Assembly: GCA_009693235.1 (NCBI GenBank)
Contig: SHXR01000013.1
Coordinates: 1 to 64,000, forward strand
DNA: 64,000 nucleotides
Source of the DNA: Betaproteobacteria bacterium
Lineage (GTDB): Bacteria; Pseudomonadota; Gammaproteobacteria; Burkholderiales; SG8-39
Direction: 5' to 3'
Shown: piece after piece, positions 1-64,000 of the stretch
Position numbering within the stretch: the stretch's first letter is position 1
Layout of the letters: each line of letters starts with the position of its first letter
Notes under the pieces: generated by a model
The model's input: the letters and a program-made list of their open reading frames with translations, nothing else
Databases searched by the model: none
What the model was told of the DNA's origin: nothing
Program-made: the position numbers and the translations under genes

Positions 1-1
1 C

Positions 2-66
2 AAGCAGTATTTGGAACACCACTTTGAACCGAAGCCGAATGACGATTTCAAGATGGAGCCCGACTA
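2..66 (+). CDS. C-terminal end of an unidentified protein cut by the window edge
   Basis: An open frame runs from the first bases to a TAA at 64-66 and encodes about 21 residues rich in His, Pro and Asp. The rest lies outside the window, so the family cannot be named. Three hairpins follow the stop directly, as at the right end of IS200/IS605-type elements. A transposase tail is therefore possible but not shown by the residues. Confidence 0.3.
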
Positions 67-68
67 AG

Positions 69-138
69 ACGCGTCGTTCAGCCGACGCGTATCCGGACTT
101 TCAGTCCGTAACCCAAACCCACCAGCTTTAGCTGGTGG
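69..138. repeat. three consecutive hairpins, possible right end of an IS200/IS605-type element
   Basis: Three perfect stems lie in 70 bases: acgcgtcg/cgacgcgt (69-76 with 83-90), cggact/agtccg (94-99 with 103-108) and ccaccagc/gctggtgg (119-126 with 131-138, loop ttta). The last one has the look of the subterminal hairpins of IS200/IS605 elements. Immediately to the right a phage tail gene on the other strand loses its 3' end, and its stop codon falls at the border. That suggests an insertion junction. Without the left end or a recognised transposase this stays inference; a plain terminator cluster is the alternative. Confidence 0.4.
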
Positions 139-142
139 TTGT

Positions 143-1382
143 TTAGTGATTGAACATGTACAACAGCCCTTGGTCGTTCTTCACCAGCAGGCCACGGCGG
201 CTGTTGGCGATGATGCATTGCTCGAACGTCAACGTATCGCAGTTGGTATCGGCTTGGACAACGCCACACTGCATGCACACGTCGGAATCCTCGAAACGCA
301 CACGATCAAAATAATAGGTACTAACACCAAGACGCGCGTGCATCTTGAAAAGGAACAATATGCCGGTGCGATTGGTGTCGGTAGAAAGCTTGCGCCCGGC
401 GAAACTCATATTCGAGAAACCCCATTCAGCCAAGCCGGTGGCTTCCACCATCGTCGAGCCAGCCGAGCCGCCCCAAAACAAGGTGGTCGATGGACCTTGG
501 CGTGTGCTGACCTGCGGGTTGCTATAGTTCATCCCGTCGCCGCGCCAGAAGCCAACGCTAGGCGCATTGACTGTTCGGAACAGCAATGACTTGCTGATCA
601 AATACTTCCCCGCAGGAAAGTGCAGGCTCTGCCTACTGTTGATGGCGGCTTGAATCGCCGCGTTCACATCCACCAATAGCGTGCCCGCCTGCACATCGGC
701 GATCTGCGCCGGGGTCATGAAATCGAATACGCTCACCACATCGGCGAGCTTCGAACGATGTGACCTTGCCGCCGATGATTCTCTGTGCAAATACCCAGGG
801 ATGCTTGAATCGAGCGAATTTAGGATGCCGTAGGAAAGACTGGACAACGGGTTCACCAATGCTTCGCCAAGATCCATTGTCAGCGTCACCGTCGTGAAGG
901 TGCTGAACACCGAGGTCACGATGATGCCGCACTTGGTTCCGCCAACATCCACGATCTTGACGCGCCGTTCGGGGTAAGCGTTTGCGTCTGATCACCGGGC
1001 ACGGTGAATGAAGTGCTTGACACGAACGTCGGCGTGAACGGGCCGGCCACCCATTCTTCGGACAGCGGAATGCTCGCCTCATTCATTCCCGAGATCATGT
1101 CCTCGGACCATAGTGGACTGGCCGGCGGATCGGTATCGTTGGCACGCGCCAGCACGAACTTGTACAGCAGTCCCTCGGTTAACCATATTGCCTCGGGGTG
1201 CGGCCCTCTTCATTCAGAATGATTGGATTCGTATTGACCACTAGCCCAGTGGAATCGGCGAACGTGTCCAGCTTGGTGCTGACGGCCCCTGCCATGTAGG
1301 CAAACAATTTTCCGCCTGCCAGAACATTGCCACGCATGTCGAAGAACTGTTGCCTTGCGTCGGGTGCTAGTTTGACGCCCAT
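143..1382 (-). pseudogene. phage tail-spike / tail-fibre protein, frameshifted and 3'-truncated
   Basis: Three frames join into one phage tail protein. The first part (1382 down to about 1195) has the tail-fibre head pattern: QFFD, then LAGGKLFAYMAG, then TGLVVNTNPIILNEEGR. The second (about 1190-955) continues with LTEGLLYKFVLA. The third (about 955-143) has FDFMTPAQIADVQAG and an FPAGKYLI stretch typical of pectate-lyase-fold tail spikes. Both joins are restored by one extra G at TCGGGG on the plus strand (1194-1198 and 969-974). The beta-helix domain stops early, next to the hairpin cluster at 69-138. This is a prophage remnant; the rest presumably lies left of the window. Confidence 0.75.
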
Positions 1383-1679
1383 AATAGTCTCGTCACTCTA
1401 CTGATGAGGGTCCTACAATCAAGCGCGCCAGCTTATCTCTCATGCATGGTGCTTGCGCTCTTTGTTCTTGTCTTCGTGCGTTGGCTCCTGGCTTGTGCGG
1501 CTATTGTTTGTGAGCGGCTGCCCGCAGGTTGCTTGAAGCGTACCCTGCTATGGTCCAGAAACGGGGGCGCGCCCGTTCGGTCACGACAACGATGCGCTCA
1601 CATGCCGTTCCGGAAGTTCGACCATGAGGAAGGAGGCGCCAGTGTCCCAAGCGTCGATGTTACCGTCGAGTACAGAATT

Positions 1680-1886
1680 TTCGCTACAGCGTGGATGTCG
1701 CCCGGGTTCGTCAAACGCCTCAACGCGAAAATGATCAACGCGATAGATGTCCCCAAGGCGAAGGCGCGCAGCGAAGCCGCCGACTACACCGTTGTCGGTT
1801 CGGCGCCAGAAGAGCTCGACCGACATGTCAAAGTCAAGATCGGCCGTTGGGGGAAAGTGATTCGGGAGGCGGGCATCTCCACGAAT
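1680..1886 (+). pseudogene. remnant of a Bug/TctC receptor (C-terminal part only)
   Basis: A stretch of about 65 residues matches the C-terminal lobe of tripartite tricarboxylate receptors: FVKRLNAKMINAI, then KARSEAADYTVVGSAPEEL, then KIGRWGKVIREAGI. This is the family pattern of a helix, a VVG-TPEE turn and a final WGKV-AGI helix. No signal peptide or ligand-binding N-terminal part precedes it. The upstream 1387-1680 shows no recognisable gene. It overlaps the 3' end of the small exported protein on the other strand and appears to be a decayed gene end. Confidence 0.55.
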
Positions 1887-1900
1887 AAGCTCCAATCACG

Positions 1901-2120
1901 TTACTTGCTGGCGGTGGGCCATGGGTTGAATGCACTGCCGGCATACCCAGGGATGCGTGCCGGCAGTTGATCAAAGCAGGCGAGTCGCCGGTTGATGGTG
2001 ATCGCGTCGCAACTGGCGATGTACCAGTCCGCGTGCGCTGCGGGGGGACGCCTGCGTTTGCGCGCACCCGGTCGCTGCAATCAGCGTAACTGCCGCACAT
2101 GCAAAGCTGAAAATTCTCAT
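1901..2120 (-). pseudogene. small exported (lipo)protein with one frameshift
   Basis: An ATG at 2120 has a GGGAG ribosome site and opens a signal peptide, MRIFSFACAAVTLIAATGCA, with a Cys that could be a lipobox. After a run of six C the frame is lost. Removing one C lets it continue as DWYIASCDAITINRRLACFD and on to a TAA at 1901-1903, about 72 residues in all. The mature part has two Cys flanking an N-R-R-L segment. I do not recognise the family; the RRLACFD segment resembles small exported proteins with a D-A-x-x-R-L-x-C-Y/F-D motif. This reading depends on the single-base correction. Confidence 0.5.
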
Positions 2121-2301
2121 CGATCTGCTCCCGTTCGTCGGTCATTGAGGGCGTTGTCGTGCTGCATGCCAATAGTAACCCTGGTGATCCTGACCGCGAA
2201 AATTGGGCTTCTGCAAAGCTGCGCCATAATGGGCCATGGCGCGCCGCGTGGTCATATGTTCGGCACATCGATCCGGTTCTAGGACCCAACAACTGCGAAG
2301 C

Positions 2302-3708
2302 ATGAAAGACCAATCCTTCCGCACGCTGCTCCGCGCCCTTGAAGCGCAGGGCGAGCTGATCCGCTTCACCAAGCCCGTTCATCCCGAGCGCAACATGTCG
2401 GCGGTGGAATGGAAAACGTATAACGAGCTTGGCAAATCGAGTCTCTTCACGAACATCGAAGGGCATCCGGGCTGGACGGCGTGCAGCCAGATCATCGCCG
2501 ATCGGCGCAAATGGTCGATTGGGCTCGACATTCCAGAAGACCGTTTGCTGCCCGAGATTCTGCGCCGTGTGCGACAACCGATCGCTCCAGTGCGCGTGGC
2601 CGCTGCTGAGGCGCCGGTGAAGCAAGTAAAACTGTTCGGTAACGAAGCGAATCTGCTCGATCTGCCGACGATGAAAGTGTCGGAGCGGGATGCGGGCCGC
2701 TTCATTGCTTCCGGGATTTCGTTCGTGCGCGATCCGGAAACCGGCATCGGCAACATCTCGTATCACCGCCAGCAGATCAATGGCCGCGATACCACCGGGT
2801 TTGTCATGGTGCCCCGCCATGCAAGGCGCATCTACGACAAGTACTCGACGCAGGGCAAAGGCATGCCGGTGGCGATCGTAATAGGTGTGCATCCCGCGAT
2901 CTTCTTCGCCTCCGGTTTCAGCACGAGCATGGGATTGGATGAACTCACTTTCGCCGGCGCCTTGCTCGGTGAAGGTGTTCGCACGGTGAAATGCGAAACG
3001 ATGGATCTCGATGTGCCGGCCGATGCGGAGATCGTGCTGGAAGGCGAAATCATGCCAGGCGATCACCAGGAACCCGAAGGCCCATTTGGTGAAGTGACGG
3101 GGAGCTATCCGCAGCCAAGCACCGCGCACGTCTTCAAACTGAAAGCGATCACTCGCAGGCGAGACGCCATCTTCTACGCCCTGCACTGCGGGTTTCCATC
3201 GACCGATACGCAATCGATCACCGGGCTTGGCATCGAGGTGGCTACGTTTGAACATTTGCAAAAAGTTGATGGCGGTCTTGATCTTCTTGATCTGCGTTGC
3301 CTCACTATTTCCGGAATGATGATGCTGGTGCTGAAGATTCGGCCCCGCACGGCCGGCCAAGCGAAGGTGGCCTTGATGGCCGCGCTCACCGGGCCCTATC
3401 AACAACCGAAGATCGCGATCGCTGTTGACGATGACATCGACACGGCTGACCTCCGCCAAATCATGTGGTCGATCGCCACACGTGTGCACGCCGGCGAAGA
3501 CGTGATTCTGATTCCGAATGTAAAAGTCTGGGCGCTCGATAATGCCTCGCCGGTGGTTGAAGGCGTCGAGACCTATCAGCGTGTCGGCACGCGATGGATG
3601 ATCGATGCCACCAAGCCGCCCGTCACGATGCCCAAAGAACGAGCACGCTTCGACAAAGCAATGCCGCCCAATTACGACACCGTAAACCTCAAGGATTTTC
3701 TGCCCTAA
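2302..3708 (+). CDS. UbiD-family decarboxylase
   Basis: This 468-residue protein is a full-length member of the UbiD family, prenylated-FMN-dependent (de)carboxylases of aromatic and alpha,beta-unsaturated acids. Visible marks are the cofactor-site region GNISYHRQQI (about residues 150-159) and the acid motif EPEGPFGEVTGSY (about 257-269), with the conserved Glu and the GPFGE loop. The start at 2302 (MKDQSF) begins where the family homology begins; an ATG at 2236 would add an unrelated tail. A TctC receptor follows after 77 bases. Since no ubiquinone genes are nearby, a catabolic role on an aromatic acid is more likely than UbiD proper. No UbiX is seen in the window. Confidence 0.88.
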   Translation: MKDQSFRTLLRALEAQGELIRFTKPVHPERNMSAVEWKTYNELGKSSLFTNIEGHPGWTACSQIIADRRKWSIGLDIPEDRLLPEILRRVRQPIAPVRVAAAEAPVKQVKLFGNEANLLDLPTMKVSERDAGRFIASGISFVRDPETGIGNISYHRQQINGRDTTGFVMVPRHARRIYDKYSTQGKGMPVAIVIGVHPAIFFASGFSTSMGLDELTFAGALLGEGVRTVKCETMDLDVPADAEIVLEGEIMPGDHQEPEGPFGEVTGSYPQPSTAHVFKLKAITRRRDAIFYALHCGFPSTDTQSITGLGIEVATFEHLQKVDGGLDLLDLRCLTISGMMMLVLKIRPRTAGQAKVALMAALTGPYQQPKIAIAVDDDIDTADLRQIMWSIATRVHAGEDVILIPNVKVWALDNASPVVEGVETYQRVGTRWMIDATKPPVTMPKERARFDKAMPPNYDTVNLKDFLP

Positions 3709-3732
3709 GAATCGACACAGCAGAACACGTAG

Positions 3733-3758
3733 GGCGGAATAGCGAAGCGCATTCCGCC
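3733..3758. repeat. REP-like palindrome after the UbiD gene
   Basis: The arms ggcggaat (3733-3740) and attccgcc (3751-3758) form a hairpin around agcgaagcgc. This palindrome type is found between genes in many proteobacteria. It may act as transcript end or 3' stabiliser for the UbiD gene. Confidence 0.6.
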
Positions 3759-3785
3759 GGGTCGACGATCTCAGAAGGAGACAGC

Positions 3786-4757
3786 ATGATGAGAATAGGG
3801 AAACTGGTGCTTGCCATTGCAACGATGGCTATCGCAAGCGCCGTCCAGGCGCAAGCGGGCGACTATCCGAACAAAGCGGTGCGTTTTGTCATTCCGTTTC
3901 CGCCGGGCGGTCCGGCCGATGTGATTGGCCGCATGATCGGCGAGAAGCTCAGTCGTGCCTGGAGGCAACCCGTGCTGGTCGAGAACCGCCCGGGCGCGGG
4001 CGGCAATGTCGCATCGGAGTTCACGGCGCGGGCGGCACCGGATGGCTACACGCTGGCCCTTGTCGCCAACAGCCACGTCACGAATGGCGCGCTCTACAGC
4101 GGCCTCAAATACGATGTGATCAAGGATTTCACGCCGATCAGCCAGGTCGCTTATTACTCGCTGGTGTTGGTTGCCCATCCATCGGTCGCGGCGCGCACCT
4201 TGAAGGATGTCGTTGCATTCGCCAAGCAGAACCCGGGAAAGCTCACGTTCAGTTCAGCCGGGAGTGGTACGCCAACGCATCTGGCAAGCGAATTGTTCCG
4301 GCGCGCCGCGGGCATTGACATCATCCACGTCCCGTACAAGGGGGCAGCGCCCGCGACCACCGATTTGCTGGGGGGGCAGGTCCAATTCATGTTCAACAAT
4401 CCACTCTCAGCACTGCCGCATGTGAAGACGGGCAAATTGCATGCGATCGCCACCACCGGATTGGATCGCTCGCCCACGACCCCAGATGTGCCGACGGTTG
4501 CAGAGCTTGGATTTCCGCAGTTCGAAGTCGGCACATGGTTTGCCTTCCTCGGACCGGGGGGTATCCCGAAGGAAATCGTCGCGAAAGTCGCCGCCGATAT
4601 TGCCGCGACCGCGACCGCGCCCGATATTCGCGAACGCCTGCTCGGTCAAGGAATCGAAGCGCGCGGCACGACTCCCGACCAATTGAGCGCCATCATGCAA
4701 TCCGACTACGCGAAATGGTCGAAGGTGATTCGGGAAGCAAACATCAAGCCGGATTGA
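3786..4757 (+). CDS. Bug/TctC-type periplasmic receptor
   Basis: A 323-residue tripartite tricarboxylate receptor, an extracytoplasmic solute-binding protein for carboxylated compounds. It has a Sec signal peptide ending near AVQAQA, then the family blocks YPNKAVRFVIPFPPGGPADV, VENRPGAGGN, APDGYTL, KDFTPI, HVPYKG and DVPTVAELG. A strong GAAGGAG site precedes the ATG at 3786. It follows the UbiD-family gene in the same direction, so it may bind a substrate for that pathway. No TctA/TctB membrane genes are nearby; such orphan receptors are typical of this lineage. Confidence 0.9.
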   Translation: MMRIGKLVLAIATMAIASAVQAQAGDYPNKAVRFVIPFPPGGPADVIGRMIGEKLSRAWRQPVLVENRPGAGGNVASEFTARAAPDGYTLALVANSHVTNGALYSGLKYDVIKDFTPISQVAYYSLVLVAHPSVAARTLKDVVAFAKQNPGKLTFSSAGSGTPTHLASELFRRAAGIDIIHVPYKGAAPATTDLLGGQVQFMFNNPLSALPHVKTGKLHAIATTGLDRSPTTPDVPTVAELGFPQFEVGTWFAFLGPGGIPKEIVAKVAADIAATATAPDIRERLLGQGIEARGTTPDQLSAIMQSDYAKWSKVIREANIKPD

Positions 4758-4765
4758 TGCGGGGA

Positions 4766-6055
<1,290 letters not shown>

Positions 6056-6160
6056 GTCGCCTTGTGCCGTAAAGCGGGGGGATTGTCAAGAACGGCGTTG
6101 AATTCGCCGGCGACGAGAATCGCATATATTGATCGTGACTTCATCCAGCGAACCTCGATC

Positions 6161-7132
6161 ATGCAAGCCACATTCCTGCTGTTGGCGGCCGCTGCAATCT
6201 TGAGCCTTGCGCAGGGAGTGGTGGCGCAGACTTTTCCGACCAAACCGATCCGGATGATCGTGCCGTTTCCGGCGGGCAGCGCTTCCGATTCCCTGACGCG
6301 AGCGATCAGCCAGGAACTCGTGAAAACCTGGGACCACGGCTTTGTCGTAGAAAATCGTCCGGGCGCATCGACCATCATTGGCGCTGAGGCCTGTGCTCGC
6401 GCGACGCCTGATGGCTACACGCTTTGCATGGTGTCGATCGATAGCATGTCGATCATGCCGGTCCTGCACAAGAAACTCCCCTACGACCCGGTCAAGGACT
6501 TCGAGCCGATCATGCGCTGGGTTACGTTCGTGCAGGGCCTGGCGGTCGCTACATCGCTGCCGGTGAATTCCCTCGCGGAGTTGATCGCGCTGGCCAAAGA
6601 AAAGCCTGACGTCCTCAACTACGGTTCGCTCGGGCAAGGCAGCAACTCGCATTTATTTTTCGAGTGGTTCGCCCGTGCACGCGGTGTGAACCTCACCCAT
6701 GTTCCCTACAAAGGCGTGCCGCCGGTGATTCAGGCCGTCACCGTGAATGAAGTGCAGATGGTCAATCTCGCGGTGGCCAATCTGATTCCGCATCACCGCG
6801 CGGGCAAGCTCAAAATTCTCGCGGTCGACGGTACGCGGCGCTCGGCGCAACTGCCGGAGATTCCGACCTTCCCGGAGGCTGGTATTCCGCCGACCGGATT
6901 TGTCGGCTGGCTCGGTTTCGCTGCGCCCGCAGGAATCCCGAAAGATGTCGTGACGCGCGCGCACTTGGCGATCGCGAAGATCTTTGCGAGTGAAGCCTTC
7001 CGCGAGAAATTCATCATCAACCTTGGTATGACACCAACGGAAAATACTCCCGAGGAGTTCGCGCGCTTTCTCAAACAGGACCGCGAACAGGCGGTTGAAC
7101 TGGTGCGGCAGTCCGGGGTGCGGTTGGATTGA
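6161..7132 (+). CDS. Bug/TctC-type periplasmic receptor
   Basis: A 323-residue receptor of the TctC family with a signal peptide (cleavage near GVVAQ) and the blocks FPTKPIRMIVPFPAGSASD, VENRPGAS, TPDGYTL, VKDFEPI and HVPYKG. Compared with its paralogues, the GAGG-type loop is replaced by GASTIIG, so ligand choice may differ. It starts 105 bases from the divergent DUF3500 gene and lies about 100 bases upstream of the flavin oxidoreductase gene, in the same direction. Confidence 0.88.
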   Translation: MQATFLLLAAAAILSLAQGVVAQTFPTKPIRMIVPFPAGSASDSLTRAISQELVKTWDHGFVVENRPGASTIIGAEACARATPDGYTLCMVSIDSMSIMPVLHKKLPYDPVKDFEPIMRWVTFVQGLAVATSLPVNSLAELIALAKEKPDVLNYGSLGQGSNSHLFFEWFARARGVNLTHVPYKGVPPVIQAVTVNEVQMVNLAVANLIPHHRAGKLKILAVDGTRRSAQLPEIPTFPEAGIPPTGFVGWLGFAAPAGIPKDVVTRAHLAIAKIFASEAFREKFIINLGMTPTENTPEEFARFLKQDREQAVELVRQSGVRLD

Positions 7133-7233
7133 AGCGCTAGCGGCGCGGTCGGTCTAGAATCGGCATCAATAGTCCCTGGGCGCCGTGCAGCGGCGATCGA
7201 GGGATACCGAGACAAGCATCCCAAGGAGGAAGC

Positions 7234-8381
7234 ATGGCCACGGACGATCCGCGCGCGGCGACCAATCCGCTTTTCAATGACAACAAGTTCAAGTTGGGTA
7301 CGTTTGCGATCAATGTGTCGAACGGTGCGGCGATCACGACGGTGGACGGCGTGTTTGAGACGACCTGGCCCAACGTGATCAAGCTCGCGAAAATCGCTGA
7401 TGAAGCGGGCATCGAAGCGATCGTTCCGGTGGCACGCTGGCGTGGATTTGGCGGCGAGACGAACTTCAACGGCACGTGCTTTGAAACCTACACATGGGCT
7501 GCGGGTCTTGGGTCGGTGGCCAAGAACGCCGCCATCTTCGCGATTTCGCATGTGCCGGCGGTCCATCCGATTCTCGCCGCCAAGCAGGCCACGACGATTG
7601 ATCACATCACGGGCGGTCGCTTCGCGCTCAACATCGTCTGTGGTTGGTTTCAGCCGGAGATGGAGATGTTCGGCCGCCCGATCATGGAGCATGAGAAGCG
7701 CTACGAATATGCGACCGAATGGCTCAACATCGCCTAGCGGCTGTGGGCCGATGAAAAAGAGTGGGACTTCGAGGGCGAATTTTTCAAAGTGAATCGCGGC
7801 TTTCATATGTCAAAGCCGATTCAACGCCCGGCGCCGGTCCTGATGAATGCCGGGGTTTGCCCGCCGGCAAGCATTACGCGGCCAAGCACTGCGATATCGC
7901 CTTCATTCTGATTACCAGCCACGACGACGAAACCACCCGGCGTGAAATTGCGGCGTATCGGGATATCGCGCGCAACGAATACCAGCGGAACATCCAGGTG
8001 TGGACCAACTCCTATTGCTGCATTGGCGATACGGAAAAGGAAGCGCGCGACTTCGTCGACTATTACGTCTACAAGAAAGGCGATTGGGCGGCCGTCAATA
8101 ACATCGCCAAGGGCATCGGTGTGTAGACTGAGATGATGCCGAAGGAAGCGGTCGAGGCGTTCAATTATCACTTCATCGCGGGCTGGGGCGGGTATCCGCT
8201 GGTGGGTACCGCCGACCAGATTGCCGACAAGCTGGCGAATCTTTCCCGCCTCGGGCTGGACGGCACGCTCCTCAATTTTGCGCGCCACGAAGAACAGCTC
8301 ACCCGGTTCACGAAGGAAGTGATTCCGCGCCTGGAGGCAAAGGGATTACGCAAGCCGTTCAAAGCGCGGCCTGTTGCGTAG
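7234..8381 (+). pseudogene. LLM-class flavin-dependent monooxygenase (RutA/SsuD-like), broken
   Basis: The reading matches bacterial luciferase-like monooxygenases: KFKLGTFAINVSNGAAIT at the start, ARWRGFGGETNFNGT, ITGGRFALNIVCGWFQPEME in the core, and WDFEGEFFKVN later. The RWRGFGG-NFNGT segment resembles pyrimidine monooxygenase RutA and dimethyl-sulfone-type enzymes. AAGGAGG precedes the ATG. Three lesions break it: TAG at 7735-7737 (after WLNIA, before RLWADE), a frameshift at the GGGG run 7852-7855, and TAG at 8124-8126. Corrected length would be about 380 residues, normal for the family. It heads the decayed liv cluster, so it may have oxidised the compound imported by that system. Confidence 0.8.
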
Positions 8382-8416
8382 CAAAACCTATTCATCGATT
8401 CACTATGGAGACGTTC

Positions 8417-9597
8417 ATGCGGCCACTCAAGCATCTGATGGCGGGCTTCGCAGCCGCCGCGACCCTTATCGCATTCCCGGCAGTCGCCCAACCGAAACCG
8501 CCGATCAAAGTCGGCGCCATTCTTCCAATGACCGGACCGCTCGGTGCCGCCGGGCTCATGTTCGGACCGGCATCGACATCGCGGTGGATTCAATCAACGC
8601 ACAAGGTGGCGTGAATGGCAGTCGCATCGAGCTGGTGGTCGAAGATGACAAGTTCACGCCGCAGGAATCCGTTCTGATGTTTCGCAAACACGCCGGTCAA
8701 GGCGTGGTCGTGGTGCTGGGGCCTATATCGTCGAGTTCATGGGAGAACGTGTCGCCGCTCGCGCCGCGCATATCACTGCCGGTGATCAGCTTCACCTTCA
8801 CGTTCAAGGAAGGCGTGCCGAACGGCGAGTGGGCGATGGGAGTTTCGCCCGATGAGCGCACCATGTTGCCGGAGGCGTTCGACGAATTCGTGAAGCTCCA
8901 TCCGAATGTCAAGAAGGTCGTCATCGCCGCAGACATCAAACAAGCCTCCGGTGCGGCAGCGATTCCGATCTTTCAGGCGGCCGCGAAAAAACACGGCGTG
9001 CAAGTCCTCGATGTCATCGAGTTTGAAACCGCCACGACCGACTTTGCACCAATCATCACGCGCGCCAAGAGTAAGACTCCCGATGCCATTCTATCGGCGG
9101 GTGTACCGCCATCGGTGATCGCCATGACTCGCGAATTGGGTAGCCAGAAGGTGGATGTGCCGCTGTTCAATAATGGCATGATCTGGCCGGGCGCGTTCCC
9201 GCAGGCAGCGGGGCCGGGGTTTGAAAAGATCTACACGGTGGTATTTTCGACCAACGAGAAGCTCCAAAAAACCCGCGGCATGACGCGTACACCGCGGCGT
9301 TTCAAGCCAAGCTGAAAGACAACCCGATGATGCGCCAACCCGGGTAACTCGGTCATGGGTCATGAAGCGATGTTGATGCTGGCCGACATTCTGAAGAAAA
9401 AAGGCGTCGATGGTTCGATGAGCGCCGAGAAAGCGCGCCTCGCCGTCAAGGCGGGCATGGCGGAAACCAAAGAAGCGCAAGGCGTCTTCAACGTCAAATT
9501 CAACAACGAACGTAATGGCTACGTCCGGGCGCATCTCATGAAAGTAGACGTGCCGGCGAAGCAATTTGTCTACGCACTGTCTGAGAATCAGCGCTAG
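8417..9597 (+). pseudogene. Liv-type ABC substrate-binding protein, frameshifted
   Basis: A signal peptide (MRPLKHLMAGFAAAATL, cleavage near AVAQ) is followed by IKVGAILPMTGPLGAAG, the family start of branched-chain-type binding proteins. GGAG six bases upstream supports the ATG at 8417 over the one at 8405. The frame is lost three times: near 8563 (the text resumes at RTGIDIAVDSINAQGGVNG), at a run of six A (9266-9271), and at GGG 9342-9344, which creates a TAA. With corrections, about 393 residues end in VDVPAKQFVYALSENQR. The protein would deliver its ligand to the adjacent LivHM/GF transporter. Confidence 0.8.
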
Positions 9598-9618
9598 ACG
9601 TTCTTTGACGCGAGCCTT

Positions 9619-9641
9619 TACCGGCGGTGAGTCCGCCGGTA
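9619..9641. promoter_or_regulatory. perfect hairpin between livJ-like and livH-like genes
   Basis: Arms taccggcgg (9619-9627) and ccgccggta (9633-9641) form a 9-bp stem with a 5-base loop, 13 bases before the permease ATG. There is no T tract, so it is more likely an mRNA stabiliser or processing site that separates the highly expressed binding protein from the permease. Confidence 0.55.
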
Positions 9642-9654
9642 TGGTTCATCGCCC

Positions 9655-10829
9655 ATGTTTGTCGATCAGCTCATCAACGGCCTTGTCTCAGGCGGCCTAT
9701 ACGCCCTGATCGAGATTGGCTATACGCTGGTGTTCGGCGTGCTCGAAAAACTGAATTTCGCGGATGGCGAGATCTTCATGTTTGGCGGCTACGCTGACGT
9801 CATCGCGCTGTCCTTGGGCGGCGATCTCACCGCGGCCGTGCTGCTCACGATCGCCGTATCCACGTTGCTTGCGCTAGTCGTCGAATTCGTAAGCTTTCGC
9901 AAGTTTCGTTCCGCTGATGCGCAGATTACCGCTGCGCTGAGTTCGCTGTTGGTCGGGCTCATCCTCATCGAACTCACCCACAATATTTTCTCCAGCGAAC
10001 CGCGCAGTCTTGGGTTGCCCCAGGAGGTGTATTCGGCTGGGGTGAACATCTTGGGCGTGCAGATCGCGTGGATCAAGCTTGTCATCCTTGGCGCGGCGCT
10101 GGTGCTGATGGTCGGGCTGTCGTTTGTTCTCGAGCGCACGCGCCTTGGACGCAATATTCGCGCGGTCTCTGATTCGCCTGAGTCAGCGGCCCTGTCTGGC
10201 ATCAACGTGCAGCGTGTGACGCAGCAGGTCTTCGTCATTGCATCCATCCTTGCCGGCATCGGTGGGCTGCTCGTCGCATGCAAATCGGGCGTTGCGGTAG
10301 CGGAAGTGGGGCTCACATTCGGACTCAAAGCGCTGGCTGTCATGGCGATCGGTGGCATGGGTGATCTGCGCGGTGCGGTGGTGGCCTAGCGCTATGGATT
10401 GTGTCGCGATCGCCCTTGCAACGGGTGCTCGATGCGGTGCGTGAAGACGAAGACGTTGCCGGCGCGCTTGGAATCAACGTCGTGTATGTGCGTGTGATGG
10501 CGTTCGCGATCGGCGCAGCGCTTGCAGGCATCGGTGGGGCGCTCTATGGGCACTACATGCTCTTCATCGCTCCAGATCATTTCGGCATTCTGATTTCGAT
10601 CACGGTCGTTCTCTACCTGATCCTGGGCGGTGTGAACAATATGTGGGGGCCGGCGCTTGACGCGGCAGTGATGACGCTACTGCCAGAAGTGGTCCGCTCG
10701 ATTGCCGATTGGCGCACGGCGGTGTTCAGTCTCGCGATTATCTTGTTGTTGCTGGTACGGCCAGAGGGGCCGCTGGCCTTTCGAACGCGGTCTGCCCGCG
10801 CGTTGCCGTCGCCGCGGAAACAACAATGA
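9655..10829 (+). pseudogene. fused remnant of livH-like and livM-like permease genes
   Basis: From 9655 a LivH-type permease runs normally through LEKLNFADGEIFMFGGY and ends at the conserved MAIGGMGDLRGAVVA, where TAG occurs (10387-10389). One frame over, the text goes straight into the C-terminal part of a LivM-type permease: WIVSRSPLQRVLDAVREDED, GALGINVVYVRVMAFAIGAA and GGVNNMWGP, to a TGA at 10827-10829. Missing are roughly the last 40 residues of LivH and the first 170-180 of LivM. This looks like an internal deletion of about 0.6-0.7 kb with an out-of-frame join. The product cannot make a working permease pair. Confidence 0.75.
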
Positions 10830-11617
10830 GTGCACCACCGACGCCCGTCCTCGCGATCGAGTCGATCAGCAAGGATTTTGGCGGGCTCCGCGCGATCGAC
10901 AACCTTTCGCTTGACGTGCGCTCCGGCGAAATTCTGGGGATCGTCGGGCCAAACGGCGCGGGCAAGAGCGTACTGATCAACCTCATCACCGGCTTCTATC
11001 GTGTGAGTGCCGGAACGATCCGCTTCAAGGATGATGAGATTTCCGGGTTATCACGCCATGCCATCAGCCGCCTCGGGATCACGTGCACGTTTCAGAATGT
11101 TCGGCTCTTTCGCCGCATGTCGGTGCTGGAAAACGTGCTGGTTGCCAACAAGGGTCATGCCGCATCGCCGTTTGCATCGCTGTTCGGCGTGGGTCGAAAC
11201 AAACGCGATATTGACCAGGCGATGGAATTTATCTGCTTCATGGGATTATCCGAGCGGGCCGATCAGCTTGCCGGCACGCTCGCTTACGGTGATGCGCGCC
11301 GGCTGGAGATCGCGCGGGCGTTGGCCGGCGAGCCCCGCTTGCTCCTGCTTGACGAGCCGGCCGCGGGCATGAATGAGGAAGAGACGGCGGCCTTGATCGA
11401 TGACATTCGAGCCAGTCGGACGCGTGTGGAAGCGATTGTTTTGGTCGAGCACGATATGACGCTTATTTGTGAGCTCTCCGATCGCATGGTCGCCATCGAC
11501 TACGGCCGCAAAATGGCCGAGGGAACGACCGAAGAGGTATTTGCCGATCCGCTTTTCACCAAGGCCTATCTTGGGCTGGAAGCGGGTGACCTCGCGCTCG
11601 AGAATCCCCATGGCTGA
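10826..11617 (+). CDS. livG: Liv-type ABC transporter ATP-binding protein (LivG)
   Basis: A 263-residue ATPase, the only intact gene of this liv cluster. The Walker A is GPNGAGKS (about residues 38-45), the signature region is LAYGDARRLEIARAL, the Walker B LLLLDEPAAGM, and the switch His sits in VEHDM. The start overlaps the stop of the permease remnant (ATGA), and the end overlaps the start of livF. The signature has YGDAR instead of the commoner YGQQR. Without its permeases it should be non-functional unless it serves another complex. Confidence 0.85.
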   Translation: MSAPPTPVLAIESISKDFGGLRAIDNLSLDVRSGEILGIVGPNGAGKSVLINLITGFYRVSAGTIRFKDDEISGLSRHAISRLGITCTFQNVRLFRRMSVLENVLVANKGHAASPFASLFGVGRNKRDIDQAMEFICFMGLSERADQLAGTLAYGDARRLEIARALAGEPRLLLLDEPAAGMNEEETAALIDDIRASRTRVEAIVLVEHDMTLICELSDRMVAIDYGRKMAEGTTEEVFADPLFTKAYLGLEAGDLALENPHG

Positions 11618-12294
11618 GATCGTTCTCGCTGCCGAACATTTGAGCGTTGCCTATGGACCCATCAAGGCGGTACGCGATTGCAGTTTTGTGCTGCATCGGG
11701 GGGGGGATGGTCACCATCGTCGGCGCCAATGGGGCGGGGAAGAGCACCGTCATGCGGGCACTCTCTAATTTGATTCCCCATCAGGGCGGGGCGATTCGCT
11801 ATTTGGGCGCTGCCACCACGGCGTTGCCTCCGCACGCGCTTGCTCGAGCTGGGCTACTGCATGTGCCGGAAGGGCGTGGCGTACTGGGCCGGCTCATGGT
11901 CCTGGAGAATTTGCGCGTCGCGTACGATGTGCGTCCGTTCAAGGAATCATTCGAAGCGGCCCTCGATGCGGTGTACAGTCGCTTTCCACGCTTGCGTGAG
12001 CGGGCGGCGCAGCGCGCAGGGTTCATGTCAGGCGGCGAACAGTAGATGCCTGCGCTGGCAAGAGCCGTGGTGAATCCGCCGACTGTGTTGCTGGTGGACG
12101 AGCCTTCGCTTGGTCTCGCGCCGATCATGATTCGCGAAGCGTTCAAGGCGTTCGCTGATTTACGTCGCTCGGGAATTGCTATCCTGCTGGTCGAGCAGAA
12201 TGTGCGAAGCGCACTCGCGCTTGCCGACCGCGCGTATGTCTTGCGTCAGGGTGAGATTGTGATGGAGGGCGATAGCAAATCGCTGTTGCGGTAA
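11610..12294 (+). pseudogene. livF: Liv-type ABC ATPase (LivF), frameshift plus in-frame TAG
   Basis: The ATG at 11610 overlaps the livG stop. The text starts AEIVLAAEHLSVAYGPIKAV, then shifts frame at a run of nine G (11698-11706) just before the Walker A GANGAGKS. It continues to the signature SGGEQ, where TAG at 12043-12045 replaces the second Gln of the usual SGGEQQM. The same frame goes on with PALARAV, LLVDEPSLGLAP and VEQN to a TAA at 12294. The corrected product would be about 227 residues, normal for LivF. Confidence 0.8.
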
Positions 12295-12375
12295 GAAGAG
12301 GTTCTCCGGCAGCATCTGGTCACGCAGGCGGTACGGAAAAGAGCAAAGGGATAGGAAATAACTGATCATGGGCGC

Positions 12376-12466
12376 TCTTGGGGCGAAGGGGCCCTAACTT
12401 CGCCTTCGCCCCGCGTGACTTCCCGAAAGTATGGTTACGCTGATTGCGCGAGATAGCGGAATCAGA
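12376..12466 (+). repeat. dispersed two-arm repeat, copy A (divergent)
   Basis: The left arm is ggggcgaagg (12380-12389) pairing with ccttcgcccc (12403-12412). It is followed by gtgacttcccgaaagtatgg and then cgctgattgcgcgagatag with a shortened right arm, aatcag (12460-12465). The order and wording match copies B to E. The copy lies just upstream of the NnrU gene, and its end abuts that gene's ribosome site. Confidence 0.6.
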
Positions 12467-12483
12467 TCCCCTTGGAGATTCTT

Positions 12484-13062
12484 ATGTTACTACTCATCAT
12501 CGGTCTGGTCGTGTTTCTCGGCGTGCATTCAGTGCATATCGTCGCCGACCCATGGCGCACCGCGCAGATTGCACGGATGGGCGAATTGGCCTGGAAGGGC
12601 ATCTACGCCATCGTCGCGATCGCGGGCTTCGTGCTGATCGCATGGGGCTATGGCGAGGCGCGAACGGCACCCATCGGTCTGTGGCATCCACCCGTCTGGA
12701 CACGCCATGTCGCATCACTCCTGGTGCTTGTTTCCTTCATTCTTATCGCCGCCGCTTATATTCCGCAGACCCGCATGAAGGCGGCGGTTGGTCATCCGAT
12801 GCTCGCAGGGACCAAGCTCTGGGCACTCGCGCATCTGCTCGCCAACGGAACACTTGCCGATCTGCTGCTCTTCGGTGGGTTTCTAGCCTGGGCGGCCACC
12901 AATTTCATTGCGTCACGAAGGCGTGATCGCCTCGCGGGCACGGTCTACATCAAGGGTCCGATCACGCGTGACGTGCTGGCCGTCGCGGGTGGCATCGTCG
13001 GTTGGTGGGTGTTTGCGTTCTATTTGCATGCATGGTGGATCGGGGTACGGCCGTTTGGGTAA
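12484..13062 (+). CDS. NnrU-family integral membrane protein
   Basis: 192 residues with about five hydrophobic segments, starting MLLLIIGLVVFLGVHSVHIV and carrying the HPMLAGTKLWALAHLLANG segment typical of the NnrU family (membrane proteins first linked to nitrite and nitric oxide reduction and related to isoprenoid/carotenoid Z-ISO proteins). GGAG seven bases upstream supports the ATG at 12484. No denitrification genes are visible here, so the role is open. The methyltransferase gene follows 21 bases later. Confidence 0.8.
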   Translation: MLLLIIGLVVFLGVHSVHIVADPWRTAQIARMGELAWKGIYAIVAIAGFVLIAWGYGEARTAPIGLWHPPVWTRHVASLLVLVSFILIAAAYIPQTRMKAAVGHPMLAGTKLWALAHLLANGTLADLLLFGGFLAWAATNFIASRRRDRLAGTVYIKGPITRDVLAVAGGIVGWWVFAFYLHAWWIGVRPFG

Positions 13063-13083
13063 GACACCCGGAAATCGACCATC

Positions 13084-14304
13084 ATGATGTCCGACCAACC
13101 CATCGCAACCCAGCCGCACGGCGAAGGCGCCGCGCGCGATGAATTTCTCGCGGCATTGCGAGCCAGCCTCGCGTCGCAATCGTTCGTCAAACTGGTGCTC
13201 GCTAAATATGCGGGTGACGAGGTGGACTTGCAGCAGGTCGCGGTCCGTCCGGTAATCTTGCGGGGCGAGCCCCGCCTTTCATTTACCTATCGCTACAAGA
13301 CCAAAGACGTCACGAAGAACTTCAAGCCGGGTGCAGCGGCGGCAAAGGTTGGTGAATTGCTGCGAGCGTCATTCCGCAATGCCCATCTGCAGACGACCGA
13401 TGAAACGGTTGATTTGACGACCAATCGGCGCGGTGAATCCACGCTGAATCGCAAGAAGGCCGTGTCTGATGGGCAGCCTGCGCCGGAACACAATCGCACC
13501 AAGCGGCGCCATGTGGCACTGGATCGGCCGTTTTGGGCCCTGCTCGGTGTGACCGATGGTGAGGGGCGACTGATTCCCGCGCTGTCGCGCAAATGGAAAC
13601 AGATCGACAAGTTCGTCGAAGTGTTCGCCAGTGCGCTTGCTTCGTCAACGCTCGCCGATGCGCGCACGCTTTGCGTCATGGATTTTGGCGCGGGTAAGGG
13701 TTACCTTACCTTTGCACTCCACGACTACTTGCAACACACGTTGGGTGTGAATGCACAGGTGACGGGTGTGGAGCTGCGCCCCGAGCTCGTGCAGCTTTGC
13801 AATGATGCAGCGAAGAATCTTGCCATGGAGGGGCTCCGTTTCGAACAAGGCGATGTCACGCACTACAAAGCCGATGCGATTGAGGTGATGATCGCCCTGC
13901 ACGCCTGTGACACGGCGACCGATCATGCGATCCATATGGGCATCAAGGCGGGCGCGGCCATCATCGTTTGCGCGCCTTGTTGTCATAAGGAGGTACGTCC
14001 GCAGCTACTCAGCCCGCACCCGATTCGCGCGATTCTCAAGCATGGTGTGCATTTGGGCCAGGAGGCCGACATGGTGACCGATGGCCTTAGGGCGTTGTTG
14101 CTGGAGGCGAATGGTTATGCGACGCAGGTGTTCGAATTTGTCGCGCTTGAACACACCAGTAAGAACAAGATGATTCTGGCGGTACGGCGTGCCGATAGCA
14201 TTTCTTCCGCGCCGTTGCTCGCACAGGTCGCAGAGGTCAAGCAGTTCTACGGCATCAAAGAACTATGCCTGGAACGGCTGTTGGCGGCGCCGCCGGGAAG
14301 TTAG
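13084..14304 (+). CDS. SAM-dependent methyltransferase (Methyltransf_32-like)
   Basis: A 406-residue cytosolic protein. A family-specific N-terminal domain (about 1-190, with FTYRYKTKDVTKNF and TLNRKKAVSD) precedes a Rossmann methyltransferase domain: MDFGAGKGYLTFALHDYL (motif I), GVELRPELV (motif II), IALHACDTATDHAI and VCAPCCHKEV. The last two are typical of the METTL25/GSTCD-like group. Substrate unknown; the homologues suggest RNA or small-molecule methylation, but this is inference. Start may be the second of two adjacent ATGs. It converges with the hybrid kinase gene. Confidence 0.8.
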   Translation: MMSDQPIATQPHGEGAARDEFLAALRASLASQSFVKLVLAKYAGDEVDLQQVAVRPVILRGEPRLSFTYRYKTKDVTKNFKPGAAAAKVGELLRASFRNAHLQTTDETVDLTTNRRGESTLNRKKAVSDGQPAPEHNRTKRRHVALDRPFWALLGVTDGEGRLIPALSRKWKQIDKFVEVFASALASSTLADARTLCVMDFGAGKGYLTFALHDYLQHTLGVNAQVTGVELRPELVQLCNDAAKNLAMEGLRFEQGDVTHYKADAIEVMIALHACDTATDHAIHMGIKAGAAIIVCAPCCHKEVRPQLLSPHPIRAILKHGVHLGQEADMVTDGLRALLLEANGYATQVFEFVALEHTSKNKMILAVRRADSISSAPLLAQVAEVKQFYGIKELCLERLLAAPPGS

Positions 14305-14335
14305 CGGCCGTTTCAATATAAACGCGATCGGCCCT

Positions 14336-14400
14336 GATTTAGGAGCACGCTGAGGGGCGAGGTGGGGTTGGGGCCCCTCCTCCCCAACAGTTCCCCGCAT
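14336..14400 (-). repeat. possible degenerate partial copy of the dispersed repeat
   Basis: The words gcacgctgaggggcgagg and ggggttggggcccctcc recall, in reverse orientation, the G/C-rich arm of copies B and E. The aatcagcgt hairpin is not preserved. It lies between convergent genes, where the C/G-rich stem could also end transcripts. Confidence 0.3.
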
Positions 14401-14414
14401 TGTGTCACCGGTTC

Positions 14415-16146
14415 TTATTGAACCTGCGGTTGGGCGGCCATCCAGTCTGGCAGATGCCGCGCCAGCATCTCCTTCAATTGCAGCTTGCTGAATGGTTTGG
14501 AGAGATAGTCGCTAACCCCGGCCGCGGTGCAGCGTTCACGATCGCCGCGTAGCACGTTCGCCGTCACTGCGATAACCGGCACGTTCATGCCGGGGCGTTT
14601 CAACGACTCATGCCGGCGGATCTGGGCGGTCGCTTCCAGCCCATCCATGACCGGCATCTGCCAATCCATCAAGATCACGTCAAAGTCACCGGCGCTGGCG
14701 CGAGCGACCGCCTCGTGGCCATCGTGCGTCACCTCGACGTGACAGCCGAGCTGCTGGAGAAACCGGCTGGCCATGAGCTCATTGATCGGATTGTCCTCGG
14801 CGAGCAGCACGTGAATCGCCTGACGATCACTCAAGTTGCGCTGTTGTTGGCCGATCGCCGTTGCCGCGGATGGCATGGACATCGGCTCGCGTTTGCCAAG
14901 GCACACCGTGAATTGAAAGAGCGAACCCTTGCCGTCGGTGCTTTCAACCTCGATCGTCCCGCCCATTACTTCGACCAACTGCTTCGCGATCGCCAAGCCA
15001 AGACCTGTGCCACCGAACCTGCGGGTGATCGAGCTGTCTCCCTGGGAAAATGGCTGGAACAGCCGCGCTCGCGCCGCTTCATTCATACCGGTGCCGGTGT
15101 CGCGGACACCGAACCGGATCATCCAACCGGCCGCGGGCCTGGCGTGCGGTCCGCCGGCCAACTACACGCGTAGGCTGACCACGCCGGCGCCGGTAAATTT
15201 AATGGCATTGCTGACCAGATTGGTGACAATCTGCGTGAGCCGGACGGGATCGCCGATCGCATGGATCGGCACGTCATCGTTGATCTGACACGCGAGTTCA
15301 ATGCGCTTACCGCGGGCACGGTCGACGTACAGCGCCGTGACGTCCCGGGCGACCTGCCACACATCGAACCGAACCGCCTCGATTTCCAGCTTGCCTGCCT
15401 CGATCTTCGATAGGTCGAGGACATCGTTCAGAATGCCAAGTAGGGAATCGCCGGAACGACGTGCGATATGCGCAAAGCCTTGCTGCTCTGCATCGAGTTT
15501 GGTGTTGAGCAATAGTTCGGTCATGCCGAGCAGGCCATTCAGCGGGGTGCGAATCTCGTGGCTCATCGCTGAGAGGAATTGCGACTTCGCCTGGTTCGCG
15601 CTTTCGGCAGTGGATTGGGCCAGTTCCGCCTGATGCAGCGCATTTTCATTGCGCTTGCGATCGCTGATGTCGATGATTGCGGTGCGCCACGAACGTACAC
15701 CGGTGACGGAATCCGTCACGCACACCATATTTGTCAGGACGGTAATCAACTTGCCGCTCACATCATGCAATAGCAATTCACCGGTCTGCTTCCCGGTGCA
15801 AGACTCAGCCATGCGTTGCAGCAGGTAAAGGGTGTCCAGGTTTTCGGGGGGCAAGAAACCGGGCGAGTTTTTGCGTGATGACACGTTCCCGCTCGCTGCC
15901 GAGCATGGTGGCGGTCGCCAGATTGGCCGCAAGAATGGTCGAGTCGCGATCCAGCGTCAGGTAGCCCACCGGCACAAAATCGTACAGATCGCTCAGGCGA
16001 TCACGCGATTCCACGAGCTGTATTTCAGCAGCGCGCAACGCCTCATTTTGTATTTTTAGTTCGATTTCGTGCGTCTGGAGCGAGTACACCACTTCGCGTA
16101 TCTGTCCGATGGACATCGTGCCGACATCGCGGTGTTTGCTTGGCAA
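14415..16146 (-). pseudogene. PAS-containing hybrid sensor histidine kinase, broken
   Basis: Order: short N-terminal helix region (HEIELKIQNEALRAAE), PAS domain (PVGYLTLDRDSTILAANL), HisKA with FLSAMSHEIRTPLNGLLGM, HATPase_c (IVTNLVSNAIKFT, RFGGTGLGLAIAKQLVE) and a receiver domain (LLAEDNPINELMASRFL, phospho-acceptor in VILMDWQMPVMDG, Lys in YLSKPFS). A frameshift lies at a run of six G (15846-15851), and an in-frame TAG at 15162-15164 splits the ATPase domain after VVSLRV. The N-terminal start is also unclear: an ATG near 16223 in a context like that of the neighbouring PAS gene runs into TGA after seven codons. If the lesions are real, no working kinase is made. Confidence 0.78.
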
Positions 16147-16405
16147 CTTTGCTTCGGCGCGCTTTGTTTGCGACCGATCGCCTTTTCCGCTTTTTTTCTT
16201 ATCACAGTGAATGTTTCGTGTTCATGCATCGAAGGATCCTTGGCGGGAACCCTTCGCTAACATTGTTGTGTCCTTGGCAACTCCGCATGGGGTTGAAGTC
16301 GACGAACGCGTGCGCGCAAACTTCGACCGGCCCGTCTCGCCTCGGACATGCGATACCGGTTTTGGCTACATGGAGGCGGATCATGCACGGGCCCGCTGCA
16401 AGCGC

Positions 16406-17011
16406 TTAATGCAGAGTGTCTTCATTGCGCTTACGATCGCTGATATCGCTGAACGTGATATACCACGACAGCGCGCCGGTGCGGGCATCGGCCACACAGG
16501 CCATCTCCATGTAAACGCTTAGCAGCGTGCCGGCTGTATTGCGCAACAGCAGCTCACCAGTTCGCTTGCCGCTAACCGGAGTCGTCGAGCGTTGATGCAG
16601 GTAAAACGCATCCTGGCTGGCGGGCGCCACAAACCCGGTGAATTTTTTCCCGAGCGTACGTTCTCGTTCGACCGCAAGCAGTCCTCCGGCCGCCAGATTC
16701 GCCGCCGTGATCGTCGAGTCGCGATCCAGCGTCAGGTAGCCCATCGGTGCAAAGTCGTACAGGTCACTGAGACGGTCGCGCGATTCCGTGAGCTGGGCCT
16801 CGGCGCTGCACAGTTCCTCGTTTTGCATTTCGAGTTCGATCTGGTGCACTTCGAGCTCATGCACCAGCCGCCGTATCTCATCGCTCGACATGGCATCGAG
16901 GTCCACATGACCGCGTCGCGACGCGGCTTCAGCGCGCGTGCGCAGGCTGGGCCACGGATTCAATCTGATCTTGGTGTTGGCCTTGCGTCGGGTTGTTATG
17001 TTTGGTTTCAT
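16406..17011 (-). CDS. PAS-domain protein, apparent N-terminal copy of the adjacent kinase
   Basis: 201 residues start at the ATG 17011 (MKPNITTRRKANTKI) behind AAGGA. The body is nearly parallel to the sensor part of the kinase at 14415-16146: HQIELEMQNEEL, then ESRDRLSDLYDFAPMGYLTL, then TGELLLRNTAG, ending DISDRKRNEDTLH. The stop TAA comes exactly where the kinase continues into its coiled linker and HisKA. So this is a sensor-only paralogue, either a truncated tandem duplicate or a PAS protein that interacts with the kinase. Repeat copy B begins 22 bases upstream of its start. Confidence 0.7.
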   Translation of the reverse strand: MKPNITTRRKANTKIRLNPWPSLRTRAEAASRRGHVDLDAMSSDEIRRLVHELEVHQIELEMQNEELCSAEAQLTESRDRLSDLYDFAPMGYLTLDRDSTITAANLAAGGLLAVERERTLGKKFTGFVAPASQDAFYLHQRSTTPVSGKRTGELLLRNTAGTLLSVYMEMACVADARTGALSWYITFSDISDRKRNEDTLH

Positions 17012-17032
17012 TATCGAGCGATCCTTAGGAAA

Positions 17033-17124
17033 TGACTGAACAAGGGGCCCCAACCCCTCCATTGCCCTCGTAACTTCCTGAAAAATATGGTCACGCTGAT
17101 TGCGCGAGATCGCTTAATCAGCGT
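17033..17124 (+). repeat. dispersed two-arm repeat, copy B
   Basis: It begins gaacaaggggccccaacccc, passes through ctcgtaacttcctgaaaaat and ends with the hairpin acgctgatt (17093-17101) / aatcagcgt (17116-17124), with a 14-base loop gcgcgagatcgctt. It matches copy E very closely when E is reverse-complemented. It lies in the upstream region of the PAS gene at 16406-17011. The following 17125-17325 shows no gene. Confidence 0.75.
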
Positions 17125-17325
17125 TTTCTCAGGAAGCATCATGGTTCGCTGAGTGACCGGTCCTGCGGCCTCGGCAGCACATGATTCTCGGAGAAAGACA
17201 TAGTGCGGAGACCCGGGGCCGAGCTTACTACCTTATAGGATGGGAAAACCCTCAGATGAGACCTATCTGAAGTTCCAACGCAGTGATCGAAGTTTTATCG
17301 GCGGGAACTCTTGATCGACCGAGCA

Positions 17326-19164
17326 TCACATTTCGCGTGTGATCGCGCGCTCGGTCGTTGCCACCGCGACCGGCCGACCCGCGTCGTCCACGAGGACAGT
17401 CGCCGCCATTCGAATGCGCAGCACGCCGTCGTGCTTGGCGTACGCTCGGTGTCGAACGGTTCGATCGCCTCGCCCGCCTTGAGGCGATCGAGCAACTGAT
17501 TCGCTGCGGTTCGTTGTGGTTCAGGCATCAACTCACGGATGTTCATCTTCAGCGCTTCGGCCTCGGTCCAGCCATATTGCCGTTCGGCGCCGCGGTTCCA
17601 TGCGGTTATCGCGCCGCCAAAAGTGAGGACGGCAATGGCATCGTTCGAATCCTTGACGATCGCCGCCATGCGGCGCAGCCCCGCCTGAGTTTCCGTGACC
17701 ACCGAGATGTCCACGAAGGTGAGGACCAGTCCGTCGATCACGTTCTCGGCGGTGCGAAACGGCACAATCCGCATCAGATACCACCGGCCGGAATGCGCCA
17801 GGACCTCGCGCTCCTTGAGTACGAGCGTGCCGAGCACCGCTTCGCAATCGTCGACCAGCGCCGCGTAGTCCAAGCGCGAGGTCAGGTCGCCGATCGGGCG
17901 GCCGACGTCAGCCGGAATCAGGTTGATCAGTTTTTTCGCTTCCTCGGTGAAGCGGCGGATGTGCATCGTGCGATCCAGGAAAAGCGTGGCGATCTGCGTA
18001 CTGTTGAGCATATTGCGCAGGTCGTCGCTCGCGCGTGGCTTCAATCGCCGCGCTATCCAGGTCCGTACCGAAAATCTGCACCTCGCCATCTCGTTGCATG
18101 GACGCAAAGCACTCGCGAATCAGGATCGCCAAACTATAGACTTCTTCGCCGGTCGCGCACCCCGGCACCCAGGCGCGCAAGACATCGCTCTTCGCACGCG
18201 CATCGAGTAGGGCCGGCAACGCGGACGCGGACAGCGCGTTGAAGGCGTCCGCGTCGCGGAAAAAGCTGGTGACACTGATCAGTAGCTCTTTGAACAACAG
18301 GTCGATCTCGCGCGCATTTTCCTGAAGGTAGCGCACATACTGCGCCGGGCTCTTGATCTGGTGCAGATTCATGCGCCGCTCGATGCGCCGCCTGATCGTG
18401 TTGCCCTTGTAGTCGGAGAAATCGTGACCGGTGTGGGAGCGCAGCAGCACGAAAATCTTCTGCAACGGCGCGGCGGGAAGCTCAGCCGTTTGCGTTGCCG
18501 CGGCCGTTGCAATGTAGGGGCCGCTTGCATACGCCACGAGTTGTCCCGGCATCTCGGCGGCGGGCAGGGTGAAGTCGGCCAGGCCGGTGGCAATGGCACT
18601 GGTTGGCATGCCCGAATATTTCGCCGACGCCGCCTCTTGTACCATGGCCATGCCAAGGGCCCCTTTGACCGCCTTCAGGCCAAGCGTGCCGTCGGTTCCC
18701 GTCCCAGACAGAATGATGCAGATGGCGTTTTCATGCTGGTCGGTCGCCAGTGACCGAAGAAAATAATCGATCGGTAGCCTGAGCGCCGCGCTGGTGTTGG
18801 CGTCCATTCGCTGCAAGGCGCCATTGATGAGCGCGAGATAGCCGCCGGGCGGGTTGAGATAGACGCGATTCGGCTGGAGCTTCACGCCGTCGGTTGTTTC
18901 GGTAACCGGGAGTTTGGTAACCCGGCCTAACAGCTTCAGCAGCATGCTCGTATGGCCCGGATGCTGATGCGTGACCACGACAAATGTCATGCCGGTATCA
19001 GTAGGCATCTAGCGAAACAACTGTTCGAGCGCCTCCAGCCCACCAGCCGAAGCGCCGATGCCCACCACCGGACAGTGCAGTTTTTTTGTAGGTGGTGCCG
19101 CCTTGCGCGCGCGGGCGGCTGGCGTGGTTTTCTTTTTCGCCGCGGCGGGTTTCGCCTTCTTCAT
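17326..19164 (-). pseudogene. CheB-CheR-PAS chemotaxis-type fusion, TAG plus internal deletion
   Basis: Start ATG at 19164 opens a Lys/Ala-rich tail, then CheB methylesterase: PVVGIGASAGGLEAL, THQHP, ILSGTGTDGTLG. TAG at 19009-19011 interrupts CheB after EQLFR. CheR follows (HDFSDYKGNTIRRRIERRM, TSFFRDADAF, VPGCATGEEVYSLAI, IFGTDLDSAAIEA). At about 18028-18036 the text jumps, out of frame, to SDDLRNMLNSTQIATLFLD, the PAS region far downstream in such fusions. About 350 residues (the end of CheR, the Glu-rich coiled coil) are missing. A last frameshift near 17452 precedes KHDGVLRIRMAATVLVDDAG and the true TGA at 17326-17328. Fusions of this type tune sensory kinases; this copy cannot be functional as read. 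Confidence 0.78.
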
Positions 19165-19260
19165 GGCAATGACCGGTAGGGGTTCGTAGCGAATAGTGCG
19201 CTACATAGCGTCTCCCGTCTTGCATGATTCCGCTACGCCGCGCCATCACGGCCCGCCCAG

Positions 19261-19635
19261 CTAGTCCTTCAACGGCTGCTCGGGCATCCGCAAGGTCTTT
19301 CTGGCGCGCGTACGCAAACGACAATCAATGGCATCGTCGATGTCGGCAGGCGTATCGAGAAACGCGAGGACAAATCGCTTTTGCCCGAGCGCCGCTTCGT
19401 CCCGGTCATTGCCGAGCGGCCATTCGGCAAGGGCCTTCATGATCCGTTGGCGTTCTTCGAGCAGATGGGTCAACTGCAAATCGCAATGGGCGATTGGACC
19501 AGGATAACTATGGATTTCGGTATTGAGCAGCCGATATCGCTCCGTAAGCCGCTCATGGATTTGCGTCGTCAACAGATGCAAGTAGCCCTTGCGAACCGTG
19601 TAGCGTGCGGCGCGGGCCGTGGGCGAGGTACGCAT
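19261..19635 (-). CDS. hypothetical protein, translationally coupled to the upstream gene
   Basis: 124 residues, predicted mostly helical (HEIHERLTERYRLLN-like stretches with HLLEERQRIMKAL). No signal peptide or membrane segment. The ATG follows the stop of the 19639-20046 gene by three bases (TAG CGC ATG), which argues for translation as part of that unit. I do not recognise the family. It could be a chance frame, but the helical regularity and coupling favour a gene. Confidence 0.5.
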   Translation of the reverse strand: MRTSPTARAARYTVRKGYLHLLTTQIHERLTERYRLLNTEIHSYPGPIAHCDLQLTHLLEERQRIMKALAEWPLGNDRDEAALGQKRFVLAFLDTPADIDDAIDCRLRTRARKTLRMPEQPLKD

Positions 19636-19638
19636 GCG

Positions 19639-20046
19639 CTAGGGCAACTGAATTTTGCCGCCACCGCCAAGGCCGCCCATGCCGCCCATCCCACCCATGC
19701 CGCCTTGCGGCACGACGATCGACGAGGATTGCTGCTGCCGCATTTCCTGCAATTCGCGCATGGTGCGATCGATCGCCTCCTTCGCGAGGGCGCCAAACTG
19801 CGCTGCCGCATCGCCCACCGATTTGGCCTCGATTTCAAAAGCAATCGGCAAGGCGCCAACATTGCTCATCACCTGTGTTTCACCGATGTAGAGGATCTCT
19901 TTGGTGAGATCGGTCGTGCCTTCGGGCGTGACTGGTGTAAGCCTGCGAATCGCGCCTACCCGGCGGTCGGTGAACACTTCCTCCAGGAAAAGCGCTTGAG
20001 GGTCCATGACGGGTTCGTTCGCACGCGGGTCGGGTCGGGTTGCCAT
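19639..20046 (-). CDS. conserved hypothetical protein with Gly-Met-rich tail
   Basis: 135 residues from the ATG at 20046 ([12 protein letters not shown]), behind GGAGAG. The body has [36 protein letters not shown] and a helical stretch ending [16 protein letters not shown]. It finishes with [21 protein letters not shown]-like low complexity (DNA 19650-19700 is a ccgcccatg-type repeat). Proteins of this pattern occur in other betaproteobacteria as hypotheticals, often near phage or secretion genes, but I cannot assign a role. The gly-rich C-terminus recalls the flexible tails of chaperone or single-strand-binding proteins. Confidence 0.7.
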
Positions 20047-20206
20047 GATCAAATCTCTCCAGATTAAAGGTCAACACGGGGCGAGCCCGTCAATGCATTG
20101 CGCCCCCGATTCTCTCGCAGGTTGGCGGGTTCTGTCAGCGAAAGGCCTTCCCGGTTATGCTCCAAACCGATCGGGCATCCGGTGCCCGGCTTTTCGCGAT
20201 CGTGAC

Positions 20207-20830
20207 ATGGCCAAACGCGCATTCGTTTTCGGGGTCGATCTGGACGGTACCTGTGCCGATTTCTATGACGGCCTGCGTCCGATCGCGGCCGAATGGTTGG
20301 GCCGGAAGGTCGATGCGCTGCCCGAGCATGTGTCGTGGGAACTCCCGGAATGGGGCATTGATCAGGCGCCCGGCGGCTATGAGGCGTTGCATAAATTCGC
20401 GGTGACGCAGCGCAGTCTCTTTCGCAATCTGAAACCGATGGCCGGCGCCCCGCAAGTGTTGCGATCATTATCGAAGCGCGGTGTGCGCATTCGCATCATC
20501 ACCCATCGCCTGTTCATCAAATTCTTTCATTTGCCGGCGGTCCAGCAGACGGTGGAATGGCTGGATACCCATGACATCCCGTATTGGGATCTGTGTTTCA
20601 TGAGCGACAAGGCGGCAGTGGGTGCCGATCTGTATATTGAAGACGGCCCGTATAACGTGGAAAGGCTGCGCCGCGACGGCCACCGGACGATCGTGTTTTC
20701 CAATTCGACTAATCTGCATTTGCCGGGCCCGCGCGCGGATACCTGGTCGCAGGTCGAAGAACTCGTGGTATCCGAACTAGCGGCATGGCAGGCAGGCCAA
20801 GCCGACGAAGGTGAGTTGCCGGGGCGTTAA
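20207..20830 (+). CDS. 5' nucleotidase, deoxy (HAD superfamily, NT5C-type)
   Basis: 207 residues with the HAD motif [16 protein letters not shown] (nucleophile Asp near residue 11, acid/base Asp at 13), motif II in RIITHR and motif III/IV in [13 protein letters not shown]. This layout fits 5'(3')-deoxyribonucleotidases and related small HAD phosphatases. It probably dephosphorylates nucleotides or a similar small phosphate. Start at 20207 begins right at the motif-bearing domain. A TctC gene follows after 15 bases, so they may share a transcript. Confidence 0.75.
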
Positions 20831-20845
20831 TCGAGGAGACAAGTC

Positions 20846-21811
20846 ATGACATTCAAAAAAATAGTCGGCATCGGTCTACTGTGCGTCGTCGCAACGGGTT
20901 CGTATGCGCAGGAATATCCGGTCAAGCCGGTGCGCATCATCGTGCCGTTTTCGCCGGGCGGTTTCGTCGATAACAGTGCGCGCGCGATCTCCGACAAGCT
21001 GGGTAATCGCCTTGGTCAGCAGGTGGTCGTCGAAAATCGCGCCGGTGCGAGCGGTAACCTCGGCACATCCCAGGTTGCGCAGTCGGCGCCTGATGGCTAT
21101 ACGCTTTTGCTCGGCTTCGACGGCACGCTGGTCATCAATCCGAGCGTCTACGCGAAAATGCCGTTCGATACCATCAAGGACTTCGCGCCCATCACCAAGA
21201 TCGGCGACGGATCGCTCATCATCGTTGCGCATCCCTCGTTGCCGGCTAACAATCTGAAAGAGTTGATCGCGCTGTCCAAGGCGAAACCGGGCACGCTGTC
21301 ATACGGTACGTCCGGCACCGGCAGTACGCCGCACGTCTTCATGGAACTCATGAAGATGCAGCTTGGCATCGACTGGTTGCACATTCCCTACAAGGGTGGC
21401 GGACAGGCGATCGTCGACGTGACCGGCGGCTCGATTCCACTAGTGGGCACCGCGATCGCCACCGCCCAGCAATACATTAAGCAAGGGCGCCTCAAGGCGA
21501 TCGGCATCGCCAACGCCAAGCGCGATCCGGCGTTGCCCAATGTGCCGACCTTCGCCGAGAGCGGTGCGCCCGACTTGATTACTTATTCATGGTCGGGCCT
21601 CTTGGCACCGGCCAATACGCCACGGCCCATCATTGATCGGCTGTATCACGAGATGGTCGTCGTGCTCAAGGACCCCGACGTGCTGCGGCGCCTCGCGGTG
21701 CTTGGCATCGAGCCGGTCGGCAACACGCCGGAGGAATATGGCGTACAGATCAAGGCCGACATCGAGAAATGGCGCCCGGTCGTGAAGGCGTCCGGCATCA
21801 AGCTTGAGTAA
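20846..21811 (+). CDS. Bug/TctC-type periplasmic receptor
   Basis: 321 residues, with a signal peptide (MTFKKIVGIGLLCVVATG, cleavage near SYAQ) and TctC blocks YPVKPVRIIVPFSPGGFVD, VENRAGASGN, APDGYTLLLG, KDFAPITKIG, HIPYKGGGQAI and NVPTFAESG. GAGGAGA precedes the ATG. Its stop overlaps the TTG start of srkA. Confidence 0.9.
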   Translation: MTFKKIVGIGLLCVVATGSYAQEYPVKPVRIIVPFSPGGFVDNSARAISDKLGNRLGQQVVVENRAGASGNLGTSQVAQSAPDGYTLLLGFDGTLVINPSVYAKMPFDTIKDFAPITKIGDGSLIIVAHPSLPANNLKELIALSKAKPGTLSYGTSGTGSTPHVFMELMKMQLGIDWLHIPYKGGGQAIVDVTGGSIPLVGTAIATAQQYIKQGRLKAIGIANAKRDPALPNVPTFAESGAPDLITYSWSGLLAPANTPRPIIDRLYHEMVVVLKDPDVLRRLAVLGIEPVGNTPEEYGVQIKADIEKWRPVVKASGIKLE

Positions 21812-22808
21812 GGGCGCGGCGAAGGATAAGCCGGCACCGTACGCGGATCTCACGCCGGATTGCGTTCTCGACGCACTCGACTCGGTGGGTCTGCGCGGCG
21901 ACGGCCGCATGAGCGCTCTCAATAGCTACGAGAATCGCGTCTATCAGGCCTACATGGAAGACGGACCACCGGTCGTGGTTAAGTTCTACCGTCCGGCACG
22001 CTGGACCGACGCGCAGATTCTGGAAGAACATGTGTTCACGACAGAGCTGTCGAATCGGGAGATTCCGGTCGTCGCGCCACTTGTTTTGCAAGGCGATAAG
22101 ACGCTGGCTGAATTCAATGGTTATCGATTTGCCGTTTATCCACGGCGGGGTGGCCGTGCGCCGGAGCTTGAAGACTCTGAAACGCTCGAACGAATGGGGC
22201 GTTTCCTTGGTCGCATTCATGCGGTTGGCGCGATCGAACCGTATAAGGTGCGGCCGGCCATCGATATCCGCAGTTTCGCTGAGGAGCCGCGCGACTGGCT
22301 GCTGGCTAACAATTTTATTCCGGGGGATATAGCCCCGGCATGGAAGGCCATTGTTGCGCTAGCGATCGATGGTGTGCGGCGCGCGTTCGACAAAGGCGGG
22401 GCGATCACCAACATCCGCTTGCATGGCGATTGTCATGCGGGCAATGTACTGTGGACCCCTGATGGCGGCCCGCATTTCGTCGACTTTGACGATAGCCGGA
22501 TGGGCCCGGCGATCCAGGATTTCTGGATGCTCATATCGGGCGATCGCGCGTCGATGACCGGGCAGATGGCAGACCTGCTCGTTGGCTACGAGGATTTTCA
22601 CGAGTTCGATGCGCGTGAAGCGCGCTTGATCGAACCGCTTCGCACGCTTCGTCTCATTCACTACTCGGCGTGGATCGCACGCCGCTGGACCGATCCCGCG
22701 TTTCCGGCGGCGTTTCCGTGGTTCAACACTCAACGCTACTGGCAGGACCGCGTGCTTGAACTGCGCGAGCAAGTGGCGGCGATGGATGAGCCGCCGCTCC
22801 ATCTCTAA
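21804..22808 (+). CDS. srkA: stress response kinase A (SrkA/YihE/RdoA)
   Basis: 334 residues, close in length to E. coli SrkA (328). Conserved blocks are SYENRVYQAYMEDGPPVVVKF, RWTDAQILEEH, RLHGDCHAGNVLW (catalytic Asp), FVDFDDSRMGPAIQDFWML (metal-binding Asp), PLRTLRLIHY and the C-terminal EPPLHL. SrkA is a cytosolic Ser/Thr kinase that protects against stress-induced death. The start is a TTG at 21804 that overlaps the TctC stop; no better start lies between it and the homology. Converges and overlaps with the rhomboid gene. Confidence 0.92.
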   Translation: MSKGAAKDKPAPYADLTPDCVLDALDSVGLRGDGRMSALNSYENRVYQAYMEDGPPVVVKFYRPARWTDAQILEEHVFTTELSNREIPVVAPLVLQGDKTLAEFNGYRFAVYPRRGGRAPELEDSETLERMGRFLGRIHAVGAIEPYKVRPAIDIRSFAEEPRDWLLANNFIPGDIAPAWKAIVALAIDGVRRAFDKGGAITNIRLHGDCHAGNVLWTPDGGPHFVDFDDSRMGPAIQDFWMLISGDRASMTGQMADLLVGYEDFHEFDAREARLIEPLRTLRLIHYSAWIARRWTDPAFPAAFPWFNTQRYWQDRVLELREQVAAMDEPPLHL

Positions 22809-23377
22809 CGCCGGCGTCGCCCGGACCGCAGCAGCAAGAACCCGCCCAGCATGCCGCCCAGATGCGCGAAGTGGGCGACGCCTGCTTGCGTACCGGTCAC
22901 ACCCAAATAGAGTTCCAGCAGACCGTACAGCGTGACAAAGAGCCAGGCCGGGATCGGCACCGGCAAGAAAATAAGAAAAAATTTTCGTTGCGGAAACAGC
23001 ATTGCGTAAGCAAGCAGCAATCCGAATACGCCGCCTGACGCGCCGACCGTGGGCGCGCGCGAGCCGATCATCATTGAAAAGATGATCTGCACGATGGCGG
23101 CGGCGATCACGCAGGTCATGTAATAGATGAGAAACCGGTTCGATCCCCATACGCGTTCTAGCTCGCTGCCGAACATATAGACGCCGAACATGTTGAAGAA
23201 AATGTGTCCGATGCCGCCATGGAGGAATCCGTAGGTCACGACCTGCCACAGATCGAAGCCGGAGCCGATCGGCCACAGCGCGAACGGCGCGAGCACACGG
23301 CTGCCACCGGAAAGATCGAACATGAATACGGCGATATTCAAGACAATGATCGAGAGCGTGGCGGGGGTGGCGTTCAT
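22805..23377 (-). CDS. rhomboid-family intramembrane serine protease
   Basis: 190 residues, six hydrophobic segments. Catalytic motifs: HGGIGHIFFNMF in the second region, GASGGVFG with the nucleophile Ser near 114, and AHLGGMLGG with the catalytic His near 172. It cleaves membrane proteins within the bilayer. The start at 23377 (MNATPATLSI) was chosen because the first membrane segment begins just after it; a TTG at 23404 would add nine residues. The last bases overlap the 3' end of srkA (convergent). Confidence 0.9.
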   Translation of the reverse strand: MNATPATLSIIVLNIAVFMFDLSGGSRVLAPFALWPIGSGFDLWQVVTYGFLHGGIGHIFFNMFGVYMFGSELERVWGSNRFLIYYMTCVIAAAIVQIIFSMMIGSRAPTVGASGGVFGLLLAYAMLFPQRKFFLIFLPVPIPAWLFVTLYGLLELYLGVTGTQAGVAHFAHLGGMLGGFLLLRSGRRRR

Positions 23378-23608
23378 ATGTGGGATCGAAGTTGGTCGTA
23401 GCAATCGTTACTGGCAGCCGCGTGAATGACCGCACGCGCGGCCTAGCGTACCTCGAGCTTAGCTTCGGGGGGCGAGCCAGATCGCGTTGAAAAGCCCATT
23501 TCCCGTGTCGTTGGGTGAGCGACGAGATAGCGTTTCCCTACTTGTAAGTCGCCCTGCGCGCGAGTATTGTTGCGGCGCACAAAATGCCGATCAGGGAGTT
23601 TCACAAGA

Positions 23609-25490
23609 ATGGCCGATTCAGCGGCGCAGACGAAACGTTCGACGCCAGTCCTCACACTGCTTGCGATCGGTGTCGTGTTTGGCGATATTGGTACCAGCCC
23701 GCTCTATGCGTTCAAGGAAGCGTTCGGCGGAACGCATTCGTTGCCGATCTCGACCACGAACGTATTCGCGGTGTTGTCGCTCATCACCTGGTCGGTGATG
23801 TTGATCGTTTCCATCAAGTACGTCTTGATGGCGCTTCGCTTCGACAACAAAGGCGAAGGCGGCATTCTTGCGCCCCTCGCCTACTCCAGCCATCTCTTAC
23901 GTAACAGCCCGCGGGCGGAAGCAATCGCCGGGGTTATCACCGTGTTGGGCGCTTCGCTGTTCTTTGGCGACGTTATCATTACACCCGCGATCTCAGTCTT
24001 GTCGGCGGTCGAAGGCCTATCGATCGCGACGCCCGCGTTTGAGCACTGGGTCTTGCCGATCACGGTCGGCGTGCTGATCGCGCTATTTGCGATCCAGCGC
24101 CACGGCACCGGAAAAGTCGGGCGGCTATTTGGGCCGATCACCGTCATTTGGTTCCTAACCATTGCTTTGCTCGGGGCACGCAGCATCGCGGAAACCCCCA
24201 GGTACTTGAAGCGCTGAATCCGGCCTATGCGCTCGGATTCGCGGTGCAGCATCCCGGGCTCACGTTCGTGGTCCTCGGCGCGGTGTTTCTGGCGTTGACG
24301 GGCGGTGAGGCCCTCTACGCGGACATGGGGCATTTCGGGCCATCGTCGGTCCGCATTGGTTGGTTCGGGTTGGTGTTTCCGGCGTTGATCATCAATTACT
24401 TTGGACAAGGCGCACTGGTGTTGCGCGATCCCACCGCAATCAAGAACCCGTTTTCCTGATGGCGCCGGCCGAGTGGACATTGTTGTTGGTGTGTCTTGCG
24501 ACTGTGGCGACCGTTATCGCCGCGCAGGCGACGATCTCCGGCGCTTTTTCGGTCGCACAGCAGGCCTCGCGTCTTGGTTTTCTGCCGCAGCTTGATATCG
24601 ATGTCACCTCGGACACCGAATGCGGGCAAATCTATATCGCGAAGCTCAACTGGTTATTGCTCGCCCTGGTGTTGCTGCTGGTGTTTTCATTTCGCAGTTC
24701 AAGTGCGATCGCCTCGGCGTATGGCATCGCGGTGGCGACGACGATGGTGCTTGAAACGGCGCTGATCGTCATCGTCGTCGTCGCACGGCCGGGGCGTACC
24801 AATCCATTTTTTCTCGCCCTGCTTGGGGTCATCGGCACCGTCGAGCTGATTTTTTTCGCGAGTAACGCCACCAAGATCGACGACGGCGGATGGTTTCCAG
24901 TGGTCGTGGCAATCATCGTATTTACGCTCCTCACCACCTAGAAGAAAGCCACCGATATCATCCATGCAAGGGAGATGCAGCGCCGTGTCTCCTTGGCGGT
25001 ATTTCTCCCGCATCTTGGCGATTCGATCCAGCGGATGCAAGGTACCGCGATCTTTTTTACCAGCGATCCGGAAAGTGTTCCCACCACGCTGCTGCACAAT
25101 CTCAAGCACAACAAGGTGCTGCACGAGTGGCTGGTGTTTGTACACATTCGCACCGAGGACGTGCCGCGCATTCCGGATGATGAACGCACCGAAGTCGATA
25201 TCATCGAACCGAAGAAGATCTATCGTGTGGCGCTGCGCTATGGATTTCGCGAGGAGCCGGCGATCCTGAAAGGACTGCAGTCGCTTGCCCAACGGGGCCT
25301 TTCGTTCGAAATGGCGGAAACGACATTCTTTCTTGGCAAATCGACCATCGCAAAGACCGAGAAGCGCGGCCTCTTTACCTGGCGACGCGAGCTCTTCAGA
25401 AGAATGCAGAAGAATGCGCCCAGCGCGGCGGAGTATTTTCAACTGCCGCCCGATCGTGTCATCGAATTGGGAACGCAGATCTCCGTATAG
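23609..25490 (+). pseudogene. kup: Kup-type potassium uptake permease, two frameshifts and a TAG
   Basis: Typical Kup text: LLAIGVVFGDIGTSPLYAF at the start, [62 protein letters not shown] precedes the ATG at 23609. Frame is lost at a run of five C (24195-24199, before [12 protein letters not shown]) and at a run of four T (24451-24454, before [11 protein letters not shown]). An in-frame TAG (24939-24941) stands where family members have Trp (LLTTW). The cytosolic C-terminal domain then follows to 25490. Corrected length is about 627 residues, as expected for Kup (about 620), so nothing large is missing. Confidence 0.88.
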
Positions 25491-25545
25491 GTTGCCTCCG
25501 GCCGCGGCACAAGCACACCGGGCAGAGCGGCGTTATGCTCTACAG

Positions 25546-26217
25546 ATGAGATCTCCTGTTAAATGCGTGGTGCGCGGTCTTGCCGCCCTCGCTTTGATTT
25601 GCACCATCAATCTGTCGTTCGCATCGAGCGATCTGGCTCTCATCGACGCCGCCTCAAAGGGCGATGTGCCGTCCGTTTTGCGGCTGCTTGACGTAGGCGC
25701 GAGCGTGAAGGCGCGCGATGCCATAGGGCGGACGGCGTTAGTGGCCGCGACCGACGAGAATCGTATCGAGGTGGTGCGCGTCTTGATCGCCGCCGGTGGT
25801 GATGTCAACGCGCAGGACGATGTCAAGAACAGCGCGTTTCTGCTGGCCGGTGCGCGCGGCTATCTCAGTATCTTGAGGCTGACGATCGCAGCGGGTGCCG
25901 ATTTAACAAGCACCAACCGGTTCGGTGGCGCCGCGCTGATTCCGGCATGCCACTATGGCCATGTCGAAACCGTGCGTTACCTGCTTACGACCAGGATCGA
26001 TATCGATCATGTGAACAATCTCGGTTGGACCGCATTGCTGGAGGCAATAATTCTTGGCAATGGCGGGCCGGCGCATACGGAAATCGTGCGACTTCTGGTG
26101 GCAGCCGGTGCCAAGGTCAATCTTGGCGATCGGCAAGGTGTCACGCCGCTGGCTCACGCGAAGATCGCCGGCTTTCGCGATATCCAAGCGATTCTCAGCA
26201 AGGCAGGAGGCCGATAG
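25546..26217 (+). CDS. exported ankyrin-repeat protein
   Basis: 223 residues with a signal peptide (MRSPVKCVVRGLAALALICT, cleavage near SFAS) and about five ankyrin repeats, e.g. LIDAASKGDVPSVLRLLDVG, GRTALVAATDENRIEVVRVL, GWTALLEAIILGN and GVTPLAHAKIAGF. Ankyrin repeats mediate protein binding; in periplasmic proteins of this size (AnkB-like) links to oxidative-stress defence are known, but none can be claimed here. The PaaK-type gene starts 8 bases after the stop. Confidence 0.85.
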   Translation: MRSPVKCVVRGLAALALICTINLSFASSDLALIDAASKGDVPSVLRLLDVGASVKARDAIGRTALVAATDENRIEVVRVLIAAGGDVNAQDDVKNSAFLLAGARGYLSILRLTIAAGADLTSTNRFGGAALIPACHYGHVETVRYLLTTRIDIDHVNNLGWTALLEAIILGNGGPAHTEIVRLLVAAGAKVNLGDRQGVTPLAHAKIAGFRDIQAILSKAGGR

Positions 26218-26225
26218 CAATCAAC

Positions 26226-27539
26226 ATGGATGCCACGCGCGCCAACGATCAACTTGAACCCATCGAGAAAGCCGGCCGGGACGAGCTCTCCGCACTTCAG
26301 TTGGCACGCCTGCAGGCAACGCTGTTGCACGCCTATACGACGGTACCGCATTACCAGCGAAAATTTGATCAGGCGGGCGTGCATCCGCGCGATTGTCGTT
26401 CGCTTGCAGATCTGGCGAAATTTCCATTCACGACCAAGGCCGACCTGCGCGAGAACTATCCCTATGGGATGTTCGCCGTGCCGATGCAGCAGATCGTGCG
26501 CATTCACGCATCGAGCGGCACGACCGGCAAGCCCACCGTCGTTGGTTATTCGCGCCAAGACATCGATACCTGGGCCAATGTGATGGCGCGCTCGATGCGC
26601 GCGGGTGGCATTCGCTCCACCGATATCGTGCACGTCTCGTTCGGCTACGGGTTATTTACCGGCGGGTTGGGTGCGCATTATGGTGGCGAACGGCTCGGTG
26701 CCGCGGTCATTCCTTTTGGCGGTGGACAGACCGAGCGACAGGTTCAGCTGATCGTCGATTTCAAGCCCGATGCGATCATGGCCACGCCCTCCTACATGCT
26801 CGCGATTGCCGATGAGATCGAGCGACAAGGCACCGATCCGCGCTCGACGAGTCTCAGAATCGGGCACTTCGGCGCCGAACCCTGGACCGATTCGATGCGC
26901 AAGCAAATCGAGGAGCGCCTCAACATCCAAGCGCTCGATCTCTACGGTTTGTCGGAGATCATTGGTCCTGGTGTGGCCATGGAATGCATCGAGACGAAAG
27001 ACGGACCGACCATCTGGGAGGATCACTTCCTGCCTGAAATCATCGATCCGGTGAGTGGTGCGGTGCAAGCGGATGGTGAGCCGGGCGAGCTGGTATTTAC
27101 CACGCTCACTAAGGAAGCGCTGCCGATGATTCGCTATCGCACCCGCGACCTCACCCGGTTGTTGCCTGGTACGGCACGCAGCATGCGCCGCATGGCTCGC
27201 ATCACCGGGCGGAGCGACGACATGCTGATCATTCGGGGCGTCAACGTATTCCCATCGCAGATTGAAGAGCGGATCCTGACGGTCGCCGAACTTGCGCCGC
27301 ACTATGTCATCGAGGTTTCCCGCGAAGGTGCACTGGACCGAATGGACGTGCTCGTCGAATTGAAGCCGCTGCACGCCAAATTATCCGCGACTGAACGGAA
27401 CGTGGTCAAAGGCAAGCTCGAACATGCAGTGAAAGCCTATTGCGGTGTCACCGCACAGGTGCGCATCGTCGATGTTGGCGCGGTCGAGCGATCGGTCGGC
27501 AAAGCGAAGCGCGTGATCGATAAGCGGCCGAAAATCTAG
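26226..27539 (+). CDS. paaK: phenylacetate-CoA ligase family protein (PaaK)
   Basis: 437 residues, the family's usual size. The P-loop HASSGTTGKPTVVGYS lies near residues 94-109, with FGYGLFTGGLGAHYG, GAEPWTDSMR, DLYGLSEIIGPGVAMEC and the A8 region RSDDMLIIRGVNVFPSQIEE. It activates phenylacetate or a close arylacetate to the CoA thioester with ATP in the cytosol. No other paa genes are adjacent, so the substrate may be another aromatic acid. RidA-like and ABM-domain genes follow in the same direction. Confidence 0.9.
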   Translation: MDATRANDQLEPIEKAGRDELSALQLARLQATLLHAYTTVPHYQRKFDQAGVHPRDCRSLADLAKFPFTTKADLRENYPYGMFAVPMQQIVRIHASSGTTGKPTVVGYSRQDIDTWANVMARSMRAGGIRSTDIVHVSFGYGLFTGGLGAHYGGERLGAAVIPFGGGQTERQVQLIVDFKPDAIMATPSYMLAIADEIERQGTDPRSTSLRIGHFGAEPWTDSMRKQIEERLNIQALDLYGLSEIIGPGVAMECIETKDGPTIWEDHFLPEIIDPVSGAVQADGEPGELVFTTLTKEALPMIRYRTRDLTRLLPGTARSMRRMARITGRSDDMLIIRGVNVFPSQIEERILTVAELAPHYVIEVSREGALDRMDVLVELKPLHAKLSATERNVVKGKLEHAVKAYCGVTAQVRIVDVGAVERSVGKAKRVIDKRPKI

Positions 27540-27584
27540 GCGCGATGTAATGTTCCGACATTCGATTGAGGAGGCGAGCACAGC

Positions 27585-28337
27585 ATGAGCGCGACCAAGG
27601 TCTTTGCGGCAGGCGGTTATCGATACATTCCGGCGGTGTTCCAGTATTCAGGCGGGGTGGCAGCCGAACCCGGCTTTGAAATTGAGCGTGCGCGCTTTGT
27701 GCGGCCAGTGCCGCTGGAAGAAGCGTTCCAGCGCATCGAGGCGCATCTGCGATCGATCGGTCGCCCGCTCGCCGCCTTTTGCCAATGCGAATTGCGTTCG
27801 CCCGCTCCATTTACCGAAGACGGGTTTCGTTCGTTCAACCGCATTTATGTCGGCACCCTGGAACGCTGGGGCATCTTTGTCAACGAGAATAATCCGCTTG
27901 CCCGCTCCAACGTCTGTCCGGCCATTGATCCGCCAGCATCGCCCAGTTTCTATGCGTTCTCGTACACCGTACCCGCGCGCAAGGGCACGCGGCCGACGTT
28001 CGTCATCGCGGGTTCAGGTGAGGCGCCGGAAGGAAAGCCCAACTATCGCGACTTCATCGTGCGTCGTGGCGATGTGTCGCAGGACGGTTTGCGCGAGAAG
28101 GCGCGGTTTGTCCTGGGCGAGCAGGAGCGACGCATGGCCTTGCTGGGTTTTTCTTGGCAAGACGTGACTGCCACGCACGTCTATAGCGTGCACGATATCC
28201 ACCCATTGATGCGTGACGAGATTATCGCGCGCGGTGCCGCGCCGGGCGGTGCGACCTGGCACTACTGCCGGCCACCCGTTGTCGATCTCGACTATGAAAT
28301 GGACTGTCGCGGTCTCGCGCGGGAATGGATTCTTTAG
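27585..28337 (+). CDS. hypothetical protein with RidA-like (YjgF) fold
   Basis: 250 residues behind a GAGGAGG site. The C-terminal half reads like a Rid-family domain: FVIAGSGEAPEG, then a helical EKARFVLGEQERRMALLGF, then DVTATHVYSVHDIHPLM and YEMDCRGL at the end, the order of strands and helices seen in RidA. The N-terminal half (VRPVPLEEAFQRIEAHLRS, SFNRIYVGTLERWG) may be a second degenerate copy. Rid proteins deaminate enamines or bind small metabolites. The link to aromatic-acid activation comes from the neighbouring PaaK only. Confidence 0.6.
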   Translation: MSATKVFAAGGYRYIPAVFQYSGGVAAEPGFEIERARFVRPVPLEEAFQRIEAHLRSIGRPLAAFCQCELRSPAPFTEDGFRSFNRIYVGTLERWGIFVNENNPLARSNVCPAIDPPASPSFYAFSYTVPARKGTRPTFVIAGSGEAPEGKPNYRDFIVRRGDVSQDGLREKARFVLGEQERRMALLGFSWQDVTATHVYSVHDIHPLMRDEIIARGAAPGGATWHYCRPPVVDLDYEMDCRGLAREWIL

Positions 28338-28341
28338 GGCA

Positions 28342-28420
28342 ACGCTGATTATGCTATGCCGCGTAATCAGCGTGCTCAAATGTTCAGGCAGTTACGAGGG
28401 GGCGAGCCCCTTGTTCAGTG
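28342..28420 (-). repeat. dispersed two-arm repeat, copy D
   Basis: On the plus strand it shows acgctgatta (28342-28351), a 12-base loop and taatcagcgt (28364-28373), a perfect 10-bp stem. Then come gctcaaatgttcaggcagtt and gaggggg-cgagcccc, ending ttgttcagtg. It is the reverse complement of copies A to C in order. It starts a few bases after the RidA-like stop and may act as a transcript end or processing signal. Confidence 0.8.
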
Positions 28421-28442
28421 ATTCTTTAGCTGGGAGCGCAGC

Positions 28443-28766
28443 ATGATCGCCGTCATCTTCGAGGTCTGGCCGGCCGATGGCCAGATGCAAACCTATCTGG
28501 ACCTTGCGGCAAGCTTGCGGCCGGACTTGGAAAGAATCGACGGCTTTCTTTCGATCGAGCGATTCGAGAGTCTCATGCAGAAAGGGAAAATCCTGTCGCT
28601 GTCGTTCTGGCGGGATGAGGACGCCGTGCGCCGATGGCGTGAGTTCGAAACGCACCGCGACGCACAACGCGCCGGGCGCGCCGGGGTATTTCGTGACTAT
28701 CGCCTGCGTGTTGCTGGCGTGATCCGCGACTATGGCATGACGGATCGGGCCGCCGTCCCGAGCTGA
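28443..28766 (+). CDS. antibiotic biosynthesis monooxygenase (ABM) domain protein
   Basis: 107 residues, a single ferredoxin-like ABM domain: MIAVIFEVWPADGQMQTYLD, GFLSIERFESL, LSLSFWRDEDAVRRW and an AQRAGRAGVFRDYRL end. Such small proteins include quinol or polyketide monooxygenases and heme-degrading relatives; the W-R-D-E and HRDAQ pattern is common in uncharacterised members. Substrate unknown. It follows repeat D. Confidence 0.78.
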   Translation: MIAVIFEVWPADGQMQTYLDLAASLRPDLERIDGFLSIERFESLMQKGKILSLSFWRDEDAVRRWREFETHRDAQRAGRAGVFRDYRLRVAGVIRDYGMTDRAAVPS

Positions 28767-28841
28767 ATCACGCGCATTCTGAGCGCTTTCACATCGGCCG
28801 CCTCTGATAGGATCGACATCGAGTTCCTCTCGGATGAAGTC

Positions 28842-29566
28842 ATGGAAATTTCCCGCACACCAACGCGGCCCGGATCTCCCGATGCACCGCGCATTGGCCT
28901 GAAGATCCTTCTGGCTGAGGACGATCAGCCCCTTTCTAGCGGTATCGTCTCGGCCCTCGCAGCCGACGGCCACATCGTGAAGGCGTTGTCCGATGGCAAA
29001 AGCGCGGTCGATGAAATCGAGCGGGCAACGTTTGGTTTGTTGATTCTCGATATCGGGCTGCCGGGCCTCGATGGATTTGAAGTGCTAAGGCATGTGCGCG
29101 AGGGCGGCTACGGTCTTCCGGTGCCCCTCCTTACCGCGCGGGATGCGGTTGAAGATCGTGTGCTTGGCCTGGAAGCGGGGGCGGACGACTACATGATCAA
29201 GCCGTTTGCGTTGCTCGAATTGTCAGCGCGGGTGCGTGCCCGGTCCGCCGCCATCCGACCTCCCACGGTCCGCGCATTGTTCGGGGGCCGTTGGTGCTCG
29301 ATCAGCAGTCGCGACGCGCGTTTCTCAACGAGGTGCCGCTCGAACTCGCCGCACGGGAGTGGTCCGTGCTGGAGATTCTCATGATGCGGGTCGATGTCGT
29401 GGTATCGAAGGCTGAGATCATTCAGGCGGTGGCGGGCGACAAAGAGGAGCTTTCACCCAATGCCATCGAGGTGTACATGTCTCGTTTGCGCACCAAGGTC
29501 GAACCGGCCGGCGTTCGAATTCGCACCGTCCGGGGGTTCGACTACATGCTCGAAGAGACACCCTGA
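28842..29566 (+). pseudogene. OmpR-type response regulator, frameshifted
   Basis: Receiver domain with acidic pocket AEDDQPL, phospho-Asp in LLILDIGLPGLDGFEVL, LTARDAVEDRVLGLEAGADD and Lys in YMIKPF. The frame is lost between about 29240 and 29275. One frame over, the winged-helix output domain continues (PLVLDQQSRRAFLNEVPLEL, LSPNAIEVYMSRLRTKVEP, RIRTVRGFDYML) to the TGA at 29564-29566. It resembles QseB/TctD-type regulators, fitting a genome rich in carboxylate receptors. The sensor gene starts three bases after. Confidence 0.82.
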
Positions 29567-29568
29567 AG

Positions 29569-30943
29569 GTGCGTCAACCGAGCCTGCGACGCACACTGCT
29601 CAATTGGCTTTTCCGCCGCTTGGGTTCGTGTTGGTGCTGGGCAACTATGCCGCCTTTGAGTACGCCGATTACGCCGAAACGCGGGCGTTCGATCAAAGTC
29701 TGATTGATACCGGATTTGGGCTCGGCCGCCACGTTCACGCAGAGGGTTCCGCCGAATCGGTCGAAATACCGTCCGAAACGGATCGGATTATTCGAAGCGA
29801 TTAATTCGACGAAATCTTTTATGTCGTTCGCAATTTCGACGGCGAGATTCTTGCCGGCGATTTCGAATTACCCGTCTCGCTCCCCGACCGGAGCGAGCCA
29901 GGCGTCGCGGCACTCTACGACGCGAAGGTTCATAACAAGCCGATTCGCGTTGCCGCCATGCGCTTGCCGTGCGGCACCTCGGAATGCGTTATCGCGGTGG
30001 GTGAAACCATGGTCAAGCGAAACAATGAGCGCCGCCGTACCCTCGTGGTGATCGTCATACCCGAGGTTCTTCTCATGGTCGTCGCGCTTGCCTTCGTGTG
30101 GATTGGCGTTAGCCGCGGTATCGCACCGCTGGCACGCCTGTCAGAACAAATTCGCATGCGCTCGCCGACCGATCTCTTGCCATTTGATTCTAAGGAAGTG
30201 CTGCAGGAGGCAAGCGGCATCGTCGCCGAATTGAACTCATTGTTTGAGCGGGTGAACGAAGCGTCCGCCAATCAGAAGCGCTTTACCGCCAATGCCGCGC
30301 ATCAGCTCCGCACGCCGCTCGCGGTGGTTCGTACCCATCTCGAACTGGCGTTGACGCAGTCCGCTTCTCCCGAGCTCAAAGGGCGCCTCGCGCTCGCCCG
30401 CGCAGCCACGCTCAGAAGTTCGCGTCTCACCAACCAGTTGCTCACGTTGGCGCGCGTCGAGCCAAGCGGGCTTGCGCCAATGTCGGCCGAATCGGTGGAT
30501 CTGCGGACGGTGACCGAAGGCCTTGCCAATGGGTGGTTCACCACGCACTCAAGCGCGGTGTCGACCTCGGCTTCGAGCTTTCGTCGGTGCCAATCAGAGG
30601 CGAAGCCTTCATGCTGGGTGAAGCCTTGACCAACACGGTCTTGAACGCGATCGAATATGGTCGTGAAAAAGGGCGCGCCACCGTACGTTGCGGGGTGGAC
30701 GCCGAGGGTGCATTTCTCGAAGTCGAAGACGACGGCCCAGGCATCCCAGTTGCCGAGCGCGACCGTGTGCTCGAGCGGTTCTATCGCATTCCCGGCACCA
30801 CCGGAATCGGGAGCGGGCTAGGGCTCGCGATTGTTCGCGAAATCGTGCAGCAGCACGGCGGCGTGGTGGTCATTCTGGATGGGGAAGCGGGCCGCGGCTG
30901 CCGTGTGCGGATGGCATTCCCCATCATGGAAGACGCTACCTAG
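29569..30943 (+). pseudogene. sensor histidine kinase partner (TctE/QseC-like), broken three times
   Basis: From GTG 29569 (VRQPSLRRTLLNWL) the frame is lost at a run of four T (29609-29612). It goes on with LGNYAAFEYADYAETRAFDQ and meets an in-frame TAA at 29802-29804. It continues through a sensor part, a membrane segment (VIVIPEVLLMVVALAFVWIG), HisKA with FTANAAHQLRTPLAVVRTHL, and shifts again near 30536. The ATPase part ends with NTVLNAIEYG, EDDGPGIP and GSGLGLAIVREI. The two-membrane-segment layout and QLRTPL motif fit TctE/QseC kinases. Together with the regulator it forms one broken two-component pair. Confidence 0.82.
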
Positions 30944-31009
30944 AACGTCACCGCGCGATGGGCGGCGAGTGATAGCCTTTCGTATCTTGGCAATTGAGAA
31001 GGGGATCCA

Positions 31010-31858
31010 ATGGAAATTCGCAGCATCGGCATCGTCGGTGCGGGCACCATGGGCAATGGCATCGCCCAGGCCTTCGCCGTGTCGGGCTATCCGGTGCTGT
31101 TGACGGATGTCGCCGCCGCCCAACTCGACCGTGCGGTAAAGACCATCGATGGCGGTCTCGAACGGCTGGTCAAGCGCGAGAAGCTTTCTGTTGCCGAGAA
31201 GGCCAGCGTGATCGGACGGGTGCGGACTACGACTGATCTCAATGAGCTCGCGAATGTTGATTTACTCATCGAGGCGGCTACCGAAAATCTCGCGCTGAAA
31301 TTGGATATTTTCAAGCGCATCGATGCCATGTTGAACGCCGATGCCATCATCGCTTCCAACACGTCATCTATTTCTATTTCGCGTCTTGCCGCGGCGACGT
31401 CCCGGCCGGACAAAGTCATCGGCATGCACTTCTTCAATCCGGTGCCGGTCATGCAATTGGTGGAGATCATCCGCGGCTTGGCCACCTCGGACCGGACGTT
31501 CAATGCGGTGGATGCCATCACGCGACAAATCGGCAAGGCGCCGGTGAAGATCAAGAACTCACCCGGATTCGTGGTGAACCGGCTGCTCTGCCCGATGATC
31601 AATGAGGCGGTCTTTGCCTTGCAGGAGGGACTGGCAACCGCTACTGAGATCGACGATGCGATGAAGCTCGGTTGTAATCATCCGATTGGGCCGCTCGCGT
31701 TGTGCGATCTGGTCGGCCTCGATGTCGAACTCGCGGTGATGAACGTGCTCTTCGATGGCTTCAAGGATTCGAAGTACCGGCCGGCCCCATTGCTCGTCGA
31801 AATGGTGGAGGCGGGCTACCTCGGCCGCAAAACTGGGCGCGGGTTTTACACTTACTAG
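31010..31858 (+). CDS. 3-hydroxyacyl-CoA (3-hydroxybutyryl-CoA) dehydrogenase
   Basis: 282 residues, the usual size of the monofunctional enzyme. The NAD site is SIGIVGAGTMGNGIAQ (residues 5-20); then come IASNTSSISI, the catalytic His region GMHFFNPVPVMQLVEII, NSPGFVVNRLL and the C-terminal domain with HPIGPLALCDLVGLD. It oxidises (S)-3-hydroxyacyl-CoA in fatty acid, butyrate or aromatic catabolism. A run of G and A (GAGAAGGGGATCC) precedes the ATG. Confidence 0.92.
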   Translation: MEIRSIGIVGAGTMGNGIAQAFAVSGYPVLLTDVAAAQLDRAVKTIDGGLERLVKREKLSVAEKASVIGRVRTTTDLNELANVDLLIEAATENLALKLDIFKRIDAMLNADAIIASNTSSISISRLAAATSRPDKVIGMHFFNPVPVMQLVEIIRGLATSDRTFNAVDAITRQIGKAPVKIKNSPGFVVNRLLCPMINEAVFALQEGLATATEIDDAMKLGCNHPIGPLALCDLVGLDVELAVMNVLFDGFKDSKYRPAPLLVEMVEAGYLGRKTGRGFYTY

Positions 31859-31873
31859 ATATCTGGTTGAAGC

Positions 31874-32659
31874 TTATGGTTTTGCCTCGCCGTAACTCGC
31901 GCCAAGACCCGCCCGTGCATCCGACTGGATACCGTACGGGGGAAACGGGTAGCGCAACCCATTCTTGCCAAGTGCTTGCATGCCGGCGATCGCTTTGGGC
32001 AGGTATTCAGGCGGCAGGGCCATCAGCATTTCTTCGTCGAGCACGCCGCCATAACGGCGTTCGGCGTAGCAGGGAATCGACAAGGAGGGCTCCCTGGTGC
32101 GAAGGGCGCGGCCCCATGAGTCGGCACACGCCGATTCACCGACCACACTCCAGTCGAAGCGCTTGTACCCGGCCCATTGCAGTCCGTTGATGAAATACAT
32201 CATCTGCCCAGGCGTTGCGTAGAAGAGGCAGATATCGGGCGGATCGAGCCGTTGCGCCGCGAGCGGTGAAACGGCCATTGCCTGATATTTGCCAAACGGC
32301 ACGACATTCATGGCCGCCTGATGGGCGCTCGCGTCCTCAACCGTTGCGTACCACACGCCAGCCATCCGCTTGCCCGATAGCCACTCGCTGTCTTGCGGAT
32401 GTAGCCCGATCACCGCACCGCACTGCGCGCCCACCAGATCGTCATTGGTGATGCCAATCGTGAAGCCAAGGCGCGCCGCCTGCGCGACGATCTGATCAGT
32501 GGTGTGGATGCCGGTCGGGCGGCGAATTTTCGGAACGGCCTGCATGTCCTCGACCCGCTCGAACAGCTTCATGCCGATCGGAATGGCTTTCAAGCGCAAG
32601 AGGTCGTTGAGCGATTGGACGATTCCCAGCCAATCGAATCGATGGGCAGCTTCAGTCAT
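31874..32659 (-). CDS. DUF169 family protein
   Basis: 261 residues. The pattern LNDLLRLKAIPIGMKLF at the start, then DLVGAQCGAVIGLHP, VVPFGKYQAMAVSPL, PPDICLFYATPGQMMYFING and GESACADSWGRAL, is that of DUF169 (PF02596-type) proteins, whose function is not established. Conserved Cys residues in AQCG, ESACAD and IPCYA suggest metal or cofactor binding. The ATG at 32659 overlaps the 3' end of the PanE-like gene by eight bases, so the two are likely co-translated. Confidence 0.8.
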   Translation of the reverse strand: MTEAAHRFDWLGIVQSLNDLLRLKAIPIGMKLFERVEDMQAVPKIRRPTGIHTTDQIVAQAARLGFTIGITNDDLVGAQCGAVIGLHPQDSEWLSGKRMAGVWYATVEDASAHQAAMNVVPFGKYQAMAVSPLAAQRLDPPDICLFYATPGQMMYFINGLQWAGYKRFDWSVVGESACADSWGRALRTREPSLSIPCYAERRYGGVLDEEMLMALPPEYLPKAIAGMQALGKNGLRYPFPPYGIQSDARAGLGASYGEAKP

Positions 32660-33596
32660 CGAGTGATTCCTCCAAGAGCTTGACCAGCGCATGTAACGCT
32701 TGATTGACAGGGGTCGCGACGTTCAGTGTCTTCCCGCGCTCGACGATGAAGCCGTTGAGGAAATCGATCTCGGTGCGTTTGCCACGAGCAATGTCTTGGG
32801 CGGTCGAGGAGATTGCGGTGGTCATCATCAAGGCGAGCTTGATTGCCGCGTCGATCAAATCACGATCCGGCATTCGCACCTTACTGGCCTTGGCGACTGC
32901 GAGCACCTCCTTTGCGGCGGCAATGGCTGTTGCCATGGCAGGTGCATTCTTCGCGATGCGCCCGTAATGCGCGCGACCCAGCGCCGAGATCGCGTTATAG
33001 GCGCAATTCATCAGGAGCTTTTCCCACATGTCGCCTTCGATATTCTCCGCAACACGACATGGAATCGCAGCACGAGCACAAATCGCTGCAATCGCTGCAA
33101 GCGTCGGCTGATGCGCTGCGCCGATCGTCGCATCCTCAAGACCGATGATCAATTCGCCTCGCCCGCCATGTTTCATGCGGCCAGGCCCCGTCATGGTGGC
33201 GGCCACATACACCACCGAAGGAATCACCAGGACTGCGACATGCGGTCGGATTCTTGCGACGTTGTCGACACCGTTTTGCAGCGACAGGAGCGCCGCATCG
33301 GGCTTGAGGTGTAGGGCAAGCTCGCGCGCGGCAGCCGCCGAATCGGGTGTCTTCACGCAGAAGAGGACGAGGTCGGCGTCCCGCACGGCCTGGACATCGG
33401 TCGATGCTCGCAGCGGGATGAACTCGGCAAACTTGAGACTCTCAAGCCAGAGCCCTTCCCGATTGACAGCTTCAACATGTTGGGCTCGGCCGATCAGTGT
33501 GACCATGTGTCCGGCGCGCGCCAGCATGCCGCCGAAGTAACAACCCACCGCACCGGCGCCCATGACTGCGATCTTCGTTGACGAGGAAATGCTCAA
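32652..33596 (-). CDS. 2-dehydropantoate 2-reductase family protein (PanE/ApbA-like)
   Basis: 314 residues. NADPH site IAVMGAGAVGCYFGGMLARAG at the start, then LFCVKTPDSAAAAREL, LSLQNGVDN, and in the second domain KLLMNCAYNAISAL with the catalytic Lys region and GKRTEIDFLNGFIVERG. It reduces ketopantoate in pantothenate synthesis, but many paralogues act on other 2-keto acids; the DUF169 partner suggests a side pathway. TTG at 33596 is the start: GGAG lies eight bases upstream and no ATG precedes the Rossmann motif. Confidence 0.85.
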   Translation of the reverse strand: MSISSSTKIAVMGAGAVGCYFGGMLARAGHMVTLIGRAQHVEAVNREGLWLESLKFAEFIPLRASTDVQAVRDADLVLFCVKTPDSAAAARELALHLKPDAALLSLQNGVDNVARIRPHVAVLVIPSVVYVAATMTGPGRMKHGGRGELIIGLEDATIGAAHQPTLAAIAAICARAAIPCRVAENIEGDMWEKLLMNCAYNAISALGRAHYGRIAKNAPAMATAIAAAKEVLAVAKASKVRMPDRDLIDAAIKLALMMTTAISSTAQDIARGKRTEIDFLNGFIVERGKTLNVATPVNQALHALVKLLEESLDD

Positions 33597-33644
33597 GGGA
33601 TTACTCCGCGGGTAATTCCGGTGATACCGGTGAACATAAAACGA

Positions 33645-34520
33645 CTATTGACTCAACAACCGATCAAGGGCAACTAGCAGAGCGCCGGGTGCTTCCTCAG
33701 ACACATAGTGGCCGCATCCATCAACGACCAGTCCGGTCGCATGGGGTGCAATGCGCTTGACCGCTTCGACTATCGATGGCCCCACGCCCGCGCTGCCTGC
33801 TACTGCAAGGACAGGCATGGTAAGGATGCCCGCTTGCATCAGTTCGCCGACTTGTTGCATCGTCGCGGGCTGTGCGCGGTAGTAGCCGACTGCCGATGTG
33901 ATCGCTGCGCGACCGCGATAGACCCGCGCGAACTCGTCGAGATCCGCGTCATTAAAAACACCTGGGGTCGGCGTGCGCGAGCGGAAGAGCCAGGCGAGAA
34001 ACTCACGTTTGCGACCTTCGATCAGAAGCTCGGGGAGTTCGGGAAGCATGTTGAACGCGAAGTGCCAGGTGCAATTCGCGGCCGGCGGCGAAAACGGTGG
34101 CCACGGCACGAGCCCCGGAATCACCGCATCAATCAAGGTGAGCGTGCGTACGTGTTGCGGTTGCGCCATGGCAAGTGGATAGCCGATCCACATGCCAAGA
34201 TCGAAGCCGACGAAATCGATCGAACCAAGACCAAGCGAATCGATGGCGGCCCAGATGTTGGCGGCAATGCTTTTTATGTCATACGCCGGCGCAGGCTTCG
34301 CGGAATCGCCGAGGTCAGGTGGATCGATGGCGATGACGTGGTATTGCTTGGCCAGTTGCGCAAACACATGCCGCCAGACATGTACCGACTGCGGCCAACC
34401 GCCGACGAGCACGACGGGGCGTCCGGCGCCTGCTTCCACACAATAGAGCGAGGTATTGCCGGCAACAACATGGCGAGCGCGTGCGGAAGGAAATAAGCGG
34501 GACGGGTCGTAACTTGGCAT
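33645..34520 (-). CDS. alpha/beta hydrolase with Asp nucleophile (epoxide hydrolase/dehalogenase-like)
   Basis: 291 residues. The oxyanion segment is VVLVGGWPQSVHVWRHV and the nucleophile elbow is VGFDLGMWIGY, with Asp in place of the Ser of esterases. The catalytic His is in GCGHYVSEEAP. An Asp elbow with a G-W-P-x-S segment fits epoxide hydrolases, haloalkane or haloacetate dehalogenases. The cap domain lies about residues 130-215. The start at 34520 (MPSYDPSRLF) has GGAGGGG just upstream. It shares the direction of the TctC gene 25 bases upstream. Confidence 0.82.
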   Translation of the reverse strand: MPSYDPSRLFPSARARHVVAGNTSLYCVEAGAGRPVVLVGGWPQSVHVWRHVFAQLAKQYHVIAIDPPDLGDSAKPAPAYDIKSIAANIWAAIDSLGLGSIDFVGFDLGMWIGYPLAMAQPQHVRTLTLIDAVIPGLVPWPPFSPPAANCTWHFAFNMLPELPELLIEGRKREFLAWLFRSRTPTPGVFNDADLDEFARVYRGRAAITSAVGYYRAQPATMQQVGELMQAGILTMPVLAVAGSAGVGPSIVEAVKRIAPHATGLVVDGCGHYVSEEAPGALLVALDRLLSQ

Positions 34521-34545
34521 CAACCCCTCCGCATTTGCGCTTGCT

Positions 34546-35511
34546 TCACTCGGCCTTGACACCGGCCGCCTTCACGACCGGCCCCCAGCGGACCACTTCA
34601 TCGCGAATGGTCTTGGTGAATTGTTCGGGTGTATCGCCGATCACTTCGGCGCCGATGGCGGTGAATCGCTCAGTGACCTCCCGCTCCCGGAGGCCCTTCA
34701 CCGCCGCGCCATGCAATTTGGCAACGATGTCAGCGGGCATGCCGGCCGGCCCCACCATGTCAAACCAGGTTGAGATATCGAAGTCCGGAAAACCCGCTTC
34801 GGCGATCGTTCCTGCCTCGGACGGCAGCGGCGAGCGATGACGACTGGTCACCGCGATCACCTTGAGCTTGCCGCTTCTCACGTTCGGGATGGCGGCGGTG
34901 AGCGATGCGTCGCCCGACAGCGGGACGATGCCGGCAAGCAGATCGGTGAGGGCCGGCATCGCCCCTTTGTAAGGAACATGATTGAGCTTGATTCCCGCGA
35001 GAACGGCGAAATGTTCGACACCGAGATGGACGATGGTGCCAACGCCTGGCGATGCGTAGTTGATCTTGCCGGGATTGGCTTTTGCCAGTGCAATCAGTTC
35101 ACGGACATTGTTGGCCGGAAACGACGGATGCGCGACGATCGCACCGACCGCGATGCACACGTTCGTGATCGGTGTGAAATCCTTGAGCGAATCGTAGGGG
35201 AGCTTGGCGAACATATGCGGTGCGATGCCAAGCGATGAAATGGTCGGCAGGCCGATCGTGTAGCCGTCGGGTGCCGCCTTCGCAATCGCATCGGCACCCA
35301 TCGTGCCGCCGGCTCCCGGCCGATTCTCGACCACGACCGGTTGACCGAGCGCATCAGAGATCGCCTTGGCGGCCGAGCGTCCGTAAATATCGATGAGGCC
35401 GCCCGCCGGAAATGGCACGATGAAGCGAATCGGCTTCGATGGATACGCTTGTGCCGCGGCGTTACCGGCGTGCAATGCGAGCAAAGCAGCAATGGCCAAC
35501 ACGATTCTCAA
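34546..35511 (-). CDS. Bug/TctC-type periplasmic receptor
   Basis: 321 residues with signal peptide (ILRIVLAIAALLALHAG region, cleavage near NAAAQ) and TctC blocks YPSKPIRFIVPFPAGGLID, VENRPGAGGTMG, APDGYTIG, KDFTPI and HVPYKGAMPALTD. The chosen start is the TTG at 35511, placed six bases after GGAGGA; no ATG fits. The operon continues into the Asp-type hydrolase, so the ligand may be that enzyme's substrate or product. Confidence 0.88.
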   Translation of the reverse strand: MRIVLAIAALLALHAGNAAAQAYPSKPIRFIVPFPAGGLIDIYGRSAAKAISDALGQPVVVENRPGAGGTMGADAIAKAAPDGYTIGLPTISSLGIAPHMFAKLPYDSLKDFTPITNVCIAVGAIVAHPSFPANNVRELIALAKANPGKINYASPGVGTIVHLGVEHFAVLAGIKLNHVPYKGAMPALTDLLAGIVPLSGDASLTAAIPNVRSGKLKVIAVTSRHRSPLPSEAGTIAEAGFPDFDISTWFDMVGPAGMPADIVAKLHGAAVKGLREREVTERFTAIGAEVIGDTPEQFTKTIRDEVVRWGPVVKAAGVKAE

Positions 35512-35611
35512 AATGATTCCTCCATGACGCCATGTCGTGATCCGGCGCAGCAAGAATAGCACTGCAGGATCGGGCCACTCGATTCGATGTGCCACGCAAC
35601 CCCCCGGCAAT

Positions 35612-36343
35612 CTATGGCAGGAGATGGGCGCGCCGCAGGTGGCGGGCGATGACAGGGTCGTCGACTTGATAACCGATGACTTCGCCGATCGGTCCCGCCG
35701 CGCCGGATTGCTTTCCGTCGACCACCATCGAGAGGGTGCCAGGTGGCGCATCGCCCAGTCTATCGGCGACGAATAGATAGCCGTCGTGTCGGCGCTTGCG
35801 GTCGATGAGGCGATCGCGCAATGCCGGAATGAACAGCACGGTACCAATCGGCAACCGCGCAGCGGACACCGACCACCAGGGAATCAGCCGGAAGCGCTCA
35901 GCCCCCAGTCCGTGTGGTGCATCGAGCTTTTGAAACACGCTGCGCCCCAACGCGCCCGCGGCCACCGGTATTTTTCTGGCGAGCCTTGAGAAATAGCGGC
36001 GGCAATTGACCTGCGGTGCGCGCGCCGTCCCGACGACCTGATAGGTCGCATCAGCGATGATACCGCTGCCGGCGGCGGCAAGCTCGCAGAATTGTCCGTC
36101 TGCGAGAAGCGGTCCAAGCGCCTGCCCGTTCGCATCGCGGAGCGCGATCGTGGCGCCTGCCTCGGGCACGACGGGCACTGTCGCCACCCCGACTAGCGTT
36201 AGCGAGTGCGCGCTAGCCGACAGAAATAGCGGCGGTTCGAAGGCGAAGTCCCCCTCTGCATTGGCCGCCACGGCAAGACATAGCGCACCCATCGCAATGC
36301 CAATGTAAGACCGGGCCGATCGCGCGACACTCGCCTTGGTCAA
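35612..36343 (-). CDS. exported protein, possible 3D-domain (MltA-like) fold
   Basis: 243 residues. TTG at 36343 overlaps the stop of pnuC (TTGA). The N-terminus has a signal peptide (SYIGIAMGALCLAVAANAEG). The body includes GSGIIADATYQVVGTA, CRRYFSRLARKIPVAAGAL and, at the end, RLPIGTVLFIPALRD, RRHDGYLFVADRLGDAPPG and LSMVVDG. This last order (P-x-G-T-x-L-x-I-P, then H-D-G-x-F-x-x-x-D) is that of 3D domains of MltA-like lytic enzymes, where the Asp is catalytic. The assignment is tentative, as the rest of an MltA enzyme is not present. Confidence 0.5.
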   Translation of the reverse strand: MTKASVARSARSYIGIAMGALCLAVAANAEGDFAFEPPLFLSASAHSLTLVGVATVPVVPEAGATIALRDANGQALGPLLADGQFCELAAAGSGIIADATYQVVGTARAPQVNCRRYFSRLARKIPVAAGALGRSVFQKLDAPHGLGAERFRLIPWWSVSAARLPIGTVLFIPALRDRLIDRKRRHDGYLFVADRLGDAPPGTLSMVVDGKQSGAAGPIGEVIGYQVDDPVIARHLRRAHLLP

Positions 36344-36939
36344 TGCCCAGCACCCGCGCGATAAGCGGTCTGCCACGACCGGTAGCCGAGGGCGGCCATC
36401 ACCGTGAGCACCACAAATAGACCAATCGTGATGTAGAGGCCTTTGGCGGCGTAGATGCCGATGAACAGCAAGTTGCCCGCGATGAAGATAATCCATGCTT
36501 CCAGTACTTTGCGCGCCTGCAGCCACTGTGCCACCAGACTCAATGTGGTGGCACTCGCATCGACATAAGGCAAGCTTGCATCAGTGGCAAGACGCATGAG
36601 GCTGCCCAACATGGCAGCGACCACAACGATGAGCAACGGCACGCGCCAATAGTCGATCGCCGGCAGACGACGGATCGGCAGCGGCGAACTACCCGGGCCG
36701 CCACGGAGCCATGCGTGCCATCCGTATGCCTGCAAGGCAACGTAGACGCCTTGCAGCAGCAGGTCCGAGTAAAGGCGTGCATCGAGGAACACCGCCGCAA
36801 AGAGTACAACACTGGCAATGCCCACTGGCCAGCAATAGATGTTGCGCCGAATCGTGAGCCACTGATTGACGAGCCCAAGCAAGGTGGCGGCCGCCTCGAT
36901 GCGATGCGTGACCAGCCAGTCGAGTAGCGTCGTGAGCAT
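36340..36939 (-). CDS. pnuC: PnuC-type nicotinamide riboside / vitamin transporter
   Basis: 199 residues, seven hydrophobic segments. Family blocks: LLGLVNQWLTIRRNIYCWPVG, YSDLLLQGVYVALQAYGWHAW and WLQARKVLEAWIIFIAGNLL. PnuC proteins carry NR (or, in relatives, thiamine and riboflavin) across the inner membrane by facilitated diffusion driven by phosphorylation inside. The family-typical W-x-x-Y-G-W-x-x-W is present. The start at 36939 begins just before the first membrane segment. No riboswitch was recognised upstream. Its stop overlaps the start of the following gene. Confidence 0.88.
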   Translation of the reverse strand: MLTTLLDWLVTHRIEAAATLLGLVNQWLTIRRNIYCWPVGIASVVLFAAVFLDARLYSDLLLQGVYVALQAYGWHAWLRGGPGSSPLPIRRLPAIDYWRVPLLIVVVAAMLGSLMRLATDASLPYVDASATTLSLVAQWLQARKVLEAWIIFIAGNLLFIGIYAAKGLYITIGLFVVLTVMAALGYRSWQTAYRAGAGH

Positions 36940-37131
36940 GATTAATCGTGGCAACCGCGGACCGTACCATTGTGACTGAGAATGCGCGCCTGGCGAACAG
37001 GTGCGCGCGATGCGGACCTTGGCGTTCCGGGCCCTGTACAATTCGTCGCCCTTGATTAACACCGCCGGAGGCCGGAAACAACGGTCGCGGAACGGATCAG
37101 ACTGCAATAGCGAAGGGCAACGGGGAGGATC

Positions 37132-39081
37132 ATGGCAGAAGCGATCGACACTTTTCCGCGTTTGCTGCTGCACCACGCCAAGGCGCGTGGTGGGCGTCCT
37201 GCTATTCGCGAAAAAAGTCTCGGTATCTGGCAGACCACGACGTGGTCCGAAGTGTTGACCGAAGTGCGCGCAATCGCCTGTGGCTTGGCGGCAGAAGGGT
37301 TTCGTCGCGGCATGAATCTCGCCATCATTGGCGACAATCGCCCGCGCCTCTACTGGTCGACGACGGCCGTGCAAGCACTGGGCGGGGTGCCGGTCACGTT
37401 GTATCAAGATGCTGCCGCGGCCGAATGGGTCTTTGTCTTTCAAAATACCGAGATCGAATTCGCCATCGCTGAGAATCAGGAGCAGGTGGACAAGCTTTTG
37501 GAGATCTGCCCGCAATGCCCGATGCTGAAGCACATCTACTACGATGATGGTCGGGGTTTGCGTCATTACCAGCAGCCCGAACTCGCGAGTTTTGAAAAAC
37601 TCCAGGCGGCCGGACGCGATTATGACCGCGCCAATCCTAACTTCTTCCAGGGCGAAATAGACCGTGGTACCGCGACCGACGTGGCGGCGATGTTTTACAC
37701 ATCGGGCACGACGGGCAATCCTAAAGGGGTCGTGCATACCCACCAGAGTTTGCTGGTCGCCGCGCGCATGGGCGCCGAGTGGGAAAAGCTGGGCGATCAG
37801 GAGGAAGTCCTCGCCTATCTGCCGATGGCCTGGATCGGGCAGAACATCTTTTCGTATGCCCAGGCGTATGTGTGCGGATTCTGCGTGAGCTGCCCCGAAT
37901 CAGCCGAGACCGTCACCGTCAATATGCGCGAGATCGGGCCCACCTACTACTTCGCGCCGCCCAGGGTATTCGAAGCGTTGCTGACCCAGATCACCATCCG
38001 TATGGAAGATGCCGGTTGGTTAAAACGCACCCTGTATCGGTACTTCATGGCGCTTGCTGTGCGCGTCGGTGGGCGCATTCTCGATGGTGAATCGGTCGCC
38101 GTTGCCGATCGTGTGCTCTACATGCTTGGCAATGTGTTTGCCTACGGGCCACTTCGCAATGCACTTGGCATGAGCCGTATCAAGCTCGCCTACACCGCCG
38201 GGGAGGCGATTGGTCCTGATCTGTTCAGTTTCTATCGCTCGATCGGCGTCAATCTCAAGCAACTCTACGGCTCGACGGAAACCGCAGTCTTTGTTTGCGT
38301 GCAGCCGGATCATCAGGTGAAGGCCGATACGGTTGGTCCGCCGGTGCCAGGGGTTGAGCTCAAGCTGACCGCCGGCGGCGAGGTCCTGATCAAATCACCG
38401 GGACTCTTTCGCGAGTACTACAAGAATCCGTCCGCGACCGCGGAAGCGAAGAATGCCGAGGGTTGGTTCATGACGGGCGATGCCGGCTTCATCGATAAGG
38501 ATGGTCATCTTAAGATCATCGACCGGGCAAAAGATGTCGGGAAGCTTACGGACGGCACGCTGTTTGCACCCAAATACCTCGAGAACAAACTCAAGTTCTT
38601 TCCCTACATCAAGGAGGCGGTGGCATTCGGTGACCAGCGCGCGGCCGTCTGCGCGACGGTGAACATCGATATGGAAGCGGTGGGGAACTGGGCTGAGAAG
38701 CGCAACCTGTCGTATGCCGGCTATGTCGATCTCGCCTCGCGCGATGAAGTCTACGAGCTGATCGGCGATTGCATCGCGAAAGTCAACGCCGATATCGCCG
38801 CCGAATCCGAGATCGCGGGCTCGCAGATTAAGCGCTTTCTGATCCTGCACAAGCAGCTGGAAGCCGACGACGGCGAACTCACCCGCACCGGCAAGGTGCG
38901 CCGGGGCCATGTCGGTGAGAAATATGCGGCCCTTATCGATGCGTTGTACGGCGGCAAGGCGATGGTGCATGTCGAGGCACAGGTGCGCTATGAAGACGGG
39001 CGTACCGGGTCGATTTCGGCCGACCTCAAGATCCGCGACGCGAAAACCTTTCCGCCCGCTGCGGCTAAAAAGGCGGCTTGA
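37132..39081 (+). CDS. long-chain acyl-CoA synthetase (AMP-forming)
   Basis: 649 residues. AMP-binding motifs: P-loop MFYTSGTTGNPKGVVHTHQS (about residues 184-203), YAPR-type region YFAPPRVFEALL, LYGSTETAVFVCV, and TGDAGFIDKDGHLKIIDRAK (A7/A8). Members of this size (about 600-660) activate long-chain or aryl fatty acids. It heads an intact operon with a Liv ABC transporter and PaaK-like gene and overlaps livG by one base (TGATG), so it likely activates the acid that the transporter imports. Confidence 0.92.
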   Translation: MAEAIDTFPRLLLHHAKARGGRPAIREKSLGIWQTTTWSEVLTEVRAIACGLAAEGFRRGMNLAIIGDNRPRLYWSTTAVQALGGVPVTLYQDAAAAEWVFVFQNTEIEFAIAENQEQVDKLLEICPQCPMLKHIYYDDGRGLRHYQQPELASFEKLQAAGRDYDRANPNFFQGEIDRGTATDVAAMFYTSGTTGNPKGVVHTHQSLLVAARMGAEWEKLGDQEEVLAYLPMAWIGQNIFSYAQAYVCGFCVSCPESAETVTVNMREIGPTYYFAPPRVFEALLTQITIRMEDAGWLKRTLYRYFMALAVRVGGRILDGESVAVADRVLYMLGNVFAYGPLRNALGMSRIKLAYTAGEAIGPDLFSFYRSIGVNLKQLYGSTETAVFVCVQPDHQVKADTVGPPVPGVELKLTAGGEVLIKSPGLFREYYKNPSATAEAKNAEGWFMTGDAGFIDKDGHLKIIDRAKDVGKLTDGTLFAPKYLENKLKFFPYIKEAVAFGDQRAAVCATVNIDMEAVGNWAEKRNLSYAGYVDLASRDEVYELIGDCIAKVNADIAAESEIAGSQIKRFLILHKQLEADDGELTRTGKVRRGHVGEKYAALIDALYGGKAMVHVEAQVRYEDGRTGSISADLKIRDAKTFPPAAAKKAA

Positions 39082-39884
39082 TGTCGGCAATGGAAAATGA
39101 TCGCGCCGGGCGCATTGGTGGACAGATCCTCGCGGTCGAGGGTGTGTCGCTCGCGTTCGGCGGGGTGAAGGCATTGAGCGACGTCTCCTTCGATGTGCGC
39201 GAACACGAAGTGCGCGCGATCATCGGTCCCAACGGAGCGGGCAAGAGCTCGATGTTGAACGTGATCAACGGGGTGTACCACCCACAAAAAGGGACCATCC
39301 GCTACCAGGGCCGCGAATATCACCATATGGACCCGCATGAAGTGGCGGTGAGCGGTATCGCGCGGACCTTCCAAAGCCTTGCCTTGTTCAAAGGCATGTC
39401 GGTGCTGGACAACATCATGACCGGGCGCAATCTGCGGATGCGCTCCAACATCTTGCTGCAGGCGCTGCGCATTGGCCCGGCGCTACGTGAAGAAAACGAA
39501 CATCGCGAGGTGGTCGAGCGGATCATCGATTTTCTCGAGATCCAGGCCTATCGCAAAACACCGGTCGGCCGCCTGCCCTATGGTTTGCAAAAACGCGTGG
39601 ACCTCGCGCGTGCGCTCGCGATGGAACCGAAGATCCTGTTGCTCGATGAACCGATGGCCGGCATGAACATCGAGGAAAAGCAGGACATGTGCCGATTCAT
39701 TCTCGATGTGAACGATGAGTTCGGCACCACCATCGTGCTCATCGAACACGATATGAGCGTGGTGATGGATATCTCCGATCGCGTCGTGGTGCTCGATTAC
39801 GGGCGAAAAATTGGCGACGGCACCCCCGATGAGGTGCGCGGCAATCAGGCTGTCATCGACGCTTATCTGGGCGTGAGTCACTGA
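39081..39884 (+). CDS. livG: Liv-type ABC transporter ATP-binding protein (LivG)
   Basis: 267 residues. Walker A GPNGAGKSS, signature LPYGLQKRVDLARAL, Walker B ILLLDEPMAGM, switch His in IEHDM. Paralogue of the gene at 10826-11617. The start overlaps the synthetase stop; livH starts four bases after its stop. With livF (43461) it forms the ATPase pair. Confidence 0.92.
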   Translation: MSAMENDRAGRIGGQILAVEGVSLAFGGVKALSDVSFDVREHEVRAIIGPNGAGKSSMLNVINGVYHPQKGTIRYQGREYHHMDPHEVAVSGIARTFQSLALFKGMSVLDNIMTGRNLRMRSNILLQALRIGPALREENEHREVVERIIDFLEIQAYRKTPVGRLPYGLQKRVDLARALAMEPKILLLDEPMAGMNIEEKQDMCRFILDVNDEFGTTIVLIEHDMSVVMDISDRVVVLDYGRKIGDGTPDEVRGNQAVIDAYLGVSH

Positions 39885-39888
39885 CGTC

Positions 39889-40890
39889 ATGAACAAGAAC
39901 ACGCCGTTTATCGCCGTCTGTGTGGCGTTGCTGGTGGGCTTGGTGCTGCCGCTGGCGACCGGTGCCTCCGCGCCGGGGTTCTACGTCGAGGTGTTGTTGG
40001 GTGGCCTGATGGCCGGGGTGTTGTACTCGCTCGTTGCGCTGGGCTTTGCGCTCATCTTCAAGGCCTCCGGCGTATTCAATTTTGCGCAGGGTGCGATGGT
40101 GCTGTTCGCCGCGCTCGCAGTGGCGCGGCTGGCCGAGCGTATGCCGCTGTGGGCGGCGATTCTCGTTGGCATCGTGATCATGACGCTCCTTGCATGGTTC
40201 ATCGAGCGGCTAGTGCTCCGGCCACTCGTCAATCAGGATCCCATCGCGTTGTTCATGGCGACCCTGGGTGTCACATTCTTTCTGGACGGTTTCGGCCAGA
40301 CCGTCTGGGGCAGCGATATCTACAAGATCGAACTGGGCATGACCAAAGAGCCGGTGTTGGTCCTGCAAAACCTTTTCCAGGGCGGCATCCTGGTCAACGG
40401 CGAGGATTTTGTCGCGGCGATCGTGGCGGCGGCGTTGGTCGGCGGATTGGCGCTGTTTTTCCAATACACGCCCACCGGGCGCGCGCTCCGTGCGGTTGCC
40501 GATGATCATCAGGCCGCGCAGTCGATCGGCATTCCGCTCAATCGTATGTGGGTCATCGTGTGGGCGGTGGCAGGTGTCGTCGCGTTGGTCGCAGGCGTGA
40601 TCTGGGGCTCCAAGCTTGGCGTGCAGTTCTCGCTGTCGCAGGTGGCGCTGAAGGCCCTGCCGGTGGTGATCCTCGGTGGCTTTACCTCGGTCACCGGCGC
40701 CATCGTGGGCGGACTCATCATCGGCGTGGGCGAGAAAATGGCCGAAGTGTTTCTTGGTCCCGTCTTGGTGAAGGCCTTCGATTTGGCCGGCGGAGGGATT
40801 GAAAACTGGTTCGCATACGTGCTTGCACTGGTTTTCCTCTTGGTCCGGCCGCAAGGCCTGTTCGGCGAAAAGCACATCGATCGGGTCTAA
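39889..40890 (+). CDS. livH: Liv-type ABC transporter permease (LivH)
   Basis: 333 residues, eight or so membrane segments: LVGLVLPLATG, GGLMAGVLYSLVALGFALIF, VTFFLDGFGQTVWG, and the permease loop TGRALRAVADDHQAAQSIGI that docks the ATPase. C-terminus VILGGFTSVTGAIVGGLIIG. An extra N-terminal segment (residues 1-30) makes it somewhat longer than LivH of E. coli (308). Confidence 0.92.
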   Translation: MNKNTPFIAVCVALLVGLVLPLATGASAPGFYVEVLLGGLMAGVLYSLVALGFALIFKASGVFNFAQGAMVLFAALAVARLAERMPLWAAILVGIVIMTLLAWFIERLVLRPLVNQDPIALFMATLGVTFFLDGFGQTVWGSDIYKIELGMTKEPVLVLQNLFQGGILVNGEDFVAAIVAAALVGGLALFFQYTPTGRALRAVADDHQAAQSIGIPLNRMWVIVWAVAGVVALVAGVIWGSKLGVQFSLSQVALKALPVVILGGFTSVTGAIVGGLIIGVGEKMAEVFLGPVLVKAFDLAGGGIENWFAYVLALVFLLVRPQGLFGEKHIDRV

Positions 40891-40912
40891 CGATGATTCA
40901 TCAGGTCACCTC

Positions 40913-41977
40913 ATGATTTACCGCGAGAACGGCCAGTTCAAATCGAGCTACGCGGCCGACCAGCAAATGCTGCCGATCGGTCAGGACCGCGTCTTCATGG
41001 TCGCACTGCTGGTGTTCGTTTTTGCCGTGTTGCCTGCGGTGCTTGGTGACTATGTGTTTCTGTCGCTCTTGATTCCCTTTTTGATTCTCACGATTGCGGC
41101 GATCGGCCTCAACCTCTTGGTCGGCTACTGCGGCCAGATTTCGCTTGGGCACGCAGCCTTCATGGCAGTCGGGGCCTACGCGGCCTACAACCTGGTGCTG
41201 CGCGTACCCCAGTTGAATTTTTTGCTCGTGCTGGTCCTCGCGGGATTGGTTGCCGCCGCGGTGGGTTTGGTGTTCGGTATTCCGAGTCTCAGGATCAAGG
41301 GCCTTTATCTAGGTGTGGCGACACTCGCCGCACAGTTCTTCATCGATTGGGTGTTCGCGCGGGTGAAGTGGTTTACCAACTACGCCCATTCGGGTTCCGT
41401 GCAGACCGCGCCCATCGAGATGTTCGGCTGGACCATCGACAGTCCGGTGGAGAAGTACGTGTTTCTGCTCTCCTTGCTGATCGTATTTACGCTGATCGCC
41501 AAGAATTTGGTGCGCAGCCACATCGGCCGCGAGTGGATGGCAATGCGCGACATGGATGTCGCAGCCGAGGTGATCGGTATCCGCCCGGTCTACGCGAAGC
41601 TCACCGCGTTTGCAGTGAGCTCGTTTTATTGCGGCATCGCGGGCGCGCTATGGGGGTTCATGCACCTGGGGGCCTGGGAGCCCTTGGCGTTCAACCTGAC
41701 CTTGTCGCTGAACCTCCTGTTCATGATCATCATCGGCGGCATGGGGTCGGTCTTGGGCTGTTATTTCGGCGCTGCGTTCATCGTCGTGCTGCCGATCGTG
41801 CTCAATCAGGTGCCGGCGTGGATCGGCTTCCCGATCTCAACCGCCATGGCCTCCCACCTGGAGTTCATGATTTTCGGCGCCCTGATCGTGTTTTTCCTGG
41901 TCGTCGAGCCGAATGGCTTGGCGCGGCTCTGGGCGATCGGCAAGGAAAAGCTGCGCCTGTGGCCCTTCCCGCATTGA
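40913..41977 (+). CDS. livM: Liv-type ABC transporter permease (LivM)
   Basis: 354 residues. LNLLVGYCGQISLGHAAFMA and GIPSLRIKGLYLGVATLAAQ are the family's N-terminal blocks, SHIGREWMAMRDMDVAAEVIG is the coupling loop, and IIIGGMGSVLGCYFGAAFI the C-terminal block. Start at 40913 (MIYRENGQF) lies 23 bases after livH. It forms the channel with LivH. Confidence 0.92.
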   Translation: MIYRENGQFKSSYAADQQMLPIGQDRVFMVALLVFVFAVLPAVLGDYVFLSLLIPFLILTIAAIGLNLLVGYCGQISLGHAAFMAVGAYAAYNLVLRVPQLNFLLVLVLAGLVAAAVGLVFGIPSLRIKGLYLGVATLAAQFFIDWVFARVKWFTNYAHSGSVQTAPIEMFGWTIDSPVEKYVFLLSLLIVFTLIAKNLVRSHIGREWMAMRDMDVAAEVIGIRPVYAKLTAFAVSSFYCGIAGALWGFMHLGAWEPLAFNLTLSLNLLFMIIIGGMGSVLGCYFGAAFIVVLPIVLNQVPAWIGFPISTAMASHLEFMIFGALIVFFLVVEPNGLARLWAIGKEKLRLWPFPH

Positions 41978-42024
41978 CAGAGTACTATTTGAAGGTAGGC
42001 AGGACTTATCCAAGGAGGATGACA

Positions 42025-43404
42025 ATGAGACATCAAGTAGGCGTGAAATACACGGTGCTGGCGGCGTTGTTGGCCGCCGTGTTCGGTAGCACCGCGCTGC
42101 AAGCTCAGGACAAAGCCGGCGTACCCGCCCAAAAAAAGGCGGCGAGCGCCCCGGCCGGCGAGCAGTTCTTCCCCGTGTTGTCGTATCGCACCGGCGCCTA
42201 TGCGCCGAATGGCGTGCCCTTCGCCAATGGTTACGTTGATTATCTGAAGCTCGTCAACGCGCGGGACGGCGGTATCAATGGCATCAAGATCACCTTTGAG
42301 GAATGCGAAACCGGTTACGCCACCGACCGCGGTGTTGAGTGCTATGAGCGACTAAAGGGTAAGAGCCCGACCGGCGCCACCTTGTTCCACCCGCTCTCCA
42401 CCGGCATTACGTTCGCGTTGACCGACAAATCGTTCACCGACAAGATTCCGATCATCACCCCAGGTTACGGCCGTGCGGATTCCATGGACGGCACCGTGTT
42501 CGCATGGAATTTCCCGCTCGGCGGCACCTACTGGACTTCGTCCGACATGCTGGTGCAGCACATCGGGAAAAAAGAAGGCGGGCTGGACAAATTGAAGGGC
42601 AAAAAGATCGCCCTGGTCTATCACGATTCGCCTTACGGCAAGGAACCGATCCCGCTCCTGCAGGAGCGCCAGAAGATGCACGGCTTCGAATTGCTGCTGT
42701 TGCCGGTGACCCATCCTGGCGTCGAGCAGAAAGCCACCTGGCTGCAGATCCGCCAGCAGCGCCCTGACTATGTGTTGCTCTGGGGCTGGGGCGTGATGAA
42801 TTCGACCTCCATCAAGGAAGCGGTCGCCACCGGTTATCCGCGCGAGAAGATGTACGGCGTGTGGTGGTCCGGGGCCGAACCCGATGTCACCCCGGCAGGC
42901 GAGGGCGCGAAAGGCTATAACGCACTCACTTTCCTGGCGCCCGCCGGTCAGGGCGCGGTCCACAAAGACATCCTCAAGTTTGTGCACGCCAAGGGCGAGG
43001 CCGCCGGCAACAAGGAAGGCTTTGGTGAAGTGCTCTATAACCGTGGCATGACCAATGCGATGATGTCGGTCGAAGCGGTGAAGCGGGCGCAGATCAGGTA
43101 CGGCAAGAAGCCGCTGAAAGGCGAGGAAGTGCGTTGGGGCCTTGAGAACTTGGCGATCGACGCCGCCGCGATCAAACGGCTCGGCTTCGAGGGATTCATG
43201 GCGCCGATCAGCACCAGTTGTGTCGACCATGAAGGTGGCAGTGCCGCACAGATTCACACTTGGGACGGCAGTAAGTGGGTCGTTGAACCGGGTATGTTGC
43301 AACCCGACATGTCGATCATAAAGCCGATGATTCGTGCCTCCGCGGAAAAGTATGCGGCGGAGAAGAAGATCGTCAAGCGCGATTGCGCGAAAGAAACCAG
43401 CTAA
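42025..43404 (+). CDS. Liv-type ABC substrate-binding protein
   Basis: 459 residues, longer than amino-acid-binding LivJ (about 370), which fits the group found with acyl-CoA synthetase operons. Signal peptide ends near STALQAQ, then a K/A-rich spacer. Two lobes: PNGVPFANGYVDYLKLVNAR, GGINGIKITFEECETGYATD, then KKIALVYHDSPYGKEPIPLL and RPDYVLLWGWGVMNS. AAGGAGG six bases upstream fixes the second of two ATGs (42025). Ligand likely an aromatic or fatty acid; this is inferred from the operon. Confidence 0.9.
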   Translation: MRHQVGVKYTVLAALLAAVFGSTALQAQDKAGVPAQKKAASAPAGEQFFPVLSYRTGAYAPNGVPFANGYVDYLKLVNARDGGINGIKITFEECETGYATDRGVECYERLKGKSPTGATLFHPLSTGITFALTDKSFTDKIPIITPGYGRADSMDGTVFAWNFPLGGTYWTSSDMLVQHIGKKEGGLDKLKGKKIALVYHDSPYGKEPIPLLQERQKMHGFELLLLPVTHPGVEQKATWLQIRQQRPDYVLLWGWGVMNSTSIKEAVATGYPREKMYGVWWSGAEPDVTPAGEGAKGYNALTFLAPAGQGAVHKDILKFVHAKGEAAGNKEGFGEVLYNRGMTNAMMSVEAVKRAQIRYGKKPLKGEEVRWGLENLAIDAAAIKRLGFEGFMAPISTSCVDHEGGSAAQIHTWDGSKWVVEPGMLQPDMSIIKPMIRASAEKYAAEKKIVKRDCAKETS

Positions 43405-43460
43405 TGTTTCAGTGAGGAAGCGGCGCCCGAGCTCGTCTCCGGCGCCTAGTGAGGAACTTG

Positions 43461-44276
43461 ATGTCCGCAACGGCTGCCATACCGACTCTGCTCGCCGTGA
43501 ATGGCATTGAGGTGATCTATAACCACGTCATCCTCGTGCTAAAGAGCGTGTCGCTCACGGTGCGCGAAGGCGGTATCGTCGCCTTGCTCGGCGCCAACGG
43601 TGCAGGAAAAACGACCACGCTCCGGGCGGTGTCCAATCTGCTTAAAGGCGAACGCGGCGATGTGACGAAGGGCTATATCGAGTATCTCGGTAAGCGCATC
43701 GACGGTCTCACGCCTGCGGAGCTGGTCAAGCGCGGCGTGGTGCAGGTGATGGAAGGCAGGCGTTGCTTCGCGCATCTGACGGTCGAAGACAATCTGCTGA
43801 CCGGTGCCTACACGCGTAGCCGCGCCGAGACGAGCGCAGGCCTGGAACGCGTCTACGAATACTTTCCCCGGTTGAAGCAGCGGCGTGCTTCGCTGTCCGG
43901 CTACACTTCGGGCGGCGAGCAGCAAATGACCGCCATTGGCCGCGCGCTGATGTCGCGGCCAAAGATGATCCTGCTCGATGAGCCGTCGATGGGATTGGCG
44001 CCGCAGCTGGTGGAAGAAATTTTCGAGATCGTGCAGAACCTCAACCAGAAGGAGAAGGTCAGTTTTCTGCTCGCCGAGCAAAACACTAACGTCGCGCTCA
44101 AGTACGCCGGTTACGGCTACATCCTTGAGAACGGCCGGGTGGTGATGGACGGTGAAGGCAGATCGCTCGCCGAGAACGAGGATGTGAAAGAGTTCTATCT
44201 CGGCTTTTCTTCCGGTGGGCGGCGCAGCTTTCGCGATGTGAAATCCTATCGGCGGCGCAAGCGGTGGTTGTCGTGA
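43461..44276 (+). CDS. livF: Liv-type ABC transporter ATP-binding protein (LivF)
   Basis: 271 residues. Walker A LGANGAGKTTTLRA, signature YTSGGEQQMTAIGRALM, Walker B MILLDEPSMGLAP and LLAEQN. The signature shows the intact SGGEQQM that the paralogue at 11610 loses to TAG. C-terminal extension (about 25 residues, Arg-rich RSYRRRKRWLS-like) beyond typical LivF. ATG follows the TAG/GAGGAA region after livJ. Confidence 0.92.
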   Translation: MSATAAIPTLLAVNGIEVIYNHVILVLKSVSLTVREGGIVALLGANGAGKTTTLRAVSNLLKGERGDVTKGYIEYLGKRIDGLTPAELVKRGVVQVMEGRRCFAHLTVEDNLLTGAYTRSRAETSAGLERVYEYFPRLKQRRASLSGYTSGGEQQMTAIGRALMSRPKMILLDEPSMGLAPQLVEEIFEIVQNLNQKEKVSFLLAEQNTNVALKYAGYGYILENGRVVMDGEGRSLAENEDVKEFYLGFSSGGRRSFRDVKSYRRRKRWLS

Positions 44277-44294
44277 CCGCTGAACGCAAAGGTT

Positions 44295-44393
44295 CGCAAG
44301 GGGTTTCCGATGAGTCTGAAAGCCATGGGTTGACGGAGACGTCTGGTTTGGCAACATGCAGAGTGTGCCAATGATGGTTAAGTTCCCCTTGCG
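44295..44393. repeat. long-range inverted repeat between livF and paaK-like gene
   Basis: cgcaagggg (44295-44303) pairs with ccccttgcg (44385-44393) across 81 bases, inside the 167-base gap. Similar ttgcg-type palindromes are common between genes in many bacteria. Role unclear; a weak transcript structure that could lower PaaK-like expression. Confidence 0.35.
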
Positions 44394-44443
44394 TCTTTCG
44401 CGTCCCTTGCGGTGACAGCGCTACCACGAAGGAGCACAGACCC

Positions 44444-45682
44444 GTGCCGGAACACTTCGACACCCTTGAGACGCGCGACCCCGAGCAACGCGAACGCGAT
44501 CTCATGGTCGCGCTACCTCGGCAGCTCGCGCACGCGAAGACGAATGCGCCCGGATTCTCGCGGATTCTCGCCGCTGTCGATCCCAGTGCGGTGACCAGTC
44601 GGGCCGCACTCGCGAAGTTGCCCGTTACGCGCAAGTCCGAGCTGAAGGAGCTCCAGCAGGCGCTGCCGCCTCTGGGTGGCTTGAACGCCATTCCGATCGG
44701 CAAGTTCAAGCATCTGTTCGTTTCGCCAGGGCAGATCTACGAGCCAGAAGGCTTCGGCGCCGATTGGTGGCGAAGCGGTCGCGCGCTATTCGCCGCCGGC
44801 GTGCGTGCGGGTGATCTTGCCATCAACACGTTCGGTTACCACTTTACGCCAGCCGGTTCGCTCATGGAGACGGGTGTACATGCGATCGGTTGCGCGGTCG
44901 TGCCGACCGGGGTCGGGCAAACGGACATGCAGGTTGCGACGATCGCTGAGTTGCAGGCCAACGTCTTTATCGGGACACCCTCATTTCTCAAGCTGATCGT
45001 GGAAAAGGCCGACGAGCTTAAGGTAGACCTGACTTGCCTGAAGAAAGCGGTCGTCGGCGCCGAGTATTTGCCGCCCGCGTTGCGCAAGGCGATGGGCGAG
45101 CGGGGCATTCGTGTGCTGCAAAATTACGGTACAGCCGATCTCGGTCTGGTTGCGTATGAATCGGCGGCGATGGAGGGCATGATCCTCAACGAAGGGTTAT
45201 TGCTTGAGATCGTTCGCCCCGGCACCGGCGATCCGGTCCCGGCGGGCGAAGTGGGCGAGGTGGTCATCACAACCTTCAACCACGACTATCCATTGATCCG
45301 CTTTGCGACGGGCGATCTGTCGGCCGTGATGCCGGGCGTGAGTCCGTGCGGCAGAACCAATACGCGAATTCGTGGATGGATGGGGCGCGCCGATCAGACC
45401 ACCAAGGTGCGTGGACTATTCGTGCACCCCAGGCAGGTTGCGGAAATCGTCAAGCGGCATGCTGCGATCGGCAAAGCGCGCCTCGTCGTTGACAATGCGG
45501 GCGGTCAGGACCGCATGGTGCTGCATTGTGAACTTGCCGGCGGCCCAAACGATGCGATGATGAAGAGCATCGCCGAGAGTATTCGCGACGTCACGAAGCT
45601 GCGAGGCGAGGTGGCCTATGCCGCGGTGGGTTCGCTTGCCAACGATGGCAAGGTGATCGAAGACACGCGCAAGTACGAGTAG
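44444..45682 (+). CDS. PaaK-like AMP-dependent ligase lacking a canonical P-loop
   Basis: 412 residues. PaaK family text: IFGTPSFLKL-like IGTPSFLKLIVEKADEL, GAEYLPPALRKAMGERG, LQNYGTADLGLVAYE, PLIRFATGDLSAVMPG and the A8 segment GRADQTTKVRGLFVHPRQV. Where PaaK has the S-S-G-T-T-G-K-P loop, this protein reads LFVSPGQIYEPEGFGADW, so the nucleotide loop is altered. GTG 44444 is preceded by GAAGGAG. It is the last gene of the synthetase-liv operon. It may be an acyl-CoA ligase with altered loop or an accessory/regulatory relative. Confidence 0.8.
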   Translation: MPEHFDTLETRDPEQRERDLMVALPRQLAHAKTNAPGFSRILAAVDPSAVTSRAALAKLPVTRKSELKELQQALPPLGGLNAIPIGKFKHLFVSPGQIYEPEGFGADWWRSGRALFAAGVRAGDLAINTFGYHFTPAGSLMETGVHAIGCAVVPTGVGQTDMQVATIAELQANVFIGTPSFLKLIVEKADELKVDLTCLKKAVVGAEYLPPALRKAMGERGIRVLQNYGTADLGLVAYESAAMEGMILNEGLLLEIVRPGTGDPVPAGEVGEVVITTFNHDYPLIRFATGDLSAVMPGVSPCGRTNTRIRGWMGRADQTTKVRGLFVHPRQVAEIVKRHAAIGKARLVVDNAGGQDRMVLHCELAGGPNDAMMKSIAESIRDVTKLRGEVAYAAVGSLANDGKVIEDTRKYE

Positions 45683-45724
45683 TCGCTGATCCACTGCGGT
45701 CGAATCGAGTAGCTTACCTCGCCG

Positions 45725-47641
45725 CTAGTGTGTCACCGCGCCCGTCTCGCCGCGCACAAAGATGATAACTGGCTTTTGCAATCTAAGCGTGGTCCGCACG
45801 TCCCCATTGTTTTCCGCAAGGTTCAGCGTCGCGCCTTTGGTTGGGAGGAGTGTTCGAATGATGCCGAGTCCGCCACTACCTCGTTGTCCGGCGCTCCGCT
45901 CTTCGATGTCCACGGGCAGGGTTCCGGTGTTGACGACTTCGAGGCAAATTTCTTCTTCCCCGCCGGTGAGCGTAACGGACACCATGGGCGTTCCAGCGGA
46001 CGGCGATGAGTGTTTGACCGCATTCACGAGCAGCTCATTGATGACGAGGGCAAGCTGCACGGATTCATCGTCGATGACACAGGTACCAGGCTGCACCTCA
46101 ATGTCGCACTTGATCTCGACAGCGCCTTCCGCGAGCGATTTCGTCAAGCGCACGATTGCCTCGATCAATTCGGAGAGCACAATGGGCTCATTGTCGCCGC
46201 CCCGCATTCCGTGAACGATCGAGAGTGCATGCATTTGCGCAACGGCCGGAGCAATCGCCTCGCGAACGTCGGGTCGTTTTTTGACGATGGCATGCAATAG
46301 CCCGGCGACCCCTTTCTGATGGTTTTTGATGCGGTGATGCACGTCGCGAATCAACGCGCGCCGCAGTTGCAGCTCGCGTGCGGTGCGAATTTCTTCATCT
46401 TTTTTGCGGTCGGTAATGTCAACCCAGACGCCGCGCCCGCCGGTACAGTTTCCTTTGCTGTTGTAGATGAATTCGCCTCGGCATTCGTGCACATGAACCG
46501 ATCCGTCGCGCCATACCACGCGATACTCCCCTTTGAATCGAGTGTGCGACTGCCGGGCGTGCTCAAGCATCTTGAGCATCCGCGGCAAGTCTTCCGGATG
46601 AACGAGTTCCGTCCATAGTGTGAAACTGGGTTCTACTTCACCGGGGTAAAAGCCAAGGGAAGTAAAAGCACGGTCCGACCAGTGTCCCCCGCCGGTCGAT
46701 CGGTTCCAATCCGCCAGTGCGACACCGCCGACTTCCGCCGTTTGTCGGACCCGCTCTTCGGATTCGCGGAGTGCCACGGTGCGTTCACGGATCTTCTGTT
46801 CGAGCGTCGCGTTGAGATTTGTAAGTGCCGCCTGAGCGGACTTGCGATCGGAGATGTCCTGGATGTCCTTGACGAAATGCAGCGGTTCGCCTTGCGCATC
46901 CCGAATTGTCGATTTGGTGAGATTGGCCCAGAAAATCGTTCCATCCTTGCGGACAAAGCGCTTTTCCATCGAATAGGTGTCGATCTCGCCCGCCAACATT
47001 CGAGCGCACTGTCGAAGGTTGTGTTCGAGATCATCGGCGTACGTGACATCGGGAAAGATGCTGCGGTAGAGTTCATCGCGGGAGTAGCCGAGGAGCTCGG
47101 TCACTTTTTGATTCGCGCGAATCCAGCGCCCATCCAATGCGACATGCGCTACGCCGACCGGGGCATGTTCGAACGTGAGCCGAAATCGTTCTTCGCTCTC
47201 GCGCAGTGCAACCTCCCGCCGTCTGAGGGGCGAGACGTCGCTCGCGATACCGCGATAACCCTTGAACGATCCATCCGGGTCGAATACCGGATCGCCGCTG
47301 ACGAATATATGAAACGCGTCGCCTTCTTCAACACTGGTAACGTATTCAAAGTCGCGAAACGGCAGATGAGCATCGATGGCCGCCCAGTGCGCAGCCCACT
47401 CCTCAGGCGTCGCACCGTTCGGATGAAGCTCCCAGCGTGTCTTACCGCGGACGCTTTGCGGGGCGCCGATGCACCGTTCGAGCGCTTCCGAAAGGAAGGT
47501 GAGGCGATGATGCTCGTCTTGTTCCCAGTATGAGTCATCGCTGAGATCCAACACGCTGCGCAAGCGCGCATCGCTCGCTGCCAGTTGCGGAACGCGATTC
47601 CGTAACTCCAGAATCAAGCGCGTCTTCTCGTTGTCAGTCAA
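45725..47641 (-). CDS. multi-PAS sensor histidine kinase (HisKA_2 / HWE-like)
   Basis: 638 residues, no membrane segment seen, so cytosolic sensing is likely. Three PAS/PAC units (about 20-145, 150-275, 310-430), e.g. DDSYWEQDEHHRLTFLSEAL, VGVAHVALDGRWIRANQKVT and GGVALADWNRSTGGGHWSD, joined by ESEERFRLTFEHAP and ALRESEERVRQTAEV helices. Phospho-acceptor His lies in IRDVHHRIKNHQKGVAGLL, typical of HisKA_2. ATPase: LALVINELLVNAVKHSSPS and RGSGGLGIIRTLLP. Start: TTG 47641, with no good ribosome site, so it could start elsewhere. Intact, unlike the other kinases here. The divergent ANTAR regulator is its likely partner. Confidence 0.85.
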   Translation of the reverse strand: MTDNEKTRLILELRNRVPQLAASDARLRSVLDLSDDSYWEQDEHHRLTFLSEALERCIGAPQSVRGKTRWELHPNGATPEEWAAHWAAIDAHLPFRDFEYVTSVEEGDAFHIFVSGDPVFDPDGSFKGYRGIASDVSPLRRREVALRESEERFRLTFEHAPVGVAHVALDGRWIRANQKVTELLGYSRDELYRSIFPDVTYADDLEHNLRQCARMLAGEIDTYSMEKRFVRKDGTIFWANLTKSTIRDAQGEPLHFVKDIQDISDRKSAQAALTNLNATLEQKIRERTVALRESEERVRQTAEVGGVALADWNRSTGGGHWSDRAFTSLGFYPGEVEPSFTLWTELVHPEDLPRMLKMLEHARQSHTRFKGEYRVVWRDGSVHVHECRGEFIYNSKGNCTGGRGVWVDITDRKKDEEIRTARELQLRRALIRDVHHRIKNHQKGVAGLLHAIVKKRPDVREAIAPAVAQMHALSIVHGMRGGDNEPIVLSELIEAIVRLTKSLAEGAVEIKCDIEVQPGTCVIDDESVQLALVINELLVNAVKHSSPSAGTPMVSVTLTGGEEEICLEVVNTGTLPVDIEERSAGQRGSGGLGIIRTLLPTKGATLNLAENNGDVRTTLRLQKPVIIFVRGETGAVTH

Positions 47642-47945
47642 CTGGCTGATTGACGTGTCGGCGAGTCCCCGGTTTGGATGGTGGTGCGTTCGGCTGCAGC
47701 GAGGTTTCTGGCCGGCATTGGCATCGCAATTATCGCCCTTCGAGATCGAGCAATGTTGCAGGGGAGGATCTATCGAGAAACGTTGCGTGGATCGAAACCG
47801 GTGTAGCGCAATGGGTACACCAGCGTATGATCAGAGATTCGGTGTAAGCTTTCTTAAATGATACTCGTACGTGCTCGGAAAAGGGGACAAGTGGCCAAAA
47901 CAGACGGGTGAGCAGCGGGATGGTGGCCGGAAGATCAATCAGTTG

Positions 47946-47975
47946 ATTCGCTATAATTCGCTATGATTCGCTACG
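47946..47975. promoter_or_regulatory. three tandem 10-bp direct repeats between kinase and regulator genes
   Basis: attcgctata, attcgctatg and attcgctacg follow one another without a gap. The spacing equals one helical turn, as for cooperative binding of a regulator on one DNA face. They sit in the 458-base divergent region (47642-48099), which shows no gene. A ggtgta/tacacc inverted repeat lies about 130 bases to the left. Function unproven. Confidence 0.5.
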
Positions 47976-48099
47976 TATGTAACGGGCACGAACTGCCTGC
48001 GAAGTTAGGGTGTGGTCGACGCCTTCGTTTGTTGGTTGATTTGAGCAAGAAAGGTGCGCCAACAGGCTTCTTTCTGCTTCCTCGTAAAAGATGGCATGC

Positions 48100-48773
48100 A
48101 TGGTGAAAGTTGAACCCCCTGTGGGGCGGACGCCCGCCGATTCGGCTCCTCCCACTGAGCGGACGCTCGCGAATATCCTGGTGGTGGACGACGACCGACT
48201 GGTCCTCGCTTCGATCGCCCAAACGCGCGGGGCGAAGGATATCAAGTCAGTACCGCAGGCGAGTCGGACGAGGCGATTCGCCTGGCGACATCTGAGCCTC
48301 CCCCGGATCTAATGGTTCTCGATATTCGATTGCCTGGGGTCGGTGGCATCGGCGTCGCGCAGTATCTGCATGAGAAGACGTCGATTCCGTTTGTCATTTT
48401 CTCGGCCTACGGCGAAGCCAGCATCGTCGAGGAAGCGAGCAAGCTCGGTGCGCTTGCCTACCTGGTGAAGCCCCTCGACCCGTCCCAGATGATCCCGGCC
48501 ATCTACGCGGCGATCGAGCGGGCCCAGAAAATCAAGAAGCTGCGCGAATCGGCTACCAAATTGCGCGGCGCATTGGACGAGCGAGAGCTGTCGGCCATGG
48601 TGGTGGGGGTGCTGATGGAACGCTTCGCATTGGACCGCGAGGCGGCATTTGACCTATTGCGATTGCAAGCCAGACGCGAGCGCCGGAAAGTCCGCGATCT
48701 CGCCGAGGAACTGCTCACTTCCAGCGAGCGAATGAATCGCCTCGCCGCCGCCGTCGGCAAGAAGGAAAAGTAG
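48100..48773 (+). pseudogene. ANTAR-domain response regulator (NasT/AmiR type), frameshifted
   Basis: N-terminal receiver start ANILVVDDDRLVLASIAQ, then the frame changes near the GGGG run 48229-48232. One frame over, GEGYQVSTAGESDEAIRLAT leads to LMVLDIRLPGVGGIGVAQYL (phospho-Asp) and AYLVKPLDPSQM (Lys). The C-terminus is an ANTAR RNA-binding domain: AMVVGVLMERFALDREAAF, LLRLQARRERRKVRDLAEELL. Such regulators bind RNA hairpins and prevent termination. The start codon at 48100 or 48091 is uncertain. Partner is probably the kinase at 45725-47641. Confidence 0.78.
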
Positions 48774-48831
48774 GCAGTCCGGCCACCCGATTGTTCATGG
48801 TGTTCTTGGAGTTCATGGCGTTCTTGGCGTG

Positions 48832-49842
48832 TTACTGCGACTGAAACACCTTCGCCGTTTTCGCGATGGCCGCCCATTTGGCGATCTCATTGCGGTGAAA
48901 TTCGGCGAATGCCTCCGGGGACGCAGAGGGCGCAGCCTCGATGCTGACGTTACCAAGGCGCTCAACGACATCCGGCAACTTCGTCACTTCCTTTAGCTCG
49001 TTGTTCCAGCGTTCAACCACGCTGCGTGGCGTGCCGGCCGGCGCAAACATGCCGATCCAGGCGATCATGTTGAGGTCATGAATCTCCTGGACACCTCCTT
49101 CGCCCATGGTCGGCACGCTGGCCGCAAACGGCGAGCGTCGTTGTGAGGTGACGGCCATCGCTTTTACCTTACCCCCTTTGACTTGGATATTAGCCGAGGT
49201 CATGCCGTCGAACATCAAGGTGATCTGGCCGCTCATCAAATCGGTCAGCGCCTGTGCGCTGCCCTTGTAAGGAACGCCGACCACGTCAATGCCGGTGGTG
49301 ACTTTCAGGGCCTCCATGATGAGCTGCGAAATGGTGCCCTCACCAATATGGCCGTAGTTATAGGCGCCGGGCTTCGCCTTAAGCAATGCGATGACTTCTT
49401 GCAAGCTATTGGCTTGCACTTGATTGGCCGCTACCAGGATCATCGAAGTAAATCCGACCATCGAGATCGGCGTCAGATCCTTTTCCGGGTCGTACGGAAG
49501 CTTCTTGTGCACGGCCGGAAGAATCGCCACCGGAGAGATCGATGTAACGAGAATGGTGTAGCCATCCGCAGGGGCCTTGACGACCGCATCGACACCGATA
49601 ATCCCTGCGCCACCTGAACGGTTATCGACGATGACCGGTTGGCCAAATCGCTGCGCGAGTCGATCGAGCATGGCACGAGACGCAACGTCTGCGGCATTGC
49701 CGGGTGGGAAGGGCGCCACCATGCGGATCGGGCGATTGGGGTAAGCGGCCCCTTGTGCGCTAGCGAAATGGGTCGCGAGCGTCGCCACCAGGGCGATGGC
49801 AACCGTCACGCCGTGAAGCGGATGCGGCAAGTGGTGCATCAT
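48832..49842 (-). CDS. Bug/TctC-type periplasmic receptor
   Basis: 336 residues, starting at a double ATG (49842, MMHHLPHPLHG), with a signal peptide cleaved near HFASAQ. Blocks: YPNRPIRMVAPFPPGNAAD, VDNRSGGAGIIG, PADGYTILV, EKDLTPISMVG and VGVPYKGSAQALTDL. The first block has GNAAD rather than GGPAD, so ligand contacts may differ. It diverges from the CitE-MaoC gene, with repeat copy E in the 329-base gap. Confidence 0.88.
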   Translation of the reverse strand: MMHHLPHPLHGVTVAIALVATLATHFASAQGAAYPNRPIRMVAPFPPGNAADVASRAMLDRLAQRFGQPVIVDNRSGGAGIIGVDAVVKAPADGYTILVTSISPVAILPAVHKKLPYDPEKDLTPISMVGFTSMILVAANQVQANSLQEVIALLKAKPGAYNYGHIGEGTISQLIMEALKVTTGIDVVGVPYKGSAQALTDLMSGQITLMFDGMTSANIQVKGGKVKAMAVTSQRRSPFAASVPTMGEGGVQEIHDLNMIAWIGMFAPAGTPRSVVERWNNELKEVTKLPDVVERLGNVSIEAAPSASPEAFAEFHRNEIAKWAAIAKTAKVFQSQ

Positions 49843-49948
49843 TTCACCTCGCTGCCCACAACGGACTCATTGACGGCTGGCCTTTATAATCGCACAGATC
49901 ATCGTCGGGCGGGCTGCCGGCCTTCATGCCATGCCGGTCACCAAGGAA

Positions 49949-50135
49949 ACGCTGATTACTAAGGGGTCGCCAATTTAGGCGACAAAACCAAGCTCAAGTC
50001 AGTCGCGAAGTACCAAGGACTTGTCGCCTAAGTTCGCGACTTGTATGTAAGCTATCCCGCGTAATCAGCGTGCTTAAATATTCAGGGAGTTACGAGGGGC
50101 ATCGGAGGGGTTGGGGCCCCTTGTTCGGTGCTTCA
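49949..50135 (-). repeat. dispersed two-arm repeat, copy E, with a 90-bp structured insert
   Basis: Outer arms acgctgatta (49949-49958) and taatcagcgt (50062-50071) pair perfectly, as in copy D, but the loop is 103 bases rather than 12. The extra 49959-50048 holds nested inverted repeats: gtcgcc/ggcgac (49966-49971, 49978-49983), gtcgcgaa/ttcgcgac (50002-50009, 50033-50040) and a 14-base pair with one mismatch (49973-49986 with 50021-50034). The usual gaggggc...ggggttggggccccttgttc arm follows to about 50135. Confidence 0.75.
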
Positions 50136-50171
50136 CTAACGACCTTCCAACTCGCCAATCGACCATGAATC

Positions 50172-52139
50172 ATGTCCAACGCCGATCTCAGTTTATGCCG
50201 TTCATTCTTATTCACACCGGGCAATCGCCCGGAACGCTTCGTCAAGGGCGCTGCCTCCGGTGCCGACGCGCTGATCCTCGATCTTGAAGATGCGGTTGCC
50301 GCACATGATAAAGACAGCGCCCGCGCGACGGTCATCGAACATTTCCGTGGCAATTGGCGCGCCTCCCTGGGGGCAGGGCAGCTGTGCGGATTGCGGGTCA
50401 ATAATCTCCACACACCGGCCGGCGCCAAGGATCTGGAAGCACTCGTCGCTTCCCGCATCACTCCGGACTTCATCGTCATTCCGAAGGTCGAGTCGGCCCC
50501 TGAGGTGGAAGTGTTCATTCGCCAGCTAGCCGGTCCGCAGGCGGGCGTTCAGTTTCTCTGTGCCATTGAGTCGGCCCGCGGATTGGAGGCGGCCATGGCT
50601 ATTGCGGCTGTGCATCCACGCGTTCAATCGCTTGGATTTGGCGGCGCGGATTTGGCCGTCGAGTTTCGCGCGGAGCTTGCGTGGGAGCCGATGTTCATGG
50701 CGCGCGCACGGCTCGTGCAGGCCGCTGCGGCGGCAGGGATCGGATTAGTCGACGTGCCGCATATCGATTTGGCCGATGACAGTGGATTGCAACGCGACAC
50801 CCAACGCGTGAAGGCGATGGGATTCACCGGCAAGCTGGCGATTCACCCAAAGCAGGTGAAGCCGATCCAAGCCATCTTCACACCAACGCCCGAGGAGGCC
50901 TTGCGGGCGGCCGGGATCGTGGCCGCATTCGAACGCTCAGCAGGCAACGTCGTCGAATTCGACGGCAAGATGGTCGAAGGCCCGATCGTCAAGGTGCACG
51001 AACGCATTCTGGCGCTTGCTTGGCGTGCCGGCGTATCGATGCATCCAGCATCTTTGGTGGCGGCGGGGAGCGAATCAGCGGGGCCCTTCTCTGCTTATTA
51101 CACCGCAGGCGATGGCCGCTACGTCGAGCAGTTCGGCCTCGACTTCGAAGACTTTGCGGTCGGTCAGCGCTTTCGCCATCGTCCTGGTGTCACGGTCACA
51201 CAGCAAGACAATCTGGACGAGGCCCTCGATACGCTAAATAGCGCGATGATTCATTACGACGCGCATTACGCGGCGCAGACGACCTGGGAAAAGCCGCTCA
51301 TGGTGAGCACGGTGACGTTGCAGCGGATCATCGGGATGGCGTCCAAGACCTTTGCCAAGCGCCGCGCCATTCGCAGCATGCAGGAAATCGCGATGACGGC
51401 CCCCGTTTTTGGCGGTGACACCTTGTACGCGGAGACCGATGTGCTGGGTGTCAGCGCCGGGACCGATCCCATCTGCGGTCTGGTTGAAGTGGTCTCGCGT
51501 GGCGTCAATGCGGCCGGCCAAATCGTGGCGCGAGTGACCTATACCGTCGAAGTATTCAAGCGCGGCCAGCATCCGGACACCGCTGGGCAAGCACGCGGGC
51601 TGCAGCGCGCCCCCGAATCACGCTTTGCCCATCATCGCCAGTTGGCAGACGGTGCACTGGTCGAGCAATGCGGCTTTTTCTTCGAGGATTGCGCACCGGG
51701 TGAAACCTTCGTGCACTACTCGCGGCGCACGTTTCATCGCGATGAGGCGATTGAGCATGCGTACCGATCACTTGATGTGGCGCCGCAATATCATGACGAG
51801 CGATGGATTCGCGAGCATCAGGACGGCCGCTACCGGGTCGCCGAAACATGGCTGATCAGCGCGGCGACCGCGCTCTCGACACGCACTTTCGGACGCGTGG
51901 TCGCAAATCTCGGTTGGTACGACATCACCTTGCCTCACGCGGTCTTCGCGGGTGACACGGTGCATGCCGAATCGACCATTCTTGAAAAGCGCGCATCCAA
52001 ATCGCGACCCAACGAGGGCATCCTCAATGTCGAGACGCGCGCCTATAGCCAGCATGGAGAACTCGTCGTGGCCTACAAGCGCAATCTGCTCGTCTACAAA
52101 CGGGCGGCCGACACCCCCTATCCGAAAGCAGGATACTGA
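50172..52139 (+). CDS. CitE-like CoA lyase fused to two MaoC-type hydratase domains
   Basis: 655 residues. Residues about 1-290 are a CitE/HpcH-type beta-hydroxyacyl-CoA lyase: RSFLFTPGNRPERFVKGAAS, ALILDLEDAV, VIPKVESAPEV, CAIESARGLEAAMAIA (catalytic Glu), GFGGADLAVEF (metal Asp) and IHPKQV. From about 320, two tandem MaoC hot-dog domains follow: GLDFEDFAVGQRFRHRPG with FGGDTLYAETDVLGV, and FFFEDCAPGETFVHYSRRT with FAGDTVHAESTIL. Mesaconyl-CoA hydratase has the same double hot-dog plan, and (3S)-malyl / beta-methylmalyl-CoA lyase the same lyase fold, so the fusion would join two successive steps of that chemistry. The exact substrates are inferred. Confidence 0.85.
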   Translation: MSNADLSLCRSFLFTPGNRPERFVKGAASGADALILDLEDAVAAHDKDSARATVIEHFRGNWRASLGAGQLCGLRVNNLHTPAGAKDLEALVASRITPDFIVIPKVESAPEVEVFIRQLAGPQAGVQFLCAIESARGLEAAMAIAAVHPRVQSLGFGGADLAVEFRAELAWEPMFMARARLVQAAAAAGIGLVDVPHIDLADDSGLQRDTQRVKAMGFTGKLAIHPKQVKPIQAIFTPTPEEALRAAGIVAAFERSAGNVVEFDGKMVEGPIVKVHERILALAWRAGVSMHPASLVAAGSESAGPFSAYYTAGDGRYVEQFGLDFEDFAVGQRFRHRPGVTVTQQDNLDEALDTLNSAMIHYDAHYAAQTTWEKPLMVSTVTLQRIIGMASKTFAKRRAIRSMQEIAMTAPVFGGDTLYAETDVLGVSAGTDPICGLVEVVSRGVNAAGQIVARVTYTVEVFKRGQHPDTAGQARGLQRAPESRFAHHRQLADGALVEQCGFFFEDCAPGETFVHYSRRTFHRDEAIEHAYRSLDVAPQYHDERWIREHQDGRYRVAETWLISAATALSTRTFGRVVANLGWYDITLPHAVFAGDTVHAESTILEKRASKSRPNEGILNVETRAYSQHGELVVAYKRNLLVYKRAADTPYPKAGY

Positions 52140-52165
52140 TGGTGCAAATCTTGATACATCGAACC

Positions 52166-53005
52166 ATGAAGTATCGAACCGTTGCGTGCGTCGTCATGGC
52201 CTTCTGTTTGGCGAGCACCGCCTTTGCGCAGGCGGACGCCAAGGACCTCGACATCCCTTACGTGCCCACGCCACAGAAGGTGGTCGATGCGATGCTGGCG
52301 ATGGGTGAGGTGGGTCCAAAGGATTTCCTGATCGATCTGGGATCTGGTGACGGTCGCATGGTGATCACTGCCGCCAAGCAGTTGGGCGCCCGGGGCTTCG
52401 GTGTCGAGATCGATCCTCGTCTGGTGGCCCTGGCGAACCGCGCGGCCGTGGCGGAAGGTGTGGGCAATCGTGTGCAGTTCATGGAGCAGGATCTGTTCAA
52501 GACGCCCCTTCACGAGGCGAGTGTCATCACTATGTACCTATTACCGGATGTGAATATCGAATTGCGACCGCGGCTCCTCGCGTTGAATCCAGGCACCCGC
52601 ATTGTTTCGCACGACTACCACTTGGGTGAGTGGCAGGCCGATGCGCATGAAATGCTGGATGTCCCCGACAAGCCGGTCGGGCCCTTGCGCAAAAGCGATA
52701 TCTACCTGTGGATTGTCTCAGCCCAAGTTGCCGGGAATTGGGAAGCGCCCATGAATGGCAAACTCCGTGGCGTGCGACTTGAATTGACCCAGCAGTACCA
52801 AGCCGTGCAGGCCAAACTCACCCTTGAAGGGGTGCCTCTTCGCGTTACGCGGACCACACTTCGCGGTCGAATGCTCGAGGTCATTGCGGAGAATGCCAGG
52901 GAGGAGCCTTTCAGGTTGGTCCTGCAAGCGGAGGGCAAAGTCTTGACCGGTGTTGGGAGGCTCTCGGCGGGAAAGCCGATCCGGACGGTATTCAATCGTC
53001 ATTAG
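52166..53005 (+). CDS. methyltransferase-fold protein with a signal peptide
   Basis: 279 residues from the ATG 52166 (MKYRTVACVVMAFCLASTAF, cleavage near AQAD). A start at 52139, overlapping the previous stop, would add nine residues and weaken the signal peptide. The body has the class I SAM-methyltransferase motifs: DFLIDLGSGDGRMVITAAK (motif I), GVEIDPRLVALANR (motif II) and IVSHDYHLGEWQAD. SAM is not expected in the periplasm, so the export is odd; homologues with a signal peptide are known, but their role is unclear. The C-terminal part (about 200-279) has beta-rich text of unknown role. Confidence 0.8.
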   Translation: MKYRTVACVVMAFCLASTAFAQADAKDLDIPYVPTPQKVVDAMLAMGEVGPKDFLIDLGSGDGRMVITAAKQLGARGFGVEIDPRLVALANRAAVAEGVGNRVQFMEQDLFKTPLHEASVITMYLLPDVNIELRPRLLALNPGTRIVSHDYHLGEWQADAHEMLDVPDKPVGPLRKSDIYLWIVSAQVAGNWEAPMNGKLRGVRLELTQQYQAVQAKLTLEGVPLRVTRTTLRGRMLEVIAENAREEPFRLVLQAEGKVLTGVGRLSAGKPIRTVFNRH

Positions 53006-53129
53006 CGGTCCCAAAGCGACCCCTAACCCATTGAATCAACAGCATGCTATATCCGGACTGCCGATTCGGTTCAGCCAGTCGCAGCCGCCCGTCCGACCGG
53101 CGCATCATTGGGAACTTTCGTTGCCGTAG

Positions 53130-53179
53130 TTGATCGAATGGCTCGGGTATCGCTATACTTGACAAATTCTCTCGGGTAT
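53130..53179 (+). promoter_or_regulatory. iscR/suf promoter with a type 1 IscR-like site
   Basis: ttgatc (53130-53135) and tatact (53154-53159) are spaced by 18 bases, a good sigma-70 promoter 75 bases before the iscR ATG. A 25-base box, atacttgac (53155-53163) ... cgggtat (53173-53179), overlaps the -10 and the start site. It has the ends ATAC and GTAT of type 1 IscR boxes, which fits autorepression by [2Fe-2S]-IscR. The direct repeat ctcgggtatcgc flanks it on both sides. Confidence 0.6.
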
Positions 53180-53231
53180 CGCGTCTTCTCGCTAATGTTT
53201 CGCGATCAACCTAGTCGACTGGGGGTTCTCT

Positions 53232-53729
53232 ATGCGCCTTACAACCAAAGGCCGGTTTGCCGTAACGGCAGCGCTCGATCTTGCTACGAATCAGGCTGGC
53301 GGGCCGGTTTCGCTTGCCGAAATCAGCGCGCGGCAAAAAATTTCCCTCTCCTACTTGGAGCAGTTATTCGGCAAGCTCCGTCGCGGCGGGCTGGTGAAGA
53401 GCACGCGCGGACCGGGCGGCGGGTACATGCTGTCGCGTCCGGCCCAGGATATTTCCGTCGCCGAAATCATCACTGCGGTGGACGAGTCGATCGATGCAAC
53501 TTCTTGCGGTGGTCAGGAAAATTGCGTCGAAGACCAGAAGTGCATCACCCACGATCTTTGGGAAGGCCTCAACGAACACATCTTTACGTACCTGCGCGCG
53601 GTAACGCTGGCCAAGCTGATCGATGATTCCGAGCGCCGCAAACAGGAAGCCAAAGGGGTGCACGTCATCGAAGTGCATAGCCGCGGCAAAGCCGACATCC
53701 CCCCGAATACCAACACGATCACTGCCTGA
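53232..53729 (+). CDS. iscR: Rrf2-family iron-sulfur regulator IscR
   Basis: 165 residues. N-terminal winged helix (MRLTTKGRFAVTAALDLA, KISLSYLEQLFGKLRRGGLV, GPGGGYMLSR) and the cluster site SCGGQENCVEDQKCITH with Cys92, Cys98, Cys104 and His107, exactly the ligand positions of E. coli IscR. So it binds a [2Fe-2S] cluster and senses cluster supply. It heads the suf operon; sufA follows after 14 bases. Confidence 0.95.
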   Translation: MRLTTKGRFAVTAALDLATNQAGGPVSLAEISARQKISLSYLEQLFGKLRRGGLVKSTRGPGGGYMLSRPAQDISVAEIITAVDESIDATSCGGQENCVEDQKCITHDLWEGLNEHIFTYLRAVTLAKLIDDSERRKQEAKGVHVIEVHSRGKADIPPNTNTITA

Positions 53730-53743
53730 AGGAGCTTTCAGAC

Positions 53744-54067
53744 ATGTCAGTACGATTTACGGAAAACGCCGCTGCTCAAATCAAGAGCACGGTCAAGAAA
53801 TATGGTGGTATTGGCTTACGCCTTGGCGTGAAACGGGTCGGTTGCAATGGTCTTGCCTATACCTTTGATACGGCTAAAGACATTGCGCCGGATGACGCCG
53901 TGTTTGAAGCCCATGATGCAAAGCTCGTGGTCGATGGCAATGCGATCCAGTATCTCGCCGGGTCCGAACTCGATTTCGTGCGCGAAGGCTTCAAACAAAT
54001 GTTTGCGGTCACCAATCCGAATGTGAAAAGCACGTGCGGTTGCGGCGAGAGCTTCAACATCGATTAG
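53744..54067 (+). CDS. sufA: A-type iron-sulfur carrier (SufA/IscA/HesB family)
   Basis: 107 residues. Three cluster Cys: [13 protein letters not shown] and the C-terminal STCGCGESF. Ribosome site GAAGGAG. A-type carriers accept clusters from the SufBCD scaffold and pass them to apo-proteins. Its place before sufB supports SufA. Confidence 0.92.
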
Positions 54068-54099
54068 TCAGTCTTTCTGGCGCATCCAGGCGTTCCCCC

Positions 54100-55536
54100 A
54101 TGAGCTCTGCCTTACAAAATCTAATCGATCAGCCGTATAAGCACGGCTTTCATACCGATATCGCCTCCGATGTTGTCGCCAAAGGGCTGTCGGAGGCGGT
54201 CATCCGGACGATCTCGGCGAAGAAGGGCGAACCGGAGTGGTTGCTGGCATTTCGCCTGGAAGCCTACCGGCACTGGCTCACGATGACCGAGCCCGCCTGG
54301 CCGAACGTGCATTATCCGAAGATCGATTTTCAAGACATCTCGTATTACTCGGCGCCCAAGACGAAGAAGAAGCTCGCATCGATGAATGAGGTCGATCCTG
54401 AGCTGCTCCGCACGTTTGAAAAGCTCGGCGTGCCTATGCATGAGCAAAAGGCGTTGGCAGGGGTAGCGGTCGACGTCATTTTCGATAGCGTCTCGGTCAC
54501 CACGACGTACAAGCACAAGCTCGCCGAAGTGGGCGTGATCTTCTGTTCGTTCTCAGAAGCGGTCAAAGAGCATCCGGACCTCGTTCGGAAGTACCTGGGC
54601 ACAGTGGTGCCGACGACCGACAACTTCTACGCTGCGCTCAACTCTGCGGTGTTTACCGACGGTTCGTTCTGCTACATCCCGAAGGGCGTGCGCTGCCCGA
54701 TGGAGCTGTCGACCTATTTCCGGATCAATACCCAGGAATCCGGACAGTTCGAGCGCACGCTGATCATCGCCGAGGACAGCTCGCACGTTTCGTATCTGGA
54801 AGGCTGTACCGCGCCGCAGTTCGATACCAATCAGCTGCACGCCGCGGTGGTGGAACTGGTCGCACTCGATAATGCGGAGATCAAGTATTCGACGGTGCAG
54901 AATTGGTATGCAGGGGATGCAAACGGCGTGGGGGGCATCTATAACTTCGTCACCAAGCGCGGGCTGTGCCGCGGCGTGAATTCAAAAATCTCCTGGACCC
55001 AGGTGGAAACCGGTTCGGCGATTACGTGGAAGTATCCAAGTTGCATTCTGCAAGGTGACAACTCGACGGGCGAGTTCTATTCGGTTGCGCTCACCAATCA
55101 CAAGCAGCAAGCCGATACCGGCACCAAGATGATCCACCTTGGCCGCAATACGCGCAGTCGCATCGTCTCCAAGGGTATTTCGGCCGGGCACTCCAGCAAC
55201 AGCTACCGGGGGTTGGTGCAAGTCGGGCCACGTGCCGAAGGGGCACGCAATTACTCGCAGTGCGATTCGATGCTGATCGGCGATCGTTCGGCCGCCCACA
55301 CCTTTCCGTACATTCGCGCACAGAACAGTTCCGCGAAGATCGAACACGAAGCGACCACCTCCAAGATCGGTGAAGACCAGCTTTTCTATTTTGCCAGTCG
55401 CGGCATCGATGCCGAGCAGGCGGTGTCGATGATCATCAATGGCTTCGTTAAAGATGTCTTTACGCAGTTGCCAATGGAATTTGCCGTCGAGGCATCCAAA
55501 CTCCTTGGACTGAAGCTGGAAGGGAGCGTCGGATGA
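54100..55536 (+). CDS. sufB: Fe-S cluster scaffold subunit SufB
   Basis: 478 residues. Text [68 protein letters not shown] and the conserved Cys in [10 protein letters not shown] match SufB. With SufC and SufD it forms the SufBC2D complex that builds clusters. ATG 54100 ([10 protein letters not shown]) was chosen as it starts just before the homology; the upstream frame runs over the sufA end. The sufC start overlaps its stop. Confidence 0.95.
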
Positions 55537-56309
55537 TTCGGGCCGGTGCACCGGTGCTGCTCGAAGTCCGCGATCTGCGGGCGAAGGTAAGCGGCATCGA
55601 AATCCTGAAAGGCATGAACCTCACCATTCGCGCCGGTGAGATTCACGCCATCATGGGGCCCAATGGATCGGGCAAGAGCACCTTTGCGAAGGTCTTGAGC
55701 GGGCATCCTGATTACACGGTGACCGCTGGCACCACGCTGCTTGATGGCAAAAGCATTTTCGAGCTGCCACCGGAAGAGCGTGCCCGCGCCGGCCTGTTTC
55801 TTGGCTTTCAGTATCCGGTAGAGATTCCAGGCGTGGCGAATGCGCAATTTCTTCGCCTCACCTACAACACGATTCAAGGCGCACACGGCAAAGACGAACT
55901 CGATCCGCTTGAATTCGATGACTTCGTGCGGGAAAAAATGAAATTGTTGGAAATGGATCCCGCGTTCCTCGATCGCAGCGTCAATGAAGGGTTCTCAGGC
56001 GGTGAGAAAAAGCGCAACGAAATTCTACAGATGGCGCTGCTGGAACCCAAGCTCGCCTTTCTTGATGAAACCGACTCCGGCCTTGATATCGATGCACTGC
56101 GAATCGTGGCAGGCGGCGTCAATACGCTCGCCAATGCCAACAACGCGGTGGTGCTGGTGACCCACTATCAGCGCCTGCTCAACTACATCATTCCCGACTA
56201 CGTGCACGTCATGGAAGGCGGTCGCATTCTGAAGACGGGTGGCAAGGACCTTGCCCTCGAACTGGAATCGCGCGGATACGACTGGGTCGCAGCGGCGGTC
56301 GCGTCCTAG
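55533..56309 (+). CDS. sufC: SufC ATPase
   Basis: 258 residues. Walker [15 protein letters not shown], signature [14 protein letters not shown], Walker [13 protein letters not shown] (typical SufC, with T-D after DE) and [11 protein letters not shown]. Energises SufBCD. Starts within the sufB stop (ATGA overlap). Confidence 0.95.
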
Positions 56310-56328
56310 GATGGACCGGTAGGCAATC

Positions 56329-57657
56329 ATGACGACTGTTCCCAATGCCTATTTGTCGAGCGTGTTGAGCGGCGAGGCGGCTGCCTGGCCGCTTGGCCGG
56401 TTCAATGCTGCCGGTCCGCTTGGTTGGTTCCACCAGTTGCGGGCCGATGCCTTCGAACGTGCCAGTGCGCTCACCGTGCCGACGGTCCGCGATGAAGATT
56501 GGCGCTTTACCGACCTCTCGCCACTCTATCGCCTTGCTTTTCGGCCAAGTCGTGCTGGTGGCATGGTCAGCGGAGCGACCATTGCGTCATTGAGCCTTCC
56601 GGAGACCACGACGCGTCTGGTGTTCGTGGACGGTCAGTTCAACGCCGCCCTCTCAACCCCGGCTTTGACCGGTAATGTGATCGTCGCGCCTTTGGCTGGC
56701 GCCGTGTCTGACTACGCCGCGATCATTCGTGCGCGCTTGGGACAGATCGCGCCCATCGAGCGGGATGCGTTTCGTGCCATCAACACCACTTACCTGAATG
56801 ATGGGGCGTTCGTCTTTGCCGGCCGCAATGCCTCCCATCCTAGCCCTATCCATGTGTTGAACATCGCAACCCAGGCTGAGGCGGCGATTCACAATCGCAT
56901 GCTGGTGATCGCCGAAGCGGGCGCCAAACTTACCGTCATCGAAGACTATGTTGCTTTGGGCGACCGGGTGTATTGCGTCAACGCGGTGACGGAAGTCGAT
57001 GTCGCCGATAACGCAAAGGTGCGGCTGATCAAGCTCCAGCGCGAGGGATCGCAGGCGTTTCATTTGAGCGCGAGCGCGGCGCGCGTGCAGCAAGCAGGGC
57101 AATATCGGTCGAATACCATTTCACTTGGTGCCCGGATTTCCCGCGAGACCATCGGCATTGAGCTGGCCGGTCCGGGCGCAGGCTGTGAGCTGGATGGGCT
57201 TACCCTCATCAACGGTAGACAGCTTGCCGATACCCATTCATTCATCGATCATCGCGCACCGCATTGCACCAGCCGGCAGCTCCACAAATGCGTTGCCGGT
57301 GACACCGCGCACGCGGTATTCAATGGCCGCATTCTGGTGCGACAAGACGCGCAGCAAACCAATTCCGCACAAGAAAGCCGCAATCTCCTGCTCTCGCCAC
57401 GCGCGCATGTCGACACCAAGCCGCAATTGGAAATCCTGGCCGATGACGTCAAGTGTTCCCATGGCGCCACGGTCGGGCAGCTCGATGAAGAGGAGATGTT
57501 CTACCTGCGTAGTCGTGGCTTGCCTGAATCCCAGGCCAGAAACCTGCTCACCTATGCATTTGCCGCGGCGATCGTTGATCGCATCGGTATTCCGACGCTG
57601 GTCGACCGCTTGCATCAGGCGGTGATGGAACAGACTCGTACCAAGGACTCGCTATGA
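56329..57657 (+). CDS. sufD: Fe-S assembly subunit SufD
   Basis: 442 residues. N-terminal GPLGWFHQLRADAFERASAL, VRDEDWRFTDLSPL; core DGLTLINGRQLADTHSFIDH, KCVAGDTAHAVFNGRILV; C-terminal VKCSHGATVGQLDEEEMFYL with the His region needed for cluster building. Overlaps sufS by four bases. Confidence 0.95.
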   Translation: MTTVPNAYLSSVLSGEAAAWPLGRFNAAGPLGWFHQLRADAFERASALTVPTVRDEDWRFTDLSPLYRLAFRPSRAGGMVSGATIASLSLPETTTRLVFVDGQFNAALSTPALTGNVIVAPLAGAVSDYAAIIRARLGQIAPIERDAFRAINTTYLNDGAFVFAGRNASHPSPIHVLNIATQAEAAIHNRMLVIAEAGAKLTVIEDYVALGDRVYCVNAVTEVDVADNAKVRLIKLQREGSQAFHLSASAARVQQAGQYRSNTISLGARISRETIGIELAGPGAGCELDGLTLINGRQLADTHSFIDHRAPHCTSRQLHKCVAGDTAHAVFNGRILVRQDAQQTNSAQESRNLLLSPRAHVDTKPQLEILADDVKCSHGATVGQLDEEEMFYLRSRGLPESQARNLLTYAFAAAIVDRIGIPTLVDRLHQAVMEQTRTKDSL

Positions 57658-58916
57658 ACGCTCCCGCGGTGGGACCGATGACGCCAAGCGCGTCAACACT
57701 GGATATCGCCAGGATCCGCGCCGATTTTCCGATTCTGTCGGCAGTCACGGTCAATGGCAAACCGCTGGTCTATCTGGATAACGGTGCGTCGGCGCAAATG
57801 CCCCGTCAAGTCATCGACCGGTTGGTTCGCTATCACACCCACGAGCATGCGAACATTCACCGCGGCGTCCACTACCTTTCCGAGACGGCGACCAACGCCT
57901 ACGAGACGGCCCGGAAGACGGTGCAGCGTTTCTTGAATGCCAAGGAAGACCGCGAGATCATCTTCACAGCGAATGTGACCGATTCGATCAACCTCGTCGC
58001 GCACTCTTATGGCGGGGCATTTCTCAGCGCGGGCGATGAGGTCGTCATCACCCATCTCGAGCACCATGCCAACATCGTGCCGTGGCAAATGCTCCGTGAT
58101 GAGAAGGGGGTGAAGCTCCGTGTGGCGCCGATCAACGATGCGGGCGAAGTGATTCTCGAAGAGTACGAGAAGCTGTTCAATGCGCGCACCAAATTCGTGT
58201 CGATCACGCATGTCTCGAATGCGTTGGGTACCATCAATCCAGTCAAGGCAATGATCGATATCGCGCACCGACATGGCGTGCCGATCATGATCGACGGTGC
58301 GCAAGCCGTGCAACACATGACGGTCGATGTGCAGGCGTTGGAATGCGACTTCTACGCCTTTACCGGACACAAGCTGTATGGCCCGACCGGGATCGGCGTG
58401 CTGTACGGCAAAGCCGCGTTGCTGGAAAAAATGCGGCCGCACCGTGGTGGCGGCGACATGATCCTCTCGGTCACTTTCGAGAAGACCACCTACAACACGA
58501 TTCCCTTCAAGTTCGAGGCGGGAACGCCGCAGATTGCGCAGGCGATCCAGCTTGCCGCGGCGATAGATTATGTGAATGCGATTGGCTTGACGAGCATCGC
58601 GCAGCATGAGCAGGCGCTGCTTTCCTATGCCACCGAGCGAATCAACAGTCTTGGTGGCGTTCGCATTTATGGCGAGGCCAAGCACAAGTCGGCGGTGATC
58701 TCGTTCTATGTGGGCGATGTGCATCCGCATGATGTGGGTACGCTTCTCAACGGCGAAGGCGTGGCGGTGCGGACCGGGCATCATTGTGCACAGCCGGTCA
58801 TGCAGCGGTTTGGGATCCCCGCGACGGCGCGCGCTTCGTTTGCGTTCTACAACACCTTCGAGGAAGTGGACGCGTTGGTTACCGCGATCAGCAAAGTCCA
58901 GAAGCTCTTCGACTGA
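57654..58916 (+). CDS. sufS: cysteine desulfurase SufS
   Basis: 420 residues. Text VYLDNGASAQMPRQVIDRL, NIHRGVHYLSETAT, HLEHHANIVPWQML, the PLP Lys in AFTGHKLYGPTGIGVLYG and the active Cys in VRTGHHCAQPVM. Takes sulfur from cysteine for cluster building; group II enzymes need an activator, here most likely the SufU encoded next. The stop is followed by repeat copy C. Confidence 0.95.
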   Translation: MNAPAVGPMTPSASTLDIARIRADFPILSAVTVNGKPLVYLDNGASAQMPRQVIDRLVRYHTHEHANIHRGVHYLSETATNAYETARKTVQRFLNAKEDREIIFTANVTDSINLVAHSYGGAFLSAGDEVVITHLEHHANIVPWQMLRDEKGVKLRVAPINDAGEVILEEYEKLFNARTKFVSITHVSNALGTINPVKAMIDIAHRHGVPIMIDGAQAVQHMTVDVQALECDFYAFTGHKLYGPTGIGVLYGKAALLEKMRPHRGGGDMILSVTFEKTTYNTIPFKFEAGTPQIAQAIQLAAAIDYVNAIGLTSIAQHEQALLSYATERINSLGGVRIYGEAKHKSAVISFYVGDVHPHDVGTLLNGEGVAVRTGHHCAQPVMQRFGIPATARASFAFYNTFEEVDALVTAISKVQKLFD

Positions 58917-58923
58917 TTAAATG

Positions 58924-58999
58924 AACTAGGGGGCTCGCCCCCTAGTAACTCCCCGAAAAATATGAGAACGCTAATCGCACGAGATAGTCTAATCAGCGC
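58924..58999 (+). repeat. dispersed two-arm repeat, copy C, inside the suf operon
   Basis: ctaggggg (58926-58933) and ccccctag (58938-58945) form a perfect 8-bp stem with a ctcg loop, eight bases after the sufS stop. The shared words gtaactcc-ccgaaaaata and gagaacgctaat follow. The right arm aatcagcg is preserved at 58991-58998, with one mismatch in the left arm. sufU starts 20 bases later. Confidence 0.75.
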
Positions 59000-59018
59000 T
59001 CCTAAATTTATTGCAACC

Positions 59019-59495
59019 ATGGACCCGAAGTTCCTTTACCAGGAAATGATCCTCGATCACAACAAGAAGCCGCGCAATTTCGGCAAGCTTGATGATGCGA
59101 CCCATCGTGCCGAGGGTCTCAATCCGTTGTGCGGTGACCATATATGGGTGGCGCTCAAGGTGGATGCGGAGACGATCGGTGCGATCGCGTTTGAGGGCCA
59201 TTCCTGCGCGATTTGTAAAGCGTCCGCCTCGATGATGACGGCCGCGGTGAAAGGCAAACCAATCGCCACTGCCGAGGCGTTGGTTGAAGAATTTCGCCAA
59301 ATGGTTACCGTGGGAATGCATGCGACGCCATCACCGGCACTTGCGCGTCTAACGGCCTTCGCCGGCATCAAGGATTTGCCGTCCCGTGTGAAATGCGCGG
59401 TACTGCCGTGGCACACTTTGGATGCCGCGCTCCATCAAACTGCCAACGCGACCACCGAAGGTGACGCTGATCCCGCCGCATCGGGCCGCCACTGA
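59019..59495 (+). CDS. sufU: SufU-type scaffold / zinc sulfurtransferase
   Basis: 158 residues. EMILDHNKKPRNFGKLDDAT, then Cys-Asp of NPLCGDHI, the second Cys in GHSCAICKASASMM (an extra Cys in ICK) and the third in RVKCAVLPWHTL. The long span (about 60 residues) between the second and third Cys is the SufU feature that IscU lacks. In Bacillus SufU binds Zn and takes sulfur from SufS. Many proteobacteria use SufE instead; SufU is a notable choice here. Confidence 0.9.
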   Translation: MDPKFLYQEMILDHNKKPRNFGKLDDATHRAEGLNPLCGDHIWVALKVDAETIGAIAFEGHSCAICKASASMMTAAVKGKPIATAEALVEEFRQMVTVGMHATPSPALARLTAFAGIKDLPSRVKCAVLPWHTLDAALHQTANATTEGDADPAASGRH

Positions 59496-59516
59496 CACGA
59501 TTACTTCAGAACCATC

Positions 59517-60083
59517 ATGCCGAAAATCGCTGAAATAGAAAGCACGCCCAATCCCAACGCGAAGAAGTTCATCCTCAAGGAGCCGCTTACCTGGGGCGTG
59601 TCGCGTTCGTATGATTCAGCGGATGCGGCAACGAGCGATCCGTTAGCCTCATCATTGTTCGAGATTCCCAACATCACGAACGTCTTCTACGTCGATCATT
59701 GGATCACCGTGACGCAAGACGGTAGCGCCGAGTGGCCCGATCTGCTGAAGAAGATCGCGGTGCCGATTCGCGAAGCGCCGACCGCCGAATCACAGTCCGC
59801 GCAACTCGGTGAAAATTCCGATCAGGCGCTGGACGATCCGGAGTTGTCGCCGGAGGATCGCGCGAAGCTCTCGCAAATCATCGATTTGTTGGATGAGCGT
59901 GTGCGCCCCTTTCTGCAAGGCGACGGCGGCGATCTTTTCGTCATGGGGCTCGAAGGCAAGACGCTGAAGGTCCACTATCAAGGCGCCTGCGGCAGTTGCC
60001 CGAGTTCGCTTTCCGCCACGCTATCTGGCATTGAAAGCCTGGTGCAAACGGTCGATGCGGAGATGACGGTGATCGCGGTTTAA
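59517..60083 (+). CDS. NFU-type Fe-S carrier (NfuA/NFU1-like)
   Basis: 188 residues. N-terminal Nfu_N domain (ESTPNPNAKKFILKEPL, ASSLFEIPNITNVFYVDHWI) and C-terminal NifU domain (LDERVRPFLQGDGGDLFVMG, cluster motif GACGSCPSSLS). This layout is that of mitochondrial and alphaproteobacterial NFU1-type carriers, not the A-type-plus-NifU layout of E. coli NfuA. It ends the suf operon and converges with the MBL gene, stops overlapping by four bases. Confidence 0.88.
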   Translation: MPKIAEIESTPNPNAKKFILKEPLTWGVSRSYDSADAATSDPLASSLFEIPNITNVFYVDHWITVTQDGSAEWPDLLKKIAVPIREAPTAESQSAQLGENSDQALDDPELSPEDRAKLSQIIDLLDERVRPFLQGDGGDLFVMGLEGKTLKVHYQGACGSCPSSLSATLSGIESLVQTVDAEMTVIAV

Positions 60084-61027
60084 GCCGCTGCTCGCGGACG
60101 GATCATGCCATGTTCAATGCGGATCGCGCCGGCTCTGGTCAGTTCGTGCACGAGCCAATCGGCGAAATCATTGGCCGGCATCTTGAGATACTGGTTGTTC
60201 AGATCGCGCAGCATGCCGATGCGTGCCACATAATCGGGCATCGTCGCCACCACCAATTCTCCGCGCGCCAGCAGTGAAAAGGTCAGCATCACCTTGACCG
60301 TATGACGGGCCAGCCGCTCCAGGCTTTGCTCATAGCCTCCCAGTCGATAGTAGGCCCGCTCCAAGGCCGCATCCACTTCCGCAAATACCTTACCATGACC
60401 GGGAATGACGATCCGCGCATCGAGCGCACGAATTCGGTCAAGGGTTGCGCGCGCCAGTGCAAAGGCTTGCTAATCACCGCGAAGCGCTGGGAACACCACG
60501 CCGAAGTCGTTTTCCCATAGGGCATCGCCGGTGATAACAATGCGCTCGTCCGGGGAGAAGAAGATGAGTGCGTGATGGTCATGGCCCGGCGCCGCGAGCA
60601 CTTGCCAATCCAGGTTGCCCAGCCGCACGACGTCCCCGGGCGCAAGCGTTGCATCGACGGCGAATCGCTGGGCAGCCTGATCCGCGTAGGTGAGCAAGAG
60701 TTCTTCGTCGTCCCACCGTTCAATGATCGGTGCTTCGCCGATCGGGACGGTTGTGTGTACCCGATACTTCTTCTGCAGCGCGGCATTACCGCCTATATGG
60801 TCGGAATGGCAATGGGTATTGAGCAAGCGTGTCAGCGGCTTTCCTAAGATGGCACGATCCAGCAAGGCGAGCGTCTCCGCAGCTTCATTGCCGTAGCCGG
60901 AATCGATCATCACCGCATGGCGGTCTTCCTGAAAGACGATGCTGTTGCAGGATAACCAGCCGCGCTCGATGACTTGCATGCAGCGCGGCAGGATCGGGCG
61001 GGTCTTGACCTTATGCGCGGCGGTCAC
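60080..61027 (-). pseudogene. MBL-fold metallohydrolase with an in-frame TAG
   Basis: Corrected length 315 residues. Metal motif LLNTHCHSDHIGGN, then VLAAPGHDHHALIFF, ITGDALWENDFGVVFP and, beyond the stop, VIPGHGKVF. TAG at 60470-60472 stands between ALRGD and QAFALARATL. The same frame continues to the end, LARGELVVATMPDYV. Only this one lesion is seen. Start ATG 61027 overlaps the DUF1289 gene. MBL proteins at this place in leucine-degradation clusters are hydrolases of unknown substrate. If the TAG is a real mutation, the last third (with one metal site) is lost. Confidence 0.82.
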
Positions 61028-61202
61028 GGACCCGCTCCAGCACTTCGCGCTTCGCCGTAACCGTCATCGTCGACCAGCCGGCAATTTCATCGATGGTGCG
61101 CAAACAACCCTCGCAAAGACCGGTCGTCGCGCTCATCTTGCACACGTCGACACAGGGCGATGCAACGGTCGGTTCTTGAGCAGGCTGCGATGGTCGAGTC
61201 AC
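61011..61202 (-). CDS. DUF1289 (Fe-S-type small Cys protein)
   Basis: 63 residues. SPCVDVCKMSATTGLCEGCLRT carries the four-Cys pattern of DUF1289; the middle has IDEIAGWSTM. Start GTG 61202 overlaps the carboxylase stop (GTGA), and its end overlaps the MBL start by 17 bases: a tightly coupled operon. Function unknown, with metal binding likely from the Cys. Confidence 0.88.
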   Translation of the reverse strand: MTRPSQPAQEPTVASPCVDVCKMSATTGLCEGCLRTIDEIAGWSTMTVTAKREVLERVRDRRA

Positions 61203-63196
61203 GTCGATGCTTTGAATCCAATGAGCATGGCGCCTTCGGCAACCTGTTCGCCGACGCTATAGTGAATTGCCTTGACGAGGCCGTTCGCCGGCGCGGCAAT
61301 CGTATGCTCCATCTTCATCGCTTCCATGACGAGGAGCGGCGTGCCAAGCAGAACAGTTGTCCCGACCTGGGTCATGATGGCGATGACTTTCCCCGGCATG
61401 GGCGCGCTGAGCGAACCGCCGCCAGTGGTGTCCTCCAGATCGTGGTCATACGGATCCACGAAATCCAATACGACGTGCCGGCCACCAATGAAGATGTCGC
61501 GTCGATGTCCGGTCCGCACGACGCTGCCTTGGATGGCGATCTGATCCAGTCGCGCATCGATATGGGTGCCACGGGCGGCACCGGAAAGATTGCATCGCAT
61601 GCCGTCGGATTCGATTTCATAGCCGTTCCGACGATAGTGCACGGTGATCTCGCGAACTTGTTCACCGTCGCGAAACGCGAGCATGTGATGATTGTCCTGA
61701 TTCAGCCGCCAACCATCGGCAAGTCGCCACGGCGAGTAGCGATCATTGGATGCGTCGGCACGATTCGCCGTTGCTTCATCAATCGCGCCTAGTTCGGCAA
61801 TGGTGGCGAGCGCAAGCGCTGTTGCAGAGACAGGGGCGCTCGGCGGGAACAGGGCGTCGCGATTGCGCTCGATCAAGCCGGTATCCAGATCGGCCGATGC
61901 AAACGCTTGGCAACCAATGATGCGTTGCAGAAAATTGATGTTGGTGGCAAGACCCACCACGTGAAAGTCCGCGAGCGCCAGGTCCATTCGCCTGAGAGCG
62001 CTCTCGCGATCAACATCCCACACGATGAGCTTTGCGATCATCGGATCGTAGTAGGGTGAGATCCGATCGCCCGCGCGAATGCCGGTATCGATGCGAACAT
62101 GCTGCGTTGGCAGCGGGGTCTCCAGATGGACGATCTTCCCGGTGGCGGGCAAAAAGCCTTTCGCGGGGTCCTCGGCATAGATCCGCGCCTCGATCGCATG
62201 ACCGTTGATGCGGAGGTCAGACTGTTGCAACGGTAGACGCTCGCCGGCCGCGACGCGCAATTGCCATTCGACGAGATCTTGCTCGGTAATCATCTCCGTT
62301 ACCGGATGCTCAACCTGTAGGCGGGTATTCATTTCCATGAAATGAAAGGTGCCCTTCGCATCGACGATGAATTCGACCGTGCCGGCGCCCACATAGCCGA
62401 TCGCTTTGGCCGCCGCCACCGCTGCATCGCCCATCTGCGCGCGGCGCTCTGCCGACATCCCGGGTGCCGGGGCTTCTTCCAGGACTTTCTGATGCCGGCG
62501 TTGTACGGAGCAATCGCGTTCAAACAAATGGATGCAATGGCCGTGCGTATCAGCGAAGACCTGGATCTCGATATGGCGGGGACGAATCAGGTAGCGTTCC
62601 AACAACACCTTGTCGTCACCAAACGACGATTGTGCTTCGCGCTTGCAGCCAGTCAATGCCTCCGGGAATTGCGCGGATGACTCAACGATCCGCATCCCTT
62701 TGCCGCCACCACCTGCCGAGGGCTTGATGAGAAGCGGATAGCCGACCCGATCGGCCTCGGCATGGAGAAATTTGGGATCCTGGTGGTCGCCGTGATAGCC
62801 CGGCACCAGCGGTACCCGCGCCGCTTCCATCAGGCGCTTCGCCGCGCTCTTTGAACCCATGACGCGAATCGCATTGACGGGTGGACCGATAAAGACCAGG
62901 CCCGCGGCCGCGCATGCAGCGGCGAATTCTTCATTTTCAGAGAGGAATCCGTAGCCGGGATGCACCGCTTGCGCACCGCTTCGTTTGGCGACGTCAATGA
63001 TCGTTTCTATTTTCAGATAGCTTTCGCGCGCGGCGGCGGGCCCAATGCAATATGCTTCATTGGCCATGCCGACATGCAGCGCGTCGGCATCGGCTTCCGA
63101 GTACACGGCGACTGACTGCACGCCGAGGCGATGGGCGGTCCGCATCACGCGGCAAGCGATTTCGCCGCGATTGGCGATCAGTATTCTCTTGAACAT
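61199..63196 (-). CDS. biotin-dependent carboxylase alpha subunit (methylcrotonyl-CoA type)
   Basis: 665 residues. Biotin carboxylase: KRILIANRGEIACRVMRT, HPGYGFLSENEEFAAAC, AGGGGKGMRIV, RDCSVQRRHQKVLEEAPAP and EMNTRLQVEHPVTEMI. C-terminal biotinyl domain with MEAMKMEHTI (the Lys in EAMKM). Length and the adjacent enoyl-CoA hydratase fit methylcrotonyl-CoA carboxylase alpha (leucine degradation). The start (63196) follows the hydratase stop by a few bases. Acetyl/propionyl-CoA carboxylases are similar, so the name rests on context; the beta subunit would lie outside the window. Confidence 0.9.
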   Translation of the reverse strand: MFKRILIANRGEIACRVMRTAHRLGVQSVAVYSEADADALHVGMANEAYCIGPAAARESYLKIETIIDVAKRSGAQAVHPGYGFLSENEEFAAACAAAGLVFIGPPVNAIRVMGSKSAAKRLMEAARVPLVPGYHGDHQDPKFLHAEADRVGYPLLIKPSAGGGGKGMRIVESSAQFPEALTGCKREAQSSFGDDKVLLERYLIRPRHIEIQVFADTHGHCIHLFERDCSVQRRHQKVLEEAPAPGMSAERRAQMGDAAVAAAKAIGYVGAGTVEFIVDAKGTFHFMEMNTRLQVEHPVTEMITEQDLVEWQLRVAAGERLPLQQSDLRINGHAIEARIYAEDPAKGFLPATGKIVHLETPLPTQHVRIDTGIRAGDRISPYYDPMIAKLIVWDVDRESALRRMDLALADFHVVGLATNINFLQRIIGCQAFASADLDTGLIERNRDALFPPSAPVSATALALATIAELGAIDEATANRADASNDRYSPWRLADGWRLNQDNHHMLAFRDGEQVREITVHYRRNGYEIESDGMRCNLSGAARGTHIDARLDQIAIQGSVVRTGHRRDIFIGGRHVVLDFVDPYDHDLEDTTGGGSLSAPMPGKVIAIMTQVGTTVLLGTPLLVMEAMKMEHTIAAPANGLVKAIHYSVGEQVAEGAMLIGFKAST

Positions 63197-63200
63197 CCGC

Positions 63201-64000
63201 TCAGGCCTCCGGATGCCACTTGGGCTTGCGTCGCTCCATGAACGATTGCAATCCTTCTTTTGCTTCGGGGCTAGCCTGCATGGTCGCGAAATCCTTGGCC
63301 GCTTTGGCAAGGAGCGTTGGCGAAAGAGCTTTGCCCTCCAGCTCACGCAAGAACGCCTTGGTTCCTTTGATCGCCTCGGGTCCGCCTTGCAAAAGGTGCC
63401 CTAGGATTTCATTGACAGCACCATCGAGGAGCGCATCTTGAACCAATTCGTGGACGAGTCCGAGCCGATAGGCTTCGGCCGCTGCAATGGTTTCGCCGGT
63501 GAGTGCATAGCGACGCGCTTGATGGGAACCGATCGTACGGACCACGAATGGCGCGACGCCAAACGGCACCAGCCCGATGCGCACCTCGCGCACCGAAAAC
63601 GATGCGGCTGTGCCGGCGACGACGATATCGCACGCTGCGGCTAGCGCAACACCGGCGCCCACGGCGGCGCCATGCACGCGCGCGACGGTGGGCTTTTGCA
63701 TGTGATCGAGCGCAAGCAGCATTTCACCAAGCGCCGTTGCATCGCGCACATGGGCCTGCTTGGGGTTGCCGGCGGTGCGCTTGACCCAATTTAGATCGGC
63801 CCCCGCGCAAAAAACCGGCCCGTGCCCGGCGATGACCACCGCGCGGATCGAATCATCGGCGTCCATGTCCTTGAAGGCGCGTGTGAGATCGGCGATGACC
63901 ACATCATCGATTGCATTGCGGACGGCCGGGCGATTCATCCAGATGACGCCAACGGCATGCTGGGTATTGATCTCAAGGGACGAGCGCGCGGGAGTTTTGC
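63201..64000 (-). CDS. enoyl-CoA hydratase family protein (methylglutaconyl-CoA hydratase-like), 5' end beyond the window
   Basis: At least 265 residues. NRPAVRNAIDDVV, GHGPVFCAGADLNWVKR (oxyanion loop), PTVARVHGAAVGAGVALAAAC and a FSVREVRIGLVPFGVAPFV segment are crotonase motifs. The frame stays open up to 64000 (text SLEINTQHAVGVIWMNRP), so the true start lies outside; an internal ATG at 63938 would cut the first strand. Beside the carboxylase it probably hydrates 3-methylglutaconyl-CoA in leucine breakdown. Confidence 0.87.
   Translation of the reverse strand, partial: KTPARSSLEINTQHAVGVIWMNRPAVRNAIDDVVIADLTRAFKDMDADDSIRAVVIAGHGPVFCAGADLNWVKRTAGNPKQAHVRDATALGEMLLALDHMQKPTVARVHGAAVGAGVALAAACDIVVAGTAASFSVREVRIGLVPFGVAPFVVRTIGSHQARRYALTGETIAAAEAYRLGLVHELVQDALLDGAVNEILGHLLQGGPEAIKGTKAFLRELEGKALSPTLLAKAAKDFATMQASPEAKEGLQSFMERRKPKWHPEA

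Follow-up and report, generated by a model that had tools for sequence, protein, structure and literature searches.

The RipB-RipC (Ich-Ccl) system of the Yersinia pestis type pairs a lyase with a hydratase in that gene order, and the known RipB is a separate protein of 175-216 amino acids with a single hot-dog domain (PMC9615192). In Serratia entomophila, which grows on itaconate, the cluster contains a CoA-transferase, ripC and a 175-amino-acid ripB (PMC9615192), and the itaconate cluster of P. aeruginosa and C. necator includes a CoA-transferase and an acyl-CoA dehydrogenase (PMC12290011). Double hot-dog hydratases are represented by MeaC/Mch (8hgn, 4e3e), which have one composite active site; in the MeaC structure, Asn226 and His231 touch the bound malate, which is held by Asn85 (backbone) and Arg142 (PMC10164722). 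Among the CitE-like lyases, Rv2498c (CitE) of M. tuberculosis is a short, stand-alone (S)-citramalyl-CoA/HMG-CoA lyase (PMC6689899), and Zarzycki and Kerfeld reported that all members of the superfamily keep the catalytic Asp of the lid domain, apart from the cluster of malyl-CoA thioesterases, which has Glu (PMC3832036). A hydratase joined to the next C-C cleaving enzyme is also known from the steroid hydratase-aldolases ChsH1-ChsH2-Ltp2 and Shy-Sal, in which ChsH2 is a catalytically inert MaoC partner with its His replaced by Tyr (PMC11321319).

The window (the whole stretch of 64,000 nucleotides that was analysed) carried members of the lyase and hydratase families of RipC and RipB in one chain. 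The gene at 50172-52139 on the forward strand was a single frame of 655 amino acids, from the ATG at 50172 to the stop at 52139, with no internal stops. Pfam analysis gave HpcH_HpaI (PF03328) at residues 10-226 (E 1.8e-37), MaoC at 330-441 (E 7.7e-14) and MC_hydratase with its best stretch at 493-645 (E 1.2e-16), scores that lie far beyond chance. The intact frame and the Pfam matches thus agreed with the sequence-only reading, which had described a CitE lyase joined to a double MaoC hydratase in one 655-residue frame. The protein consisted of a CitE-like lyase (1-286), a variable linker (287-304) and two hot-dog domains (305-655). The features of the locus were as follows:

48832-49842, reverse strand: TctC-type solute-binding receptor, divergent neighbour (PF03401, E 2e-61)
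50172-51029, forward strand: CitE-like C-C lyase, RipC/Ccl-type, residues 1-286 with the C-terminal lid (PF03328, RipC_Ccl)
50394-50396, forward strand: Arg75, active-site Arg (invariant in 57 sequences; role from PMC3832036)
50568-50570, forward strand: Glu133, Mg2+ ligand (invariant in 57 sequences; role from PMC3832036, PMC6689899)
50649-50651, forward strand: Asp160, Mg2+ ligand (invariant in 57 sequences; role from PMC3832036, PMC6689899)
50976-50978, forward strand: Glu269, at the position of the lid-domain catalytic Asp (alignment of 57 sequences)
51030-51083, forward strand: residues 287-304, a linker that split relatives lack (dN/dS, sister-gene start codons)
51084-51611, forward strand: hot-dog 1, putative catalytic half (RipB_Ich 135.7 bits; N356/H361 in 26/26 hydratases)
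51237-51239, forward strand: Asn356 of hot-dog 1
51252-51254, forward strand: His361 of hot-dog 1
51612-52136, forward strand: hot-dog 2, putative binding half (RipB_Ich 116 bits; N579/R637 in 26/26 hydratases)
51906-51908, forward strand: Asn579 of hot-dog 2
52080-52082, forward strand: Arg637 of hot-dog 2
52139-53005, forward strand: SAM methyltransferase whose start resembles a signal peptide, sharing 1 nt with the fused gene

By comparison with relatives, the fusion is genuine and conserved. The sister species within this genus (G001, record L037) contained the same fusion with 90% protein identity, flanked by TctC and the methyltransferase as in the window, so that both genomes of the genus carried it. 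The dN/dS between the two genes was 0.07 for the lyase, 0.042 for the hydratase and about 0.8 for residues 287-304, a value computed from 18 codons that fits the expectation for a linker. Three ATG/GTG/TTG codons were found at residues 290-296 of the window gene, and a search of residues 280-330 of the sister gene showed no in-frame ATG, GTG or TTG, which makes separate translation of the hydratase from a usual start unlikely in the sister. In split relatives, a hydratase start codon stood at the matching place, often as MSFYAY... The kup potassium transporter of the window (23567-25500, forward strand) showed two apparent frameshifts, near 24215 and 24480, and appears to be a pseudogene or an assembly error, so a join seen in this one assembly would be weak evidence. 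A mis-join of two adjacent genes would also agree with the relatives beyond the genus, in which, where both halves occurred, they were all split, a pattern that the sequence-only reading had named as a sign of mis-joining. The separately assembled sister, with its fused gene, same neighbours, diverged linker and missing internal start codon, refutes an assembly artefact for practical purposes. The public record of the sister gene (CAMDRJ010000325.1) is titled as a Klebsiella pneumoniae metagenome-assembled genome, a name that is probably wrong.

No further fusion was found in 98 genomes of the family, 399 genomes of the order (a drawn sample), 369 genomes of the class or, with the hydratase as query, 398 genomes of the phylum, the order and larger groups being searched as samples. 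The plasmid search likewise showed no fusion; two records spanned most of the query, each as two annotated genes. Two candidates (G091, G369) were rejected since their matches, spanning the lyase and the first hot-dog, contained a stop codon. In all other genomes searched, the halves were separate genes, often adjacent with the lyase before the hydratase: this order was found in 11 of the 12 split loci measured, where the two genes lay -4 to 34 nt apart, and one locus (G014) was reversed. In two loci (L038, L039) the genes shared a frame across a 24-nt gap. A separate double hot-dog gene of about 350 residues was rare, occurring in 2 other genomes of the 369 in the class sample (E 1e-40); the hosts of such genes were betaproteobacterial and Acetobacteraceae metagenome-assembled genomes, Nonomuraea and Sphaerisporangium. 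The open literature yielded no description of an Ich-Ccl fusion or of a doubled RipB, though one may exist.

The lyase is of the RipC/Ccl type, rather than the malyl-CoA/beta-methylmalyl-CoA lyase proposed earlier. Its best NCBIfam model was RipC_Ccl (NF038242) with 249 bits, compared with 30 bits for the haloarchaeal malyl-CoA lyase model; 249 bits is below the equivalog cut-off of 375, which is strict, since the annotated P. caribensis rip operon has a lyase that falls short of it too (290.5 bits). The closest solved lyase by sequence was Y. pestis RipC (3qll, E 2.8e-58), which was 40% identical and shared its region of the tree. Identity alone separates the two types poorly, as R. sphaeroides malyl-CoA lyase was 38% identical over aligned columns, and the fold match to RipC (Z 24.1, rmsd 3.2, 193 aligned) was tied with malyl-CoA lyases. 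What sets them apart is the family score, the place in the tree and the lack of the insertion that follows the metal-Asp strand in malyl-CoA lyases (query 164-166 faces 4l9y 193-213). With malyl-CoA lyases the domain shares the CitE-like fold and the Mg2+ site, and its metal ligands are of the kind seen in Rv2498c. Across 57 aligned CitE-like sequences, R75, E39, D40, E133 and D160 were invariant, and the Mg2+-ligand Glu and Asp and the active-site Arg expected of RipC_Ccl were all present (E133, D160, R75). The Glu and Asp named earlier as catalytic residue and metal ligand were thus in place, but both are metal ligands, and the position of the superfamily's catalytic acid is held by Glu269. 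The lid-domain Asp expected of RipC_Ccl and malyl-CoA lyases, and reported as retained in the superfamily to which Rv2498c belongs (PMC3832036), was absent, and this replacement would be a caution for lyase function.

For the full-length protein, the model (pTM 0.51) was too uncertain at residues 256-300 and 352-362 to show the domain arrangement, and the hydratase was therefore modelled alone. AlphaFold of residues 305-655 showed the two hot-dog domains seen earlier (mean pLDDT 87, pTM 0.81), and each half structurally resembled MaoC-type hydratases. Each hot-dog alone matched RipB_Ich (NF038241) best, with 135.7 bits for hot-dog 1 and 116 bits for hot-dog 2, and not the mesaconyl-CoA hydratase suggested earlier; the total was 247 bits over two stretches, under the cut-off of 340, and a split relative (L108) scored 291.7 bits. 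The dyad Asn356/His361 in hot-dog 1 and the carboxylate-binding Asn579/Arg637 in hot-dog 2 were each found in 26/26 aligned hydratases. At the positions equivalent to Asn579/Arg637, hot-dog 1 had I/L/V and mostly Tyr, and at the dyad positions hot-dog 2 had E/D/N and Y/F, with H in two; in the window protein, hot-dog 2 had lost the dyad and carried Asp535 and Tyr540, the latter matching the His-to-Tyr replacement in ChsH2. All four residues were present in 17/17 single RipB-like domains. Where RipB_Ich has dyad and carboxylate pocket in a single hot-dog, the window protein had a tandem pair with the residues split. The residues aligned with Asn226/His231 and Asn85/Arg142 of MeaC, which suggests that both hot-dogs share one composite active site. 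The catalytic Asp/His expected earlier was intact in a family-specific form, as an Asn/His dyad like that of MeaC (PMC10164722) and of RipB, and in the first hot-dog only.

The double hot-dog appears to be a duplication of RipB. In a maximum-likelihood tree of 67 domains, hot-dogs 1 and 2 paired (UFBoot 92) and joined the RipB-like singles (91), while the two MeaC/Mch halves paired with each other (UFBoot 91) apart from them. In MeaC/Mch the dyad belongs to the C-terminal half and the N-terminal half holds the carboxylate pocket, the reverse of the window protein. Since the tree pairs the halves within each family, it supports two independent, mirrored duplications, with moderate support and long branches as a concern. 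The single RipB is presumably a symmetric dimer, and the split of residues suggests that it turned into a pseudo-heterodimer that has a single composite site.

The operons of split relatives gave the genomic context; their neighbours were identified through homologous reference proteins, of which several carry Pfam-derived names. Proteobacterial split clusters contained a divergent TctC, a family III CoA-transferase, a GntR regulator, the lyase and the hydratase, and the Nonomuraea and Sphaerisporangium clusters contained an acyl-CoA dehydrogenase, a family III CoA-transferase, the lyase, the hydratase and an AsnC-type regulator. The earlier link to the TctC receptor held, as a TctC gene was a recurrent divergent neighbour of split operons and shared 48-57% identity with the TctC of the window, compared with 29-45% for other TctCs. 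Four more window ORFs (3594-4757, 5912-7132, 20846-21811, 34546-35847) looked TctC-like by eye, fitting an expansion of the TctC family. One genome (G839) had a lyase, a double hot-dog, a RipA-like CoA-transferase (51% to P. caribensis) and a TPP enzyme; it resembled ripC-ripB-ripA with the double hot-dog in the ripB position, and the annotated P. caribensis order is lyase-ripB-CoA-transferase-poxB. The TPP enzyme after both clusters is suggestive, rather than proof, of a pyruvate product, because that of G839 was assigned just to the TPP superfamily. In about ten genomes (including G001, G014, G021, G032, G012, G078, G079, G082 and G083), a SAM methyltransferase gene was near or adjoining that of the lyase or hydratase, with three copies each in G014 and G021. 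As a point against an itaconate pathway, no CoA-transferase was found beside the fused gene in its own genome; the best candidate partner, on another contig (C96), was 57% identical with no related neighbours. The same genome also had a separate RipB-like gene with a single hot-dog, which overlapped a CitE-like lyase gene and had a TRAP-type receptor next to it (C56:1683-3073).

The fused protein is probably a bifunctional enzyme of the kind that degrades itaconate (a C5-dicarboxylate), a reading preferred because of the split-operon neighbours and the known itaconate clusters. A CoA-transferase or ligase encoded elsewhere would form the CoA monoester of the dicarboxylate. The composite site, with the Asn356/His361 dyad and the Asn579/Arg637 pocket, would then hydrate itaconyl-CoA/mesaconyl-C4-CoA to (S)-citramalyl-CoA, which the N-terminal Mg2+-dependent lyase would cleave to acetyl-CoA and pyruvate; the fusion may bring a benefit such as channelling. 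The best family of every domain was an itaconate-pathway enzyme and the carboxylate-binding Arg was invariant among the 26 hydratases, but both domains scored under their equivalog cut-offs (249/375; 247/340) and the genome has its separate RipB-like and lyase pair. These two points would also agree with the same chemistry on another dicarboxylyl-CoA, such as a longer or substituted itaconate or mesaconate homologue or an aromatic or branched-chain breakdown product, which would yield an acyl-CoA together with a 2-oxo acid. The relatives in G014 and G021 adjoin genes for a Liv ABC transporter and an AMP-dependent ligase, which also lie near the window gene and could point to other acids; with the RipABC-like operon of G839 and acid-contact residues identical to those of C4/C5 dicarboxylate hydratases, such a substrate is rather doubtful.

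The glyoxylate and propionyl-CoA products of the sequence-only reading, from a mesaconyl-C1-CoA hydratase and a beta-methylmalyl-/malyl-CoA lyase (or acetyl-CoA in place of propionyl-CoA), are unlikely, as both parts group with RipB/RipC by sequence, the malyl-CoA lyase insertion is missing and a split operon has a RipA-like CoA-transferase and a TPP enzyme. The MeaC/Mch-like size and composite-site chemistry, the tied structural Z and the possible promiscuity of CitE-like lyases (PMC3832036) speak for them. Glu269, described as typical of the malyl-CoA thioesterase cluster of R. sphaeroides (PMC3832036), would suit a 3-hydroxyacyl-CoA thioesterase that, with the hydratase, releases citramalate or malate and free CoA. 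Glu was found at this position in 32/57 CitE-like sequences and Asp in 25/57; in a tree built without the R. sphaeroides thioesterase, Glu occurred at several separate places and in the whole window clade, which was nested among Asp lyases with the same hydratase partner. Glu269 is therefore not diagnostic, and a thioesterase is very improbable. The earlier architecture is right, and the pathway should be assigned to the RipB/RipC kind instead of malyl-CoA chemistry.

Relative to the described systems, the enzyme differed from RipB in its doubled, divided hydratase fused to the lyase, from RipC and malyl-CoA lyase in having Glu for Asp, from Rv2498c in not standing alone, and from the steroid complexes, with their steroid substrates, unrelated aldolase and DUF35-mediated contact, in its covalent link. 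With lower probability, the protein may be a covalent hydratase-lyase passing a 3-hydroxy dicarboxylyl-CoA between its sites, with a non-itaconate substrate and a mirror-image double hot-dog that represents an undescribed hydratase family. The genuine fusion is good evidence that hydratase and C-C lyase catalyse successive steps, as had been expected, presumably with a CoA-bound dicarboxylate, and it helps to assign a scattered, unnamed gene pair. The residue pattern would be a clear example of one ancestral hot-dog hydratase that was duplicated twice independently, with opposite halves of a symmetric site lost in the two lines. If the itaconate reading is true, the enzyme would provide a compact version of the route by which an antimicrobial and immune metabolite is broken down.
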